From a virus, in IMG/VR virus record IMGVR_UViG_3300022900_000014, positions 1 to 53,744 of that record: a stretch of 53,744 nucleotides of DNA, one strand, 5' to 3'. Both the position numbers and the translations under genes were made by a program. Position 1 is the stretch's first letter; every line of letters starts with the position of its first letter. The notes beneath the pieces were generated by a model. That model saw only the letters and a list, made by a program, of their open reading frames with translations. It was not told the DNA's origin and did no database searches. This document shows positions 1 to 53,744 of the stretch, piece by piece.

Positions 1-1
1 G

Positions 2-115
2 ACTTCTTTGAATGATCGTCTTCGTGAGCTTGATGGTGAGCTCCGTGAAATGCGTGACGATTTAGAAGAAAAGATTGAGCGGATCTTAGACAACCCACTC
101 AATGATTCCGAATAA
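2..115 (+). CDS. C-terminal fragment of a + strand gene, charged helix
   Basis: The frame beginning at base 2 is open to a TAA at 113-115 and gives the last 37 residues of a protein that starts outside the window. The fragment is rich in Glu, Asp, Arg and Leu in a heptad-like order, consistent with a terminal coiled coil. It is the only convincing + strand coding sequence here and it converges on the minus-strand genes across a strong hairpin. Family cannot be assigned from the tail. Confidence 0.6.
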   Translation, partial: TSLNDRLRELDGELREMRDDLEEKIERILDNPLNDSE

Positions 116-131
116 TTATAGCTTTATTGTG

Positions 132-163
132 TAATCTCTAGATAAATTTTTATCTAGAGATTA
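132..163. terminator. bidirectional terminator hairpin
   Basis: A perfect 15-bp inverted repeat (132-146 with 149-163) with a 2-base centre lies between the stop codons of two converging genes. The A3/T5 run at the loop gives U-rich ends in both directions, so it probably stops transcription from both sides. Confidence 0.75.
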
Positions 164-174
164 CTATAGTAATA

Positions 175-519
175 TTACTTCTTGCTTTCCATAGCTGATT
201 TACCATAGAATGCAGCAACAATAGCTGCAACTGAAACGAAGTAAGTTGGAGCCATATCTCCAAGCGTTGATGATGCGTTATCTAAACCAATCACCTCTGC
301 TAGTACTACTGAAAAAGGATATAACAACATCCCAAATAAGGCAAACCATGCCATATTACGTTGAGCATCACGCATTGCATCTTCATCCTCTAGTCGCTTA
401 CGCTTAGCATCTAAGTGAAGCTCAAGTTCTTCTTTACTTAGATGCCCATCACCATTCAAATCAGCGTTACTTAATTCTGTGTCATTATCTATTGTTATTG
501 TTTTTTTATCTTCTGACAC
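175..519 (-). CDS. small membrane protein with one EF-hand
   Basis: 114 residues from a GTG start, with AGGAGA nine bases upstream. Residues about 20-31 form an EF-hand calcium loop (D-x-N-x-D-G-x-L-S-x-x-E). A charged helix follows, then two predicted membrane segments at roughly 58-78 and 90-107. The soluble N-terminus with a calcium loop and a two-helix membrane hairpin suggests an inner-membrane protein. It is the last gene of a group with the heme/copper proteins and the lysis genes. A holin-like role is possible but not shown; no family name can be given with certainty. Confidence 0.7.
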   Translation of the reverse strand: MSEDKKTITIDNDTELSNADLNGDGHLSKEELELHLDAKRKRLEDEDAMRDAQRNMAWFALFGMLLYPFSVVLAEVIGLDNASSTLGDMAPTYFVSVAAIVAAFYGKSAMESKK

Positions 520-532
520 TTTGGGATTTCTC

Positions 533-1798
533 CTATTCTACGTTTTTCCAAGTAAATGCTCCGAAGAACATTTCGTCTTCGCTCATCTGACCCCACGGTA
601 CTTCTCTTGCTGGGTCCGGATTTTTTGGATTGTCTGCACTATTGTCAAACGCACCTTCTACAAATAATCGAGTTCCTGCAGGAATAAACTTAGGCTCTTT
701 CCACGTATATGAAAGTTGCCAAGCATAGTCATATTTAGGAATGTCAATTAGTTCTTCTTCTGTACCATCAGCATAGATTGCTTTAGCTCGCATACTCTTG
801 CCACGGAAGTGCATGTGTGGCAAGAACGTGTGAAGCATAATGTCATTCTTTAGAGTAATCTCTGCTGTCTGTACAAAGTTAGGATCAAACGGTGGGATAG
901 GAGTCCAGTTGTTAGGGAAGATACAAGCACAGTCGCCTGCCATTCTCTCTTCTGGTACTACGCCTTCATCATGGAAGTATAGTCCGATTCTAGCTCTATC
1001 TGTTCTTTCTGTACCATCAGGAGTGTAGTGCAGTTGTAGATTTACAGTACTACCTGCTTTTAGTAGACCACCAGTATTTTCATCGTAGAAGTCAGGATCG
1101 CCACCAGGAACATATGCGCTGATGGTTGCGTTATCCATATTCTGTTGACCTTCACCTTGAGCACCTAGTAAACTTCCTCTGCCCTCACCTGGAGCTTGTA
1201 TAGTATTGAGCATATGGTGCATTACAGTAGGCTCAGATGGCAAGAACTGTGAACCACGCAACCACTTATCTTCTGTCAAACCAAGATCAACACTCGTATA
1301 TCGATAAGGTATTGCATTAGGACCCATTGTACCGAATGCAGGAATTTCCTGAGGTGGTACTTCGATAATCATATCGGGCTCACCATGTACCCACTCTGAA
1401 GTAGAGTACGTTGTTTCTGTTAAGGGATCTCTATCTCCATCAACAGGTGCACCAGCATCTATCCATGCTACAATAGTATCAACTTCACGATTGCTTAGCG
1501 TTCTGTGATTGATAATTGTACCCGCATACTTACGATCAATCTGGCCAGGAGGCATACGCTTTGACACAATAGCCTCTTTAATAGCAGGTGCAAAGCCTTG
1601 TACCATTTGATAGTTAGTCATAGCCCAAGGCGCTATGCCACCTTCCCTGTGACAGGCCTGACATTGTTCTACAAAGATAGGCGCAACATCTCGTGCATAA
1701 TCGATCTCATCCGCCTTTGCTGTAATAGCTATTGCACAGAGCAATGCTGTCCACACTGCTACTGTACTAAGCCAAAACATTTTCTTGATGCTATTCAT
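533..1798 (-). CDS. exported c-type heme / type II copper monooxygenase-like protein (copy 1)
   Basis: 421 residues with a cleavable signal peptide (hydrophobic 8-27, AKA cleavage before residue 30). A cytochrome c-like domain follows: heme motif CQACH at 46-50 and probable axial Met82 in RMPPG. The rest resembles the copper type II, ascorbate-dependent monooxygenase fold: His-His at 194-195, His257, and an HxH cluster at 328-330 with His323. Family members are periplasmic redox enzymes; the substrate is unknown. The start overlaps the stop of the upstream paralogue (TAATG), so the two are co-translated. It needs host cytochrome c maturation and copper. Presence in a T4-like phage is striking; a host-derived metabolic gene is the simplest reading. 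Confidence 0.8.
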   Translation of the reverse strand: MNSIKKMFWLSTVAVWTALLCAIAITAKADEIDYARDVAPIFVEQCQACHREGGIAPWAMTNYQMVQGFAPAIKEAIVSKRMPPGQIDRKYAGTIINHRTLSNREVDTIVAWIDAGAPVDGDRDPLTETTYSTSEWVHGEPDMIIEVPPQEIPAFGTMGPNAIPYRYTSVDLGLTEDKWLRGSQFLPSEPTVMHHMLNTIQAPGEGRGSLLGAQGEGQQNMDNATISAYVPGGDPDFYDENTGGLLKAGSTVNLQLHYTPDGTERTDRARIGLYFHDEGVVPEERMAGDCACIFPNNWTPIPPFDPNFVQTAEITLKNDIMLHTFLPHMHFRGKSMRAKAIYADGTEEELIDIPKYDYAWQLSYTWKEPKFIPAGTRLFVEGAFDNSADNPKNPDPAREVPWGQMSEDEMFFGAFTWKNVE

Positions 1799-3084
1799 TA
1801 ATCATCTCCCATGATACTTCTTTGTGCTTTCAATTGTTCAAATCCTTCATCGTCTAAATGAGTGATAGCAAGCCAAGCGTGAGTCATCTCATCGCCTGTG
1901 CGTGAACCGCCCATTACAAACATATCTGGATCTGGGTTATTTGGATTGTTTGCTGTGTTATCATACCATTGCTTGAGAATGATAACTGCGCCTGCTGGAA
2001 TCAAAGGAGCAGCTTCTGGAGCATACAAATGGCTATGATGCCATGTAGCTGACCATTTAGAGACTTGACTTACTTGTTCTGTTCTACCTGTTTCTGGATA
2101 GAAGATCTCTAAACTTGCTGCGTTCATTCTCAAATGGCCATGTGGCTGGAAGCTGTCCAATCGAACAGGATGATCGAAACTGTGAAAGCCCTGAGTCATT
2201 GCATATCCATTGGGTGGGACTACTAAGTCGTCCTGGTCCCCAAGGCGATACAAACTCAAATCTTGTTTGTATTTCAATCGTGCGCTTTCCTCTTCGGTGT
2301 ATAACCAAAGTCCGATCTCTACTACATTGTCTTTGATTACAGAACCTGGTGCCATTGCGCCAAGACCACCTGGAAACATGTGAATATCCCAAGATACTTC
2401 TGCGTTTGCTGGGATTGTACGACAAACTCCTTCTGGTACAATCTCTCCCCACTTTCCCATAGCGTACTCAGTGAGCATGCCTTCACGCCCTTCAGATGTA
2501 ATGATAGAGGAATTAGCATGGTGTACTACTGCTTTTGCTTCACCGCGTGGCTTTACTTGTACAGCTTTAATGCATCGATCTTCGCTAAGACCCGTTGGTA
2601 CTAAGTGCTTATGCCAAAGATCATTTCCATTTGCAGGAATATCTATAGCGACTGAAGGAATGATTGCATCTGGTGCACCGAAGTCTTCTTCAAAGTTCCA
2701 TGCTTCTGGATCTCTTAACTGAGGTGCTTGTACAATTGTATCTGGATCGCCGTATAATGAACCGCCGTTTACCCAGTCAACGATTGTGTTAATGTCTTCT
2801 TGTGCTAAACGCCAATCACCTTGCAGATCTTGAATACCAATACCATGATCGTAAGCGTAAGGAGGCATTTCTCGTGATGCTACCTTTAATGAAATAAGAG
2901 GAGCCCATGGACGAATTTGTTCATAGGTCTCGAAACTCATTGGTCCGATACCGCCTGCTCTATGACAGACTACACAGTTTTCATTTATAATGTTTGCTAC
3001 TTCGTCAGTATAGGTTTGACCGTTGACTCCACCGGTAACAAATCCTATTGCGAAGAATGTAAGCATTAACAGTATCTTCTTCAT
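1798..3084 (-). CDS. exported c-type heme / type II copper monooxygenase-like protein (copy 2)
   Basis: 428 residues, paralogue of the next gene downstream. Signal peptide (hydrophobic 4-20, cleavage near residue 22), heme motif CVVCH at 37-41, probable axial Met73 in REMPP, then a copper-monooxygenase-like region with His-His at 188-189 and HGH at 315-317. The same order of motifs and similar length as copy 1, but the sequences have diverged widely, so the pair is either an old duplication or was acquired as a two-gene unit. The two proteins could form a heterodimer or an electron-transfer pair; this is inference. Confidence 0.8.
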   Translation of the reverse strand: MKKILLMLTFFAIGFVTGGVNGQTYTDEVANIINENCVVCHRAGGIGPMSFETYEQIRPWAPLISLKVASREMPPYAYDHGIGIQDLQGDWRLAQEDINTIVDWVNGGSLYGDPDTIVQAPQLRDPEAWNFEEDFGAPDAIIPSVAIDIPANGNDLWHKHLVPTGLSEDRCIKAVQVKPRGEAKAVVHHANSSIITSEGREGMLTEYAMGKWGEIVPEGVCRTIPANAEVSWDIHMFPGGLGAMAPGSVIKDNVVEIGLWLYTEEESARLKYKQDLSLYRLGDQDDLVVPPNGYAMTQGFHSFDHPVRLDSFQPHGHLRMNAASLEIFYPETGRTEQVSQVSKWSATWHHSHLYAPEAAPLIPAGAVIILKQWYDNTANNPNNPDPDMFVMGGSRTGDEMTHAWLAITHLDDEGFEQLKAQRSIMGDD

Positions 3085-3097
3085 ATCGTGCTCCTTG

Positions 3098-3415
3098 CTA
3101 TTTTTTTCGTTTTAATGAATTAATTTCTTTCTTCAACTTCTCCATTTCTTGCATTATTTCTGTTGTGCCGCCAGGAGCAACAGGAGGATGCGACCAAGCT
3201 TCTAGATGATCGATTCTTTCAGCTAATATAGGATAATCGGATCTCCATTTAGCTTCTTTCTTTGCAATTTGGATATCGTACTTAACAGCAAGATATTCCA
3301 TAAAGGCATCTAGCTTCTTTTGAAACCATATACCCATTCGGGTAGTAAGAAACCATTTACCAAAGGCAGAACCAAATACGCCAGTAATTGCAGCCCTAAT
3401 TAATAAAACCCACAT
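3098..3415 (-). CDS. N-terminally anchored coiled-coil protein in the lysis group
   Basis: 105 residues. One hydrophobic segment at about 3-24, then a basic and helical region and a C-terminal Lys/Glu-rich coiled coil. It sits directly after the lipase gene (stop and start share bases near 3415) and near the lysozyme. The topology would suit an i-spanin or a holin regulator, but a better spanin pair lies at 17610-18369, so the role is left open. Confidence 0.65.
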   Translation of the reverse strand: MWVLLIRAAITGVFGSAFGKWFLTTRMGIWFQKKLDAFMEYLAVKYDIQIAKKEAKWRSDYPILAERIDHLEAWSHPPVAPGGTTEIMQEMEKLKKEINSLKRKK

Positions 3416-4131
3416 TAGTCGTTATCCTCTAGGTGCTTGCAGTATTCGTCCATACCATGATCACGAACTCCATCAAATACAGTACCATTTCTCCAAGCTG
3501 CTCTACGACCACGCCAACCATCTTTGAATCTCTGCCACCAAGTCATCTTACGGACATTACCATAGAAGTTGATATAATGTAATTCACCATGATGCTTGTA
3601 CCAAAGCAAGGCAGGAGGAACAGAAGGAACGATATCGTTATTGTTTACAGTACGATAATGCGGCACTTTTAGTTCTTTGCACTTTGAAGGTGTAGCATTA
3701 CGTGGACAACCGAATGTGTAGAGTGCTTCTGCCGTTGGATAATGGAAACAGAAAATAGAAGCAATCGCTGCTCCGAGACTGTGACCTGTTACATACACTG
3801 GACGAGCTTTTCGACCCATGAGTTTCGCCACTTCGCCATGTACTTTGAGTTCTAACTTTTCGTACTCTTCATAGAAACCTTCGTGAAAGCCTCTTTCATG
3901 AGTTGCTTCCAAGTCAGCAAATACATCACTCTTTTCAGTTGGCTCAGTGCCACGGAATGCTACAGTGATTCGTTCTTTATTACCAAGCACATAAGCTTGT
4001 GCGCCTTCGATATCAAAAAACGTAATGGAAGTAAACCCAAGGGCTTTCCATTCTTTACGTACTTCTTTATCTAAGTCTTTATATGCTAATCTAGCAATAC
4101 ATGCGTGTGCGTGAAACTCATTCGAGATCAT
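3415..4131 (-). CDS. class 3 lipase / esterase (alpha/beta hydrolase)
   Basis: 238 residues with the class 3 lipase pattern: oxyanion-side motif AFRGT at 58-62, nucleophile elbow GHSLG with Ser118, acid Asp166 in NNDIVP, and His185 in a HGxLHY context. No signal peptide is seen, so it acts in the cytoplasm or reaches membranes after holin action. Its place between a membrane protein and the lysozyme suggests that it attacks host phospholipids or esters during lysis. Confidence 0.85.
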   Translation of the reverse strand: MISNEFHAHACIARLAYKDLDKEVRKEWKALGFTSITFFDIEGAQAYVLGNKERITVAFRGTEPTEKSDVFADLEATHERGFHEGFYEEYEKLELKVHGEVAKLMGRKARPVYVTGHSLGAAIASIFCFHYPTAEALYTFGCPRNATPSKCKELKVPHYRTVNNNDIVPSVPPALLWYKHHGELHYINFYGNVRKMTWWQRFKDGWRGRRAAWRNGTVFDGVRDHGMDEYCKHLEDND

Positions 4132-4146
4132 TGTATATCCTCCAAG

Positions 4147-4608
4147 TTATCGATCTAAGCTAGCCAAATTCTCAAGCCTTACCATTAGTCTTTCAGCTCG
4201 ATTAGTTACTTGATCGTACCAACGGCTGTCTCTACCTTCTTTTGCTGCTTCTACCCAATCGCCAGCTTCGATAGCTGAATTGAATTTCTTAAATCCGCTA
4301 AGACGAGGACGACCCATGTTAAACATCATGTTAACCAGGACCTGCTGGATTTCGTCTGGTAAGTCTCTAAATGTCCCTTCTCCGTATAGAGTTCCACACT
4401 CTCCGATTGCAGTATCGAGATCTCGCTCAAAACATGACCTGACTCGCTCTTCAGTAACTGGAGTTCCAACTGGCCTTCCGAATTCCTCGTCACTTTCGAG
4501 GACAAGGTGACCGACTCCAAAGGTGGGTAAGCCGAGATGGTCGAGATAGGTTTCATATACTACACCTTCGTCTATTTTTAATTGTTCGTAAACTGCTTCT
4601 CTATTCAT
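4147..4608 (-). CDS. e: T4-type lysozyme (endolysin)
   Basis: 153 residues, close to T4 lysozyme (164). The catalytic triad of the family is visible: Glu14 in IDEG, Asp23, and Thr29 just before GVGH. The C-terminal SRWYDQxxNRAxR motif also matches T4 lysozyme. It hydrolyses peptidoglycan (N-acetylmuramidase). No export signal, so a holin must let it out. It neighbours a lipase and two membrane proteins that may complete the lysis set. Confidence 0.93.
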   Translation of the reverse strand: MNREAVYEQLKIDEGVVYETYLDHLGLPTFGVGHLVLESDEEFGRPVGTPVTEERVRSCFERDLDTAIGECGTLYGEGTFRDLPDEIQQVLVNMMFNMGRPRLSGFKKFNSAIEAGDWVEAAKEGRDSRWYDQVTNRAERLMVRLENLASLDR

Positions 4609-4796
4609 TGATTATGAATCCTTAATCGTGCTTGTCTTTCGTTTTCACTTTCTGGAGGAGTATCACCTTCTATTTCTTCAGCTGTAGTGAATTTCGTATC
4701 TTTTTTACCAAAAATAGCGTCCCAGTTCGCTGAGAATTTAGCTTGATCTACCTTTCGTGCTTTATCGCCTTTACCACCATGCCAAGTACCAGCCAT
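4605..4796 (-). CDS. conserved small phage protein, unknown function
   Basis: 63 residues starting with the MAGTWHGGKGDK-type N-terminus seen in hypothetical proteins of marine T4-like phages. Hydrophilic, no membrane segment. It overlaps the lysozyme start by four bases and is translationally coupled to it. Confidence 0.7.
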   Translation of the reverse strand: MAGTWHGGKGDKARKVDQAKFSANWDAIFGKKDTKFTTAEEIEGDTPPESENERQARLRIHNQ

Positions 4797-4798
4797 AA

Positions 4799-5059
4799 TT
4801 ACCCCATATATATTTTTTGTAAGTGCGTTTCAAATTCTTCTACTTTGGCTAATCGATTCGGCCAAAGGATATATTCCTTTTCAGGATTCTTTTTTAGATT
4901 CGTTAGTAGCGGAACGATAGAATTATAAAGACTATCTATCTTTGCTTGAAGTTGCTCTACATCAGATGATGTTTGTTGAAGCTGTGTAGAGGCTTGTTGA
5001 ACTGCTTCTAATTCAGTTTCATCAACAGCAGTAAATCCAAAATCAAATATGTCTGTCAT
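4799..5059 (-). CDS. conserved phage protein, FDFGFTAVDE family, coiled coil
   Basis: 86 residues using the ATG at 5059, which shares TGATG with the stop of the kinase gene and has AGAGGA at good spacing; a GTG one codon earlier is less likely. The N-terminal FDFGFTAVDE followed by a Glu/Gln-rich coiled coil (about 15-50) is, from memory, a recurring hypothetical in cyanomyoviruses. Function unknown. Confidence 0.72.
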   Translation of the reverse strand: MTDIFDFGFTAVDETELEAVQQASTQLQQTSSDVEQLQAKIDSLYNSIVPLLTNLKKNPEKEYILWPNRLAKVEEFETHLQKIYMG

Positions 5060-5724
5060 CACGTATTCCTCTGTTTGTCAATCCACATTGTAGCTTGTTT
5101 ACTTTGTGGTTCAGCTTTTGACCATGTCATCATTTTCTTATATACGCTTTGAGTAGCTCCGTCAAAATTAGATCCATCAGAATTATCTACTACATAGAAT
5201 TTGCTCTTAAATAAGTTTTGAAACTTACCTATATTCTTTTGAACATCTTTCCACATAGCAGTAACCTGATCATCTGGCAGAGTCCTTTCGCGTTTAGCAT
5301 TACGAGCGAGTGCAGTATCTAAATCGGTATTTACAAATACCATTGCCACTTCGTATCCTAAAGCTCTAAGGTTAACTACTTGTCTTTCGATTTTGCTATA
5401 GTCTTTACCAGTACCATCAATAACTAATCCAAGTCGACCGCTTATAGCTAAGTCTAATTTCTTACCAGTAAGTTCTGATGCGCCTTTGCGAATCTGTTGA
5501 CCTTGTGGAGAGAATATAGTTTCTGGATCTGGAGTAAGACCAGCTTTTTTCAAAGCAGCTTCGAATGCGTTATCAGAATTAATTAGCTTAAATCCTAATG
5601 CAGGTAAAGCAGTTTTTCCAACAATAAAGGACTTACCAGATCCTGGTCCTCCTGCTAGAAAAACAGCTTTAAATATTGCGGGGTCATTAACCCCTTCTTC
5701 TAAGTATTCACTAAAAGATAACAT
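5059..5724 (-). CDS. P-loop kinase (zeta-toxin-like) with capsid-targeting-like N-terminus
   Basis: 221 residues. Walker A GGPGSGKS at 25-32, a LINSD acidic motif and an Arg-rich lid region (NAKRER) place it among small P-loop nucleotide or sugar kinases related to zeta toxins. Residues 1-11 (MLSFSEYLEEG) match the T4 capsid-targeting peptide layout, with Leu8-x-Glu10 as a possible prohead-protease site. A TATAAATA late promoter lies about 25 bases upstream. It may be packaged and injected; the substrate is unknown. Confidence 0.75.
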   Translation of the reverse strand: MLSFSEYLEEGVNDPAIFKAVFLAGGPGSGKSFIVGKTALPALGFKLINSDNAFEAALKKAGLTPDPETIFSPQGQQIRKGASELTGKKLDLAISGRLGLVIDGTGKDYSKIERQVVNLRALGYEVAMVFVNTDLDTALARNAKRERTLPDDQVTAMWKDVQKNIGKFQNLFKSKFYVVDNSDGSNFDGATQSVYKKMMTWSKAEPQSKQATMWIDKQRNT

Positions 5725-5749
5725 TACTTTTCCAAGTGTGCTTTAATAC

Positions 5750-5757
5750 TATTTATA
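5750..5757 (-). promoter_or_regulatory. T4-type late promoter
   Basis: TATAAATA on the minus strand, 26 bases from the start codon of the P-loop kinase gene and not inside a coding region. This is the octamer recognised by gp55-programmed RNA polymerase in T4. Confidence 0.65.
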
Positions 5758-5765
5758 TACTTTTA

Positions 5766-6335
5766 TTACTTAGAAGCTTTCTTTTTTATTTTACGCGATT
5801 TAGACTCAAGCCTTTTTAATGCTTCATCTGCTGACATCCATATATCTTTGCCATCAAGCATTGATTCTATTTCTTTTTCAGATAAGAAATTTGCATATAT
5901 TGATCGCAACAACTCTTCTGACCAACCACGTTCATGAATGAGTTGGTCAATCATCTCACCGCCTTTACCTACGGTTCCGCCTGAATAGTTATGGAACATA
6001 AAGACAGAATGATTTGATATTTCTACTTGATGCGCTTGCAAGAAAATCATTGTTGCAGCTGACATACATGCACCTTCAACGGAGGCAATAATAGTAGCTT
6101 GTGATTCCTGCAATACTCTAATAAACTGGATTGCCGAATATAAATCCCCACCAAAGCAATTGATATGTAAAACTATCACGTCGTTCTCTGTAGCATTACG
6201 AATGTGGTGAAACCAATCCACATAATCTTCGGCTGGACCAAGTGTACCAGACAAATAGTAGTCGGATATTTTTGCTAGTGGCCTATCTAAGAAACTATCT
6301 TTGTCTTTAAACAAATCGCCCAATACTTCGCTCAT
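5766..6335 (-). CDS. clpP: ClpP-like serine protease
   Basis: 189 residues with the ClpP fold and triad: Ser92 in EGACMSAAT, His115 in MFHNYSGG, and Asp164 in GKDIWMSADEA. Residues 57-64 (HINCFGGD) match the INSPGG strand-turn with Cys and Phe substitutions. Unlike host ClpP there is no clear N-terminal propeptide and the C-terminus is a Lys-rich tail. It could form a phage ClpP ring with host ClpX, or act in phage assembly. ClpP genes are known in marine myoviruses. Lies beside early metabolism genes and near the tmRNA. Confidence 0.88.
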   Translation of the reverse strand: MSEVLGDLFKDKDSFLDRPLAKISDYYLSGTLGPAEDYVDWFHHIRNATENDVIVLHINCFGGDLYSAIQFIRVLQESQATIIASVEGACMSAATMIFLQAHQVEISNHSVFMFHNYSGGTVGKGGEMIDQLIHERGWSEELLRSIYANFLSEKEIESMLDGKDIWMSADEALKRLESKSRKIKKKASK

Positions 6336-6344
6336 AAAATATTC

Positions 6345-7019
6345 CTATCGTCCAAACATCTTTCTTCGTTTATATTCTGCAATTGTATCGAGTAACTTTT
6401 CTGTATGGTTATCTCGATGTTCGATAAAGACCTGAGGCTCTTCATTATCAACTGCGATTAATGTAACTAATTGTGTAATAGGAATCCCTGTTCGTTCTTC
6501 CCACATAATAGCATACGCCGATTCTTGTATAAAATAGTTTTCAATCCATTCCTTCTTTTTTAATTTCTTAGAAGTTTTGAAATCTATAACAGACAGACGG
6601 CCATTCCACTCAGCAATACAATCGACTCTACCAGCCAACTGTAAGTGATTAGAGTATAGTGCAACTTCTTGAGCATAGACTTTTCCTATATTATTATCTA
6701 AAACGGATTTAACAGACTGGAAGTTATCGACTATATTCGGCATGAACTCTTCAGCATAATTCTCTTCATTATCGATATACTTTTCAATAATAGAGTGAAC
6801 TGCAGTTCCACGAGTTGATGCGCGATAAGAAATTTTATTGGCTTCATCTTCGCCGACTCGATTTCTCCAAGCACGTATATGATCTTCAGAAAGGATAGAC
6901 AGAACAGTAGTAACCGAAGGATAACTGTTTCCTTCAGGAGTTTCGTACGTTCGTTCAGTCTCTCCAGTCTTTGTTTCTAAGTCTTTATAATCTAACTTCC
7001 AATCGGAGTGTTCAAACAT
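6345..7019 (-). CDS. RecB-like PD-(D/E)XK exonuclease
   Basis: 224 residues using the ATG at 7019; an upstream TTG codon is less likely. Motifs of the PD-(D/E)XK nuclease fold: a His-containing GTAVHSIIE helix, GRVDCIAEW with the first metal-binding Asp, then VIDFKTSKK (D-x-K), and a downstream Q-x-x-x-Y (QESAYA). This is the arrangement of RecB/Cas4-type exonucleases common in T4-like marine phages. Probably acts in DNA repair or host DNA degradation. Confidence 0.85.
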   Translation of the reverse strand: MFEHSDWKLDYKDLETKTGETERTYETPEGNSYPSVTTVLSILSEDHIRAWRNRVGEDEANKISYRASTRGTAVHSIIEKYIDNEENYAEEFMPNIVDNFQSVKSVLDNNIGKVYAQEVALYSNHLQLAGRVDCIAEWNGRLSVIDFKTSKKLKKKEWIENYFIQESAYAIMWEERTGIPITQLVTLIAVDNEEPQVFIEHRDNHTEKLLDTIAEYKRRKMFGR

Positions 7020-7152
7020 CAAAGTCTCTCATTATTTTATTTTTATCAAACTTATTTTCATATGGATCAACGTATGTTTTCTTTTTGTTTGATTTCTTGT
7101 TGTGCTTTTCATCCTTTTTATTTCTTGGATCAAAGCGCTTAAATTTAGCCAT
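7012..7152 (-). CDS. small basic protein, unknown function
   Basis: 46 residues (begins MAKFKRFDPRNK, ends RDFDV), very rich in Lys and Asn. It overlaps the 3' end of phoH and the 5' end of the exonuclease gene by eight bases each. The tight fit between coupled genes supports translation. Probably binds nucleic acid by charge alone; no family recognised. Confidence 0.65.
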   Translation of the reverse strand: MAKFKRFDPRNKKDEKHNKKSNKKKTYVDPYENKFDKNKIMRDFDV

Positions 7153-7837
7153 TACGATCAATCATCTCCTTAGTCATAATGTATTCTCTTACAAACCCAG
7201 ATCGAACAATATCTTCCCACGAGAATTCTATATGATCAAAATGAGTCATCTGGTTAATAATGTCTAGAAACGTTAAGATGCCGTTTCTATCTTTTTCTCT
7301 ATCAAAATCTGACTGATAATAGTCACCGCACATAATAAGTTTAGTACATTGTCCTAGTCGTGTAACCACTGAATCTAATTCATGGAAGTTTAGATTCTGC
7401 ATTTCATCGATAATAACAATTGCATTTGATAGTGTAATACCACGTATGAACGATGTGGAAATAAACTCGAGTGCAGATTGATTTACTAATTTTGTCCATG
7501 CATCATTCTGATTAAAAAACTCTGTTAGTATGCTTCGATATGGTCCAGTATAAGCATCAAGCTTTTCTTGTTCATTTCCTGGTAGATATCCGATATCGCG
7601 TGTAGGTACTACTGATCTAACGATAACGACCTTTTCATACGGTGTACTTTTATCTAGCACATCCTCTAACGCCAAATACAAGGCTAAGAAGGTTTTACCA
7701 GATCCGGCTGAACCTGACAAACATAAATTATTTCCTTGTCCATATGATTCGAATACTTTCTTCTGATTGTTTGTTATTGGTTCAAGTTCAGGTAAATCTT
7801 CTAATCTAATTTTTAGAGACTGCTTACTATTTGACAT
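7145..7837 (-). CDS. phoH: PhoH-like ATPase
   Basis: 230 residues. Walker A GSAGSGKT followed by FLALYLAL, VVIVRSVVPTRDIGYLPG, and Walker B VIIDEMQN are diagnostic of PhoH. The start at 7837 (MSNSKQS) has GGAAGG upstream and overlaps the zinc-ribbon gene by 11 bases; a longer frame upstream would run through that gene. PhoH is a predicted RNA-linked ATPase/helicase widespread in marine phages. Confidence 0.93.
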   Translation of the reverse strand: MSNSKQSLKIRLEDLPELEPITNNQKKVFESYGQGNNLCLSGSAGSGKTFLALYLALEDVLDKSTPYEKVVIVRSVVPTRDIGYLPGNEQEKLDAYTGPYRSILTEFFNQNDAWTKLVNQSALEFISTSFIRGITLSNAIVIIDEMQNLNFHELDSVVTRLGQCTKLIMCGDYYQSDFDREKDRNGILTFLDIINQMTHFDHIEFSWEDIVRSGFVREYIMTKEMIDRNG

Positions 7838-8081
7838 TGATTGTGTTATTCCTTCCGGATCCAGATTTAATTTTCTGTTGAACCTCTTTCCATCCACCAT
7901 CAGTTTTAGAAAGTATTCCGCCGACTTGATATGATATGAGAGGCGCACCTATTTTTTGTGTTACAGATAATTTACCGCATTCTTCACATGGAACAGATTC
8001 TGGATCATTCCTTTCGGCGATCCTTTTTATTGCGGTAAACCCATGTCCGCATTCCTTACAATGATAATCATATGTTGGCAT
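7827..8081 (-). CDS. FmdB-type zinc-ribbon protein
   Basis: 84 residues. CxxC at 8-11 and CxxC at 32-35 form a zinc ribbon preceded by MPTYDYHC, the FmdB/CxxC-CxxC-SSSS family signature. The C-terminal half is basic and low in complexity. These proteins may regulate transcription; direct function unknown. Overlaps both neighbours. Confidence 0.85.
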   Translation of the reverse strand: MPTYDYHCKECGHGFTAIKRIAERNDPESVPCEECGKLSVTQKIGAPLISYQVGGILSKTDGGWKEVQQKIKSGSGRNNTINVK

Positions 8082-8637
8082 TTTTATTTATCCTAAACCA
8101 TTCTGGAACTTCGCGTTTTGTCCAACGCATCTTAAACCTTTCCTGTTTAGTCTCATAAAATAATCGATAAGACTTTACTGGATCTTCTGGAAACATGCAT
8201 TCTGGATTCGACTTCATTGCTAACCTAAATGGAGTCATCGGTCCTTTTGGTATATTATCTGGTGCACTTCGAAGTGCCCATAGTACAGTTTCACTTTTAT
8301 GTAGCTTATTATATCTATGCCTGTATTCTAAGCATAATGCATACATATGTTCCCAATGCCATCGATAGTTCTCTTCTGATTCCATAGTCCAAAGAGTGCA
8401 TGGGTGATTGTAGTGTACGGCTTTGTAATATACGAGGTCGGCTTCGACATCATCAAGCACATAATGCTTAACCATGGTTTTGCCGGATTTTGAGGGTAGA
8501 CGTTCTAGAGTTCCGTCAAGAACTCGATGAGCAGTGGAGAGCATTTGACCACTCTCCACTATCATTTTTACGACGTGCTTATCGCACTGCAACTGGGCAG
8601 CTTTAGTAGGATCTTTATCTAATACAAAAATATTCAT
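8068..8637 (-). CDS. conserved phage protein, MNIFVLD...DKHVVKM family
   Basis: 189 residues from the ATG at 8637. The N-terminus MNIFVLDKDPTKAA...CDKHVVKMIVES and several conserved His/Trp clusters (HPCTLW, YRWHWEHM) occur in a hypothetical family of cyanophages and marine bacteria. The many His could bind metal. An ATG at 8646 lies inside the -10 box of the upstream promoter, so it cannot be used from that promoter; 8637 then sits at the predicted transcript start. Confidence 0.75.
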   Translation of the reverse strand: MNIFVLDKDPTKAAQLQCDKHVVKMIVESGQMLSTAHRVLDGTLERLPSKSGKTMVKHYVLDDVEADLVYYKAVHYNHPCTLWTMESEENYRWHWEHMYALCLEYRHRYNKLHKSETVLWALRSAPDNIPKGPMTPFRLAMKSNPECMFPEDPVKSYRLFYETKQERFKMRWTKREVPEWFRINKNANI

Positions 8638-8644
8638 AATATAC

Positions 8645-8673
8645 ATTATACCACATTTTACGCCAAATGTAAA
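8645..8673 (-). promoter_or_regulatory. early promoter
   Basis: Minus-strand TTTACA, 17-bp spacer, TATAAT with TGG before the -10 (extended -10). It drives the 8068-8637 gene and probably the zinc-ribbon, phoH and nuclease genes. The start codon lies about 7 bases after the -10, implying a leaderless message. Confidence 0.75.
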
Positions 8674-8694
8674 ATGGTTTTATCTTCTATTGAA

Positions 8695-8802
8695 TTAAAT
8701 TAATCCAGCAGAAGCAAAAGGTAAGGCAACTATTAAGATCATAGCAACTATAGGAAATAATACTCCCTTAACAGTTTCTAGAGCCAGTTCTCTCTTCTTC
8801 AT
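8695..8802 (-). CDS. 35-residue membrane peptide
   Basis: Starts MKKRELALETVKG and continues as a single hydrophobic helix (about 14-33) ending in AGLI. AAGGAGA lies nine bases upstream of the ATG. The positive-inside N-terminus and one helix suggest a small inner-membrane peptide. Function unknown; size and topology would fit a lysis regulator or a host-membrane modulator. Confidence 0.6.
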   Translation of the reverse strand: MKKRELALETVKGVLFPIVAMILIVALPFASAGLI

Positions 8803-8860
8803 TTAAATTTCTCCTTTATCCCTTGTGAGGATGTTAACGTGTGTTTGCTTGGTGTAGCAG

Positions 8861-8894
8861 TGGGCCCATTTGGTTATAAGGCGGTACCCATACC
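8861..8894 (-). repeat. partial second copy of the tmRNA 3' element
   Basis: 34 bases, identical at all but one position to 9170-9203, which is the end of the tmRNA coding piece. It lies in the leader of the 35-residue membrane peptide gene. The core on the minus strand is TACCGCCTTATAACC flanked by TGGG and CCCA. Confidence 0.85.
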
Positions 8895-8905
8895 TTTATA
8901 GCTAC

Positions 8906-9136
8906 TTAATATTTGCCACCGGCATTACTTACAAAAGCATTCATTTCTTTGCAAAGCTCTTGAATATCCTGCATATTAGGATATGCTGGTAGATCCGGAT
9001 ACTCAACAGGGGTTCCTGCATCTTTCAATGCATGGTACCTGTCTATGACTTCATCCTTCTTTACATGATACTCGTCTACAAGTAAATTTTTTGCTTCCAT
9101 AAGCATATTAAATCTTAGTTCATACGGATTTGACAT
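8906..9136 (-). CDS. conserved small protein, unknown function
   Basis: 76 residues starting MSNPYELRFNMLMEAK. The ATG at 9136 has AAGGAG upstream; an earlier in-frame ATG at 9178 lies in the tmRNA 3' element and is rejected. Helical, charged, with a Pro/Tyr-rich middle (VEYPDLPAYPN). Resembles small hypotheticals of T4-like marine phages. Probably co-transcribed with the tmRNA. Confidence 0.7.
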   Translation of the reverse strand: MSNPYELRFNMLMEAKNLLVDEYHVKKDEVIDRYHALKDAGTPVEYPDLPAYPNMQDIQELCKEMNAFVSNAGGKY

Positions 9137-9169
9137 ATTTGTCTCCTTGTGTGTTGTGTGTGTTAAGCT

Positions 9170-9203
9170 TGGGCCCATTTGGTTATAAGGCGGTGCCCAT
9201 ACC
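9170..9203 (-). repeat. 3' end of tmRNA coding piece (repeat copy 2)
   Basis: Second member of the 34-base direct repeat. Its outer TGGGC and GCCCA can pair, so it probably forms the last stem or part of a pseudoknot of the tmRNA coding piece. Confidence 0.75.
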
Positions 9204-9212
9204 CCATCTAGC

Positions 9213-9245
9213 TTATGCCGCTAGAGCGTAAACATTATCGTTTGC
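9213..9245 (-). other. tmRNA tag reading frame, ANDNVYALAA-stop
   Basis: The resume codon GCA at 9243-9245 is followed by codons for NDNVYALAA and TAA at 9213-9215. The tag is close to the E. coli tag (ANDENYALAA) and keeps the LAA end read by ClpXP. The stop codon lies in the loop of a CTAGC/GCTAG hairpin, as in tmRNA helix P5. Confidence 0.9.
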
Positions 9246-9399
9246 GTTTATTTTAATTTAGTTTTTACGTCTACTCTGACGATTCTCCATAAGTCTTCAG
9301 TCGTCTGTCGAATCTAAAACGCCCCCATATGTTTTATTGGTGGAGGCGAGGGGAGTTGCACCCCTGTCCAAACTTCCTATCTCTTACTTCAACGAATTC

Positions 9400-9783
9400 T
9401 TAGTCTTCGAATGTATGCCTAAACAATCGTCCATTATACTCAAAGGTAACTGTTTCACCTCTTTGTACTTGTATCGGAACTTCTTCACAAAACTCTTTCT
9501 GAACAATCCTGGATTGAGCATTATTCTTAGCAACGTTAGAACCGATAATAGCTCCAGCAATTGTAGCTGCTGTTTTACCAGAACCGTTTCCAACTTGATG
9601 TCCTAAGACACCGCCAATGACTCCACCCACTATACCTGATGTTGCGGTATTATCTACGAAGACATCTCTAACTACGCATTGCTTCTGATAAATCGTAACA
9701 TATCTCGGTGTTGTACTTAGCACAACCACATCAGCAAAAGCAAATGTTGGTAAGAGTGCTCCGAGTAAAAGAAATTGTTTCAT
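9400..9783 (-). CDS. exported glycine-zipper envelope protein
   Basis: 127 residues. A signal peptide (1-17, cleavage at AFA-DV) precedes a glycine-zipper region at about 50-83 (GIVGGVIGGVLGHQVG, then AGAIIGSNVA) of the 17-kDa surface antigen/SlyB type. A short beta-rich C-terminal domain carries one of two Cys residues. Such proteins sit in the outer membrane or periplasm. The phage may use it to alter the host envelope or block superinfection; this is inference. It ends inside the tmRNA acceptor region's leader. Confidence 0.78.
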   Translation of the reverse strand: MKQFLLLGALLPTFAFADVVVLSTTPRYVTIYQKQCVVRDVFVDNTATSGIVGGVIGGVLGHQVGNGSGKTAATIAGAIIGSNVAKNNAQSRIVQKEFCEEVPIQVQRGETVTFEYNGRLFRHTFED

Positions 9784-9859
9784 GTTTTTCTCCTAACAGT
9801 GTTATATATACGGTGTTACTAAAGGAAACACTAAAATATGGTAATATATTACCACTTTA

Positions 9860-10051
9860 TTAATAATAATTTCCAAACTCATCGATATTAACATCTTTAC
9901 CTGGAACAGGTCTTAATAGATGTTTAGTTTCTACCGGTTCTTTTCCGAGCAATACACGTGCACGGTCACGTACTTCTGCAGTGACTGCATGTCCATACAT
10001 TTCTGGATCAAGGAGGCTTTTTAGGAATTGCATTACTTGAGCTTCATTCAT
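9860..10051 (-). CDS. conserved small phage protein (SLLDPEMYG family)
   Basis: 63 residues from the ATG at 10051. An ATG 15 bases earlier would leave almost no leader behind the late promoter at 10072-10079. The core VMQFLKSLLDPEMYGHAVTAEVRDRARVLL is spread over two helices and resembles hypotheticals of cyanomyoviruses. Soluble, unknown function. Confidence 0.68.
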   Translation of the reverse strand: MNEAQVMQFLKSLLDPEMYGHAVTAEVRDRARVLLGKEPVETKHLLRPVPGKDVNIDEFGNYY

Positions 10052-10071
10052 ATATTCAAATCTCACGTTAC

Positions 10072-10079
10072 TATTTATA
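10072..10079 (-). promoter_or_regulatory. T4-type late promoter
   Basis: TATAAATA on the minus strand in the 43-base gap upstream of the small gene starting at 10051. Spacing gives a leader of about 15 bases. Confidence 0.6.
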
Positions 10080-10109
10080 TGTATTTTTAACTAGGCTTTT
10101 TTATTACTT

Positions 10110-10691
10110 TTATATGTCATAACCAAGAATGACATCATGGATATTTCGCCAGTTCAAAACTCGTGGTATATCCTTATCATCAGCATTATGCTCATGTGAC
10201 ATTAGCAATGGGTTCAAGCCAAAATATTTTCCGACTCTTGCATTGTCTGGTTTATCTTCAATCCACCAGCATCCGGTGTTTTCATATTTTGCCAATGCTT
10301 CATCTTTATCTGCACCACAATCTAGGTAGACAAACTTATCAAAGACGCTTGGTCCAAATAATTCAGAAAGGTTTTTAGTTCGCAAATGCTGTGCGTATTC
10401 ATCATCACTCATTGAAGTGATTACATGGAATATGTAACCATGTTCTTCATGAAGCTTTTTGACATATTTAATTGCATCACGAAATGGAGGAAGTCGACGT
10501 ATGGTAGCTGATTCATTGAACATACGAATTAAGCGTTGTGCTTCATTCCTAGGAATCTCATACTTTTCATCCATCTTGTATAGTCCATCATTGACTATTT
10601 TATAACCATGACGATTCATCCAACGATCAAAAGAGTGTTCCCAATCGCAGAGAACACCATCACAGTCAGTTAATATAATTTTATCTTTCAA
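10110..10691 (-). CDS. HAD-family phosphatase / 5'-nucleotidase-like
   Basis: 193 residues with HAD motifs: DCDGVLCDW (nucleophile and acid Asp at 9 and 11), VITS (motif II), DKDEALAK (Lys motif) and WWIEDKPDNA (motif IV). The fold matches deoxynucleotidase-like HAD proteins of T4-like phages. It may salvage or balance nucleotides. The stop overlaps nothing downstream, and the start overlaps the membrane gene by four bases. Confidence 0.83.
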   Translation of the reverse strand: MKDKIILTDCDGVLCDWEHSFDRWMNRHGYKIVNDGLYKMDEKYEIPRNEAQRLIRMFNESATIRRLPPFRDAIKYVKKLHEEHGYIFHVITSMSDDEYAQHLRTKNLSELFGPSVFDKFVYLDCGADKDEALAKYENTGCWWIEDKPDNARVGKYFGLNPLLMSHEHNADDKDIPRVLNWRNIHDVILGYDI

Positions 10692-11092
10692 TTTATAATC
10701 CTTTTTTCAAATTCTTCAATCGAGCCTGGAAATCTCCAAGCCCATATAGCCACTAAAGCCATAAATCCTACTGACCAATAGAATCCTTTCAGCGGAATAG
10801 TAAAGAACATAATCACGGCTGATGATGACATTGTAATCAGCATCATGTATTTTAGTTTAGTGGGAAATATTCTCTTCTCAGTCCAATTCGTGAGAAACGG
10901 ACCAAACTTTGGATGGCTATAAAGCCATGCGTGCATCTTAGGAGAACCTTTAGCAAAACAATATGCCGAAGCAACAATAAAGATACTAAATGGAATACCT
11001 GGCGTTACTACACCAACGTATCCCATTGCTAGACAAATGAACCCTAGTACTTTCCATAGAAACTGTTTTATGATATTTCTCCTATACAGCAC
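10688..11092 (-). CDS. DUF454/YbaN-like inner-membrane protein
   Basis: Up to 134 residues with three to four membrane helices. The pattern G-x-V-T-P-G-I-P-F-S-x-F-x-x-x-x-x-Y-C-F-A-K-G-S-P and HxxFGPFLxxW matches YbaN-family proteins. The start is uncertain: the open frame can begin with GTG at 11092, but the only good ribosome binding site (AGGAG) lies inside that frame and points seven bases on to an ATA codon at 11071, where family members begin. Function unknown. Confidence 0.75.
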   Translation of the reverse strand: MLYRRNIIKQFLWKVLGFICLAMGYVGVVTPGIPFSIFIVASAYCFAKGSPKMHAWLYSHPKFGPFLTNWTEKRIFPTKLKYMMLITMSSSAVIMFFTIPLKGFYWSVGFMALVAIWAWRFPGSIEEFEKRIIN

Positions 11093-11300
11093 CTAATAAA
11101 ACTTTATCTATTTCCATAGCCATCTCTTCAACCAGCTTCTCGTACTCATACTTAGACTTTAAATCGCCAACAAACTCCTCAGAAGCCTCAACCCAGCGGC
11201 CATCACTCAGCTGCATCATCATACCACCGTCGCAGTCAGTAACCTTTAACCAACGGTATTCTCCCTTAAGGATCACGAAATCACCAGGAAATATAATCAT
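11082..11300 (-). CDS. small hypothetical protein with beta-barrel-like start
   Basis: 72 residues. The N-terminal half (GDFVILKGEYRWLKVTDCDGGMMMQLSDGRWV) reads like a small SH3- or KOW-type barrel; the second half is an amphipathic helix. Co-transcribed with the next upstream gene. No family recognised. Confidence 0.6.
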   Translation of the reverse strand: MIIFPGDFVILKGEYRWLKVTDCDGGMMMQLSDGRWVEASEEFVGDLKSKYEYEKLVEEMAMEIDKVLLGAV

Positions 11301-11301
11301 A

Positions 11302-11544
11302 TTAAACCACCTCTCGCTGTTCTGAAGTCAATGCATTCCAAACATCATAACCACCGGCACGTCGAATCTGTGCTCGTGGATCCGGATCAGTTTCCATGGA
11401 CAAGACACTTAGATTATCTCTAAGCTCATCGATAGCTTTCATCACGTGGCCAACGTTGTTTGCTTCTTCGCAGACAACCATTAGCTTCTTGTATGATGCA
11501 GCAATGTCGTTAACCAAATTCATATCAATCTTCTTAGTAATCAT
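11302..11544 (-). CDS. small hypothetical early protein
   Basis: 80 residues, mostly helical, ATG at 11544 behind a GGACTTATATT leader. The same leader precedes the MoxR-type gene at 51954, so both genes share promoter cassette ancestry. First gene after the 11578-11606 promoter. No function recognised. Confidence 0.65.
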   Translation of the reverse strand: MITKKIDMNLVNDIAASYKKLMVVCEEANNVGHVMKAIDELRDNLSVLSMETDPDPRAQIRRAGGYDVWNALTSEQREVV

Positions 11545-11577
11545 AATATAAGTCCTTATTCATTAATGTATGGTGCT

Positions 11578-11606
11578 ATTATACGACATATTGGGCCTAA
11601 TGTACA
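11578..11606 (-). promoter_or_regulatory. early promoter (cassette copy A)
   Basis: Minus-strand TGTACA, 17 bp, TATAAT, part of the repeated intergenic cassette. The transcript would begin about 25-30 bases before the ATG at 11544. Confidence 0.85.
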
Positions 11607-11707
11607 ATTTATTTTTCGTATATAAATCAACGGCTTAGAAAATCTCTCTCCTAAGCCGTTGATTTTGTTGATATTTTAAATTGTAACAAATTGTGACAAA
11701 TTGTGTC
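11578..11707 (-). repeat. intergenic promoter-hairpin-iteron cassette, copy A
   Basis: Promoter (11578-11606), hairpin with a perfect 15-bp stem (11624-11638 with 11651-11665), then three 10-bp iterons in perfect phase (11678-11687, 11688-11697, 11698-11707; AAATTGTNNC read on the + strand). The stop codon of the upstream 45-residue gene overlaps the last iteron. The hairpin probably ends the upstream transcript just before the new promoter. Confidence 0.8.
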
Positions 11708-11843
11708 AGCCTTGGCCTCTATACCGCTTAAAGCTGCGTTTCTTATGTTTATTCATGCTGGCCATCTTTAACTTGCCATTTCCGATTGATGTTCCTTTCA
11801 CGAACGTAGTTCGTTCAACCTTTACTTCCGTTTTCTTGGCCAT
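11706..11843 (-). CDS. 45-residue very basic protein
   Basis: Begins MAKKTEVKVERTTF and ends KHKKRSFKRYRGQG. ATG at 11843 has AAGGAGA nine bases upstream; TGA at 11706-11708. About a third of residues are Lys or Arg, so it probably binds nucleic acid. Small basic early proteins of phages often target host transcription or the nucleoid; no family recognised. Confidence 0.65.
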   Translation of the reverse strand: MAKKTEVKVERTTFVKGTSIGNGKLKMASMNKHKKRSFKRYRGQG

Positions 11844-11857
11844 GATATGATTTCTCC

Positions 11858-12040
11858 TTAATGCATGGTTTCATACTGATATAAATCGTCAACTAACTCT
11901 TCTATTTTGTTATCAAGGTATTCTAACTTTTTTTGTATTACGTGAGCTTTCTTAGAATTACCAGACTTTTGTAACTTTCTCATAAAATACTCCAATTCTC
12001 TAGAATCTTTCTTCAGCCTTTCAACTTGTGGACCATGCAT
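11858..12040 (-). CDS. small coiled-coil protein
   Basis: 60 residues, nearly all helical with heptads (VERLKKDSRELEYFMRKLQK, then KKLEYLDNKIEELVDDLYQYE). GAGAGG precedes the ATG. It follows a terminator, so its transcript start is uncertain. Unknown function. Confidence 0.6.
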   Translation of the reverse strand: MHGPQVERLKKDSRELEYFMRKLQKSGNSKKAHVIQKKLEYLDNKIEELVDDLYQYETMH

Positions 12041-12112
12041 AGCACTTACCTCTCGTAGTTATTGGAAATGAGTAGAAAAGTTAAGTATCCTCCTTTTTGT
12101 AGTTTATAAAGT

Positions 12113-12151
12113 AAAAAAGAACCTAAGCCTTATTCAGACTTGGTTCTTTTT
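12113..12151 (-). terminator. intrinsic terminator
   Basis: On the minus strand a hairpin with the 10-bp stem AAAAAGAACC/GGTTCTTTTT is extended by AAG/CTT inside and ends in a run of six T. It lies after the 12195-12641 gene and ends the RNase H transcript. Confidence 0.75.
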
Positions 12152-12182
12152 CGGTTTTCGAGTATAATATTTACCACAATAT

Positions 12183-12190
12183 TATTTATA
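12183..12190 (-). promoter_or_regulatory. possible T4-type late promoter
   Basis: TATAAATA just after the stop of the 12195-12641 gene. The terminator at 12113-12151 lies between it and the next gene, so it would have to read through or make a short RNA. Weak case. Confidence 0.3.
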
Positions 12191-12194
12191 AAAT

Positions 12195-12641
12195 CTAGTC
12201 TTTGATTAAATTAGGAAAGGCTTCTTGCACTAATTTTTTAGTAATACCTTTATAGTGCGCGGTGTTATTCTTATATATCAATTTTTTATCTTTCATAAGA
12301 ATAAGAACTTCGGCATCTTTAGGATGTACACTCTCAAGTACTTCGATGAACATCTTCTCTCTACGCACAGACGGTAAGCCATCTCCTCGACCACCTTTTA
12401 CAAAGTACGTAAACTTCTTAGCCTGCCTATGGATGCTTGATTTACTATATCCATCTGGAGTATGTTCAGCATTATATGGCGGAGTTCCTTCTGGCAAAGT
12501 AAATACAATAAGCGAATCCATTGCACCACGCAATATAGACTTAAGCGCTATTGTCTCATGCTCTTTCAGAATCTTTATCTTCTCTTCTTTTGTTTTTGCT
12601 GCAGCTGCTAATTCAAGTACTTCGTGTATGTACAAATTCAC
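12195..12641 (-). CDS. conserved phage protein (DUF6433-like)
   Basis: 148 residues using a GTG start at 12641, which overlaps the RNase H stop (GTGA) and has GGAG eight bases upstream; an ATG six codons earlier lies inside RNase H without a binding site. The N-terminus YIHEVLELAAAAKTKEEKI and the central LRGAMDSLIVFTLPEGTPPY resemble a conserved hypothetical family of cyanomyoviruses that sits beside RNase H or late regulators. Basic C-terminal region. Function unknown. Confidence 0.72.
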   Translation of the reverse strand: MNLYIHEVLELAAAAKTKEEKIKILKEHETIALKSILRGAMDSLIVFTLPEGTPPYNAEHTPDGYSKSSIHRQAKKFTYFVKGGRGDGLPSVRREKMFIEVLESVHPKDAEVLILMKDKKLIYKNNTAHYKGITKKLVQEAFPNLIKD

Positions 12642-13489
12642 GTAAAATCTCCAACGCATTCTATTAGTAATTTACAACGCTTCTTAATAAGATAGTTAAG
12701 TATCTTCGAAGGATGAGCAACTTTAGTGTTGTCAAATATATCTATAACAGAATTTCTCAGTTCGATTGGAGTCTCGGATAAATCAATCATCTTTTTATTG
12801 CGTATGTAATTTCGATACGCTTCTTGATCTGAGTCTAACCAGCTTGAGGTTTCCACATAGTTCGAGTAATGAGCTATTTTCTTTTGAGTCATTGGCGTTT
12901 GTCTAATGCCGCTAACAAAGGTATCATCGCCAGAAAGAATATTAGGTACACCGTCAGAAGAATCACCTTTAAAGATATGCTCGGTAAGATAGTTTACAGG
13001 ATCAGCATGTTCGACAAACTTCTTAGTCATTGGAGAGAACTGTCGAATATTGTTATAACGATGAAGCTGTATAAAGTCTTTATCAGCAGAAACAATCATA
13101 ACGTTTTCATGCTTACCAAACTCTTGAGTATTTTCACACAATATACCAACGATGTCATCAGCTTCACATCGATCTACTTTAATCACTTTATAAGGAAGGT
13201 TTTCTTTTATTTCTTCAAGAACTAAGTTTGTGATTCTAAAGACTTCATCCCAATCAAGCGTTGATTCATCTCTATTTGCTTTACGCTTGAACTTATACTG
13301 AGGAAAGACTTCCTTTCGCCATGAAGATGAATCAGCTGCGATTACTACTTGTCCGTACTGATCTCTAAACTTTTTATTGTACATACGAATAGAGTTAAGA
13401 ATCATATGACGAATCATATCTTCTTGTATATCTATTTTTTGCACAATAATATTAGATATTGCAATGCCGGAGTAATCAATGATAATCAT
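12638..13489 (-). CDS. rnh: T4-like RNase H, 5'-3' exonuclease
   Basis: 283 residues of the FEN-1/T4 RNase H family. MIIIDYSG at the N-terminus carries the first metal Asp. VVIAADSSSWRKEVFPQYKFKR, RCEADDIVGIL, VMIVSADKDFIQL and GDSSDGVPNI give the remaining acidic and helical-arch motifs. It removes RNA primers from lagging-strand fragments. Follows an early promoter. Confidence 0.92.
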   Translation of the reverse strand: MIIIDYSGIAISNIIVQKIDIQEDMIRHMILNSIRMYNKKFRDQYGQVVIAADSSSWRKEVFPQYKFKRKANRDESTLDWDEVFRITNLVLEEIKENLPYKVIKVDRCEADDIVGILCENTQEFGKHENVMIVSADKDFIQLHRYNNIRQFSPMTKKFVEHADPVNYLTEHIFKGDSSDGVPNILSGDDTFVSGIRQTPMTQKKIAHYSNYVETSSWLDSDQEAYRNYIRNKKMIDLSETPIELRNSVIDIFDNTKVAHPSKILNYLIKKRCKLLIECVGDFT

Positions 13490-13521
13490 TATTATATAAC
13501 CTTTTCAATTTAATATATGAT

Positions 13522-13550
13522 ATTATATCACAAAATTCAATATTTGTACA
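13522..13550 (-). promoter_or_regulatory. early promoter
   Basis: Minus-strand TGTACA, 17 bp, TATAAT with TGA before the -10. It precedes the RNase H gene by about 30 bases and overlaps the end of the upstream 71-residue gene. Confidence 0.85.
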
Positions 13551-13752
13551 CACTTCCCTTATCAGTCATTGAGTAAAAATAGTTTATAACGAATTCCGAT
13601 TCTTTTCTTTTGCAATCATAATTGAAGCGTTCGCTCTTCATTGGCCACCAATAAGAATTATATCCATTCATATCTTTGTACATGAATCTCAAATAGAGCC
13701 ACGAAAACTTTCTTATACCATACGTGTTATCTTTAAAACTTACTACTTTCAT
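13537..13752 (-). CDS. small aromatic-rich hypothetical protein
   Basis: 71 residues with many Tyr, Trp and Phe (SWLYLRFMYKDMNGYNSYWWPM). No membrane segment is clear. Its stop falls in the spacer of the RNase H promoter, as expected in a compact genome. No family recognised. Confidence 0.55.
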   Translation of the reverse strand: MKVVSFKDNTYGIRKFSWLYLRFMYKDMNGYNSYWWPMKSERFNYDCKRKESEFVINYFYSMTDKGSVYKY

Positions 13753-13754
13753 AG

Positions 13755-14084
13755 TTATTCCTCAAAGAGTCCTTTGTGATTATCCATAATTAATCTCAAT
13801 TCTTCAAGGTATTCTGCCATTTCATCTACACGGGAGTGTAGCACATGATATCTTCCTTCATGCCTCAATAACATTGCATATGTAGTATTAAGAATAACAT
13901 TGAGGTCAGAAAGCATTTCGGCTGAAGATAACGGATCATAGTCTAACTTCAGTAATTCATAAACTAAAGCGTCGATTGCGTCTGCTGCAACTGACATAAC
14001 AGGATCATCCATCTTCTCGATATCTGCAGATTTTCCTTCTCTCGTTTTACTCGGAGTTGGAAATTGTATGATACTAGCTGACAT
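13755..14084 (-). CDS. hypothetical helical protein
   Basis: 109 residues. A short unstructured N-terminus (IIQFPTPSKTREGK) precedes a helical acidic body (about 25-105). Overlaps the GIY-YIG gene by 11 bases. Similar small proteins with an IIxFP start occur in T4-like marine phages. Unknown function. Confidence 0.6.
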   Translation of the reverse strand: MSASIIQFPTPSKTREGKSADIEKMDDPVMSVAADAIDALVYELLKLDYDPLSSAEMLSDLNVILNTTYAMLLRHEGRYHVLHSRVDEMAEYLEELRLIMDNHKGLFEE

Positions 14085-14520
14085 GTAATCCTCTTAAATG
14101 TGATTTACGCACTTTCACTTGAATCCATCCATTATAGTAGTCTTCCCTTAAAAGTGCATCACGTTCTATTTGCTCTTTTAATTCTAAATAAGCACATTCC
14201 GCTTTGGTTTTACATAAGTGCAATATTGTTCTTTGGAATGATTCATGACCAAGTGCAATGATATCATTCTTTAGTTCTTCATTAGAACCACAATACTCTT
14301 TCCAATCAGATTCTACTTTATATCTTTTCTTTTTCTTATTGACTTGACGAGTTTTCATAGACCAGAAAAACTTCTTTCCTATATACTTCTTACCAGTCTC
14401 TAAGTTTTCGATTAGATATACAAAACCGTATATTTCTTTTGGATCTAAATTATCAGGCTCATATGCAATCCGCCTAGGCGGTAACCCAGATATTTTTTCT
14501 TCGATTATCCACTGATTCAT
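14074..14520 (-). CDS. GIY-YIG family endonuclease
   Basis: 148 residues. GFVYLIEN (31-38) and KKYIGKK (45-51) are the GIY-YIG pair, followed by conserved Arg/Lys, an ESDWKEYCGS segment and the catalytic Glu region YLELKEQ. No DNA-binding NUMOD repeat is visible, so it is a stand-alone nuclease rather than a typical intron homing enzyme. A late promoter lies 29 bases upstream. May cut host DNA or resolve branches. Confidence 0.78.
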   Translation of the reverse strand: MNQWIIEEKISGLPPRRIAYEPDNLDPKEIYGFVYLIENLETGKKYIGKKFFWSMKTRQVNKKKKRYKVESDWKEYCGSNEELKNDIIALGHESFQRTILHLCKTKAECAYLELKEQIERDALLREDYYNGWIQVKVRKSHLRGLHVS

Positions 14521-14548
14521 AAATAGCCCATATAGCAGTTATATGGAC

Positions 14549-14556
14549 TATTTATA
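14549..14556 (-). promoter_or_regulatory. T4-type late promoter
   Basis: TATAAATA on the minus strand between the zinc-ribbon gene and the GIY-YIG gene, 29 bases before the latter's ATG. Confidence 0.6.
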
Positions 14557-14558
14557 GT

Positions 14559-14720
14559 TCATTCCCAGTCAGTGTTTCCATATCCAATGGACTCAATGTC
14601 CATTTCTTCTTTTTCTAATTCGCCGCAATACGGGCAATACAGTATATCAATACCTTCGTCTTCAGCTTGCTCAGACATAATCATATATCGAATACCGCAA
14701 GAGTCACACGTCTTAGTCAT
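14559..14720 (-). CDS. 53-residue zinc-ribbon protein
   Basis: Begins MTKTCDSCGIRYMIM and contains YCPYCGE: two CxxC pairs (5-8 and 29-32) form a zinc ribbon, with an acidic tail. The ATG overlaps the NrdB stop (TAATG), so it is coupled to ribonucleotide reductase expression. Possibly a redox or regulatory partner; not a glutaredoxin by sequence. Confidence 0.7.
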   Translation of the reverse strand: MTKTCDSCGIRYMIMSEQAEDEGIDILYCPYCGELEKEEMDIESIGYGNTDWE

Positions 14721-15703
14721 TAACCATTCCCCCAAATATCTTTCCAGTCTCCAGTTAATGCGCCACGTGCATAGTCAGTTGCGCGATTCTCGAAGAAGTT
14801 AGTATGCGTTGGTGCATTAATCATTTCTTCTACCCAAAGTAAAGGATTCTTCTTAATCTTAAATATGCCCTTTAAGCCTAAGCTAATTAGCCGACGATCG
14901 CAGATGTAACGAATATACTTCTTAACATCTTCAGCTGATAGATCTTCCATGTCACCCATAGAGAATGACAGATCGATAAACTTATCTTCTAGCTCAACCA
15001 TGCGCTCTGCAATAGTATAGATTTTACCTTTCAGATCATCATTCCAAAGCTCTACATTTTCTTGAATATATGTACGGAATAACTTAATCATATTCTCAGC
15101 GTGCATAGTCTCATCAACAATAGACCATGTAATAATCTGACCCATACCCTTCATTTTACCATGACGTGGGAAATTCAATAGCATAATGAATGATGAGAAG
15201 AGTTGCATTCCTTCAGTAAACGCTGAGAATGCTGCAATGTTTGTTGCTATTGTACCTTTATCTTGGGTATCATTAGAAAGATCCAAGAAGTATTCGTGCT
15301 TATTAGACATGGCTTCGTATTCAAGGAACTCATTATATGTCGACTCAGGCATACCCAAAGTTTCAATTAAATGGCTGTAGGCGGCCACGTGGAGCGCCTC
15401 ACGCGCGGCAAATCCCATAAGCATCATTCTTACTTCAGGCTGAGGAAAGTGCGGGAGATAGTTATTAACATATCCTCCAGCAACATCAATATCACCTTGC
15501 GTAAAGAATCGAAAGATGTTTGTTAAGAATCCTTTTTCTGAATTTGATACCTTATTATGCCAATCCTTAACGTCTTCTGCCATAGGCACTTCTGTGTGTA
15601 GCCAATGGCTTTGCTCATGCTTTAACCAAGCATCATATGCCCATGCATAATTGAATGGCTTAAAGTAAGCTCTTTCGTCTGTTAATTTTAACTTTGTTGA
15701 CAT
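14720..15703 (-). CDS. nrdB: ribonucleotide reductase class I beta subunit
   Basis: 327 residues from the ATG at 15703, which has GAGGG upstream; a GTG four codons earlier is less likely. Diiron ligands Glu102 and His105 (EALH), radical Tyr109 (AAYSH) and the second set VDETMHAEN are visible. It supplies the tyrosyl radical for NrdA. Overlap with nrdA and a shared early promoter indicate an operon. Confidence 0.94.
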   Translation of the reverse strand: MSTKLKLTDERAYFKPFNYAWAYDAWLKHEQSHWLHTEVPMAEDVKDWHNKVSNSEKGFLTNIFRFFTQGDIDVAGGYVNNYLPHFPQPEVRMMLMGFAAREALHVAAYSHLIETLGMPESTYNEFLEYEAMSNKHEYFLDLSNDTQDKGTIATNIAAFSAFTEGMQLFSSFIMLLNFPRHGKMKGMGQIITWSIVDETMHAENMIKLFRTYIQENVELWNDDLKGKIYTIAERMVELEDKFIDLSFSMGDMEDLSAEDVKKYIRYICDRRLISLGLKGIFKIKKNPLLWVEEMINAPTHTNFFENRATDYARGALTGDWKDIWGNG

Positions 15704-15704
15704 G

Positions 15705-17507
15705 TTATCCCTCACATGCTAAGCATGGTTCATCGTTTACTAGAGCACTCATGTCTAGCTCCTTAATGATTTGCCGCTCAATCTTATTAGATACTTTATC
15801 TGCTTTACCGAGCTTTTCTGATCGGCAATAGTAGAGCGACTTAAGTCCTTGTTTCCATGCTAGGTAGTGTGCAGCATGAACATATTTAACATTTGAATCT
15901 GGACGGAAGAAAAGATTAAGCGACTGTGCTTGATCAATATACTCCTGACGCTTAGCAGCATGATCGATCAACCATCGCTGATCAATCTCCATGGCAGTCT
16001 TAAAGACGTCTTTTTCCCATGCGTCAAGGAATGTCAAGTGTTGTGCTGATCCGTCGTTTGAGATGATTGAGGACCAGACTTCGTCGTATTCTTGCTTGAC
16101 TTCTCCAGCTTCAATCTTATTTTTAATAAGCTTATCAAGATGCTTATTTTTATTAAGATGAGATCCAGAAAGTGTATCTTGACGATACGCGTTAGCTCTA
16201 AAAGGCTCAATAGAAGGGCTAGTATTCCCCATGATGATAGAGCTAGAAGCATTAGGAGCCACAGCCATAACGTGAGAGAAACGTAGACCACTACCTTCTG
16301 CGTCGGGAGGACTACCTCGCTCAGCACCCAATTCCAAATTTGCTTCATCAAGTTTACCTCTTATATGCTTAAACATTCTAATGTTAGCACCGGTTGCCAT
16401 AGCACTTTCCCATGGCATATTCTTACTTTGCAGATAGGCATGGAATCCTAAAGCGCCAACGCCGATGCTGCGTTCGCGGAAAGCCGAAAATTTAGCACGA
16501 GAAACAGTATCAGGTGCATTGTCAATAAAATACTGAAGTACATTATCCAGCATTTCTGCTACATCTTTAAGGAATTGCGCGTTCTTACTCCATGAGTCAT
16601 AATACTCTAGGTTGACTGATGAGAGACAACAAACTGCAGTACGCTCCTCATTGGTTGCTAGAATAATCTCTGAACACAGATTAGACTGATGTACTTTTAA
16701 GCCTAAGTCTTTTTGGAACTGCGGTAAGCCACGATTAGAAGCATCAATGAAATGGATATAGGGTTCGCCGGTTTCCATTCGAAGCTCGATGATCTTCTGC
16801 CACAATGCCTTAGCAGATACCGTATCCTTGATCTGGCCAGAATGGGGTTCTACAAGATTCCATCCATCATCAGCATCTGGATCCGTCATAGCTCGTTCTA
16901 CTACTTCCATAAAGCGATCTGTAATATTAATACCATGGTGTAGGTTCAAGCAACGAACATTCGGATCGCCTGTAGGCTTACGCATCTCCAAGAACATTAT
17001 AACGTCTGGATGAGATATATCCAAGTAAGTAGCGTAAGAGCCCCTGCGAGTGCGTCCTTGGCGATATGCGAGGCACGATGAATCGTAAGTCTTGAGATGA
17101 GGCATAACACCCACAGACTTATCATCGGCGCCACGGATGCCAAAACCAATCCCAACGCCACCGCCAAGCATAGATAGCCAATTTGTTTCAGAAAGGTTTT
17201 CAACGAGTCCCTCCGCAGTATCATTAATATAGTTTAGAAAGCAAGAGATTGGCATACCATTCTTAGATTTGCCAAAAGAGAGAATAGGAGTAGAATACGA
17301 TAGCCAATGCTTAGATGAATAATCGTATAGTCTTTGTGCGTGTTCTGGATTTGAGCTAAAGGTTTTACTGACAAAAGCAAACCTTTCTTGAGGAGATTCT
17401 TCATCTTCCCGCATGTAGCTTTCTCGTAGTCGTTGGAGACCTAACTTATCAAATAGCTTATCTCGGGAGAGATCGATTTGTATACCATTATATTCTTGTT
17501 TTGCCAT
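15705..17507 (-). CDS. nrdA: ribonucleotide reductase class I alpha subunit, short form
   Basis: 600 residues, shorter than E. coli NrdA (761) because it begins almost at the catalytic barrel and lacks an N-terminal ATP cone. Active-site Asn276, Cys278 and Glu280 (NLCSE), redox Cys89 (PISCF) and Cys293, and a C-terminal CLACEG shuttle tail are present. It reduces ribonucleoside diphosphates. Loss of the cone removes dATP feedback inhibition, which suits a replicating phage. Confidence 0.94.
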   Translation of the reverse strand: MAKQEYNGIQIDLSRDKLFDKLGLQRLRESYMREDEESPQERFAFVSKTFSSNPEHAQRLYDYSSKHWLSYSTPILSFGKSKNGMPISCFLNYINDTAEGLVENLSETNWLSMLGGGVGIGFGIRGADDKSVGVMPHLKTYDSSCLAYRQGRTRRGSYATYLDISHPDVIMFLEMRKPTGDPNVRCLNLHHGINITDRFMEVVERAMTDPDADDGWNLVEPHSGQIKDTVSAKALWQKIIELRMETGEPYIHFIDASNRGLPQFQKDLGLKVHQSNLCSEIILATNEERTAVCCLSSVNLEYYDSWSKNAQFLKDVAEMLDNVLQYFIDNAPDTVSRAKFSAFRERSIGVGALGFHAYLQSKNMPWESAMATGANIRMFKHIRGKLDEANLELGAERGSPPDAEGSGLRFSHVMAVAPNASSSIIMGNTSPSIEPFRANAYRQDTLSGSHLNKNKHLDKLIKNKIEAGEVKQEYDEVWSSIISNDGSAQHLTFLDAWEKDVFKTAMEIDQRWLIDHAAKRQEYIDQAQSLNLFFRPDSNVKYVHAAHYLAWKQGLKSLYYCRSEKLGKADKVSNKIERQIIKELDMSALVNDEPCLACEG

Positions 17508-17563
17508 AGTAATTCCTTCAACTTAAGACCAAAATACCATTTGTATTTTCTTTTGATTGGTCT

Positions 17564-17592
17564 ATTATATATCATATGAACTACTTTGTACA
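17564..17592 (-). promoter_or_regulatory. early promoter of nrdA-nrdB
   Basis: Minus-strand TGTACA, 17 bp, TATAAT, giving a leader of about 50 bases before nrdA. It also marks the boundary with the late block. Confidence 0.85.
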
Positions 17593-17609
17593 TACAAATG
17601 TGATATATT

Positions 17610-18041
17610 TTACTCTGGAGGATTTGCTGCAGCTCTTTCTTCGGTGAAATCTACAGCCTTCTCATAATACACTATAATTTCCCTTTGCTGTAAGATATAG
17701 CGTCTGAGCTCTTGTAGATTGATTGAAAGGTTTTCATAATCTGGAATCGACATTGAAACAAAAACAATCTGACCATTATTTTTTTCAAAGTCTGCTAAAA
17801 AATCATCTAAGGTATCTGGAGTAACAACATAGAATTGCACATTATTCAACTCGACCGGTTGAGGACGAATCGGAATTTGAATATTTGGATATTCAATCTT
17901 TGTGACAGTGACAATCCTAGGTTCAGGATCTGGCTTTGAAAATCCTAGTAGGCTACAACTACTCAGGAATAGGCTCGAGATCACTAACAGACTTATTGTC
18001 AGTGTTTTGTTCAATTTCTCTAAAGACTTCAACTGTACCAT
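17610..18041 (-). CDS. outer-membrane spanin-like lipoprotein
   Basis: 143 residues. A lipoprotein signal (hydrophobic 14-26) ends in the lipobox LSSC with Cys29. Pro-rich segments follow, then a helical C-terminal part. Its first 83 bases lie in another frame inside the end of the 17959-18369 gene, the classic Rz/Rz1 overlap. Predicted o-spanin that joins the i-spanin to fuse inner and outer membranes in the last lysis step. It is longer than most o-spanins. Confidence 0.75.
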   Translation of the reverse strand: MVQLKSLEKLNKTLTISLLVISSLFLSSCSLLGFSKPDPEPRIVTVTKIEYPNIQIPIRPQPVELNNVQFYVVTPDTLDDFLADFEKNNGQIVFVSMSIPDYENLSINLQELRRYILQQREIIVYYEKAVDFTEERAAANPPE

Positions 18042-18369
18042 TGTTTATTCTCGTTTGTATTAATCCAGGTCGTGCTATAGCTAATCTTGTAAGATCATGC
18101 TTAGCAAACTTGCTTCTCATTTCATTCAATCCAGCATTTGCTTCTTGAAGGTTTGTTTGTAACTCGGTATTTAATTCGTTCTGCTTTTCCATTTGTGCTT
18201 GCAATTGATTCATGGAAGCAGTCTGCTGTTCTAGCGCAGAATCAAGTATCGCCTTTTCTGCAGATAACCTTTGAATAGTTGCTTGCGTGGAATCATAATA
18301 ATACTTAGCACCGAAGATAGCACCACCTATAATTCCAAATACTGCTATCATTATATAAAGCCTTAACAT
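17959..18369 (-). CDS. inner-membrane spanin-like protein
   Basis: 136 residues. One N-terminal membrane helix (4-22) is followed by a long periplasmic coiled coil (about 30-90) rich in Gln, Glu and Asn. The pairing and overlap with the lipoprotein gene downstream identify an i-spanin. No sequence similarity to lambda Rz is claimed; the call rests on topology and gene layout. Confidence 0.75.
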   Translation of the reverse strand: MLRLYIMIAVFGIIGGAIFGAKYYYDSTQATIQRLSAEKAILDSALEQQTASMNQLQAQMEKQNELNTELQTNLQEANAGLNEMRSKFAKHDLTRLAIARPGLIQTRINNGTVEVFREIEQNTDNKSVSDLEPIPE

Positions 18370-18608
18370 TATGCTAATCTCACTCGTACTGTTCCACCGT
18401 TATCATAATATGCTTGACCGATTCCTACACCGCCTGATGCTGCATTCGCTTCATTCGTGTATGGTCCAGGCAATGACCAGCCAGATCCGTCTTGTATATT
18501 TTGAACAGTCGTAGACGCATCGATAAAGTTATTGACAATTTGCTGAGATATTTCGCCAGATCCTACCTCATCAAATTTACCTGTTAAAGGATTAAATTTG
18601 TATGGCAT
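18369..18608 (-). CDS. small structural-block protein, Gly-rich C-terminus
   Basis: 79 residues beginning MPYKFNPLTGKFDEVGSG and ending GQAYYDNGGTVRVRLA. Small proteins with this PFxFNPFTGxFD start are frequent in marine phage structural regions. Probably a minor virion or fibre-associated part. It abuts both neighbours by one base. Confidence 0.65.
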   Translation of the reverse strand: MPYKFNPLTGKFDEVGSGEISQQIVNNFIDASTTVQNIQDGSGWSLPGPYTNEANAASGGVGIGQAYYDNGGTVRVRLA

Positions 18609-18814
18609 TAGCTAGTCCTCGTTACGGTCAAAACGTTTCCAGTTGCATCATATGTCATTGCTAATGTCATAACGACGTCGCCAGCTGAACCGCCTAACTT
18701 ATATTCTACAACTGTAAGATTGCCATCAACATCATATGTATTGTTTATAAAATCGTGGGCAGGAATGCCCAGCGGATTTGACATATCAGTTTCACGGGAA
18801 TATTTCTTTAACAT
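18608..18814 (-). CDS. small beta-rich hypothetical protein
   Basis: 68 residues; ATG at 18814 overlaps the upstream stop (TAATG) behind AGGA. Residues from about 24 on (VDGNLTVVEYKLGG, VVMTLAMTYDATGNVLTVTRT) predict beta strands like a YD-type or fibre repeat. Likely virion-associated; uncertain. Confidence 0.6.
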   Translation of the reverse strand: MLKKYSRETDMSNPLGIPAHDFINNTYDVDGNLTVVEYKLGGSAGDVVMTLAMTYDATGNVLTVTRTS

Positions 18815-19011
18815 TATTTTTTCCTTTTCTCTATCATGGCATTAATGAACTTCATTCCAAGTGAGCGGCGATACATTCTTTCAGTATCTTCTTTTTTTCG
18901 TTTATCCCGCCTTGTAAAAAACATAGGACCGGCATTAGGAGCCATATCTACCCCACCACCAGCGACGGAGTTTGCTGCTACTTCTTCAGCGTAATTTTTA
19001 AAAGATTTCAT
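18814..19011 (-). CDS. small basic protein with capsid-targeting-like N-terminus
   Basis: 65 residues. MKSFKNYAEEVA resembles the capsid-targeting peptides of this genome (Phe4, Tyr7, Glu10), then a Gly/Asn-rich linker and a basic C-terminal half (RRDKRKKEDTERMYRR). May be packaged with the DNA. Overlaps the next upstream gene by four bases. Confidence 0.6.
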   Translation of the reverse strand: MKSFKNYAEEVAANSVAGGGVDMAPNAGPMFFTRRDKRKKEDTERMYRRSLGMKFINAMIEKRKK

Positions 19012-19592
19012 CGCTTGATTTCTCCGGGATTAATGTAAATCTTTTGATTCGTTTTTATATGAGTAACTTCGTATATTGGAGTAGTGATAATAGTATCGAC
19101 TGGCATACAATTTTCATGAACTAGTACTGTACTATTTTTTAACGCAATATATTCTCCGGTTTTTGGAGATAGAACATCAGACTTTAGTGTGTAAATGCCT
19201 GGTTGTATGATTGCATTTTCCATAAACCAAGTTGACTCGAACAAAGAGTCTTCAAAGCTAACATCCATTTTATCGAGTACTTTAAGTAATGCCTCTTCAG
19301 ACATACCTGTTTCTTCTTTGATTAGAAATAAAGCTGTTGCCCAAGAAGCAAGTTTAGTTTTTCCAAATGGAAGTTTATTGAGAAGCCTTTTGATATTAAA
19401 AACTAAACGATGAAAAACAGTATACGCAGATTTTTCATCATTCGTTTGAAGGGTAGAAGCTTTACGTAATACCTTTCCGTCTTCATCTACGATACCTAAT
19501 TTATACGCTTCTGTATCATCCCAAGATGTAGTTAGCAACTTGATAAAGCGATACGCGTAAAATAAGTCTCCTGTTCTTGAAATAACACTCAT
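19008..19592 (-). CDS. conserved structural-block protein (SRTGDLFYAYRF family)
   Basis: 194 residues. The N-terminus ISRTGDLFYAYRFIKLLTT and a central helical LLNKLPFGKTKLASWATALFLIKE are, from memory, conserved in T4-like marine phages next to the capsid and tail genes. The C-terminal 60 residues are beta-rich. Function unknown; likely assembly or virion. Confidence 0.7.
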   Translation of the reverse strand: MSVISRTGDLFYAYRFIKLLTTSWDDTEAYKLGIVDEDGKVLRKASTLQTNDEKSAYTVFHRLVFNIKRLLNKLPFGKTKLASWATALFLIKEETGMSEEALLKVLDKMDVSFEDSLFESTWFMENAIIQPGIYTLKSDVLSPKTGEYIALKNSTVLVHENCMPVDTIITTPIYEVTHIKTNQKIYINPGEIKR

Positions 19593-19957
19593 AGATGTCT
19601 CAATCTCTCAACCACTAATGGGTTTAACGGAATTTCTATTTTTTCATTATCATTGACATAATTAAGATACACTAACATAGTCTTGATTATTGGCCAATGC
19701 TGTTTCTTTACCTTGTACCATAACATTTTGGTACCAGCTTCTATACTGAAGACATTACAGATGACTACAATATGATTAAGTATTAATCTTTCTTGCAGTT
19801 CACCTGTATCGTCGTATCTACTTAATAATCTTTTGATGTACTTAAAACGATTTAAGTCATCGTAAAATTCTTCAGCTTCAGTACATTGTTTATTGTTATA
19901 ATTATTAGCTGCATAAAGAAGAAATGTATCTTCAGTCAAAGTTTCAAAAAGCTTCAT
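19589..19957 (-). CDS. conserved phage protein (KLFETLTEDTFLLYAA family)
   Basis: 122 helical residues. The start MKLFETLTEDTFLLYAANNY and the middle RLILNHIVVICNVFSIEAGTKML are conserved in marine T4-like phages. Leu7-Thr-Glu9 could be a prohead-protease site. A weak late promoter precedes it. Function unknown. Confidence 0.7.
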   Translation of the reverse strand: MKLFETLTEDTFLLYAANNYNNKQCTEAEEFYDDLNRFKYIKRLLSRYDDTGELQERLILNHIVVICNVFSIEAGTKMLWYKVKKQHWPIIKTMLVYLNYVNDNEKIEIPLNPLVVERLRHL

Positions 19958-19989
19958 AAAACCCTCAATAAAATAAAGTATTGCTACTC

Positions 19990-19997
19990 TATTTATT
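19990..19997 (-). promoter_or_regulatory. possible late promoter variant
   Basis: AATAAATA (one mismatch to TATAAATA) on the minus strand, 33 bases before the ATG of the 19589-19957 gene and in a non-coding gap. Confidence 0.4.
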
Positions 19998-20004
19998 CAG
20001 GTTA

Positions 20005-20205
20005 TTACTCGTCTTCTGAAACTTCTACTTCTTCTACTACTTCAACTTTCTTAGCTTTTTTAGGAGCTTCTTTTTTTACAACGCCATTCCAAGCATCTTG
20101 CTGCTCTTGTGTCAGCTTAGCACCTTTAAGCTTTTCGCCCTTAGCTGTAAAATAACCATCTGCTTTCGCAATTGAATCCTTTAAGTATCCTTTTTTTGTA
20201 GCCAT
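20005..20205 (-). CDS. small highly charged protein
   Basis: 66 residues: Lys-rich N-terminal two thirds (MATKKGYLKDSIAKADGYF) and a Glu/Val tail (VEVVEEVEVSEDE). Such small charged proteins occur in T4-like marine phage structural regions. Unknown function. Confidence 0.6.
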   Translation of the reverse strand: MATKKGYLKDSIAKADGYFTAKGEKLKGAKLTQEQQDAWNGVVKKEAPKKAKKVEVVEEVEVSEDE

Positions 20206-20207
20206 GT

Positions 20208-20996
20208 TTATGCCTCGTTATCGATTAAAATTAAATCAAACAAACCACCAGCTGCACAAGTATTCCCAGATAAAACCTGCAATTCAATGTCCGTCTTTTC
20301 TGTGAATACTAATGGTACTGGATAATTATATTCTATAGGAACACCAAAGGTAGCAAATAGCCCTTTAATGTTAAATGCCCCGCCAAAAGGCTTAGCCATT
20401 AATCGGCATTGGACATCTGTGCTTTTTGTTATATTAAAATGCACTTTAAGAAGATATGCGGTCTTACCAGCTGGGACAGTATATAAAGCCATTAGGGTTT
20501 GGCCGTTGCCCTCTAGTATAGACGCTTTCACAGCTCCACCAACAGTTGCAGTAATAAGACCAGCATTAGTGGTAACTGTACCATCTTTAAAGATCATTCT
20601 AAAGATTCGAATAAATGTAGTTATACTCGAATTGCCTATTAAAACATCTTCAACAACAAGTTGATAGTTCTCATCTAGCCCTTGTACTTCCACAGTTTTG
20701 CCTGAGTCCAAAGGATCATCTGATGCGATTGTTGCAACACCTGCAGTTGTTAAATAGGTGTATGCATTAGATCCATCATATACTGTTTCCCAAGAGCCAG
20801 ATCCAATCGTTGGATTAAATCCGAACTTATTAATATGTGCCCATCCATCAACCAAGCCTTGAGCAATATTAATATTAGAACTAGCACCAGCGGAGTTAAT
20901 GATGTTACCATCTTTATCGGACATCATTACCACTTCGTGAACGTCAGAGTTCCCGGCGTGGTAATGAGCTTTACGATTTACGCTATATTGTGCCAT
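20208..20996 (-). CDS. putative virion protein, beta-rich
   Basis: 262 residues rich in Gly, Thr, Val and Asn with few charges and no Cys until the C-terminus. It reads as a beta-sandwich with motifs such as GSGSWETVYDG, LDSGKTVEVQGLD and TVPAGKTAYLLKVHF. This type is common among structural proteins of marine phages (capsid decoration or fibre). Position in the late block supports a virion role; no precise assignment. Confidence 0.65.
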   Translation of the reverse strand: MAQYSVNRKAHYHAGNSDVHEVVMMSDKDGNIINSAGASSNINIAQGLVDGWAHINKFGFNPTIGSGSWETVYDGSNAYTYLTTAGVATIASDDPLDSGKTVEVQGLDENYQLVVEDVLIGNSSITTFIRIFRMIFKDGTVTTNAGLITATVGGAVKASILEGNGQTLMALYTVPAGKTAYLLKVHFNITKSTDVQCRLMAKPFGGAFNIKGLFATFGVPIEYNYPVPLVFTEKTDIELQVLSGNTCAAGGLFDLILIDNEA

Positions 20997-21007
20997 GATC
21001 TATTACC

Positions 21008-22129
21008 TTATACTTTATAGCGATTTGATCTTAGCCAACCAACCATCCGATCCATAGGAGAAGGTCTTTGAATTGTTGAGCCATCAGCAGATGATACAGC
21101 AAATTGCTTACCCCTCTGCATAATCACTACTTTATTACCAGTTTTAGGATCAATATGACCAGGTTCTTCAAAGGAAAGCATATCAGGCGTTTTACCAAAT
21201 ATAAAACCAGCCTTTGTTAAAACACTATCAGCTGCTGCTTGTTCGCCTTTCCCTTTGAAAGGTACTGGATTTACTTTTACAGCTGCTTCTTGTAGTTTAG
21301 TATTTTCTTTAACAACAGTACCGTCGTCTTTTTCACCAGACTTTTTAGTGTTATTAGTGTGCATATCTTTGAAGTCTTTCTCGCCTTGTGCTTCTGGCTC
21401 GGCTACTTCTTTAACAAGACCGCTTTTTCTAACAGCAGCTTCAAGGTCGGCAATAGTCATCCTAGGATCTTTAAGAGCTCCCTTAACGGCGGTCTTATTT
21501 TTAACTACAAGATCAACACCATCGAAATAAGCATCCATATCTTTTAGCTTAAACGTTTTTCTGATGTGAGCTGAAACATCTGTTTGACCCATGCCTCTGC
21601 CTACGACAGAAACTTTATCGTTAGGCTTGAGTGTCTTAGCTTCTTGCAAACTCTCTTCAACTTCTTCTTTGACGAGGCCACTCTTTCTAACGGCATCTTC
21701 GAGATCAGCGATAGTCATGCTGTTGTTTCTAAGAGCTCCCTGAACGGCAGTCTTATCTTTAATCACCAAGTCAGCATCATCGAAATAAACGTCCATATCT
21801 TTTAGCTTGAATAATTTTCTGATGTGAGCCGAAATGTCCAATTGGCCTGGACCTCTACCTACAATAGAAACTTTATCGGTAGGCCTGAGTTTCTTAGCTT
21901 CATTAATTTTATCTGCTGTAGCTTTTTTCATGGTGACTTTATACGTCTTATCACCAAACTTAAAAGTCTCATCGCCTTTCTTAGCAGCATCTGCTGCAGC
22001 ACCCATAAAGTCAGCTACACCTTCGTCGGTTATTTCCGCTGGTACCCAGGCTTCTCTTTTGACTGCTTTCGCTTCATACATTTTTACATATGCATTAGCG
22101 ATACTTTTCGTTATGTTATTGTCGATCAT
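21008..22129 (-). CDS. putative packaged polyprotein with an 86-residue tandem duplication
   Basis: 373 residues. Residues about 75-155 and 161-241 are two copies of one domain (both carry DKVSxVGRGxGQ, SAHIRK, FKLKDMD, MTIADLE, AVRKSGLVKE). Each domain border has a T4 prohead-protease-like site: I75-N-E77/A, L161-Q-E163/A and L279-Q-E281/A. The first 20 residues end in MYEA, perhaps another site. The simplest model is a capsid-internal polyprotein cut during maturation into small basic domains. The domain family is unknown to me; the basic charge could suit DNA or RNA binding. Confidence 0.7.
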   Translation of the reverse strand: MIDNNITKSIANAYVKMYEAKAVKREAWVPAEITDEGVADFMGAAADAAKKGDETFKFGDKTYKVTMKKATADKINEAKKLRPTDKVSIVGRGPGQLDISAHIRKLFKLKDMDVYFDDADLVIKDKTAVQGALRNNSMTIADLEDAVRKSGLVKEEVEESLQEAKTLKPNDKVSVVGRGMGQTDVSAHIRKTFKLKDMDAYFDGVDLVVKNKTAVKGALKDPRMTIADLEAAVRKSGLVKEVAEPEAQGEKDFKDMHTNNTKKSGEKDDGTVVKENTKLQEAAVKVNPVPFKGKGEQAAADSVLTKAGFIFGKTPDMLSFEEPGHIDPKTGNKVVIMQRGKQFAVSSADGSTIQRPSPMDRMVGWLRSNRYKV

Positions 22130-22145
22130 TTTAGTTTTCCTTTAT

Positions 22146-22454
22146 TTAGTTAAATATGTATTGTGCCGCTAATGCACCACAGACCGAAGTCATTACTACC
22201 CAAAACAATCGATTGACTACTTTTACTGTAATAGCAGTTTCATCAACTTTTGTTTCAACATCATCGATTCTATCAGAATGCTTATTAAGCCGATCATTGA
22301 TAGTCTTACGATCATCTTCTAGCATGATAAGCTTTTCTTCTGCACGGGCCAAAGAAATGACAGTTTCAGATAACTTATCTATCTTTTCTTCGATGCGATC
22401 AAGCCGCTTATCTTCTTTTAACAGATGTTCTTCTAATTGGTTTTTAGTTGGCAT
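22146..22454 (-). CDS. coiled coil with C-terminal membrane anchor (XhlA-like topology)
   Basis: 102 residues: a long coiled coil (about 5-75) then one membrane helix (about 80-99). This is the topology of XhlA/hemolysin-type phage proteins associated with holins. It lies in the late block with the spanins downstream. Could be a holin partner or a membrane tether; uncertain. Confidence 0.6.
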   Translation of the reverse strand: MPTKNQLEEHLLKEDKRLDRIEEKIDKLSETVISLARAEEKLIMLEDDRKTINDRLNKHSDRIDDVETKVDETAITVKVVNRLFWVVMTSVCGALAAQYIFN

Positions 22455-22701
22455 ACTTAATCCTAATCCGTAAGTCGTCTTTACCTTTAATTAGACGATG
22501 GTACTTTAATTTATCGATTGTTACTACATCGCCTACGCATAATTCAAATGGCAAACTATCATCGAATTGTAGTTGCCATTTATTACCTTCTAGTACTTCA
22601 ATCTTACGATTTTCTTTATCTCTATGCCAAACTAAATCTTCTTCGTCAATGCCAGATAAGAAAAGACGTATGTCATCATATTCATAATATGGGGTTACCA
22701 A
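22444..22701 (-). CDS. conserved small phage protein, cupin-like strands
   Basis: 85 residues with the pattern EEDLVWHRDKENRKI, WQLQFDDSLPFEL and YHRLIKG. The strand pattern and WHRD/YHR motifs recur in cyanomyovirus hypotheticals and resemble a small cupin-like barrel. Function unknown. Overlaps both neighbours. Confidence 0.65.
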   Translation of the reverse strand: MVTPYYEYDDIRLFLSGIDEEDLVWHRDKENRKIEVLEGNKWQLQFDDSLPFELCVGDVVTIDKLKYHRLIKGKDDLRIRIKYAN

Positions 22702-23225
22702 AAAAAGTTACCTCCACCTGATAACCCTAACTGCTTCGCATAATATGGAAGACGACACGACCAGTATCCGGCTTTCGTCTTATCTTTTTTCTGATCGCAG
22801 TTATGCCGAGAAGCAAAAGCTTTTCGTGCAGCTGGATCATCGATCTTTGCTTTTAAGCCTGATGTATCACCAAACTCAACCTTTATTACATTGCCCTTAT
22901 CATTTTTTACATAGACATAAAACTTTTTAGAACCACCCCTTTTTGGTGAATCTAGTTCTACATCATCTGCTTCCATTAAAGGACAATCTAGTGGCACGTG
23001 ATTACCTTCATGCATTGCATACATGCCAATATCAGTTTCTTCTAATAGTACTTTATCAATACCATCTGGAGAATAATTACCTTGTTCCATCTGAATACGC
23101 GCTTCTTGAAACAATTCGTAATATGACTGTGACCCTACACGAAACACATTCTCGTGTAATGGAATATTATTCTCTACATGATACTCTAAATGTCTAGATG
23201 CATTAAATTGAGCAAAAGGTATCAC
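22695..23225 (-). CDS. conserved phage protein with DUF5872-like C-terminus
   Basis: 176 residues. The C-terminal 75 residues (KKFYVYVKNDKGNVIKVEFG, DPAARKAFASRHNC, GYWSCRLPYYAKQLGL) match a widespread marine-phage domain with two Cys that may bind metal. The N-terminal half is variable and acidic. LLEE and LMEA motifs near the centre could be prohead-protease sites separating the two parts. Probably a virion protein. Confidence 0.72.
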   Translation of the reverse strand: MIPFAQFNASRHLEYHVENNIPLHENVFRVGSQSYYELFQEARIQMEQGNYSPDGIDKVLLEETDIGMYAMHEGNHVPLDCPLMEADDVELDSPKRGGSKKFYVYVKNDKGNVIKVEFGDTSGLKAKIDDPAARKAFASRHNCDQKKDKTKAGYWSCRLPYYAKQLGLSGGGNFFW

Positions 23226-24322
23226 TACTTCTTGCCTCTTTCCTTGGACATTAAGTCAGCAAGCTTGCCTAAAGTCTTTTTGTCTTTATCAGATATATGT
23301 TTTTTCTTTACATCATCCATCGACTTACCGTATGCTTTAGTAGATTCTTCGGTTTCTTTTCCACCTTTTTTTGATTCACGCTTTGCAGCAAGATAAGCAG
23401 CGATTGCCATATTGCGACGCTCTTCTTTATCTTTATCTTGAAACTGGGGAGCATCGGATGCTTGGAAGTCTTTAATCCACTGATCAAGACCATCTGAAAC
23501 CTCGAGCTTCTCGTCAAAAGGCTTTTCCGTAATCTTTACAGCTTCTGAGATTGCAGATGCATTTTTCATGTAATCTGTTTTGTTCATCGAGCCAATACCA
23601 AAAGCCTTCATAGACTTCTTCAAAGCATCTTCAGGACTATCAGCACGGACTGTATTAATGTCGCCTTTATACTTAACTCGGTATGAATCTGATCCGCGAT
23701 TAGCTTCAGTTGGCATAACTCGTGCGATCATAGCTTTCGCTTCATCATCATTAACTTTAAATGCTTTCTTCAATGCTTCAACGCCTTGTTGAGCATTCTT
23801 AGTTGGGCCGAGCACTTTATTGATTTGTGTATCAGTTACTTTTGCCTTTTTATTAAGGCGAGCTTTAATTGCTGCATAGTTACTAGGAACTTTATATGCA
23901 GCTTCATCAAGAGACTCTTCGACTGACTCATATTTGCCAGCCATGACAGCGTGCATATCTTTTGCTTTCTCATGGAATCCAGTAAGCTTATTCTGCATCC
24001 ACTCAGGAAACTCATTATTTCCAGCAATATACTCAGAAACTTCATTCGCAACGTAAGCAATAAATTTGGCTTGGTCCATCGCCATGCCAGCTTCATCCGG
24101 AGATGCAGGCATATTGTCTTCAGGAGCTTCTGCTATCTGGCCTTCTTCGAACATACTTTTTGTGACGCGATTTTTTACTGGGCCCATATGTTGGTATCCT
24201 TTCATCACGTATTTCTTTAAATCAGTCTTTAGAATTTTTTCTAATTTTCTTGTCTTAGGATGCATAACAGTTGTATATTTACCAGCAGACATGAAATCAA
24301 CTGCTTCACGAATCTTAAACAT
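23225..24322 (-). CDS. putative packaged polyprotein with three prohead-protease-like sites
   Basis: 365 residues, hydrophilic and helical. Three sites fit the T4 gp21 rule (L/I-x-E before Ala): I63-A-E65/A, L138-D-E140/A and I258-S-E260/A. They divide it into pieces of about 65, 75, 120 and 105 residues, the last two Lys-rich. The N-terminal piece (KIREAVDFMSAGKYTTVMHPKT) is conserved-looking. It sits between the nucleotidyltransferase and another virion-type gene. Inferred to be cleaved inside the prohead and possibly injected. Confidence 0.65.
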   Translation of the reverse strand: MFKIREAVDFMSAGKYTTVMHPKTRKLEKILKTDLKKYVMKGYQHMGPVKNRVTKSMFEEGQIAEAPEDNMPASPDEAGMAMDQAKFIAYVANEVSEYIAGNNEFPEWMQNKLTGFHEKAKDMHAVMAGKYESVEESLDEAAYKVPSNYAAIKARLNKKAKVTDTQINKVLGPTKNAQQGVEALKKAFKVNDDEAKAMIARVMPTEANRGSDSYRVKYKGDINTVRADSPEDALKKSMKAFGIGSMNKTDYMKNASAISEAVKITEKPFDEKLEVSDGLDQWIKDFQASDAPQFQDKDKEERRNMAIAAYLAAKRESKKGGKETEESTKAYGKSMDDVKKKHISDKDKKTLGKLADLMSKERGKK

Positions 24323-24325
24323 CTT

Positions 24326-25165
24326 TTATCCTCTTACTTTATCAGCGATAGACTCAACCGCATCTAACCATTTGCGATATTTGCCGTTTGTAGTTTCAAC
24401 TATAACATAGTTAGCGCCAAGTACAGAAATAGTTCCTACTTCACCAGATTCTTTAATTACAACCTGATTACCTACTTCAAACAATTCACCTTTTACAAAA
24501 GCTTCACGCTTTTCAGAAATCGGTTCTAACTGGATATGCCTATGGTATTCAGACGATTCTTTAATACCCATTGCATTGCGAAGAGTGTCAAATAATTCCT
24601 GACCGCCTTTAAACCCAGAAGGTAATCCCTTTGAAAAAGAAGAGAAATCATTATCTGCTGCAGCAGCTCTCATTTTAGATGCTGACATACCTTCAACACC
24701 TTCAGCATCAGGATCACGCTCACCAGCCGATACTACATTTACGCCACCTTCGAAATTATAGAAACCATGACGTAATTTTTGACCATTGTACTTGTTAGCC
24801 AATGCAGTAAATTCATTAACTCGATCAGATCCAACGACCATTGTTACCTTAGTGAATCCTTGATCGTATAGCTGAGTCAATACTTCTAGAGCATTTTTTA
24901 CATTTTTATCGAGAATAATATTACGACCATGCTTAGGAAACATCTTACGCATTACTTTAATTTTAGTTGCATAATCTAATGGATTCTTTTTTGGATCAGA
25001 TGATTGAGAAGCGTATATGCGATAGTTATTACCTTTTGCAATAGATGCTACTTTGGTAATAAGCTTCTCATGGCCGACCGTCGGTGGATTAAACCGGCCA
25101 AAAGTAAAAACAACTTCTTTAGTTTCTTCAACTAAAAAGTCAGAAAACGATTTAATTGCTGGCAT
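24326..25165 (-). CDS. HxGH-type nucleotidyltransferase with packaging signal
   Basis: 279 residues. FGRFNPPTVGHEKLI (T29-V-G-H32) and SASKMR at 161-166 are the HxGH and ISSTxxR-like motifs of cytidylyltransferase/NMN adenylyltransferase enzymes. The N-terminus ends in FLVEE (L11-V-E13), a protease-like site. A second site (I216-S-E218) precedes a small C-terminal barrel-like domain (ELFEVGNQVVIKESGEVGT). The catalytic domain would act on a nucleotide or NAD precursor; substrate unknown. Probably packaged. Confidence 0.78.
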   Translation of the reverse strand: MPAIKSFSDFLVEETKEVVFTFGRFNPPTVGHEKLITKVASIAKGNNYRIYASQSSDPKKNPLDYATKIKVMRKMFPKHGRNIILDKNVKNALEVLTQLYDQGFTKVTMVVGSDRVNEFTALANKYNGQKLRHGFYNFEGGVNVVSAGERDPDAEGVEGMSASKMRAAAADNDFSSFSKGLPSGFKGGQELFDTLRNAMGIKESSEYHRHIQLEPISEKREAFVKGELFEVGNQVVIKESGEVGTISVLGANYVIVETTNGKYRKWLDAVESIADKVRG

Positions 25166-25316
25166 CGTTTTCTCCTAAAGACTTATCATTTTTCGTTTTG
25201 GCGTTTTCAATTGGACCGGTCGTATCTGCACGCTTACGCTTTTTTGCTTTAAGCGCAAGCAATTCATCGCCTGTTTGTGTATAGTCTACAGCTAAGTAGT
25301 CTTTAAAAGAATACAT
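25152..25316 (-). CDS. 54-residue protein with capsid-targeting-like start
   Basis: Begins MYSFKDYLAVDYTQ and contains a Lys/Arg patch (ALKAKKRKRAD). The ATG at 25316 has GGGAA upstream; an ATG at 25322 is possible too. Its stop overlaps the start of the nucleotidyltransferase. Phe4, Tyr7 and Leu8 match the other targeting peptides, although residue 10 is Val instead of Glu. Likely a small internal protein. Confidence 0.6.
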   Translation of the reverse strand: MYSFKDYLAVDYTQTGDELLALKAKKRKRADTTGPIENAKTKNDKSLGENDASN

Positions 25317-25328
25317 ATGCATTTCCCA

Positions 25329-26567
25329 TTAAGATCGAGACGGAGTGTCCCAACCTTTTATTATATTTGGATCAAAGTTATTAGTCGAAAATTCTAATCG
25401 ATCTACTAACTTTACTGCTCCACCACCTGTTCGATCTATAGCAACAAAGCCTTCATGACCGGTCACTTTAAATCCATTTTTTGTTTTTACAAAGGTATTT
25501 ATATCTTTTAATTTATTAAGCTTATTAATAAGTATCAATTTAGCCGCAACAATTGCTTTTTGTAAGTCAAATACTAACTTAAGATTTGCTTTGTTTTGCG
25601 GGCTAAAGAACTTAAGTATTTCATCACGCTTTGCAAATTGAGCTTGTTTACCCTTTTCAGAACTACGCTTATCAGCTTCTTTATTGAACCTTTCAGATAT
25701 CCAATTAATTAGGTTATCAACATGCTTCTTAGTATCAGTAATCTGTGTCTTATTACGAACCATAGAGTTGTTAAACGTTTCAATCATTCCAGAAAATTCT
25801 GAATTCTTTTCTAACTCTTTAAGAGTAGATGATGCGATGCTATTAAATATTTTTCCAGCAATCGATAAGGCTTTAGTTACTTCATCAGTATCAGCCTTTG
25901 TTAATGTTGCTGTACCAGAAAGATCTCGTAGTTCAGCGTCTTGTGCCCATATCGTAGAAACTTTATTGAATTTAGATACGTCAACGCCATAGTTAGCCGT
26001 CATTGTTTCAAAGCTTCCGCCCGAATACGACGTGTGGAAAACAATTCCAATCTTAGCTGCCTTTATCTTCTTTGCTTCTGCAGAAGAATCTTGTACAGCG
26101 TAAACGATTGTATTCGGATGGAAAGTAATGTACTTAGATCCGTCTATTGTTTCAGTTTTCAAATCAGATTGAGTAAACATAATGTCGCCTTGAACAACAT
26201 CAGTAATACCAAGCTTACTCATCTCATCGAATGCGATCTTGAGCTTGTTTGATAGATCGCCAGATGTATCAGCATCGATATCAGCATGCGACTTATACAC
26301 CTTAGGATTCTTGTTAAAAATACCCTTTTTAGCCACAAAGAACTGTCCATCTGATGGATCGATACCAGCAAAGACTGCAGGAGCTCCATCCCACTTGACA
26401 GTTACATCAGTGGCTGATGCAGCTGACCCAGCTAACATGTCCCTTAAAGAGCGTAATGCAAGTATAGCATTGCGTGCACCTTTTACACCACCATAGATAA
26501 CCTGATCTTCGATGTGAGTCATGTGCGTATTTTTTTCTTCTGACAAATATTGTTTAAACTTTATCAT
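25329..26567 (-). CDS. ligase-fold covalent nucleotidyltransferase (DUF6267-like), packaged
   Basis: 412 residues. MIKFKQYLSEE gives the targeting peptide with site L8-S-E10. Motif I is VKWDG with Lys58, the adenylated lysine of DNA/RNA ligases and capping enzymes. VVQGDIMF fits motif III-type, HEGFVA fits motif IV, and AVKLVDR fits motif V. The family is common in T4-like marine phages and is annotated as unknown or RNA ligase-like. A packaged ligase-fold enzyme could repair or modify host RNA or injected DNA at once on entry. Substrate unknown. Confidence 0.78.
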   Translation of the reverse strand: MIKFKQYLSEEKNTHMTHIEDQVIYGGVKGARNAILALRSLRDMLAGSAASATDVTVKWDGAPAVFAGIDPSDGQFFVAKKGIFNKNPKVYKSHADIDADTSGDLSNKLKIAFDEMSKLGITDVVQGDIMFTQSDLKTETIDGSKYITFHPNTIVYAVQDSSAEAKKIKAAKIGIVFHTSYSGGSFETMTANYGVDVSKFNKVSTIWAQDAELRDLSGTATLTKADTDEVTKALSIAGKIFNSIASSTLKELEKNSEFSGMIETFNNSMVRNKTQITDTKKHVDNLINWISERFNKEADKRSSEKGKQAQFAKRDEILKFFSPQNKANLKLVFDLQKAIVAAKLILINKLNKLKDINTFVKTKNGFKVTGHEGFVAIDRTGGGAVKLVDRLEFSTNNFDPNIIKGWDTPSRS

Positions 26568-26568
26568 T

Positions 26569-27660
26569 TTATTTACTCTTAAAATCGCACATCATTCGTG
26601 TAGGATATCCGTCTTTTCCTTGAGTATCCCGTATGTTTATACTGAACGTATAATACTGTGATTCGAACTCAATGTTAATTCTCTTGCCCTTACCAGTTTT
26701 ACCACCATAGTAGATAGTAACATTACCTGGTTTAGCCGAGGCTGCCATCTTAGCTTTATCTAATTGATAGCTATCGATGTTACCACCTTTTTTATGTATC
26801 ACGTGATAACCGTAGCCAATTCCTGATTCAAGTAATGCTTGCAGGCCTGCTTTATCAACCTTAGCATTTCTCTCTACAACTGCTTTAGTAAGATCTCCGT
26901 TAAATACATCACAAAACATAACTGGATCTATGCCAAATAGTTTTAGTAACTTAAGGCCATTTTTATTAGTTATGTTCTTTGATTTAATTTCTGCTGGAGT
27001 GAGAATAGTACGAACGCCGACATTGAAGAATGTTGTTGTACCACCTAGCTTGAGGCTGAGGTAAACGGGTTTACCGTCAATAGTTAATGTAATATCAGTA
27101 ACTGATGAACCAATGTCGTTCCCAGAACCTTTAGTGTTTGAAAGAACAATTTTGCTTCCAAACTGAAGAGGACGTTTTGTGTTTTCTCCACCTACGACAT
27201 CGATAGTAAGGGTTTTCGCATTACTAATGTCATAAGTTTTATCTAGGTCTTGTATTGCTGCTAACATTCCAGCATCGGACACTTCTTCGCCAGCCCACCA
27301 TGCATTCAATGCATTTGCAAATTCCGGTTCAAAGAGATTGCCGCGGTTATTAACACCACGGTTTCCTGATGAACCATTTCCGTATTTGATGTTAAAGGAG
27401 CTAATGCCAGATCCGCTTTTAATGTCTGCAATAGAGATATCGTCAGAAAAGGCCCTAGATACGTTAACCATTCCAGGCACTTTCAGATCAAAATTTATAG
27501 GAGTATCAATAGAAGGAAATTTACCCTTTAAAAAAGATAATAGCTTTACTGCGTCTTCTATTCGATTTTCATCCCATCCGCTTAATCCACTACGGATCTC
27601 ATCCTCGGTCTTTGGAAAGAACGAGTAAGCTTCGTTGAGATACGAAACAAACCTTAACAT
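26569..27660 (-). CDS. packaged protein, possible restriction-type nuclease fold
   Basis: 363 residues from the ATG at 27660 (GGAA upstream); a TTG two codons earlier is less likely. MLRFVSYLNEAY carries the targeting peptide with L8-N-E10 before Ala11. The body has NRGNLFEPEFANAL followed by ITLTIDGKPVYLSLKLG, a Glu ... Asp ... x-x-K order that could be a PD-(D/E)XK-type core. The rest is not recognised. A late promoter lies 38 bases upstream, so this is the first gene of the late packaged block. Confidence 0.65.
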   Translation of the reverse strand: MLRFVSYLNEAYSFFPKTEDEIRSGLSGWDENRIEDAVKLLSFLKGKFPSIDTPINFDLKVPGMVNVSRAFSDDISIADIKSGSGISSFNIKYGNGSSGNRGVNNRGNLFEPEFANALNAWWAGEEVSDAGMLAAIQDLDKTYDISNAKTLTIDVVGGENTKRPLQFGSKIVLSNTKGSGNDIGSSVTDITLTIDGKPVYLSLKLGGTTTFFNVGVRTILTPAEIKSKNITNKNGLKLLKLFGIDPVMFCDVFNGDLTKAVVERNAKVDKAGLQALLESGIGYGYHVIHKKGGNIDSYQLDKAKMAASAKPGNVTIYYGGKTGKGKRINIEFESQYYTFSINIRDTQGKDGYPTRMMCDFKSK

Positions 27661-27697
27661 AAGCAATAGTTCCCATAAAATTTGAAATGTATGATAC

Positions 27698-27705
27698 TAT
27701 TTATA
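27698..27705 (-). promoter_or_regulatory. T4-type late promoter of the packaged-protein block
   Basis: TATAAATA on the minus strand in the gap before 27660. It can serve the run of late genes down to the spanins. Confidence 0.7.
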
Positions 27706-27709
27706 CGTT

Positions 27710-28153
27710 TTAGCGGTTGATGAATTCGTTATAAAGAACTTCTTGTAATTTATATGCTTCCTTTTCTGATGGCTTATTCATATACTTAACGTTAGTTATA
27801 TCTTTCCCTTTAAATATTTCCCTATAGATTCCTTTGTTTGGAACCCATTCATGTTTTAGTTCACCTCTCAAGAACTGCTTAACGTGGATTAGCTCATGTA
27901 TAATGAGTGTAATTAGGTCTTTATTTTTATATCCCTTATTCAAACGAACGCAGAAGTCTCTAGGTCTATACTGAGAATCTTCCCAAATAGTATCGCCTTG
28001 AATTCCTTCCTTTGTTTCTAGGTTAGGTATTATGCGATACGTGATTTCTAAGACATGTCGCGGAAACATTCTATCGGCAACAAAATCAGTAATTTCATCG
28101 ATGAGTGCACGCTCTTTTTTATTGTGCACTCCTTCATACATGGTTATAACCAT
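27710..28153 (-). CDS. zincin metallopeptidase-like protein (SprT-like)
   Basis: 147 residues. HELIHVKQ is an HExxH zinc motif, with a probable third ligand in the downstream helix (PSEKEAYKLQ). Pattern and length fit SprT/wss-type minimal zincins found in T4-like phages. No signal peptide, so it acts in the cytoplasm or the virion. The ATG at 28153 or one four codons later may be the start. Confidence 0.75.
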   Translation of the reverse strand: MVITMYEGVHNKKERALIDEITDFVADRMFPRHVLEITYRIIPNLETKEGIQGDTIWEDSQYRPRDFCVRLNKGYKNKDLITLIIHELIHVKQFLRGELKHEWVPNKGIYREIFKGKDITNVKYMNKPSEKEAYKLQEVLYNEFINR

Positions 28154-28162
28154 AAGATTATC

Positions 28163-28381
28163 CTAAGCAGCGCTTGCCGCTTTCAATTTGATTGTATCGA
28201 TGATACGTCCTTCAACTCTTTCTTTGAGTTCAGGTATATCCATCATAGCACCAGCTAAAAAGCTAATTAGGTAGCCACGATCAAAGATGTCATTAACATT
28301 TCTGTTGGTTGAAATTGCATCTAGCATTCCTTGAACAAGAGCTTCATTTTCAGAATGATAATCGTTGTAAGTTTTAGTCAT
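28163..28381 (-). CDS. small hypothetical early protein
   Basis: 72 residues, helical, with a short hydrophobic stretch (YLISFLAGAMMDI) too polar to be a sure membrane helix. In the operon led by the 28963 promoter. No family recognised. Confidence 0.55.
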   Translation of the reverse strand: MTKTYNDYHSENEALVQGMLDAISTNRNVNDIFDRGYLISFLAGAMMDIPELKERVEGRIIDTIKLKAASAA

Positions 28382-28399
28382 AATATATTCCTTATCAAA

Positions 28400-28672
28400 T
28401 TAATAAATGTAAACGTCATATGAACTAGCATTTGCTAATCCACCGACTACGTTTCCACAGTAGTCGTACGAGAGAGTGCGGGTTTTCCCAGTGTAGATGT
28501 TGTGAACTTCTTTCTTCACGATCGGTCTACGACCACGGACAACCACACGCTTTGTGTCCCTAGCAAGTTCGTTCATCATACGAACTGTTTTTCTAAGCAT
28601 CTCGAGAGTCTGCATATCGTTAGCAGACATTGGATCGAGAGTAGTAACATAGCTATTAGAAATTCTTTTCAT
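28400..28672 (-). CDS. small hypothetical early protein
   Basis: 90 residues from the ATG at 28672, with GGAG eight bases upstream and the upstream stop one base away. A longer open frame would overlap the upstream gene and is rejected. N-terminal helical part, then a basic RRPIVKKEVHNIYTG segment. Unknown function. Confidence 0.6.
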   Translation of the reverse strand: MKRISNSYVTTLDPMSANDMQTLEMLRKTVRMMNELARDTKRVVVRGRRPIVKKEVHNIYTGKTRTLSYDYCGNVVGGLANASSYDVYIY

Positions 28673-28673
28673 T

Positions 28674-28931
28674 TTAGGCACTCCAAAAAGTTTCAGAAGA
28701 AGGTGAGCAGTAATAAGGAGTATCTGAACGCTCCATGAACTTTTCACCAGATAAGAGGTTTGTCTTTTCAACCATTTTTACAATGTTGCTTTCGAACTCT
28801 TCAACCGAGACAACCTCGTAGACGTTGTTTGAATTTTTGTTTGCAGCCGCTCGGGCAATCTTAGCACCGCGGAGAGTCTCAAAGGTGCGCTTGTCTGAAT
28901 GTCGATCAACGTTGAACATAATGTAGGTCAT
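28674..28931 (-). CDS. small hypothetical early protein
   Basis: 85 residues from the ATG at 28931, about 25 bases after the predicted transcript start; an ATG at 29015 lies upstream of the promoter and is rejected. MTYIMFNVDRHSDKRTFETLRGAKIARAAANK reads like a short alpha/beta domain. First gene behind cassette copy B. Confidence 0.62.
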   Translation of the reverse strand: MTYIMFNVDRHSDKRTFETLRGAKIARAAANKNSNNVYEVVSVEEFESNIVKMVEKTNLLSGEKFMERSDTPYYCSPSSETFWSA

Positions 28932-28962
28932 AATCTTGTCTCTTTGCTTATTTTGTATGGTA

Positions 28963-28991
28963 ATTATACCCCATCCAGACGAGAATGTACA
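28963..28991 (-). promoter_or_regulatory. early promoter (cassette copy B)
   Basis: Minus-strand TGTACA, 17 bp, TATAAT. Drives the small early genes 28931 to 28163 and perhaps the zincin. Confidence 0.85.
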
Positions 28992-29149
28992 ATTTATTTT
29001 CTCCATAGAAATCAACCACTTAGAAAACTGAATTCCTAAGTGGTTGATTTATAAAGAGATTTAAATTGTAACAAATTGTAACTTTTTGCAATATATTTTC
29101 TCTATGTAAATCAATAACTTAAAATGGCTAAATCCTAAGTTATTGATTT
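28963..29149 (-). repeat. intergenic cassette, copy B with a second partial unit
   Basis: Promoter, hairpin 1 with a perfect 15-bp stem (29009-29023 with 29036-29050), two iterons (29063-29072 and 29073-29082), then a second unit with hairpin 2, a perfect 14-bp stem (29108-29121 with 29136-29149). The second unit keeps the TTTTCTC arm but has lost the TGTACAATTT end. The stems of hairpins 1 and 2 differ at matched positions on both arms, so pairing is conserved. Confidence 0.8.
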
Positions 29150-29165
29150 ATAAGGGCCTCAAATG

Positions 29166-29594
29166 TTACATCTCTGACGTCTCTGTTAGAATAACTCGGT
29201 TTTTGAGGTGCTGTTCTACAATGTCATCTTTACTTTGGCCGTGATATGGGACAGCTAGGTGCTTTTCAATCATCAGTTTGGTGAGATCAACATAACGATC
29301 TTTCTCTGTGTCGTATACAGAGAAGTCTCCTAAGATACGTCCAAACTTACCCCGATCATCCTTAAAGGTCTTTAGTGTGACATATTCGCCAACCTTAAGA
29401 AAGCCCTTAACAAAATCTTTAGACATGTTTCCATAGATCTTTTCTACTTCATCACTTGTACGACTTTCAGGAGTATCAATTCCCATAAAGCGTACGCGTT
29501 GTTTTTTTAGTACTATGTCAAATCCAAGTTCGATATCCACATCTGCGGTATCTCCATCAACTACCTTAAGCACTTTTGCTTTATATTCGTACAT
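29166..29594 (-). CDS. thermonuclease (SNase-like)
   Basis: 142 residues of the staphylococcal nuclease fold: VVDGDTADVDIELG, RVRFMGIDTPESR with the first catalytic Arg, and GKFGRILGDF with the second Arg; Glu of PESR is the base. No signal peptide, so it would act inside the cell, probably on host DNA or RNA. The gene ends just upstream of cassette copy B. Confidence 0.88.
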   Translation of the reverse strand: MYEYKAKVLKVVDGDTADVDIELGFDIVLKKQRVRFMGIDTPESRTSDEVEKIYGNMSKDFVKGFLKVGEYVTLKTFKDDRGKFGRILGDFSVYDTEKDRYVDLTKLMIEKHLAVPYHGQSKDDIVEQHLKNRVILTETSEM

Positions 29595-29596
29595 CG

Positions 29597-29809
29597 TTAC
29601 ACCTCTTCTTTTTCTAATATTTTAATTAAATGTTCCCTTATTTGATCATGTGATGGGGTTATACTTGGTTTGATATAATCTATTGTTGCAGTAATTCCTA
29701 AAGCTAATCCGACATCAAATGAGGTTCTTTGTTCTCGCTTAGCTATACCATATACGCTAAGTAGCCACCAAATAAACATTACGCCTATCATCCATAGATC
29801 TAAATACAT
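29597..29809 (-). CDS. small membrane protein
   Basis: 70 residues with one or two hydrophobic segments (MIGVMFIWWLLSVYGIA and VGLALGITATI) and a charged C-terminal tail. Likely inner membrane. No family recognised; fits tightly between the nuclease and GNAT-like genes. Confidence 0.6.
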   Translation of the reverse strand: MYLDLWMIGVMFIWWLLSVYGIAKREQRTSFDVGLALGITATIDYIKPSITPSHDQIREHLIKILEKEEV

Positions 29810-29811
29810 TA

Positions 29812-30285
29812 TTATATCCTATACTCAAAATTGACGGTTGTTTCATTTGTCTTCAGTTCAATTGCACCATTAGACAAATGAAATTTTCTAGCTAAATCAG
29901 TTTTAGGGCTAAGCGTAAGTATTCGATTTACGTTACTATAGGTTTCCCTTATATGCTCAACTGTCTTTAGAGCAAGGTTTCTACCGGCACGTGGCACATA
30001 ACTCCATATAGTATAAAGATGCGCGTATGTGTTTTCTGTTTCAAGCTCTGAGAAAGAAAACAAATCAATTTCATCTTCTGCTAATACATTATTTATAGCA
30101 ACACAAACTATAGCCGCAATTTCTTTCGATCTGCCTTGATCATCGTTTGTAAGATAATACGTGTGTCTATTGCCCGTATATCGAACAAGTTTTGGAATGT
30201 GTGGGCGTACTGGATCTTCTTCTAGCTTTAAAAAAGCTTCGTAGTCTAAACCGATGCCATCTGGCCAAGTGATTTCATGAAACAT
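29812..30285 (-). CDS. GNAT-like acyltransferase fold protein
   Basis: 157 residues. FSELETENTYAHLYTIWSYVPRAGRNLALKTVEHI looks like the GNAT beta4-alpha3 region with an R-A-G-R-N-L pyrophosphate loop, and the C-terminal YKxNG-like LARKFHLSNGAIEL follows. Similar proteins are conserved hypotheticals in marine phages. Substrate unknown; call is tentative. Confidence 0.55.
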   Translation of the reverse strand: MFHEITWPDGIGLDYEAFLKLEEDPVRPHIPKLVRYTGNRHTYYLTNDDQGRSKEIAAIVCVAINNVLAEDEIDLFSFSELETENTYAHLYTIWSYVPRAGRNLALKTVEHIRETYSNVNRILTLSPKTDLARKFHLSNGAIELKTNETTVNFEYRI

Positions 30286-30482
30286 TAGATTACCTTAATA
30301 CCTTCTGCCCAATTCTCCGCAGCTGAGACTACATAACTTAAATGCTTACCAGGAAATTCTTCTTTCTGAATAAGCTTACCTGATTTATAATACTCTAACT
30401 TAAATATGTTACCTTCATTAATTACATGAACGCGCATATCAGGATCTTCATTATGCCACAACGAATACATTATACTAGACAT
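30285..30482 (-). CDS. small hypothetical protein
   Basis: 65 residues, predicted beta-sheet then helix (MRVHVINEGNIFKLEYYKSGKLIQKEEF, then a C-terminal helix). Overlaps thyX by eight bases. No function recognised. Confidence 0.55.
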   Translation of the reverse strand: MSSIMYSLWHNEDPDMRVHVINEGNIFKLEYYKSGKLIQKEEFPGKHLSYVVSAAENWAEGIKVI

Positions 30483-31176
30483 ATTCTTCTCCTGCCAGTT
30501 CGCGAATCATAGGAAAAACTTTAGCAATCTCAGCCGCACACTCTCTTGCAATCTGGATGTGTTCCTTCTGAGTACCATTTGATGAGCGCAATTCTATATA
30601 ATGAACCCATGAACGTAACGTACCATTTACATACATTCTAGATATAGTATTGCCTTCCGGTAAAACCGCTCTGGCTTGTTCTTTCGCAATACCGTTTTCA
30701 ATAGCCCAGCGATACGCCATCTTTGCTTCATGTATTACTTGGTACTGAATTGCTTGCCAATCTTTTTGTAGTTGTTGCCCTTCTGGACCAGATAGCTCAT
30801 CGATGTCTATAGAGTTTTGACGGTTCGATGTATCTTGCAAACGTGCTTCACGCAACGTAAAATCTAAGTCTTCAGTTGGATCAGCATAACGTTGACTAAA
30901 CTCCTGAAAACTAAAACTACGATGGCGGAGTATCTGGCGTGCAATATCACGCGTAGTTTCAATTTCAACACAAGCTGACACCATTTCTAATGGAGACCAA
31001 TGCTTATGCTTAATAAGATACTTAACTAGCTTCTCGGCTGTCTTTGGATTACTTTGATTTGCGGGATTAGATACCCTAGCACAAAACGCAATAAGTTCTA
31101 GCAGACTTTTCTTATCAGGGTATTCTATATCAGGATCAACTGGAACCTGTGAATAGTTAATTAGTTTTGCTGTCAT
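30475..31176 (-). CDS. thyX: flavin-dependent thymidylate synthase
   Basis: 233 residues. The signature RHR(x7)S is present as RHRSFSFQEFSQRY; EARLQD and YVNGTLRSWVHYIELR match conserved ThyX strands and the substrate-binding end. It makes dTMP from dUMP with FAD and methylene-folate. It coexists with a ThyA-fold enzyme at 38024-38680 that appears to have another job. Overlaps the helicase gene by four bases. Confidence 0.93.
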   Translation of the reverse strand: MTAKLINYSQVPVDPDIEYPDKKSLLELIAFCARVSNPANQSNPKTAEKLVKYLIKHKHWSPLEMVSACVEIETTRDIARQILRHRSFSFQEFSQRYADPTEDLDFTLREARLQDTSNRQNSIDIDELSGPEGQQLQKDWQAIQYQVIHEAKMAYRWAIENGIAKEQARAVLPEGNTISRMYVNGTLRSWVHYIELRSSNGTQKEHIQIARECAAEIAKVFPMIRELAGEEYV

Positions 31177-32546
31177 ACTCTAAAGCCCTCAAATTTAGAT
31201 GGATTGTTATTCACATATGAAGTATTCTGATTAGTCTGATTTGAATCTACAAGATTCTGCGCTGACTGTTCAACATCAAATAGCTTCATCTTACTACGAT
31301 CAACGCCTATAATAAAGCGTTTGTTTGAGCTTGGATCATTATATCTATTCTTCAATTGCTTAACTAGTATTTGTCCAAGGTTTTCAAGCTCTTCGTTACT
31401 AATCAATGCAAACATTAAGTCAGCTGTTGCGGGTAGACCGAATGATTCTGATGTATCTTCTAGACCGACGTCTGAGTTAGAAAAGCCAGAACGTGTTGTT
31501 TGTGTTGCAGACACAATAGGAACATTAAACTCAACTGCAAGACCACGAATTTCTTCAGCGATTGCTTTGATGTATGAGTAAGAGTTAATTGCTCCGCCCA
31601 TACCTTTCATTCGAGATGAAGAACAAATATTAAGATAGTCGATAAAAACAATATCAGGCTTAAAGTTTTTCTTTAGCTGAAGCTCTTTGAGCAATGCCCT
31701 GAAATGTCCAACATGAGCTGCACCAGTAGGATATTCTTTAATGATCAATTTGCCTTGGAACCGATCTGCAATATTACCTACCTTCGAAGTAAACATTTCT
31801 TTTGATAGGTTAGGTAACTGATCAATCGCAACATTCAATAAGTTTGCATCGATACGTTCAGCAATCTTTTCTTCTGCCATTTCCATAGTAATGTATAATG
31901 CGTTCTTCCCTTGAGCAAGAACAGATCCAGCAACATGACACATGAACAGCGATTTACCTACACCAGTACCAGCAAGAGCTATATTCAAAGTCTTCTTAGG
32001 TAGTCCACCTTTCGTAATCTGATTAAAGTAATCTAGATCGAATGGAATCTTTTCTTCGACTTTATGATAGAAGTCATACCGCTCTTCTATGTCATTCGTA
32101 TAGTCATGACCAACGTGTGTATCAAATGCAATTGATAAAGCATTCTGTAATAACTCTGGCAATGCATTCTTTGTTAGCTCTGGATCTTTACCGTCAATGA
32201 TAGAGATTGATTTCATGATAGCAAGATGTATTGCACGATCTTGACACCACTTTTCGGTTTGCTCAAGCAACCAAGAAAGATCAGGCTTTTCTTCAGAAGT
32301 AGACAATTCATTAATCAACGTGCTAATATCAGTATACATGTTATCACTGAGATTGACATCGTCGAGTTGAATCTTTAGCGTTTCGACTGTAGGTAATTTA
32401 TTGTACTTTGTAACAAAGGATAAGATAAGATCGAAGGTGATTTTATGCTCACCTTCGAAATATTCTTTCTTTAAGAAAGGAACTACTTTACGTGTAAAAT
32501 CATCATTAGTTAATAGATTTCGTAAAATTGTCGTCTGGATTGTCAT
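31173..32546 (-). CDS. 41: replicative DNA helicase, gp41/DnaB-like
   Basis: 457 residues from the ATG at 32546 (AAGGAAA upstream); an upstream start in the overlapping gene is rejected. An N-terminal helical domain is followed by a RecA-like core: Walker A ALAGTGVGKS, DIVFIDYLN (Walker B), SATQTTR and the Arg-finger region. It unwinds DNA 5'-3' ahead of the gp43 polymerase. Part of the uvsX-41 block as in T4. Confidence 0.93.
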   Translation of the reverse strand: MTIQTTILRNLLTNDDFTRKVVPFLKKEYFEGEHKITFDLILSFVTKYNKLPTVETLKIQLDDVNLSDNMYTDISTLINELSTSEEKPDLSWLLEQTEKWCQDRAIHLAIMKSISIIDGKDPELTKNALPELLQNALSIAFDTHVGHDYTNDIEERYDFYHKVEEKIPFDLDYFNQITKGGLPKKTLNIALAGTGVGKSLFMCHVAGSVLAQGKNALYITMEMAEEKIAERIDANLLNVAIDQLPNLSKEMFTSKVGNIADRFQGKLIIKEYPTGAAHVGHFRALLKELQLKKNFKPDIVFIDYLNICSSSRMKGMGGAINSYSYIKAIAEEIRGLAVEFNVPIVSATQTTRSGFSNSDVGLEDTSESFGLPATADLMFALISNEELENLGQILVKQLKNRYNDPSSNKRFIIGVDRSKMKLFDVEQSAQNLVDSNQTNQNTSYVNNNPSKFEGFRV

Positions 32547-32892
32547 TGTTTTCCTTATTACCAATTGCGTAATTATCATTATCTAAAGCTTCAGTAATAA
32601 TACATTGAAGCATATCACCTAGATAGTTATTAAAGTCACTATCTGATTCTAAAAAAGTTTCATCAATACCAGAAGGAGCTTTATTAACAACGTACTCAAA
32701 AGATAGTGTTGCTTCATCTATGTCTGGATTAGTAGGTTCAGTTATTGCTATTTTTCCGTACGTGATGACTGTCCCAGAGTACTTACCCGTTAATATTTTG
32801 AATGAGTCATGATTAGAATTTTCAATAAATTCGATTCGTTCATAGTCATGTGTAGATATATTATACACTATATTCCCCTTCTTGTACAACAT
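32506..32892 (-). CDS. small acidic protein between uvsX and gp41
   Basis: 128 residues. ATG at 32892 with AGAAGG upstream inside uvsX. The first 50 residues are a barrel-like segment (YKKGNIVYNISTHDYERIEFIE, TGKYSGTVITYGK); the rest is acidic and disordered, ending with Asn/Asp repeats. The position matches small genes between uvsX and the helicase in other T4-like phages. A promoter for gp41 is embedded in its start. Confidence 0.62.
   Translation of the reverse strand: MLYKKGNIVYNISTHDYERIEFIENSNHDSFKILTGKYSGTVITYGKIAITEPTNPDIDEATLSFEYVVNKAPSGIDETFLESDSDFNNYLGDMLQCIITEALDNDNYAIGNKENNDNPDDNFTKSIN
32860..32888 (-). promoter_or_regulatory. early promoter embedded in the uvsX end
   Basis: Minus-strand TGTACA, 17 bp, TATAAT. 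The -10 overlaps the uvsX stop codon and the -35 overlaps the start region of the next gene. It would mainly boost the gp41 and thyX genes. Confidence 0.65.
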
Positions 32893-33922
32893 CAACGCCT
32901 TCTATTTCAGAACGATAACCAATAGTATAGTGCTTCTTCACGAATTCTTTGAAGTCTTCATTAGCAAGGATTGGATCCCAGAATTCTGCAGTTAGCGTTT
33001 GTGCTTCACGAACTTTCGGTTCAATCATTTCACCTGTCTTTTTATCAATAGCTTGATACCAACCATTAGAAGGTTTAACAACATATCCACCAGCCATACC
33101 AACTTCAAGTAAGCCAGAGTATTTTTCTACGCCACCTTCCCATGATACTGTAACAGGAACCTTAGACTTTTCTTTTACGAATCGTGACTTTTCAACGTTG
33201 ATTACAAAGTCATATCCAGTTACTTCAGTACCTTTCTTATTTTGACGACGACCAAGAATCCATATAGTATCGGCAGAATAATAAATGCCTGTACCACCAG
33301 AAACAACAGCTTTAGGGAAGAGTCCAATCTCTTGATAAGTATGATTCACAGCAAGCATCGGAATATCTTTCATAGTCAAATAAGGAGTTGACATACGGAA
33401 GAGACCTTTGAGTGCTTTAGCACGAGACATATCAGCTACAGACTTTTCATTCATAGCATCTTCAAGTTCTTTCTTCGATGCAAGGTTACCGATAGAGTCA
33501 ATAACAACTATGACTTTATCTTCACGATCGATGGCTTCAAGCTGATTGATTAGATCGAATTTTAGTTCTTCAACGTTTGTGATAGGAGTATGAAGTACAC
33601 GAGAAACATCGATACCGAACGATTCGAAATACGCTTGAGGAGAACCAAACTCTGAATCATAAAACAACATAATAGAATCTGGATACTTTTGCATATATGC
33701 ACCTGCCATAAGTAACGCAAAAGAAGTTTTGAAATGCTTAGATGGACCAGCAAGAACTGTAAGACCAGGAGTTAATCCACCATCGACAGAACCAGAAAGC
33801 GCTACGTTTATCATAGGCACTTCAGTTGTAATCATATCCTTTTCAGCAAAGAATTTCGATTTTGAAAGAACTTCGGTATTAGCTAGCTTAGAGTTCTTTT
33901 TGAGTTTATCCATTATAGACAT
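32861..33922 (-). CDS. uvsX: UvsX recombinase (RecA family)
   Basis: 353 residues. Walker A GPSKHFKTS at 59-67, Walker B VIVVIDSIGNL, and the SRAKALKGLFRM and LAVNHTYQEIG segments correspond to T4 UvsX. It catalyses strand exchange for recombination-dependent replication. Preceded by its own early promoter with a 24-base leader and AAAGG. Confidence 0.94.
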   Translation of the reverse strand: MSIMDKLKKNSKLANTEVLSKSKFFAEKDMITTEVPMINVALSGSVDGGLTPGLTVLAGPSKHFKTSFALLMAGAYMQKYPDSIMLFYDSEFGSPQAYFESFGIDVSRVLHTPITNVEELKFDLINQLEAIDREDKVIVVIDSIGNLASKKELEDAMNEKSVADMSRAKALKGLFRMSTPYLTMKDIPMLAVNHTYQEIGLFPKAVVSGGTGIYYSADTIWILGRRQNKKGTEVTGYDFVINVEKSRFVKEKSKVPVTVSWEGGVEKYSGLLEVGMAGGYVVKPSNGWYQAIDKKTGEMIEPKVREAQTLTAEFWDPILANEDFKEFVKKHYTIGYRSEIEGVDVVQEGEYSV

Positions 33923-33952
33923 TGCATTTACCTTTATTTGTAATGATAGTAT

Positions 33953-33981
33953 ATTATACCATGAATTCGTCTAATTGTACA
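33953..33981 (-). promoter_or_regulatory. early promoter of uvsX
   Basis: Minus-strand TGTACA, 17 bp, TATAAT with TGG before the -10. Overlaps the end of the upstream gene. Confidence 0.85.
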
Positions 33982-34997
33982 CCGCTATTCTTTGGTGCAC
34001 CTTGCCTCTGTTCCCATCCAGAGTTCCATCCAGAATTGTTAGTAATTGTAGAAGGAACATGATCAAATGTATTATCAGAACGAGGGACATAGTTCTGACC
34101 AAATCTTACGAAGTCACACATAACATCTTCATTATCACGTGGCGCTCCACCTATACGCTCACACAGCAGATCCATGAATTCGTCTGTAGTATAACCAGAA
34201 GATAAAACTTTCATGCATCGTACAGCGTTATTACCAAAATATCCGTGGGACATATCATCCACAAGATCTTTATGATAATCACCTAGATCATATGAAAAAG
34301 CAGCATAGACAAAGTTAAATCGCTTATGACCTTCTCGAACGTTATGTTCATTCAAATAGTCGACGACTTGTTTGTGTGTTTTCTTTTCTCCAGCATGAAG
34401 CCAATCGATAAGCTCATCAAGAAGCTTAGGTAGCTCATCTGTCATAAAGTCAACGCAAGATACTCCTTTACGTGGACTCGGTGGTTGGTTACCAATAGAA
34501 GTAAACAACGCTTGGCCAGACGCTTTGCGTCGCTTAAGATCTTCTATCATTTCATCGATTGATGATAGCTTACCCCAATACTGAATTGCGTTATTACGAT
34601 AACCATGATCTCGCGTGAACGATGCACCTGAACCAGTTGTTCTATGGCACATATACGCAAACAGCCACGTTTTCAGATCCCATGTATCAGTAATATATGA
34701 GTCAACCAAGTCCCAATGATTCTTACCGAGTGAGGAATTATTTAACTGATGATGACGCTTTGGAGTATCTGATCTGTACTTTAAGTCCTGGAGTACGTTA
34801 GAAAATCCAGCAGCATTACGAGAGAAACAATCGTAGATATCTATCTGTTGCATAAGAGGGTCATTGACTGCAGCATTTGCTTCAGGACCAACGTATGACA
34901 GTTTTCCCCAGTTACAATTCTCTTGTAACCATTTAGCACGAGGATAATAATAATGTACTAATACGTCTAATGCTTCTTCATTTAGCCACTTTGCCAT
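33954..34997 (-). CDS. possible DNA base-hypermodification enzyme (pyrophosphorylase-clade-like)
   Basis: 347 residues from the ATG at 34997, which shares TAATG with the upstream stop. The middle contains WLFAYMCHRTTGSGASFTRDHGYRN, here broken as HRTTGSGASF then DHGYRNNA, and DFMTDELPKLLDELIDWL. The layout of an all-helical core with a TGSG-x-x-F motif resembles the alpha-glutamyl/putrescinyl thymine pyrophosphorylase group, which swaps amino groups onto activated bases in DNA. That assignment is from memory and tentative. Neighbouring PLP, SGNH and hydroxymethylase genes make it plausible. The tail is Ser/Asn-rich. Confidence 0.45.
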   Translation of the reverse strand: MAKWLNEEALDVLVHYYYPRAKWLQENCNWGKLSYVGPEANAAVNDPLMQQIDIYDCFSRNAAGFSNVLQDLKYRSDTPKRHHQLNNSSLGKNHWDLVDSYITDTWDLKTWLFAYMCHRTTGSGASFTRDHGYRNNAIQYWGKLSSIDEMIEDLKRRKASGQALFTSIGNQPPSPRKGVSCVDFMTDELPKLLDELIDWLHAGEKKTHKQVVDYLNEHNVREGHKRFNFVYAAFSYDLGDYHKDLVDDMSHGYFGNNAVRCMKVLSSGYTTDEFMDLLCERIGGAPRDNEDVMCDFVRFGQNYVPRSDNTFDHVPSTITNNSGWNSGWEQRQGAPKNSGVQLDEFMV

Positions 34998-35938
34998 TAC
35001 TGAAAGAAATCCTCTAGTGTTGTTTCTGCTATACCCCAATTTTTTCTGCGATAAACTTCTGGACTCAGATGAACTGACTTAGGCTTCTCCATCTTTTCAT
35101 TTGCGTATTGCTCTGGATTCATTCTATACCATTCATCAGGAGCTTTGACAATATTCACTGAGTTATATAACATATACTCATAGATATCATCCACCAAGGC
35201 GGAACGTTCTTCATGCGATCCCCAAAATGGTTGGTCCTTATAGTATCCAGTCTTCGGTAGCTTTCTCCCTTCAAACTCGATTGGCCATGGTAATGAATAC
35301 TCGACTTCTATACCTAAGCTATTACCAAACTCAAAGAGAGCATCGTACATCGCTACCCAATCGCTATTCACACGTAAGAAATGATGACGAACATCTATAT
35401 TGCCTAAACTAATCGTTACACCTTTCCATGGCTTCTTATCAATATGATGACGAAGATATTCAAAGTTTGTTTTTACTTGATTGAAGAGTGTAGTGCCATC
35501 TTGTTTTACAACAGCACTATTGTTTCGTGAATACGCAGCGGTATGGCTATCACCAACAGCTAACCAATCAAAATTAAGATCAGACGAAACTAAAGTTTTT
35601 GCAGTAGATAACTTTGCAGTGATACGATCGCACCATGCCTTGTCTACTACATCCTTACGCTTCTTTAGCATTCCACCATAGTCAGGCATATCAATATCAA
35701 GAGAGATGATCTCATTGGCCTGGAGTAGGTTATTAATGCTAGCTTCAAGCTCTTCATCAAATCCACCAAATAGATTTAATGAACCACCGAAGTTTGCTCC
35801 ATGCAAAAGATAAACCTTGGAGTGAGCTTGATTACTAAAATCGATTTCTACTCCAAGGTTTTCTGACCAAGTTCTTGCCCAACCAAAGCTGTGGCTATTT
35901 TTCTTTTGTGCTATTTTTGTAAATGATCCAACTATCAT
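34997..35938 (-). CDS. SGNH/GDSL-like hydrolase
   Basis: 313 residues. Blocks of the SGNH fold: GDSH with Ser131, SLGNIDVRHH with Asn180, and SVHLSP with His290. Family enzymes remove or transfer acyl groups. No signal peptide, so the substrate is intracellular. It is coupled by overlap to the PLP enzyme upstream and the 33954 gene downstream, so the three probably act in one pathway. Confidence 0.75.
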   Translation of the reverse strand: MIVGSFTKIAQKKNSHSFGWARTWSENLGVEIDFSNQAHSKVYLLHGANFGGSLNLFGGFDEELEASINNLLQANEIISLDIDMPDYGGMLKKRKDVVDKAWCDRITAKLSTAKTLVSSDLNFDWLAVGDSHTAAYSRNNSAVVKQDGTTLFNQVKTNFEYLRHHIDKKPWKGVTISLGNIDVRHHFLRVNSDWVAMYDALFEFGNSLGIEVEYSLPWPIEFEGRKLPKTGYYKDQPFWGSHEERSALVDDIYEYMLYNSVNIVKAPDEWYRMNPEQYANEKMEKPKSVHLSPEVYRRKNWGIAETTLEDFFQ

Positions 35939-36840
35939 TCCAGATTCTTATCCCAATCACGGTAACTATCAATGCGTTCATAAATTGTTTCATCGTGGAC
36001 TGGCGGCTCACAACCAACGTTCCAAAATAAAATATCTCTTCCGCTGTTCTTAGGTATATATGGCCACGCCTTTGCATCATATTGTGCAATGCATGGGAAT
36101 GGAGGCATTTGTTCCTGTTTTAACGGCGCGGTGAAGGCTAGCGGATGGCTTATGATTCGGTCATGTCCAACTTCACCAGCCTTCATGTTGCGAGCAACCG
36201 CAACGCCATAAAACTTTGCATTCGGCCATGCGATCTGCAATGACCGATGTAATACTCCAGTTGATAAGACTGTCCACACTTCTTCTGGTTCAGGAATTTG
36301 AGATGCAGTCTTTACAAACCCTGCAGTGACTAATTCATGCTTTAATCCTAATGGCACAAAGAATGCGTTAGGATTTTCATCTGCCCACTTCTTAGCAATT
36401 AGGTTTAGATTAGGCATCGCAGCAATACGATGGAAACTTACTTCTGCACCCTGTTCAATACATGCAGCTTGATGCGCACTGATCTTTTTAGAAGAAGGCA
36501 TGAATAGACGTACCTTCTTATTATGACGTTTTGCAACGTTAAGCAAAGATACACCGGCAAGTCCAAACCGTGGCTGAACATATACGATTGTATCGATATG
36601 CTCTGGTAGACTACTAATTAAGCAATCACCACCACGAATCTTTGAACCGACAATTAAGTCATCACGAACAACACGAACACCTTCATAAGTTTCAATAACA
36701 GGTGCAGGATTTGGATCCGTCCAATCTCCTGCAAGGTCAAGATAATACTTACGAGCATCTTCACGGCCGAAGACACCTTCCATAATTAAGCCATCAACAT
36801 CCTTATTGATATTATCGATAACGTGTTTATTATGCGACAT
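35935..36840 (-). CDS. fold-type II PLP-dependent enzyme
   Basis: 301 residues. IVGSKIRGGD holds the probable PLP Lys67, as in ACC deaminase/tryptophan synthase beta-like enzymes; IVYVQPRFGLAGVSLLNVAKRHNKKVRLFMP is the substrate-binding region (given here only as a landmark at about 88-120), and VLSTGVLHRSL replaces the Gly-rich phosphate loop. Such enzymes act on amino acids; in phages with hypermodified bases, PLP enzymes remodel amino acids attached to DNA bases. It lies between dCMP deaminase and the SGNH gene. Confidence 0.7.
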   Translation of the reverse strand: MSHNKHVIDNINKDVDGLIMEGVFGREDARKYYLDLAGDWTDPNPAPVIETYEGVRVVRDDLIVGSKIRGGDCLISSLPEHIDTIVYVQPRFGLAGVSLLNVAKRHNKKVRLFMPSSKKISAHQAACIEQGAEVSFHRIAAMPNLNLIAKKWADENPNAFFVPLGLKHELVTAGFVKTASQIPEPEEVWTVLSTGVLHRSLQIAWPNAKFYGVAVARNMKAGEVGHDRIISHPLAFTAPLKQEQMPPFPCIAQYDAKAWPYIPKNSGRDILFWNVGCEPPVHDETIYERIDSYRDWDKNLE

Positions 36841-37275
36841 CTATTCTATCAATTCCCATTCAATTCCAGCTTCTTCAAACATTTGTATAGTTAACGCAAA
36901 TGATGCATTCCATCTCTTTGGAACACCATCGCAACGCATCACTACACGCTTTATACCAGTCTGAATAATTCCTTTAGCACATTCTGAACACACAGGAAGT
37001 CCTGTAACATATAACGTAGAACCATCAAGTGAAACTCCATTATATGTAGCATTATAGATCACATTCATTTCTGCATGCACTACATAGGTATACTTAGTTT
37101 CCTTATCGTTATACCGTTCTTTGCTATCGTCAATACCTCGAGGAAAGCCATTGTAACCTTGAGACAATATTTGTCCTTTGCTTCCAACAGCTACAGCACC
37201 GATTTTACGAGATGGATCCTTTGACCAAGAAGAAACATTTTCAGCTAGGTCTAGATATCGATTGTCCCACGTCAT
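36841..37275 (-). CDS. cd: dCMP deaminase
   Basis: 144 residues. HAEMNVIYNA and PVCSECAKGI give the zinc His-Ala-Glu and PCxxC-type ligands; GYNGFPRGIDD is the dCMP deaminase substrate loop. It converts dCMP to dUMP and so feeds ThyX, and it competes with any dCMP hydroxymethylase. One base separates it from the PLP gene. Confidence 0.93.
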   Translation of the reverse strand: MTWDNRYLDLAENVSSWSKDPSRKIGAVAVGSKGQILSQGYNGFPRGIDDSKERYNDKETKYTYVVHAEMNVIYNATYNGVSLDGSTLYVTGLPVCSECAKGIIQTGIKRVVMRCDGVPKRWNASFALTIQMFEEAGIEWELIE

Positions 37276-37278
37276 ATA

Positions 37279-38022
37279 TTAATCCCAAAGATTTTGATAG
37301 TACTTTCCAAAGAGCCTAAAACCATTTTGAATTCTTGCTTCATACGCTTTACGCCCTTCCCAATCATACACTTTAGTATGATTAGGTCCTTCTATGAGTT
37401 GACTATTACCACCTTCCAGTTTCTTCCAAGCCATATCCCATTCACCAGACTCAAACTGATCTTCCCATTCATCATTAACTTTGCATTCAAACGCAAAGAT
37501 CATTTCGTTAAGTACCCAGTTCCATTGATCTTCACCAATTGAAATATCTTCTGGATTACAAACTTTGTTATTAAATAAACTAAGCTGTGAACTATATTCA
37601 TCGTTGTGATCAATAAGTCTTAGATTTTCAGGTACATCTTCAATATCAACATGAGAATACCCATGTTTACTATCGCGTAACTGCTTGAGCATAGGAAGCG
37701 CAATAAGAGCAAGGGTATTATCCATACTCCAAGTGTCCCAGCGATCAATATGTATTTCAATCTTTTGCTTCTTCTTGCTGTCAATCCAACTTAGAAAGTT
37801 ATATAGCCAAGTGTGTGGACGATCTCCCCATTTTTGAATTTCACCTAATTCTGGTTCAGGCTCTATACTACCGTGAGCAAGCCACTCGCCAAAGTGGTGT
37901 ACACGATCAGCAGGCTGCTCAAACCCATACTCATCTTTTTCCTTTGGTACCCAAAACATCAACTTTTCAGCCAGTTGATAAGGACCAAACCAATCTTTAT
38001 AAGGACCAATATAGACTTTCAT
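37279..38022 (-). CDS. conserved phage protein (MKVYIGPYKDWFGPYQ family)
   Basis: 247 residues, Trp-rich. The start MKVYIGPYKDWFGPYQLAEK, then FGEWLAHGSI, RPHTWLYNFLSWID, IHIDRWDTWSMDNTLALI and MIFAFECKVNDEWEDQF are conserved in many phages of unknown function, often near nucleotide metabolism genes. No enzyme motif recognised. Confidence 0.75.
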   Translation of the reverse strand: MKVYIGPYKDWFGPYQLAEKLMFWVPKEKDEYGFEQPADRVHHFGEWLAHGSIEPEPELGEIQKWGDRPHTWLYNFLSWIDSKKKQKIEIHIDRWDTWSMDNTLALIALPMLKQLRDSKHGYSHVDIEDVPENLRLIDHNDEYSSQLSLFNNKVCNPEDISIGEDQWNWVLNEMIFAFECKVNDEWEDQFESGEWDMAWKKLEGGNSQLIEGPNHTKVYDWEGRKAYEARIQNGFRLFGKYYQNLWD

Positions 38023-38023
38023 A

Positions 38024-38680
38024 TTATTTTACTAAGTCAAAATGACGTTCATATACGTGCAAGTTTTGAACTTGCCATGTGATAGTTCCTGGACGAACTC
38101 CAGTTGCTGCGGCAAGTTGATTTAATACTTCACGTTGCCATGCATAATCATTCTTATAACCATACACTGCATCATTAGATCGCATTTGTACTACAGCATG
38201 CAATCGAGTACGCACATAATATGTGACAGCATTAGTGCATATAAAATCGGATTTACCATGTTCGTCAAATTCAAGCCACATAGAAGGACGCGTATAGACT
38301 ATAGTAGCGCGTCGTCCATCTGGATTATTACGTAATTCTCTTAATGCATTATTGTATTGAGAAAAATACTTTTTGGACCAAATGAGATGTCCATAGTTAG
38401 AATTAATTTCACCATACTTATTTGCTGAATATTTCCAAGCAGCAGGCGGTTCTCTACCATCTGTATAGATGTCATTAATATTGGTTGATTGCGATTTATA
38501 CCAAGCAATTTCATTATTGATATAATCAACATTTGGTGTACCGAAAATTGCAGGTTCATCTGCAGTAAAAGATGCACCAATAAGTTCGATAGTGTTTTGT
38601 CCGTTCTTATCTACAGTAAAGGATTGATTTTTTAATTCGTTAATAAAATACGAACGAATATCACTTACTGTCATATGCAT
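38024..38680 (-). CDS. ThyA-fold pyrimidine hydroxymethylase, predicted dCMP type
   Basis: 218 residues from the ATG at 38680 (AGGA at good spacing). Phosphate-binding RR at 123-124, catalytic Cys148 in FICTN, RSND at 167-170 and HVY at 208-210 follow the thymidylate synthase pattern. The residue matching E. coli ThyA Asn177 is Asp178 (GYKND), the change that shifts specificity from dUMP to dCMP in T4 gp42. ThyX already makes dTMP, which also argues for a hydroxymethylase. The catalytic Cys is followed by Thr, not His. Confidence 0.72.
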   Translation of the reverse strand: MHMTVSDIRSYFINELKNQSFTVDKNGQNTIELIGASFTADEPAIFGTPNVDYINNEIAWYKSQSTNINDIYTDGREPPAAWKYSANKYGEINSNYGHLIWSKKYFSQYNNALRELRNNPDGRRATIVYTRPSMWLEFDEHGKSDFICTNAVTYYVRTRLHAVVQMRSNDAVYGYKNDYAWQREVLNQLAAATGVRPGTITWQVQNLHVYERHFDLVK

Positions 38681-38837
38681 TATCAATGTCCTTTAACATA
38701 GTATTGATTTGAATTGTGCCTTCATAAAAGAGACCAGTATCTTCCCAAGTCATTGTAAACTTTTTGATTTCATAAGCACTGGTATTTGTAAAATCAGTTT
38801 TAGATTTTTTTGGTTGAAGCTTAATGATGTTATCCAT
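38661..38837 (-). CDS. small hypothetical protein
   Basis: 58 residues from the ATG at 38837. A longer frame upstream would translate the terminator hairpin and is rejected. Contains KSKTDFTNTSAYEIKKFTMTWEDTGLFYEGT, listed only as a landmark of its beta-rich character (about 12-45). Overlaps the next gene. Unknown function. Confidence 0.58.
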   Translation of the reverse strand: MDNIIKLQPKKSKTDFTNTSAYEIKKFTMTWEDTGLFYEGTIQINTMLKDIDNAYDSK

Positions 38838-38856
38838 ACTTAACCCGATAAAAGGA

Positions 38857-38880
38857 CTTAGTCCCCCGAAGGGGACCAAG
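38857..38880 (-). terminator. intrinsic terminator with UUCG tetraloop
   Basis: On the minus strand a 10-bp stem (38871-38880 with 38857-38866, one G-U) closes a TTCG loop and is followed by TCCTTTT. It ends the transcript of the winged-helix gene. Confidence 0.85.
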
Positions 38881-38893
38881 TTTGTAGCTTAAC

Positions 38894-39169
38894 TTATACA
38901 ATGCCCATTGCACGAGCTTTGTAACCAGCAGCAACGATCGCCTGAGTAGGAGTACCAAGTCGATAGAATGTGCGAGTTTCGCCACCCTTATTCGTACGGC
39001 GGTTTGCATAAATTGCAAAGCCTTTCTGACGAAGCGCTGTTATAGTCGCAGTTGGATTTGCTACAGCGAAGCGAGATTTCATCTGAGCAGCAGTCAAGCC
39101 TTTTGAGTCAGCCTGAAGAGCAGCGATTACTTTAGCTTCTTTAGTTACAGCAACATTTACATTAGTCAT
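38894..39169 (-). CDS. winged-helix DNA-binding protein
   Basis: 91 residues. KVIAALQADSKGLTAAQMKSRFA, then ATITALRQKGFAIYANRRT and a strand pair (ETRTFYRLG) form a helix-turn-helix with wing. It is a one-gene unit with its own promoter, a 5' hairpin and a terminator, which suggests a dedicated regulator. Targets unknown; candidates include the repeated promoter cassettes. Confidence 0.72.
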   Translation of the reverse strand: MTNVNVAVTKEAKVIAALQADSKGLTAAQMKSRFAVANPTATITALRQKGFAIYANRRTNKGGETRTFYRLGTPTQAIVAAGYKARAMGIV

Positions 39170-39208
39170 ATTTTAATTCACCTTTTAAAATTTTAATTAC
39201 AAGTTTCA

Positions 39209-39225
39209 TCTTATACGTCATAAGA
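39209..39225 (-). promoter_or_regulatory. 5' leader hairpin of the winged-helix gene
   Basis: TCTTAT/ATAAGA 6-bp stem with a 5-base loop, placed within a few bases of the predicted transcript start. Could stabilise the message or be an operator. Confidence 0.45.
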
Positions 39226-39233
39226 TACTTAAT

Positions 39234-39262
39234 ATTATATCACGTTTTGTGTGATATGTACA
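39234..39262 (-). promoter_or_regulatory. early promoter of the winged-helix gene
   Basis: Minus-strand TGTACA, 17 bp, TATAAT with TGA before the -10. Confidence 0.85.
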
Positions 39263-39288
39263 ACATTTTATCATCAGATAAAATTCTT

Positions 39289-39534
39289 TTATTTGCTATC
39301 CGCCATTTTACCATAGCCTTTAGCAATTTTCATTAAACGAGGATAATCGATATTAGGAAAATCTTCTATGGCTTCTTTTACAGCTTCAAGTTCCTTGATA
39401 CGAACGTCATCAAGTTGATTACGATACTTCAGTTTATCAGTGACAATTCCGTACATCTCGTATTTCTGGTTCAAATTGATTCGACCAATAAGCCTTTTAG
39501 CCTCTTTCGCATAGTCGCGATTATCTTCATTCAT
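39289..39534 (-). CDS. small helical hypothetical protein
   Basis: 81 residues, charged and helical (EEAKRL-type start, then VRIKELEAVKEAIEDFP). Overlaps the membrane gene upstream by four bases. No family recognised. Confidence 0.58.
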   Translation of the reverse strand: MNEDNRDYAKEAKRLIGRINLNQKYEMYGIVTDKLKYRNQLDDVRIKELEAVKEAIEDFPNIDYPRLMKIAKGYGKMADSK

Positions 39535-39806
39535 AATGATATCCTATTTAACTTTTCATTTTGTATTTGGATATAATTGGAATGAATGATTCGAATCCAA
39601 TTAATACCATACACTAGTACGAGAATCAATACTCCGTATTGCTCGTTTATAAAAGCTGTAGCAAACCAAAACGGTTCTCCGATTAATCCAACAATCCCAG
39701 CTTTCATTCTTACATTTGGATCTTGTGATGCAAATAGATATAACGAAAAAAATCCAGTACAAGTGATTACTAGTTGGCAAAAATAATCGACGTAGTCAAT
39801 CACCAT
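39531..39806 (-). CDS. small three-helix membrane protein
   Basis: 91 residues with about three hydrophobic segments (8-24, 38-52, 57-74). Charge and size resemble small transporter-like or PnuC-fragment proteins, but no motif supports a transport role. Inner membrane predicted. Confidence 0.6.
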   Translation of the reverse strand: MVIDYVDYFCQLVITCTGFFSLYLFASQDPNVRMKAGIVGLIGEPFWFATAFINEQYGVLILVLVYGINWIRIIHSNYIQIQNEKLNRISL

Positions 39807-40342
39807 TAAGCTACTTTCACAGCAAACATATTAAATCCGTGAACGTCATAAGCTTGAACGTTCTCGTCTTCACACTCTACTTCAGTTCCATCTTCGTTCG
39901 GAACCATGATCTGCAGATCGCCATTCCGACCTTTCATGCCATAAACCATTACGGAATTCTCTTTAGCAAGTTGTGCCCAGATAGAACGTCCGCCAGGAGA
40001 TTGCATTGAACCTGCTTGCAAGACGATACCCATCTTCTTAATAATAAAAGCGTATGCTTTCACAGCAATACCAAAACCTTGAAACTTAGAATCGACTTTA
40101 GTTAGGTCAACGCTCCAAGAAGCACCTTTGCTTCCGCGTGACATAGAAAGTTCGATTTCACATGCAACCTTAGCAGGTCCACGATCTCTAGGCATAACGA
40201 CCTTAAAGTTCTTATATGCTAAACCTTCGTCGTCTACCCACACTTCAAGTGTACGTCCAATCTTACCGACAAAGCGGAATTCTCCACCGTAGTTGTCAAA
40301 TGTATAAAGTCGGTTAACTCGAGGATATTCAATTCTTTCCAT
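39806..40342 (-). CDS. GNAT-like conserved phage protein
   Basis: 178 residues from the ATG at 40342; an ATG seven codons earlier would be almost leaderless behind the promoter, and AAAGAGA fits 40342. SKFQGFGIAVKAYAFIIKK resembles the GNAT acetyl-CoA loop and helix, followed by LQAGSMQSPGGRSIWAQLAK, which is conserved in marine T4-like phages. Acceptor unknown. Confidence 0.62.
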   Translation of the reverse strand: MERIEYPRVNRLYTFDNYGGEFRFVGKIGRTLEVWVDDEGLAYKNFKVVMPRDRGPAKVACEIELSMSRGSKGASWSVDLTKVDSKFQGFGIAVKAYAFIIKKMGIVLQAGSMQSPGGRSIWAQLAKENSVMVYGMKGRNGDLQIMVPNEDGTEVECEDENVQAYDVHGFNMFAVKVA

Positions 40343-40374
40343 AATGTATGTCTCTTTAATCACAGTATAGGGTA

Positions 40375-40403
40375 ATTATACGACATCTGGCCGGAGATGT
40401 ACA
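40375..40403 (-). promoter_or_regulatory. early promoter (cassette copy C)
   Basis: Minus-strand TGTACA, 17 bp, TATAAT. Drives the GNAT-like gene and the two small genes downstream. Confidence 0.85.
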
Positions 40404-40494
40404 ATTTATTTTCTCCTTATAAATCAATCACTTAGGAAATCGGATCCGTAAGCTGTTGATTTATAAAGAGATTTAAATTGTCACAAATTGTATC
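40375..40494 (-). repeat. intergenic cassette, copy C
   Basis: Promoter, imperfect hairpin (40421-40434 with 40449-40462), then two iterons (40475-40484, 40485-40494). The outer arms of the hairpin are themselves inverted repeats (TTGATTTATAA-GAG...AAATTGT on each side). The 67 bases from 40495 to the next stop codon hold nothing recognised. Confidence 0.78.
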
Positions 40495-40561
40495 AGAAAT
40501 CCTCTTCCGTGGGCGCTCGTGGCCGCTCGCTGTTAACTAGACATGATATATGATACTCGGG

Positions 40562-40927
40562 CTATGCTTCCGGATCGACTGGGGCTACCTGGTGAGGAGC
40601 CTTTGTTCTATTAAGGAAGTCTTTATTCGGATCCTGACCTGGAATCTTGCCGCGGGCATACGCCACACCGAATGAGGCATAATTGATTAGGTCTTTGAAC
40701 GAGTCTTCTACCGATTCGAAGTTTGGTTCATAGGTAGGATCATTCTCCATAGCTTCTAGTACAGACCATAATCGTAGAGTCTTAGTATGAATAATATCCA
40801 TCAATGACGCAATACCACGTGGATAGTAATCAGCTTGAACGATTCGTGAGTTTTCATTCTGATAGTCACGAGATTTCCTGTCTTGAAGTTCAGCACATTC
40901 TTGAAGTACTTTTATTGATTCACGCAT
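40562..40927 (-). CDS. Nmad1/DUF1599-like nucleotide-modification-associated protein
   Basis: 121 residues from the ATG at 40927, with GGAG seven bases upstream. ELQDRKSRDYQNENSRI, then IIHTKTLRLWSVLEAM and SVEDSFKDLINYASFGVAYA match the helical Nmad1 (DUF1599) pattern with conserved Asp/Glu and NYA. The family is associated with phage nucleotide modification loci, which fits the block around 34-38 kb. Biochemical role unknown. Confidence 0.65.
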   Translation of the reverse strand: MRESIKVLQECAELQDRKSRDYQNENSRIVQADYYPRGIASLMDIIHTKTLRLWSVLEAMENDPTYEPNFESVEDSFKDLINYASFGVAYARGKIPGQDPNKDFLNRTKAPHQVAPVDPEA

Positions 40928-40950
40928 AGTGTTCTCCATATTAATAATAT

Positions 40951-40979
40951 ATTATACAACAGTTTTGACGAAATGTACA
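40951..40979 (-). promoter_or_regulatory. early promoter overlapping an upstream stop codon
   Basis: Minus-strand TGTACA, 17 bp, TATAAT. The TAA inside the -10 is the stop codon of the 40952-41383 gene. Confidence 0.82.
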
Positions 40980-41383
40980 CCGTCATAATCATATATGCCT
41001 TCTAGATAGTAATCTAAAGTTTTCTTATCTCCGATAAAGACGTATACTCTCTTGGCGTATTTCCTCCAGCTTTCTGAAGCAGCTTTTTCGCATCGCTCTA
41101 TTACGTATGGCACGTAATACTCACCTTCGGTTACCTTTACTTCTATTGACGCTCCACCCATCGATACCGGCTCGAACAAATCTTTATAGTCTCTAACATC
41201 ATCGATATACCCTTGTTGCAAAAGATATACTTCAGCTGCTAGACCATACATACTTGTCGCCATTATTTCTTCAAGCGTTCTTCCGCGACGAGTACTTTCT
41301 TTAGCAAAGATCTTTTGCGATTCTTCACGAGATCTATTTTTTAGTATCTCAGAATCAACATCATGTATCGCATTAAACTTCAT
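40952..41383 (-). CDS. PD-(D/E)XK-like nuclease
   Basis: 143 residues. A helix with AAEVYLLQQG (Glu), DVRDYKDLF (Asp) and ASIEVKVTEG (E-x-K) gives the nuclease core order. Similar proteins are present in T4-like marine phages. Might resolve DNA or degrade host DNA. The start overlaps the primase-like gene by four bases. Confidence 0.68.
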   Translation of the reverse strand: MKFNAIHDVDSEILKNRSREESQKIFAKESTRRGRTLEEIMATSMYGLAAEVYLLQQGYIDDVRDYKDLFEPVSMGGASIEVKVTEGEYYVPYVIERCEKAASESWRKYAKRVYVFIGDKKTLDYYLEGIYDYDGVHFVKTVV

Positions 41384-42312
41384 AGATTCGTATACACAAA
41401 TTCGATTGCTCGATTTGCTTCAGTATCAAGTGGTCTATTCTCATACCAATTACCAGTTTCAAGATCTAGCTCTTTACATAGATCTACAATTTCTTGAGTG
41501 GTGATCGGATATTTTTGCTTTACTGCATTTGCTGCGATTGATACCATGAGTTGATACATCTTATGATACCAACCGGTTTCAGATATTGTCTTATATTCTA
41601 AAACCAACTTCTTACTAACGAATGGACAATTAGTATAAGAAGTCCATCTAATATTAGTATTATCCATTTGCTCTTTACGATGTGCAATCAATTGCTTTTG
41701 CATTTCTTCCGGTAAGGAATCAAACAGCGTATTGCCGGTTTTCTTTTGTGCATACGGATGCTTTATAAGAAGAGCATTGACATCAATATCATCGCCTGGA
41801 TTACTGAAAATAAAGTTGTTAGAATCAGCATAGTTCGCAGGGATGTAATACATTCGTGAAACGTCTTTAGTTTGCTTATCTCCCATCGAGTCAAGTTCGG
41901 TATTGAGGGCATACCAGAAATGTTGTATTTTGTCCGATTCAATGCTCCTATTAAGACTGAAGACAAGTCTGAACTTCGGCTTATCAATACTTGAACTTGC
42001 CGTAGAATAGCAAATATACTTCCAAGAATTATTAATGCGAGTATTAAGTACATCTCGTAGATTCTCCATTGTGCAATCTAAATCATCAACATCAACTGCT
42101 GCCCAACCACACCACTTCTCTACATTCTTATTAGCGCGTGTAGTGCCATCATGATATACTGCTGGAGATATTAGTTGTGCATCTTTTTTATTTTTTACGT
42201 CGATTTTAGATAATGAATACAGCAAATCCTCGAACTCGCTCCAAGAATTGAAGTCCATTCGACGATTCGTTTTATTATCCCAATGTGATTTGAATAGCGT
42301 AAGTGAATACAT
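41380..42312 (-). CDS. AEP-type primase-like replication protein
   Basis: 310 residues. GWAAVDVDDLD carries Asp74 and Asp76 of an archaeo-eukaryotic primase (AEP) metal site; CYSTASSS and PKFRLVFSL (101-120) match the second and third motifs; KDVSRMYYIPA follows. The C-terminal 100 residues are helical, a possible PriCT-like domain. T4 uses a DnaG-type gp61 primase; none is visible in this window, so this gene may replace or supplement it next to MazG and the polymerase. Confidence 0.62.
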   Translation of the reverse strand: MYSLTLFKSHWDNKTNRRMDFNSWSEFEDLLYSLSKIDVKNKKDAQLISPAVYHDGTTRANKNVEKWCGWAAVDVDDLDCTMENLRDVLNTRINNSWKYICYSTASSSIDKPKFRLVFSLNRSIESDKIQHFWYALNTELDSMGDKQTKDVSRMYYIPANYADSNNFIFSNPGDDIDVNALLIKHPYAQKKTGNTLFDSLPEEMQKQLIAHRKEQMDNTNIRWTSYTNCPFVSKKLVLEYKTISETGWYHKMYQLMVSIAANAVKQKYPITTQEIVDLCKELDLETGNWYENRPLDTEANRAIEFVYTNL

Positions 42313-42734
42313 TACTTAAATGTTCGTGGTAAAAATCCATGATTGCCAGAATGATCCGGTGCTTTCCATTCTTTTGGTTTGATCAGATCCGGTAGTCCGA
42401 GTGGATTTGGACGTGATTCTTTTACACCAACCTCTTTAGCCATGTTTGCAGCATGCACACGATCCCATGCTTGATATGCATCAATACCAAACGAATCAAG
42501 TGTACCAATAGCAACAACGCACAGATCAATAAGACCGTCTACAATTTCTTCTGGATCTTTTACACCAGCTGCATTAATAGTTTCAGTTAGCTCTTCATCT
42601 AAGAACGCAAGACGAAACTTAAGGAATGCCTGAAGCTTTTCGACATCGCTATTGATAATTTTTTCTGATACCCATTCATGCACACCGTATTTTTTGTGCA
42701 TGTCATTGATATCTTGCACCCAATCTTTACTCAT
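42312..42734 (-). CDS. mazG: MazG-like nucleoside triphosphate pyrophosphohydrolase
   Basis: 140 residues. LDEELTETINA, EEIVDGLIDLCVVAIGT and WDRVHAANMAK give the all-alpha NTP-PPase ExxE...ExxD metal site. Viral MazG may lower ppGpp or clean modified dNTPs. C-terminal tail PDHSGNHGFLPRTF is unusual. One base overlap with the primase-like gene. Confidence 0.85.
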   Translation of the reverse strand: MSKDWVQDINDMHKKYGVHEWVSEKIINSDVEKLQAFLKFRLAFLDEELTETINAAGVKDPEEIVDGLIDLCVVAIGTLDSFGIDAYQAWDRVHAANMAKEVGVKESRPNPLGLPDLIKPKEWKAPDHSGNHGFLPRTFK

Positions 42735-42763
42735 AACAACTCCTGTATTTTAGTTTATAGTAT

Positions 42764-42792
42764 ATTATACCACGCTTTTGCAAAAATGTACA
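42764..42792 (-). promoter_or_regulatory. early promoter of mazG
   Basis: Minus-strand TGTACA, 17 bp, TATAAT with TGG before the -10; the 24-base leader carries AGGAG. Confidence 0.85.
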
Positions 42793-42793
42793 C

Positions 42794-45286
42794 CTATTCG
42801 AAAAAGCTTTCAAGTGTATTCTGTTCTTCAACTGTCCATCCAACTGCAGTAAGAATCGGCTCGATAGGATCTATGAACGTTTTCTGAAATTGTAGATCGT
42901 AATCAACATATTTTTTTAGGTGCAAGTCTTCAGGAAAATAGACGGGAAACGATATAACATTTTCACGAATACTATTCGGTATTTTTAGATAGCAGAATTT
43001 TATCTTCTCGCCATTCTGGATTAGTTCATATTTCTTTTGCAGATTTTTGTCTTTGATATGATAGTTATATAACAATGCACCTCTCACGTGAATCGGTGTA
43101 CCTTTACTGTATATAGTCGACTTACGTTTCCACTTATTGATATCGTTTACTCCACGAGGGAATGATATATCTTCAGGCGGAAGAGTCCTAAAATAGTTTT
43201 TGAAGTCGAGTATTGCTTTTTGAGTTTTACTTTCAGATCCAGCAATAATAACTTTGAATAAGTTCTTAAGGGCATCACGACACACGGCAGGAGTTGAAGA
43301 CTTAATTGCCTCAATGCCCATAATCTTAAGTTTTGGTTCAGCATATTGAACACCTTCTGAGTTATGCACATTCAGAATGTATCGTTTCTTTGCTGTCCAT
43401 ATGCCACGATCTGCAATTACCTCACGACCCATAACCATTCGATTATCATAGCAATTCATCTTATCCGATAATGCTGAATACGATTCTTTGAATACCTTTT
43501 CGAAATGCTGCTGGCAAATGTCATCTAAGAATTTTACTGGATTTACCGGATTAAACTTATTGACTAATGGTCCGAAGTTAACATAAAGCGAATCAGTATC
43601 GATTGCAATTACATAGTCAACATTGTCAGAACCTAACAACTTATTCATTGCGATATTAAGTGCTTGCTCTGCAGATCTAATTGCTAGTTGACCAGATAAC
43701 GTAATACCTTCAGCTACGCGAAGGTCAAAATACCTGAAGTACTTATTGCCTAGCGCACCATAAAGAGAGTTAAGTAGAATCTTAATAGCCATCTGTCTGT
43801 TTTCGAGCTGATTGATTTCACGCTCAAGCTTAATAGATGGATTCTTTTCATTCTCCTGCATTGCTTGAAGCATTTGCTTCTTTACAGCTTTACGCTCATC
43901 ATAATATTTGACAATGATGTTCGGAAGTACACCTTGAAACTCGTGAGTATACGTAGAACCGTTAGCTGCAACGGAATGCTTTGACTTGACTTTTTCTGTA
44001 GTGCGAAGATAATAGTCTACACCAGATGCATGAGTTTCATCTTGCAAGGTTTCAGGTGACATGTTGTATTGCACAATCAGATTCGGATACAGCGAGTTTA
44101 AGTCGAACGATACGACCCAATCATGTATTCCTACCTGAGGCTCTTTTACATAACCACCTGGATACTTTGCTTTAAACTTCTCTTCTGAAGGAGGCGGTAC
44201 TACTTTCTTTCGATTGAGTTCTCGATAAATGATCGAATCCCATATTGCTGTAGTACCGAATGTATCTGAATAGTTCACGCCACCTTTATAAGCAATCGTC
44301 ATGGCTAGCGTAATAAGACCCATCTTTTCTTCGAGTCGATCGATAAGCTCTACGTCTTTGATGTTATAGTCAATGAATTTTTGATGATTGTTTTTATAAA
44401 GCGTATGTAGATTCCCGTAGTCGTCATACGATATCTTATTTTCACCGAGTACGACGTGTGCTATATGGTCAAGCTTGTATGATTCTTGTGGACCATATGA
44501 ATAGCCAAACTTTTGAAAGAGGTCGAGATAGTCCATTTGCTGAATACCTGATATATCGTAGGTATCCATCTGCTTACCTTTTACAGCAACTTGTCGGTAT
44601 TGCACAGACTTCCATGGAGATAGCGACTTAATTGAATCTTCACCGAACAATCGATTCATACGATTTACAATGTAAGGAATATCGAAGAGTCTAGAGTTCC
44701 AGCCAGTAATTACGTCTGGAGTATTTTCTTCCTTTTCCCACCAATGAACAAAAGATGCGAGAAGATGTTTTTCTGATTCGCATCGAGTATATTCAATTTT
44801 TAGATGAGGAAGTTCAGTTTTTGCTGGATCGTAATCTCCACTTGCCCACACGTGATAGATGTTATCAATATTGTTCTTGATACAAATAGCTGTTATAGGA
44901 TGTGCAGCTTCTTCAGGAAACGGAAACCCATCATCAGATGCAACCTCGATATCGATAGCTGCTACATTAATAAAGTTACGGTTGAATTCGATTTCGTCTG
45001 GGAAGGTTTCAGTAATAAACTGATGAATATAGTTCTGTGTACCGTATATCTTAAAATTCTGTACGCCTTTATATTGCTCTATAAATTCCTTTGCTTCACG
45101 CATAGTACTAAAATCAATCGGTGATACGCTAGTACCATCGATTGACTTCCATACATTTTCTTTATTAGAAGGAATGAAAAGCTTAGGTTTGAACTTTACT
45201 TTTTTCTGTACTCTATTTCCAGAATTGTTGTATCCACGATAAAGTAATTGATTGCCATATCTAGCAACACTAGTATAAAAACTCAA
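42794..45286 (-). CDS. 43: family B DNA polymerase, gp43
   Basis: 830 residues from a TTG start at 45286 (MSFYTSVARYGNQ), because AAGGAG lies seven bases upstream and related phage polymerases begin MSFYTS. Exonuclease motifs AIDIEVASDD, NSRLFDIPYI and YNIKDVELID are present. Polymerase motifs are DLNSLYPN (A), KILLNSLYGALGNK (B) and AIDTDSLYV (C). Full length, with proofreading intact and no intron or split. It replicates the genome with gp45, gp44/62 and gp41. Confidence 0.95.
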   Translation of the reverse strand: MSFYTSVARYGNQLLYRGYNNSGNRVQKKVKFKPKLFIPSNKENVWKSIDGTSVSPIDFSTMREAKEFIEQYKGVQNFKIYGTQNYIHQFITETFPDEIEFNRNFINVAAIDIEVASDDGFPFPEEAAHPITAICIKNNIDNIYHVWASGDYDPAKTELPHLKIEYTRCESEKHLLASFVHWWEKEENTPDVITGWNSRLFDIPYIVNRMNRLFGEDSIKSLSPWKSVQYRQVAVKGKQMDTYDISGIQQMDYLDLFQKFGYSYGPQESYKLDHIAHVVLGENKISYDDYGNLHTLYKNNHQKFIDYNIKDVELIDRLEEKMGLITLAMTIAYKGGVNYSDTFGTTAIWDSIIYRELNRKKVVPPPSEEKFKAKYPGGYVKEPQVGIHDWVVSFDLNSLYPNLIVQYNMSPETLQDETHASGVDYYLRTTEKVKSKHSVAANGSTYTHEFQGVLPNIIVKYYDERKAVKKQMLQAMQENEKNPSIKLEREINQLENRQMAIKILLNSLYGALGNKYFRYFDLRVAEGITLSGQLAIRSAEQALNIAMNKLLGSDNVDYVIAIDTDSLYVNFGPLVNKFNPVNPVKFLDDICQQHFEKVFKESYSALSDKMNCYDNRMVMGREVIADRGIWTAKKRYILNVHNSEGVQYAEPKLKIMGIEAIKSSTPAVCRDALKNLFKVIIAGSESKTQKAILDFKNYFRTLPPEDISFPRGVNDINKWKRKSTIYSKGTPIHVRGALLYNYHIKDKNLQKKYELIQNGEKIKFCYLKIPNSIRENVISFPVYFPEDLHLKKYVDYDLQFQKTFIDPIEPILTAVGWTVEEQNTLESFFE

Positions 45287-45315
45287 AATAAAACTCCTTC
45301 TCAATAATATAGTAC

Positions 45316-45344
45316 ATTATATCACACTTTTGCGGAGTTGTATA
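45316..45344 (-). promoter_or_regulatory. early promoter of gp43
   Basis: Minus-strand TATACA (one mismatch to TGTACA), 17 bp, TATAAT with TGA before the -10. The leader to the TTG start is about 23 bases. Confidence 0.8.
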
Positions 45345-45629
45345 CTATAGAATGATCTTTTTTTCAGGAGCAATTACCTTTTGATGGATTGATCGATACT
45401 GCTGTTCTAGACCTTCAACTGGACTAGTCACAAACCCCACCATGCTATGCTTAAGCAAAGTAGGTTCATCTTGCATTGTTGTATATGGCATCATATTCAT
45501 TATGCCTACGCCCTTTTCGGTTGGTACAATCATGCCAGGAGTTTCAAGCTCAAATCCTTCTTCAACTTCTTTTACGTATGCAATTACTTCTTCACCACTA
45601 ATCAATCGTATAACTTTCACTGTTTTCAT
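45345..45629 (-). CDS. conserved small Sm-like phage protein
   Basis: 94 residues. TVKVIRLISGEEVIAYVKEVEEGFELETPG fits an Sm/LSm-like barrel, seen also in cyanomyovirus hypotheticals next to gp43. May bind RNA. Ends near the polymerase promoter. Confidence 0.65.
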   Translation of the reverse strand: MKTVKVIRLISGEEVIAYVKEVEEGFELETPGMIVPTEKGVGIMNMMPYTTMQDEPTLLKHSMVGFVTSPVEGLEQQYRSIHQKVIAPEKKIIL

Positions 45630-45639
45630 AAATTTACCT

Positions 45640-45667
45640 AAAAAAGAAAGCGCCTCCGAAGAGGCGC
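45640..45667 (-). terminator. intrinsic terminator after hsp20
   Basis: On the minus strand a GC-rich 7-bp stem (45661-45667 with 45650-45656) closes a TTCG loop and is followed by TTTCTTTTTT (45640-45649). It lies after the hsp20 stop. Confidence 0.88.
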
Positions 45668-45674
45668 CATAGAG

Positions 45675-46115
45675 TTAATCCTCTATTAAGAGCTGAGGAG
45701 ATTCTGTTTCAATCGCAATCTTACGAGGCTTCTTCTCATCTGGAAGTTCACGTGCAAGATGGATTGTAAGGATTCCATTCACAAGATTTGCAGACTTAAC
45801 TTCCACGTACTGTGCTAAGTTAAATGAATGCTTGAACTTGCGAGATGAAATTCCTTTATGTACATAGTTACGATCTTCTGCGTGTACTGGACTTCCAGTA
45901 ATAGTTAGAACCTGATCGCGTAATTCAATATCGAGGTCTTCCATGCTGAATCCAGCAATTGCTACTTCTATATTGAATTTGTCTTTATCGTCAAAATAGA
46001 CAATGTTATATGGCGGATAATTCGCAGCTTTATCTGACGAAGTTTCCAGATCCCTAAAGAGTCTATCAAAGCCGATAAAAGATGGGTGCGCACGAAACGC
46101 ATTAAGATGTGTCAT
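45675..46115 (-). CDS. hsp20: small heat-shock protein, Hsp20
   Basis: 146 residues with an alpha-crystallin domain (about 37-130): FNIEVAIAGFSMEDLDIELRD, then SSRKFKHSFNL and the GILTIHLARE strand. It holds unfolding proteins. AGGAGGT precedes the ATG. Hsp20 is a hallmark gene of T4-like marine phages. Confidence 0.92.
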   Translation of the reverse strand: MTHLNAFRAHPSFIGFDRLFRDLETSSDKAANYPPYNIVYFDDKDKFNIEVAIAGFSMEDLDIELRDQVLTITGSPVHAEDRNYVHKGISSRKFKHSFNLAQYVEVKSANLVNGILTIHLARELPDEKKPRKIAIETESPQLLIED

Positions 46116-46144
46116 AATGACCTCCTATTAAGCAAGGTAAAATA

Positions 46145-46172
46145 AATGAGGCCGGCCTATCCGCACCTCATT
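46145..46172. other. hairpin between the Ntn-hydrolase and hsp20 genes
   Basis: AATGAGG (46145-46151) pairs with CCTCATT (46166-46172) around a GGCCGGCC-containing loop. It could be the leader structure of hsp20; no promoter of the early type is seen here. A T-run is absent, so terminator function is doubtful. Confidence 0.45.
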
Positions 46173-46190
46173 ACTATATATACACGATAT

Positions 46191-47087
46191 TTACATATTG
46201 TGTAATTCTTTAAAGCCCAAGAGTTTTTTAGATGATATTATCTCAAAAAACGTTTTTGCTTCTGGGCCATTCAATTTAGAATACTTAAATTGTACTTCTG
46301 AAAATAGCGGCCTATAATGGAGAGTACGATCTTTAGGTACCAACATTAATTGACCAGTTGTAACCATATCACCTTTTGCTGGATCGCCAGTTCTAACAGG
46401 ATTCATAAAGGTATCTTTATCTGGCGAAACAGATATAGCATCGAGCATATCTAATGGGTTTTCGTTTTTCGCAACAGAAGCTTTAGCGTATTTTAATCTC
46501 ATTTCAGAAGACTTACGTGAATGCTTAAAATACGGATCTTCTGCATTTGAATCGTATCCTAACTCCGGTATAAGTATACCGTGGTTAGTTCTTACAATCA
46601 TATCTTTTACTTTTACAACTTTATATATGTATTCCCTAGGATTTTCTTTTGTAGCATCTTCTTTTTTTACAGTAAATCCACCTTCAAGTAAGTAACACTC
46701 ATCAGAATTAAAAACTATAGTACAACCAGCAAGTTCTTTCTGCACCAATAAGTTAATAGCTTTCATCGGGCTTTTAAGAAGCAAAGCGTCTCTGATAGTT
46801 TTACCGTCAGGAGACATAAACCCAGGATCATTTCTCTTTCTCTGGTACGCATCTACTTTATCAGCTTCTTTTTCATCGCTTTTTACTGAAAGAGAAGCTG
46901 ATAATATGCATAGACCAAATTCATTTAGTCCTTCAGTATATCTACTTTTTAGATCATCAATATATAGGCGTTGAACGCCAGTCCTATTTGATTGGACAAT
47001 TTGGATAGAGGGAAGATAGTTTCTATCTCTATTTTTAGATCCAACAAAACCGACACCATCAAAATACTTAACAGCGACGACGCACAT
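46191..47087 (-). CDS. Ntn-hydrolase (choloylglycine hydrolase/acylase-like)
   Basis: 298 residues. Cys2 after the initiator Met would be the N-terminal nucleophile. GSKNRDRNYLP corresponds to the N-R-D motif and TEGLNEFGLCI to the G-x-N-E-x-G strand of linear amide C-N hydrolases (bile salt hydrolases, penicillin acylases, AHL-type acylases). No signal peptide, so it acts inside the cell. The substrate is unknown. Lies between regA and hsp20. Confidence 0.78.
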   Translation of the reverse strand: MCVVAVKYFDGVGFVGSKNRDRNYLPSIQIVQSNRTGVQRLYIDDLKSRYTEGLNEFGLCILSASLSVKSDEKEADKVDAYQRKRNDPGFMSPDGKTIRDALLLKSPMKAINLLVQKELAGCTIVFNSDECYLLEGGFTVKKEDATKENPREYIYKVVKVKDMIVRTNHGILIPELGYDSNAEDPYFKHSRKSSEMRLKYAKASVAKNENPLDMLDAISVSPDKDTFMNPVRTGDPAKGDMVTTGQLMLVPKDRTLHYRPLFSEVQFKYSKLNGPEAKTFFEIISSKKLLGFKELHNM

Positions 47088-47097
47088 ATGATATCCT

Positions 47098-47520
47098 TTA
47101 TTTGTTTCCGATATTGTATTTGGGAGATAGTTCCCAGTTATTTTTTTCTGAATGGGAAATTACTTTAATTTGCCTTAACGGAGCGCAATCACTTCCTGCT
47201 TCAGGATTAACCATAGTAAGTAGCCCCCAATCCGAAAGTAGAGTGGCTATAGTATTTCTTCGCTGAACATCATTTAACGTTAGATTCGATGGCTTTGCGT
47301 CAAGTAAAAAGAGCTCTTTAAAGTGCACTATAAAATATCTACCCTGCTTATGTAGTATATGGCAAGATTGATATAGTTTACGATCTTTACGTGATGCAAC
47401 ACCAATGCGCGTCAATGTTTCACGAACCTTAAGAAAGTCGTCGGGCTCATTCAATGTAACTTCCAGCATTGCGCTTGGATCCCAAGCAACAACCTGATCC
47501 TCATTATTATTATTTTCCAC
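47098..47520 (-). CDS. regA: RegA translational repressor
   Basis: 140 residues. MLEVTLNEPDDFLKVRETLTRIG, then YQSCHILHKQGRYFIVHFKELF and a WELSPKYNIGN end match T4 RegA closely. It has a 17-residue acidic N-terminal extension, as in cyanomyovirus RegA; the ATG at 47520 has GGTGGA upstream. It binds mRNA start regions of early genes and represses translation. In T4 order next to gp62. Confidence 0.94.
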   Translation of the reverse strand: MENNNNEDQVVAWDPSAMLEVTLNEPDDFLKVRETLTRIGVASRKDRKLYQSCHILHKQGRYFIVHFKELFLLDAKPSNLTLNDVQRRNTIATLLSDWGLLTMVNPEAGSDCAPLRQIKVISHSEKNNWELSPKYNIGNK

Positions 47521-47884
47521 CTTTATTCAACCTCAACTTCAATTCATTTATTTCATTATCAGATAAAAGTGAAAGCACTTGGCGAGCTTTTTCATTACTA
47601 TAGCCATAATATTCTTTCACGATATCCAGCGAGTTAGGATCAGAATTCTTCAACCATTTTGAGAATCTTTTTCTGGGCCTAACAGTATTTATTAAAAAAT
47701 GAAATTGAAGCTTTGAATCTAGGTGATGATGTATGTTCATCTCATTAGCATATAGCACGGTATCATTAAAGTATGACAATCCACGATTAACCATAAATGC
47801 ACTATACGATTTTTCAGTTAGATCGTCTACCATAATATCTTTTTTGGTATAGTTAATTGCATTTAAGTAATCAAATGGATTCAT
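47510..47884 (-). CDS. 62: clamp loader small subunit, gp62
   Basis: 124 residues, shorter than T4 gp62 (187). FDYLNAINYTKKDIM, FMVNRGLSYFNDTVLYANEMN and the basic RPRKRFSKW helix are gp62 hallmarks. It works with gp44 to load gp45. Overlaps regA and the small membrane gene. Confidence 0.9.
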   Translation of the reverse strand: MNPFDYLNAINYTKKDIMVDDLTEKSYSAFMVNRGLSYFNDTVLYANEMNIHHHLDSKLQFHFLINTVRPRKRFSKWLKNSDPNSLDIVKEYYGYSNEKARQVLSLLSDNEINELKLRLNKGGK

Positions 47885-47990
47885 CTTTCTTCTCGATCTC
47901 CCTGATTTCTGCTTCTATCTGAATCTCTTTCACCACAAATCCAGTTACAAATATTGCTATTAACATACCCCATACAAGGATAGTTTCCAT
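47871..47990 (-). CDS. 39-residue membrane peptide between gp44 and gp62
   Basis: Begins METILVWGMLIAIFVTGFVV, one membrane helix (3-20), then a charged helix (EIQIEAEIREIEKKDE). ATG at 47990 overlaps the gp44 stop (TGATG); TGA at 47871-47873 lies inside gp62. Coupled translation supports it. Function unknown. Confidence 0.62.
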   Translation of the reverse strand: METILVWGMLIAIFVTGFVVKEIQIEAEIREIEKKDESI

Positions 47991-48925
47991 CAGTTCCACT
48001 CCACATTAGCCATGAGCTCAATCATACAAGCTACAACGTTCAGTTCATGGTCAGCAACAAAAGCATTCTTGTACTGATAGTCGGCAAGGATAAGAATTGC
48101 CTGTGGAATCGATTGCGGTTTAGCAGACGATTGGATGTTATCATATATCTTACGGAAAATTGCTTGAGGCTCAGTGTCAATATTGTTTACTACCCACTGT
48201 CGCATTTGCTTAAAGTCTTTTTGCTTAAGAAAGCCAATAAGCGATTGGACATTGTCGTCTGATAGATTAACAAGGATACCAGCATCAATCGTTCCAGATA
48301 CAGAATATCTTTGAAGTTCATTGAGCACGCGACGCCAATCTGGCAGATGCTTCATGATTAGTTCAGCAACTACCTTTTGATTGAACGTAATTCCTTCTGT
48401 AGCTAGAATTGTTTCGACTCGTTTCATGAACTGCGAGGCGAGGACTGCTACATTCTTTTTAGAGGTATTAAACTCATAGGTTGAACACCGTGAATGCAGA
48501 GGCTCGATGATACGGTTTTTGAAGTTACACGTCAGAATAAATCTGCAGTTGTTAGAGAACTCTTCGATAAAACCGCGGAGGGCAGGTTGAGTTGATTGTG
48601 GATTTAGATAATCTGCTTCGTCAAGGATGATTACTTTATATCCACCTTGCAGCGATACTGTAGAAGCAAATGACTTTACTTTATTTCGCAGCGTATCAAT
48701 GTTGCCTTCTTCTGATCCATTGATTAGGATATAGTCTAAGCCAAGTTGATTGCATAGCGCACGTGCTACAGTAGTCTTACCAAGACCAGCAGTACCAGTA
48801 AAAAGCATGTTAGGAACTTCACCAGATTCTATGATCTTAGAAAAGGTTTCCTTCAGCTCTTTCGGAAGAATTGTATCTTCAATTGTTTTCGGACGGTATT
48901 TTTCGACCCACAAGAATTCTGACAT
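47990..48925 (-). CDS. 44: clamp loader large subunit, gp44
   Basis: 311 residues of the AAA+ clamp-loader family: WVEKYRPK start, Walker A GTAGLGKTT, Walker B VIILDEADYL, sensor CNFKNRIIEPLHSRC with the Arg finger. It opens gp45 with gp62. Own early promoter upstream. Confidence 0.94.
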   Translation of the reverse strand: MSEFLWVEKYRPKTIEDTILPKELKETFSKIIESGEVPNMLFTGTAGLGKTTVARALCNQLGLDYILINGSEEGNIDTLRNKVKSFASTVSLQGGYKVIILDEADYLNPQSTQPALRGFIEEFSNNCRFILTCNFKNRIIEPLHSRCSTYEFNTSKKNVAVLASQFMKRVETILATEGITFNQKVVAELIMKHLPDWRRVLNELQRYSVSGTIDAGILVNLSDDNVQSLIGFLKQKDFKQMRQWVVNNIDTEPQAIFRKIYDNIQSSAKPQSIPQAILILADYQYKNAFVADHELNVVACMIELMANVEWN

Positions 48926-48951
48926 ATCAAAGTTTCCATAATAAAAGTAAT

Positions 48952-48980
48952 ATTATAACACATAACGTGTAAAAAGTACA
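48952..48980 (-). promoter_or_regulatory. early promoter of gp44
   Basis: Minus-strand TGTACT, 17 bp, TATAAT with TGT before the -10. Confidence 0.8.
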
Positions 48981-48984
48981 TGAC

Positions 48985-49119
48985 TCAGATATAACCCTCG
49001 CCATATAAGAACATTTTCAAGTGGTAATAGAAAACCATTGGTTGTTGATCCGGCGTTGGGCAATTGGGATACCGCTCAAAGAGCCGGATCAATATGGCTT
49101 CTACTTCATCATCAGACAT
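48985..49119 (-). CDS. 44-residue protein directly behind tRNA-Leu
   Basis: Starts MSDDEVEAILIRLFERYPNC and ends LYGEGYI. The ATG lies five bases after the encoded CCA of tRNA-Leu and has no Shine-Dalgarno site. 3' processing of the tRNA would leave a nearly leaderless message. The EVExILxRLFERYPN pattern looks like a conserved small T4-like phage protein. Function unknown. Confidence 0.6.
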   Translation of the reverse strand: MSDDEVEAILIRLFERYPNCPTPDQQPMVFYYHLKMFLYGEGYI

Positions 49120-49123
49120 AAAT

Positions 49124-49210
49124 TGGTGCCTCGAGCCGGAGTCGAACCGGCACAGCATTTCTGCCGAGGGATTTTAAGTCCCTTGTGTCTACCAATTTCA
49201 CCATCAAGGC
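49124..49210 (-). tRNA. trnL: tRNA-Leu (anticodon UAA)
   Basis: 87 bases with encoded CCA (49124-49126). Acceptor stem 49204-49210 with 49128-49134; anticodon TAA at 49174-49176 in loop CTTAAAA; a long variable arm typical of tRNA-Leu; T-loop GTTCGACTC. It reads UUA, a codon favoured by AT-rich phage genes. Confidence 0.95.
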
Positions 49211-49218
49211 ATCATTCA

Positions 49219-49485
49219 TTAGGGAGAAACAATCGTAGCAGCAGTGATTGATTCGTACAACTCTTCAATCTCTTCCCGCTCTTGCTGTACCTGCTGAAAA
49301 TTTTGCTTATGATATAAAGAAGCAAGCTTGTTCAAATGCTTTTTCTGTACACCAACTTTATCAGCTAGATCTTCGATAATGTTTTTTTGCAAATCTTTTT
49401 CAGCTTCTACGCGAGTAGCTGAAGCCGACCATTCATCCATAGCATCAACAATAGCCTTACGGTCATTAGGATTATTTACTATCAT
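49219..49485 (-). CDS. dsbA: DsbA-like late-region DNA-binding protein
   Basis: 88 residues from the ATG at 49485 (AGAGG nine bases upstream), like T4 DsbA (89). The C-terminal part DLADKVGVQKKHLNKLASLYHKQNF and EEIEELYESI aligns with T4 DsbA, a double-stranded DNA-binding protein. An ATG at 49569 would overlap the upstream gene by about 98 bases and is rejected. Confidence 0.78.
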   Translation of the reverse strand: MIVNNPNDRKAIVDAMDEWSASATRVEAEKDLQKNIIEDLADKVGVQKKHLNKLASLYHKQNFQQVQQEREEIEELYESITAATIVSP

Positions 49486-49690
49486 TTGCATCAACCTCTT
49501 CACTTCCCTTTTCACTAGACTCTGTTGCAATGCGTTCTGCATGCTTAATGATTCCGGAGAATTTATCATATACTGTACCTACAAAACTTAATTCATGTGC
49601 TTTAAATGCACTCCTTTCAGTTGCAGTATTAATAACCCGCAACACGTTTAACAAATCATCGGTCGTAAGACCTTCCAGCTCTTCGCTCAT
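49472..49690 (-). CDS. small acidic protein downstream of gp45
   Basis: 72 residues from the ATG at 49690, with GGAGGA upstream and overlap with the gp45 end. LTTDDLLNVLRVINTATERSAFKAHELSF is a helical segment conserved-looking in T4-like phages. It may be a clamp- or polymerase-associated factor by position; not proven. gp33 was considered but shows no similarity. Confidence 0.65.
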   Translation of the reverse strand: MSEELEGLTTDDLLNVLRVINTATERSAFKAHELSFVGTVYDKFSGIIKHAERIATESSEKGSEEVDANDSK

Positions 49691-49691
49691 A

Positions 49692-50372
49692 TTATCCTCC
49701 AAACGACGAATTCTTTTCTAAAGCAACCCAATATTCAGTCTGTGAGTTTTTAGACTTGAAAGAAGAAATTAACTTAGATGAAATTGATACATCATAATCA
49801 TCATTCACAAACTTGAAATTAGCAATATTAAAAACTAGTTTGCAATTTACCCCTGCAGCAGATAGATTTGCAAGATCCATCTCATAGGAGTTTGATGTAG
49901 CATCTGCAGTATCAGTAACCATTAGTTTACCAACACCGTCTTTTACTTCGACAACAACATCTGAAACTGTAAGAGCTGCAGCAGCTTTACGTATCTGTGC
50001 CATATCACCAATGCTAATAGAAAAGGTAACCTCACACGGAGGCATCGTAATATCTTTAGACGGAGATGTCAAGATCGAAGGAGATGCGAAGAAGTATTTT
50101 ACTGATCTTCCACCTTGCGAAACTTTCACAGATTTTTGATCATCGCTGAATTCTAGATCAGGATCATCAAACATATTAACAACACCTAAGAATTCATGCA
50201 AGTCATAAATTCCGGTTTCGTATGGAAAGCTTTCCGTTACAGTTGCTGCACTCATAATCGTCTTAGATTCAGACATAGTTTTAATTACACTGCCTGGTTT
50301 AATCACGATATTAGGATTAATCGCCGCAAAGTTTTTTAGCGTATTTAGGGTTTCACTACTTAGTTTCATCAT
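49692..50372 (-). CDS. 45: sliding clamp, gp45
   Basis: 226 residues (T4: 228). Starts MMKLSSETLNTLKNFAAINPNIVIKPG and ends in the FGG-type tail SSFGG. It forms the trimeric ring that holds gp43 and activates late transcription. Driven by the embedded promoter at 50422-50450 as well as by read-through. Confidence 0.94.
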   Translation of the reverse strand: MMKLSSETLNTLKNFAAINPNIVIKPGSVIKTMSESKTIMSAATVTESFPYETGIYDLHEFLGVVNMFDDPDLEFSDDQKSVKVSQGGRSVKYFFASPSILTSPSKDITMPPCEVTFSISIGDMAQIRKAAAALTVSDVVVEVKDGVGKLMVTDTADATSNSYEMDLANLSAAGVNCKLVFNIANFKFVNDDYDVSISSKLISSFKSKNSQTEYWVALEKNSSFGG

Positions 50373-50820
50373 TTATATCATCCGCAATATTAATAGTTAT
50401 TGTTTCATCATTTAAAGATATATTATAACACGAATCGTCCCAATAGTACATCGATTCGTATTCACCAACTGTAAACGGTGTGCCTAATTCATCGGTTGAT
50501 ACTATTGCACTAACATCTTCATCGGTCTTTTCTTGCTTTAGGTCAAAGTCTATTAAGAACATTATGCTACATGCAGCATGAGCCAAGTGGCTAATCCCAC
50601 TTTCAGGATCAATCTTTTCTCCTTGCATGTATGCAGATATGTGTCGCAATGCCGCAGCCTCATATCTACGGTTTTCAACCTTTTCCCAATTGAACCGATC
50701 GTATTTTTTAGCACCATATGTTAGTACCTTCACGACTTCATCCATTGCGCCGAATGGCACTAATGAGTAATCTGGTTTTTCACCGTCAAACTTAATACCA
50801 CCTTTTGCATTTGCTTTCAT
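50356..50820 (-). CDS. dATP/dGTP diphosphohydrolase-like (DUF5664)
   Basis: 154 residues. GGIKFDGEKPDYSLVPFGAMDEV, VLTYGAKKYDRFNWEKV, YEAAALRHISAYMQGE and ESGISHLAHAACSIMFL match the DUF5664/MazZ-like nucleotide pyrophosphohydrolase group, which in some phages removes dATP or dGTP. A disordered acidic tail follows. In this T4-like context it may shape the purine dNTP pool. Confidence 0.8.
   Translation of the reverse strand: MKANAKGGIKFDGEKPDYSLVPFGAMDEVVKVLTYGAKKYDRFNWEKVENRRYEAAALRHISAYMQGEKIDPESGISHLAHAACSIMFLIDFDLKQEKTDEDVSAIVSTDELGTPFTVGEYESMYYWDDSCYNISLNDETITINIADDINDETK
50422..50450 (-). promoter_or_regulatory. early promoter of gp45, inside the upstream gene
   Basis: Minus-strand TGTACT, 17 bp, TATAAT with TGT before the -10, lying in the 3' coding part of the DUF5664 gene. 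Confidence 0.78.
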
Positions 50821-51954
50821 TTACACCTCGCTATCAAATATAGAATCAAGTGATGATGTGGCGATACATGATGCATCTCCACTTGTATCAGCTGATATAT
50901 CAACTTTGCTATACAAATCTAAGAAAGCCTCTTTTGTATCACTATCGAAACGCGATACGCAAAGCTCAATTGCTTTCGTCTTATCTTTGAAGATCGAAAA
51001 TGATTGTACGATATGACATAGACGACGCGTTGAGATTACTTCGTCTACACCACCATCTTCAAAAGTCTTACGAATCGCTTCTGACCAAACCACAAGAGCA
51101 TCAGCAAATTCATCATCAACACATTCAAACTTTTCCATATGCTTTACAACGATCTTACGCTCTACTGCAGAAGTAGGATATGGTTGCTCGAGGGTAATAG
51201 TGAATCGCTCGAGGAAAGCTTCATCGATGATAGTAGCCGAAATGAATCGACCGTCATCTGAACCTTTACCTTTCGTATTAGCCGTAGCGATCACATTAAA
51301 GCCATCTAGTGGAGTAATGACTTCACCGGTTTTTTTAACTAGGACCGGTTTACCCTCGAGCACTCCTTGAAGACACATGAGTTTATTAGAACCACGATCT
51401 ATTTCGTCGATGAGAAGGATTGCACCCTTTTCCATCGCTTTGATAACTGGACCTTTACAGAAAACTGTTTCTCCATTTACCAAACGAAAGCCACCGATCA
51501 GATCATCCTCATCTGTCTCAGGAGTAACTTGTACTCGTACATACTCGCGGTTGAGTTTTGCACAAGTTTGTTCTACCATCATGGTTTTACCGTTGCCGGA
51601 TAAACCTGTCACGAACACTGGATAAAAGTTGCGTGACTGAATAATCTTAGAAACATCAGTGCAATGTCCCCAAGTCACAAACGATGAGTCTCTAGGTGGA
51701 ACGAAGACTTCGTCATTTGTAATTGACGTAATTGACGACATTGTTTTTTCCTGCGTTTTGAAAGGAACGACTACCGAAGAAAGACGGTATAAGCCGCGAC
51801 GAATTTTTGTTTGTGCGAGTGTATATGTATACGCTTTGCTAGAAGAAACTCCAACGGTTTCTGCAGCAGCAGCAATTTCTTTAGGAGTAAACTCACCGCT
51901 AGTACGGTCAGGAAACATAGTTGCAATAGCTTCTTCAATTTTACGATCGATCAT
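50821..51954 (-). CDS. cobS: MoxR/CobS-like AAA+ ATPase
   Basis: 377 residues from the ATG at 51954, whose GGGACTTATATT leader matches that of the 11544 gene; an ATG six codons upstream is less likely. An N-terminal helical domain (about 1-60) precedes Walker A TGLSGNGKT, Walker B ILLIDEIDRG, and sensor IATANTKG. This is the ATPase usually named CobS in cyanomyoviruses. With the VWA gene upstream it forms a MoxR-VWA pair. In bacteria such pairs insert metals or remodel partner proteins; the phage substrate is unknown. Confidence 0.85.
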   Translation of the reverse strand: MIDRKIEEAIATMFPDRTSGEFTPKEIAAAAETVGVSSSKAYTYTLAQTKIRRGLYRLSSVVVPFKTQEKTMSSITSITNDEVFVPPRDSSFVTWGHCTDVSKIIQSRNFYPVFVTGLSGNGKTMMVEQTCAKLNREYVRVQVTPETDEDDLIGGFRLVNGETVFCKGPVIKAMEKGAILLIDEIDRGSNKLMCLQGVLEGKPVLVKKTGEVITPLDGFNVIATANTKGKGSDDGRFISATIIDEAFLERFTITLEQPYPTSAVERKIVVKHMEKFECVDDEFADALVVWSEAIRKTFEDGGVDEVISTRRLCHIVQSFSIFKDKTKAIELCVSRFDSDTKEAFLDLYSKVDISADTSGDASCIATSSLDSIFDSEV

Positions 51955-51988
51955 AATATAAGTCCCACTCATTACTAATTAAGATACC

Positions 51989-52017
51989 ATTATACTCTAT
52001 CTGGAGGAAGATGTACA
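51989..52017 (-). promoter_or_regulatory. early promoter (cassette copy D)
   Basis: Minus-strand TGTACA, 17 bp, TATAAT. Drives cobS and, by read-through, the clamp region. Confidence 0.85.
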
Positions 52018-52108
52018 ATTTATTTTCTCTTTACAAATCAATTACTTATGTCATACGTTTTCTAAGCTATTGATTTGTAAAGAGATTTAAATTGTAACAA
52101 ATTGTATC
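51989..52108 (-). repeat. intergenic cassette, copy D
   Basis: Promoter, imperfect hairpin (52035-52048 with 52063-52076), two iterons (52089-52098, 52099-52108). The stop codon of the VWA gene (52107-52109) overlaps the last iteron, exactly as in copy A. Confidence 0.8.
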
Positions 52109-53744
52109 AGGATACAATCTCTGCGAATTTGGTAGCAAGGATCCGGTTCGTCTTCTTTGAAGATGAATACTTCTTAAATGACGATATGATTTTTGCCTTT
52201 GATGCATTCTCGTCGATCGAGAGCTCATCAACGTCTGTACTTAAAGCTCTTTTGCTTGCCTTTAGAATGAACAAACGATCATAACCAATCTTATTGTCTA
52301 CATAATGAAATTTGTTTTTGCGAACATTAGTTTTCATTATTTCAGCATATTTACTTCTGTCGTACCACGATTCAATATCTTTGTGTACCAAATCGTTGAT
52401 TGAATAAAGGTCTCTGCCAGTTTCCGCTAAGAAGAACCCAATAGTTGAGATATCGTTTTTCCTTAATTGGTCTAAAAGAAATGCTGTTACATCTAAAGGA
52501 TCAATTGTTTCTGTAAAAATGGTTTTACCATTAAACTCTATAGAGTATCGAGAAAGTCTTCTTCGCTCAGCGTAATCAGCCCATGGATAAGAAACTTCCA
52601 TCTTTCCGCCGAAGCCATCAGACAATAAAACAAAGTTGACTCGCTGAACTGCATTCTTATTCCTAAAGCGCTGAAGTATTTTATTCATAACCAATAAACT
52701 TTCATTCAATGGAGTAGTACCAAGCCTATCTAATTCTGATCTAGAATACTGATCAGTCTTAGCCGATGTCTCGTATAACCCGAAATATGCTTCATTATAT
52801 TCTGACTTCTTCATAGAAGAATTAAGAAGCTCAGTAATGCGCACGTGAGATAGTTGAAGCGTATTGATGCTGTAATCAGTATTCGCAACGTATTGATCTT
52901 TGTCTCTACTTGTAAACCCATAAACTTCGAATGGAATATTTACTTTCTTACAGAACGATGCAAGGTTGAGAACCTGCTTGATAGTATCACCTAAGATCTG
53001 TTGCATTGATCCAGAATAATCAATCATCATAACCATGCCATGAGATTTAGCATCAGCTAGCTGTGTTACCTTTTTGAAGATGTCCTCATTGTACTTATAG
53101 CTATGAAGCATATTGACATTCAAAGCACCAGTCTTTGAAGTCTTTGCTCTAGAATATCGATACGCTGCTTTTCGCATTTCGAACTCTTTAGCCAGTATCG
53201 ATGTAATCTTATTCGTCTCGCTTTGGAATTCAGCAAAGTCAGCTGTGTGATCTTTGTTATACGTGAAATATCGATCTGAGCGATGCTTATCACGTGACTC
53301 TTTTACTTCACTATATGAATAGATGCAACTCTTACATTGCTCCCACGTAAGCTCGCGAATATGCATTACAAGTTCATCAGAATCAGAACCTTCAACAAAC
53401 AGCTTTTCGTTTTCGCGTAGTGCATCATCAGTCTCAGAAGTAAAATCATCTACTTTCGAATCTAATTCGCCACCCTCTAATTCGCCACCCTCTTTGTCGT
53501 CGGTAGTAGTATCAGTCGATTCATCTTCATCTGTAAATTCTTCGTCGGAGTCTTTTTCTGATTCTGAACTTGGCTCGACTTGCGGTTCTTCAGCATCATG
53601 AGTCTCAGTGAATTCAGTAGAATCCTCACTAGAATCCTCACTAGACTCCATTCCTTCTTGAAATTGATTATCAGAATTATCATCGTGTGCGTCATCTTTG
53701 TTTTCATCATTCTCACGCATGAACTCGTAGATTGCCTTTGCAGC
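52107..53744 (-). CDS. cobT: CobT-like VWA-domain protein, 5' end outside window
   Basis: At least 545 residues; the frame stays open to the window edge (AAKAIYEFM before the first Met), so the start is missing. An acidic low-complexity stretch (Asp/Glu/Ser) covers about the first 100 residues. A helical region follows, then a von Willebrand A domain with MIDAS DYSGSM, a Thr motif (RLGTTPLNES) and LLSDGFGG. This is the CobT-like partner of the adjacent AAA+ ATPase. The pair may act as a chaperone or metal-insertion machine. Confidence 0.85.
   Translation of the reverse strand, partial: AAKAIYEFMRENDENKDDAHDDNSDNQFQEGMESSEDSSEDSTEFTETHDAEEPQVEPSSESEKDSDEEFTDEDESTDTTTDDKEGGELEGGELDSKVDDFTSETDDALRENEKLFVEGSDSDELVMHIRELTWEQCKSCIYSYSEVKESRDKHRSDRYFTYNKDHTADFAEFQSETNKITSILAKEFEMRKAAYRYSRAKTSKTGALNVNMLHSYKYNEDIFKKVTQLADAKSHGMVMMIDYSGSMQQILGDTIKQVLNLASFCKKVNIPFEVYGFTSRDKDQYVANTDYSINTLQLSHVRITELLNSSMKKSEYNEAYFGLYETSAKTDQYSRSELDRLGTTPLNESLLVMNKILQRFRNKNAVQRVNFVLLSDGFGGKMEVSYPWADYAERRRLSRYSIEFNGKTIFTETIDPLDVTAFLLDQLRKNDISTIGFFLAETGRDLYSINDLVHKDIESWYDRSKYAEIMKTNVRKNKFHYVDNKIGYDRLFILKASKRALSTDVDELSIDENASKAKIISSFKKYSSSKKTNRILATKFAEIVS

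Follow-up and report, generated by a model that had tools for sequence, protein, structure and literature searches.

The virus record analysed here (IMG/VR IMGVR_UViG_3300022900_000014) is a linear stretch of 53,744 bases with a T4-type gene set, and is referred to as a whole as the window. Its DNA polymerase is closest to that of Phage C48C1 (Kyanoviridae), with an identity of 56%. A packed gene run on the minus strand encodes, in order, a lysozyme, a lipase, a small protein, two larger proteins designated B and A, and an EF-hand membrane protein. The features of the run are as follows.

4147..4608, minus strand: T4-type lysozyme (PF00959, E 6.8e-8), in the same gene run as B and A
3415..4131, minus strand: class-3 lipase (PF01764, E 3.6e-17), in the same gene run as B and A
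3098..3415, minus strand: small protein of 105 residues with a hydrophobic N-terminus, upstream of B, in the window phage and close relatives
1798..3084, minus strand: gene B, 428 residues, with a signal-peptide-like N-terminus, a heme-c domain and a predicted PHM/DBH-like two-copper monooxygenase domain
2962..2976, minus strand: heme-attachment motif of B, C37-V-V-C40-H41, invariant
2866..2868, minus strand: candidate axial Met73 of B (MPP), invariant
2518..2523, minus strand: predicted CuH ligands H188 and H189 of B, from conservation and DBH alignment
2380..2382, minus strand: predicted CuH ligand H235 of B, from conservation and DBH alignment
2134..2142, minus strand: predicted CuM ligands H315-x-H317 of B, from conservation and DBH alignment
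1885..1887, minus strand: predicted CuM ligand M400 of B (DEM motif), from conservation, outside the DBH alignment
1796..1800, minus strand: TAATG, where the stop of B overlaps the start of A, read from the sequence
533..1798, minus strand: gene A, 421 residues, with a signal-peptide-like N-terminus, a heme-c domain and a predicted PHM/DBH-like two-copper monooxygenase domain
1649..1663, minus strand: heme-attachment motif of A, C46-Q-A-C49-H50, from conservation
1553..1555, minus strand: candidate axial Met82 of A (MPP), from conservation
1214..1219, minus strand: predicted CuH ligands H194 and H195 of A, from conservation and DBH alignment
1028..1030, minus strand: predicted CuH ligand H257 of A, from conservation and DBH alignment
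809..817, minus strand: predicted CuM ligands H328-x-H330 of A, from conservation and DBH alignment
569..571, minus strand: predicted CuM ligand M410 of A (DEM motif), from conservation, outside the DBH alignment
175..519, minus strand: EF-hand membrane protein, downstream of A, in a position kept only in close relatives

Genes A and B are intact, complete open reading frames, and their overlap at TAATG, in agreement with the first-pass annotation of this DNA, suggests that their translation is coupled. The two proteins are paralogues that share 25% identity over nearly their full length (E 4e-32). The N-termini of both are hydrophobic and, judged by eye, resemble signal peptides, as had been claimed. 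The single CxxCH motif and the Met in an MPP context noted earlier for each protein are present and invariant (C46-C49-H50 and M82 in A; C37-C40-H41 and M73 in B), and the HH and HxH clusters turn out to belong to a fuller set that includes a third CuH His and a CuM Met. These six predicted copper ligands, together with the CxxCH motif and its Met, show 100% conservation across the 55 A and 74 B sequences compared from viruses, and the same copper and heme ligands are invariant in a 22-member alignment of viral and bacterial A and B proteins. Values of dN of about 0.06–0.12, far below a dS of 0.9–1.6 that is itself near saturation, indicate that strong purifying selection acts on both genes, which are accordingly no chance reading frames. 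A promoter-like TATAAATA is found at 5750–5757, 26 bases before the gene (5059–5724) that opens the gene run. The window contains 7 matches to the T4 late promoter against 6.7 expected by chance, and late timing of A and B is therefore not supported.

AlphaFold models of A and B, built from 36–38 viral homologues, are of moderate confidence, with a pLDDT of 69.6 and a pTM of 0.68 for B, and of 58.3 and 0.52 for A. A Foldseek search of the PDB revealed that the first 31 matches of each model are all PHM or DBH structures (E 8e-10 to 1e-7 for B, 6.5e-9 to 1.5e-6 for A), with a clear gap before the next match in both lists. The target-normalised TM-scores of the models to PHM are only 0.41–0.57. 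A profile of the mixed viral and bacterial family matches human dopamine beta-hydroxylase (DBH; PDB code 4zel) with an E value of 1.1e-6. DBH was reached only by this mixed profile; with A, B or profiles of viral sequences only, PDB sequence searches had no match at E ≤ 1. The HH, HY and HxH motifs of the family align with 4zel chain positions 223/224, 294 and 373/375, which, with an offset of 39 residues, we take to be His262/263, His333 and His412/414 of DBH. DBH counterparts are thus found for five of the six copper ligands; the sixth, the Met of the DEM motif, lies beyond the aligned stretch.

The first-pass annotation had proposed profile searches for cytochrome c and copper monooxygenase domains. 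Both domains appear, although with scores below the Pfam cut-offs: the fused heme domain of A and B matches cytochrome c weakly, under the gathering cut-off, and A reaches 11.9 bits for Cu2_monoox_C against a cut-off of 23 (15–19 bits in the bacterial relatives). B gave no match to Cu2_monoox_C, and neither A nor B has a match in PHROGs. Structure prediction, by which the proposal was to stand or fall, recovered the PHM/DBH fold in both models, and, at the level of sequence, the five histidines are not misplaced but align with DBH ligands. The fold comparison, the DBH match with its aligned ligands and the conservation of those ligands support the reading of type II copper monooxygenases, and on sequence and model evidence it is highly probable that A and B belong to the PHM/DBH superfamily.

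DBH, like PHM, has its two copper sites reduced singly by ascorbate. In PHM, the two sites receive one electron at a time from ascorbate (PMC6123673). A and B resemble these enzymes in the predicted fold and in the ligand set (HH + H for CuH and HxH + M for CuM), and O2-dependent C–H hydroxylation is anticipated by analogy. They differ in being phage-encoded, in their low identity of about 10–15%, and in the fused heme-c domain that probably serves as reductant where those enzymes use ascorbate, a fusion suggesting that the respiratory cytochrome pool takes over this role. Two positions before the first His of HxH, A has a Leu and B a Gln in place of the Arg that, we presume, contacts the peptide carboxylate in PHM. 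Judged from this motif offset only, the peptide-binding residues of PHM seem not to be conserved, and a peptide substrate would consequently not be favoured.

From sequence and models, we consider that A and B are copper monooxygenases of the PHM/DBH type, exported and linked to cytochrome c, that act as an auxiliary metabolic module in infection, with a probability of about 0.7. Most likely, they would work in the periplasm as O2-dependent hydroxylases, with heme c as the route by which their copper is reduced. During infection, we infer, the proteins would be exported by Sec, matured by the cytochrome c system of the host, and loaded with heme and copper. The N-terminal heme would accept electrons from the periplasmic cytochrome c pool of the host and relay them to the two copper sites, CuH (His-His-His) and CuM (His-His-Met), in the role that ascorbate has in the animal enzymes. 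At CuM, O2 would be activated and a C–H bond of a small periplasmic substrate hydroxylated. A and B would work as a pair, each with its own substrate or the two joined in a heterodimer. We rate the electron path from heme to copper at slightly better than even odds, and our confidence in any given benefit to the phage is low. In several lineages, a reading frame of 104–153 residues between B and A encodes a stand-alone cytochrome c, which matches Pfam Cytochrom_C (PF00034, E 2.7e-8), exceeds the cut-off in all three cases tested, and might be the source from which these phages draw the electrons. The separate gene is absent from the window and missing from most cassettes; its position within the cassette is the strongest hint that the copper sites receive their electrons from heme c.

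The two coppers and one heme predicted per chain could also serve to buffer redox state or copper, the proteins consuming O2 or binding the metal and so protecting the periplasm of the infected cell, with no particular organic substrate involved. In one bacterial genome, a His/Met-rich protein is encoded next to B-like genes (L206:11403-12614), as might be expected of such a function. We nevertheless consider it improbable: the full set of CuH and CuM ligands, in a PHM-like fold, is more in line with catalysis, and the divergence of the two paralogues suggests that each has a defined task of its own.

The cassette is common in uncultured T4-like viruses. Pattern searches of IMG/VR, which yield lower bounds, identified at least 258 stretches encoding B and at least 119 encoding A. 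The search for the same pair in viral genomes, suggested at the outset, recovered 48 distinct pairs in the fetched loci, all with B followed by A on one strand. In about 15 distinct cassettes, B is not followed by A; the absence was confirmed across the whole record for those searched, and A is thus not always needed. No relative of A or B was found in 50,697 GenBank phage records, and no PHM-like protein is among the viral structure matches. The T4-like setting initially described for the pair is borne out by hundreds of viral homologues with phage neighbours, as well as by the gene set of the window; gp23 scores over the cut-off in 6 of 36 tested records. A and B reside in genuine virus genomes and have cellular homologues, as auxiliary metabolic genes do.

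The position of the cassette varies between phages. The pair lies directly downstream of the major capsid gene gp23, with the scaffold gene nearby, in L019 and L061, and after gp32 in L086. It is found beside a giant tail-fibre gene in L100, with similarly placed large genes in L046, L053 and L058, beside Hsp20 in L016, and near lysozyme in L142 and elsewhere, the window included. A taurine dioxygenase-like gene (L049:9795-10961) is located near B in a viral contig of 230 kb. The statement that the pair adjoins the lysis genes holds for the window phage (lysozyme at 4147–4608) and for a minority of its relatives only: of the 38 distinct cassettes with a 3-kb flank on both sides, 12 have a lysozyme gene within 3 kb, and the lysis neighbourhood is therefore not general.

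The tight same-strand run with lysozyme and lipase in the window, those 12 cassettes and the predicted export would be in keeping with late periplasmic oxidases that modify a lipid, peptidoglycan or an outer-membrane component and thereby aid lysis or block superinfection. The cassettes placed after gp23 or gp32, or beside the tail-fibre, Hsp20 or taurine dioxygenase genes, conflict with this accessory role, and lysis genes do not adjoin the bacterial homologues; we regard it as rather unlikely. A virion-associated or structural use of the fold, in place of catalysis, is very improbable given the strict conservation of the six copper and the heme ligands, the signal-peptide-like N-termini and the existence of bacterial homologues outside phages. 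The fold of PHM is a double jelly roll, like that of some capsid proteins (PMC8812541), and the location of the pair immediately after the major capsid gene in two lineages would also be compatible with such a use.

Copper oxygenase components have been found in viruses before. The gene pmoC, for a copper membrane monooxygenase subunit, occurs in phages. Likewise, phage-encoded amoC specifies a copper membrane monooxygenase subunit and has been proposed as a metabolic gene (PMC8115048). Both are virus-borne parts of a copper oxygenase, but they are unrelated membrane subunits, whereas A and B are predicted to be entire, soluble enzymes, each equipped with a heme relay. To our knowledge, virus-encoded oxygenases are single subunits or cytosolic iron enzymes. 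The first-pass annotation knew of no described phage system of this kind, and none is reported in the largely open-access journal literature searched or present in the GenBank phage records. The PHM/DBH superfamily and viral metabolic genes are already known; new in that literature would be a viral pair of putative heme-linked, exported copper oxygenases. Such a complete pair, accompanied in some phages by its own electron carrier, would represent a class of enzyme new to viruses and would depend on the cytochrome c maturation and copper supply of the host. We tentatively envisage, at somewhat less than even odds, a virus-borne periplasmic redox module, inserted in many different phage genomes, in which two copper oxygenases are powered through heme c, some phages adding a cytochrome c shuttle of their own. 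The module would tap the respiratory chain of the host during infection, and its target for hydroxylation would be an abundant metabolite, of host or marine origin, or a component of the envelope.

Bacterial relatives were sampled in Pseudomonadales, the order of the sole MAG match (L151) in a narrow scan. A-type proteins are encoded in 16 of 195 Pseudomonadales genomes, with up to ten matches each, and in three other genomes among 398 across the phylum. They keep the heme and copper domains, with a redoxin domain preceding the former, and have 570–700 residues and several copies per genome; no function was found for these redoxin, cytochrome c and copper monooxygenase proteins. Some have a C-terminal EF-hand tail (L164, L168); the EF-hand protein of the window (175–519, minus strand) has membrane segments. 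Phage A is 50–55% identical to the closest of them over the heme and copper domains, with the same ligands (55% for the best, which is fused to a redoxin domain), but has neither redoxin domain nor EF-hand tail. The phage versions, being short and free of redoxin, offer a way into a large and uncharacterised family of bacterial enzymes.

B-type genes occur in four of the 16 genomes (G083, G139, G185 and G046), and A-like and B-like genes are near each other in some bacterial genomes. The B-type proteins (about 440–470 residues) have the same domains as window B, without redoxin, and the closest (L203:10736-12061) is 83% identical to it. A family of exported proteins of about 310 residues is encoded in the vicinity of the bacterial B-type genes (L203:9554-10477, L204:3964-4896, L205:11417-12352, L206:10480-11403, L207:7933-8865 and L209:3571-4392), directly adjoining B in most and separated by a gap in L205. 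Most members end near a QCCW motif, and those scanned have no Pfam match. No homologue was found in the viral loci or the window, where B is paired with A instead, and this protein is possibly a partner lost in phages.

For A, the data are compatible with a single viral clade that excludes the bacterial sequences (AU p 0.996). In the B tree, bacterial sequences are nested among viral ones, which suggests repeated exchange of B between bacteria and phages, but a tree with all viral B in one clade is not rejected either (AU p 0.35). A and B probably derive from Pseudomonadales enzymes, and the cassette points to this order as hosts or gene donors. The MAG match, on a 7-kb contig, comprises a full phage-like A (73%) and a B cut near residue 174 (L151, 4830–6858), and the GC content drops along the contig from about 0.62 to 0.41; this chimeric-looking locus may be a chimera, a remnant or a binning error. 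Together with the 83% identity of bacterial B, it might hint at host contamination or misassembly in the viral bins, a danger flagged at first pass. The chance of this is negligible: T4 head, tail, replication and lysis genes stand beside the pair in many viral contigs, the GC content of the window is 0.38 as compared with about 0.5–0.6 at the bacterial loci, and viral A fits a clade of its own.

The window encodes a permuted, two-piece tmRNA (9122–9430, minus strand) with the tag ANDNVYALAA; the tags ANDEAFALAA, ANDSVYSLAA and ANDDVYALAA are found in other cassette phages. Two-piece tmRNAs have been reported in marine phages (PMC9004378). The tmRNAs of the cassette phages are permuted, whereas those of the Pseudomonadales genomes are in one piece, and the comparison thus neither names nor excludes a host. 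In three genomes, clusters of reading frames of 300–365 residues match parts of the family (G163:C20:40090-44354, G046:C1:371149-375412 and G112:C1:148202-152541), the heme and copper domains being seemingly split over separate genes.
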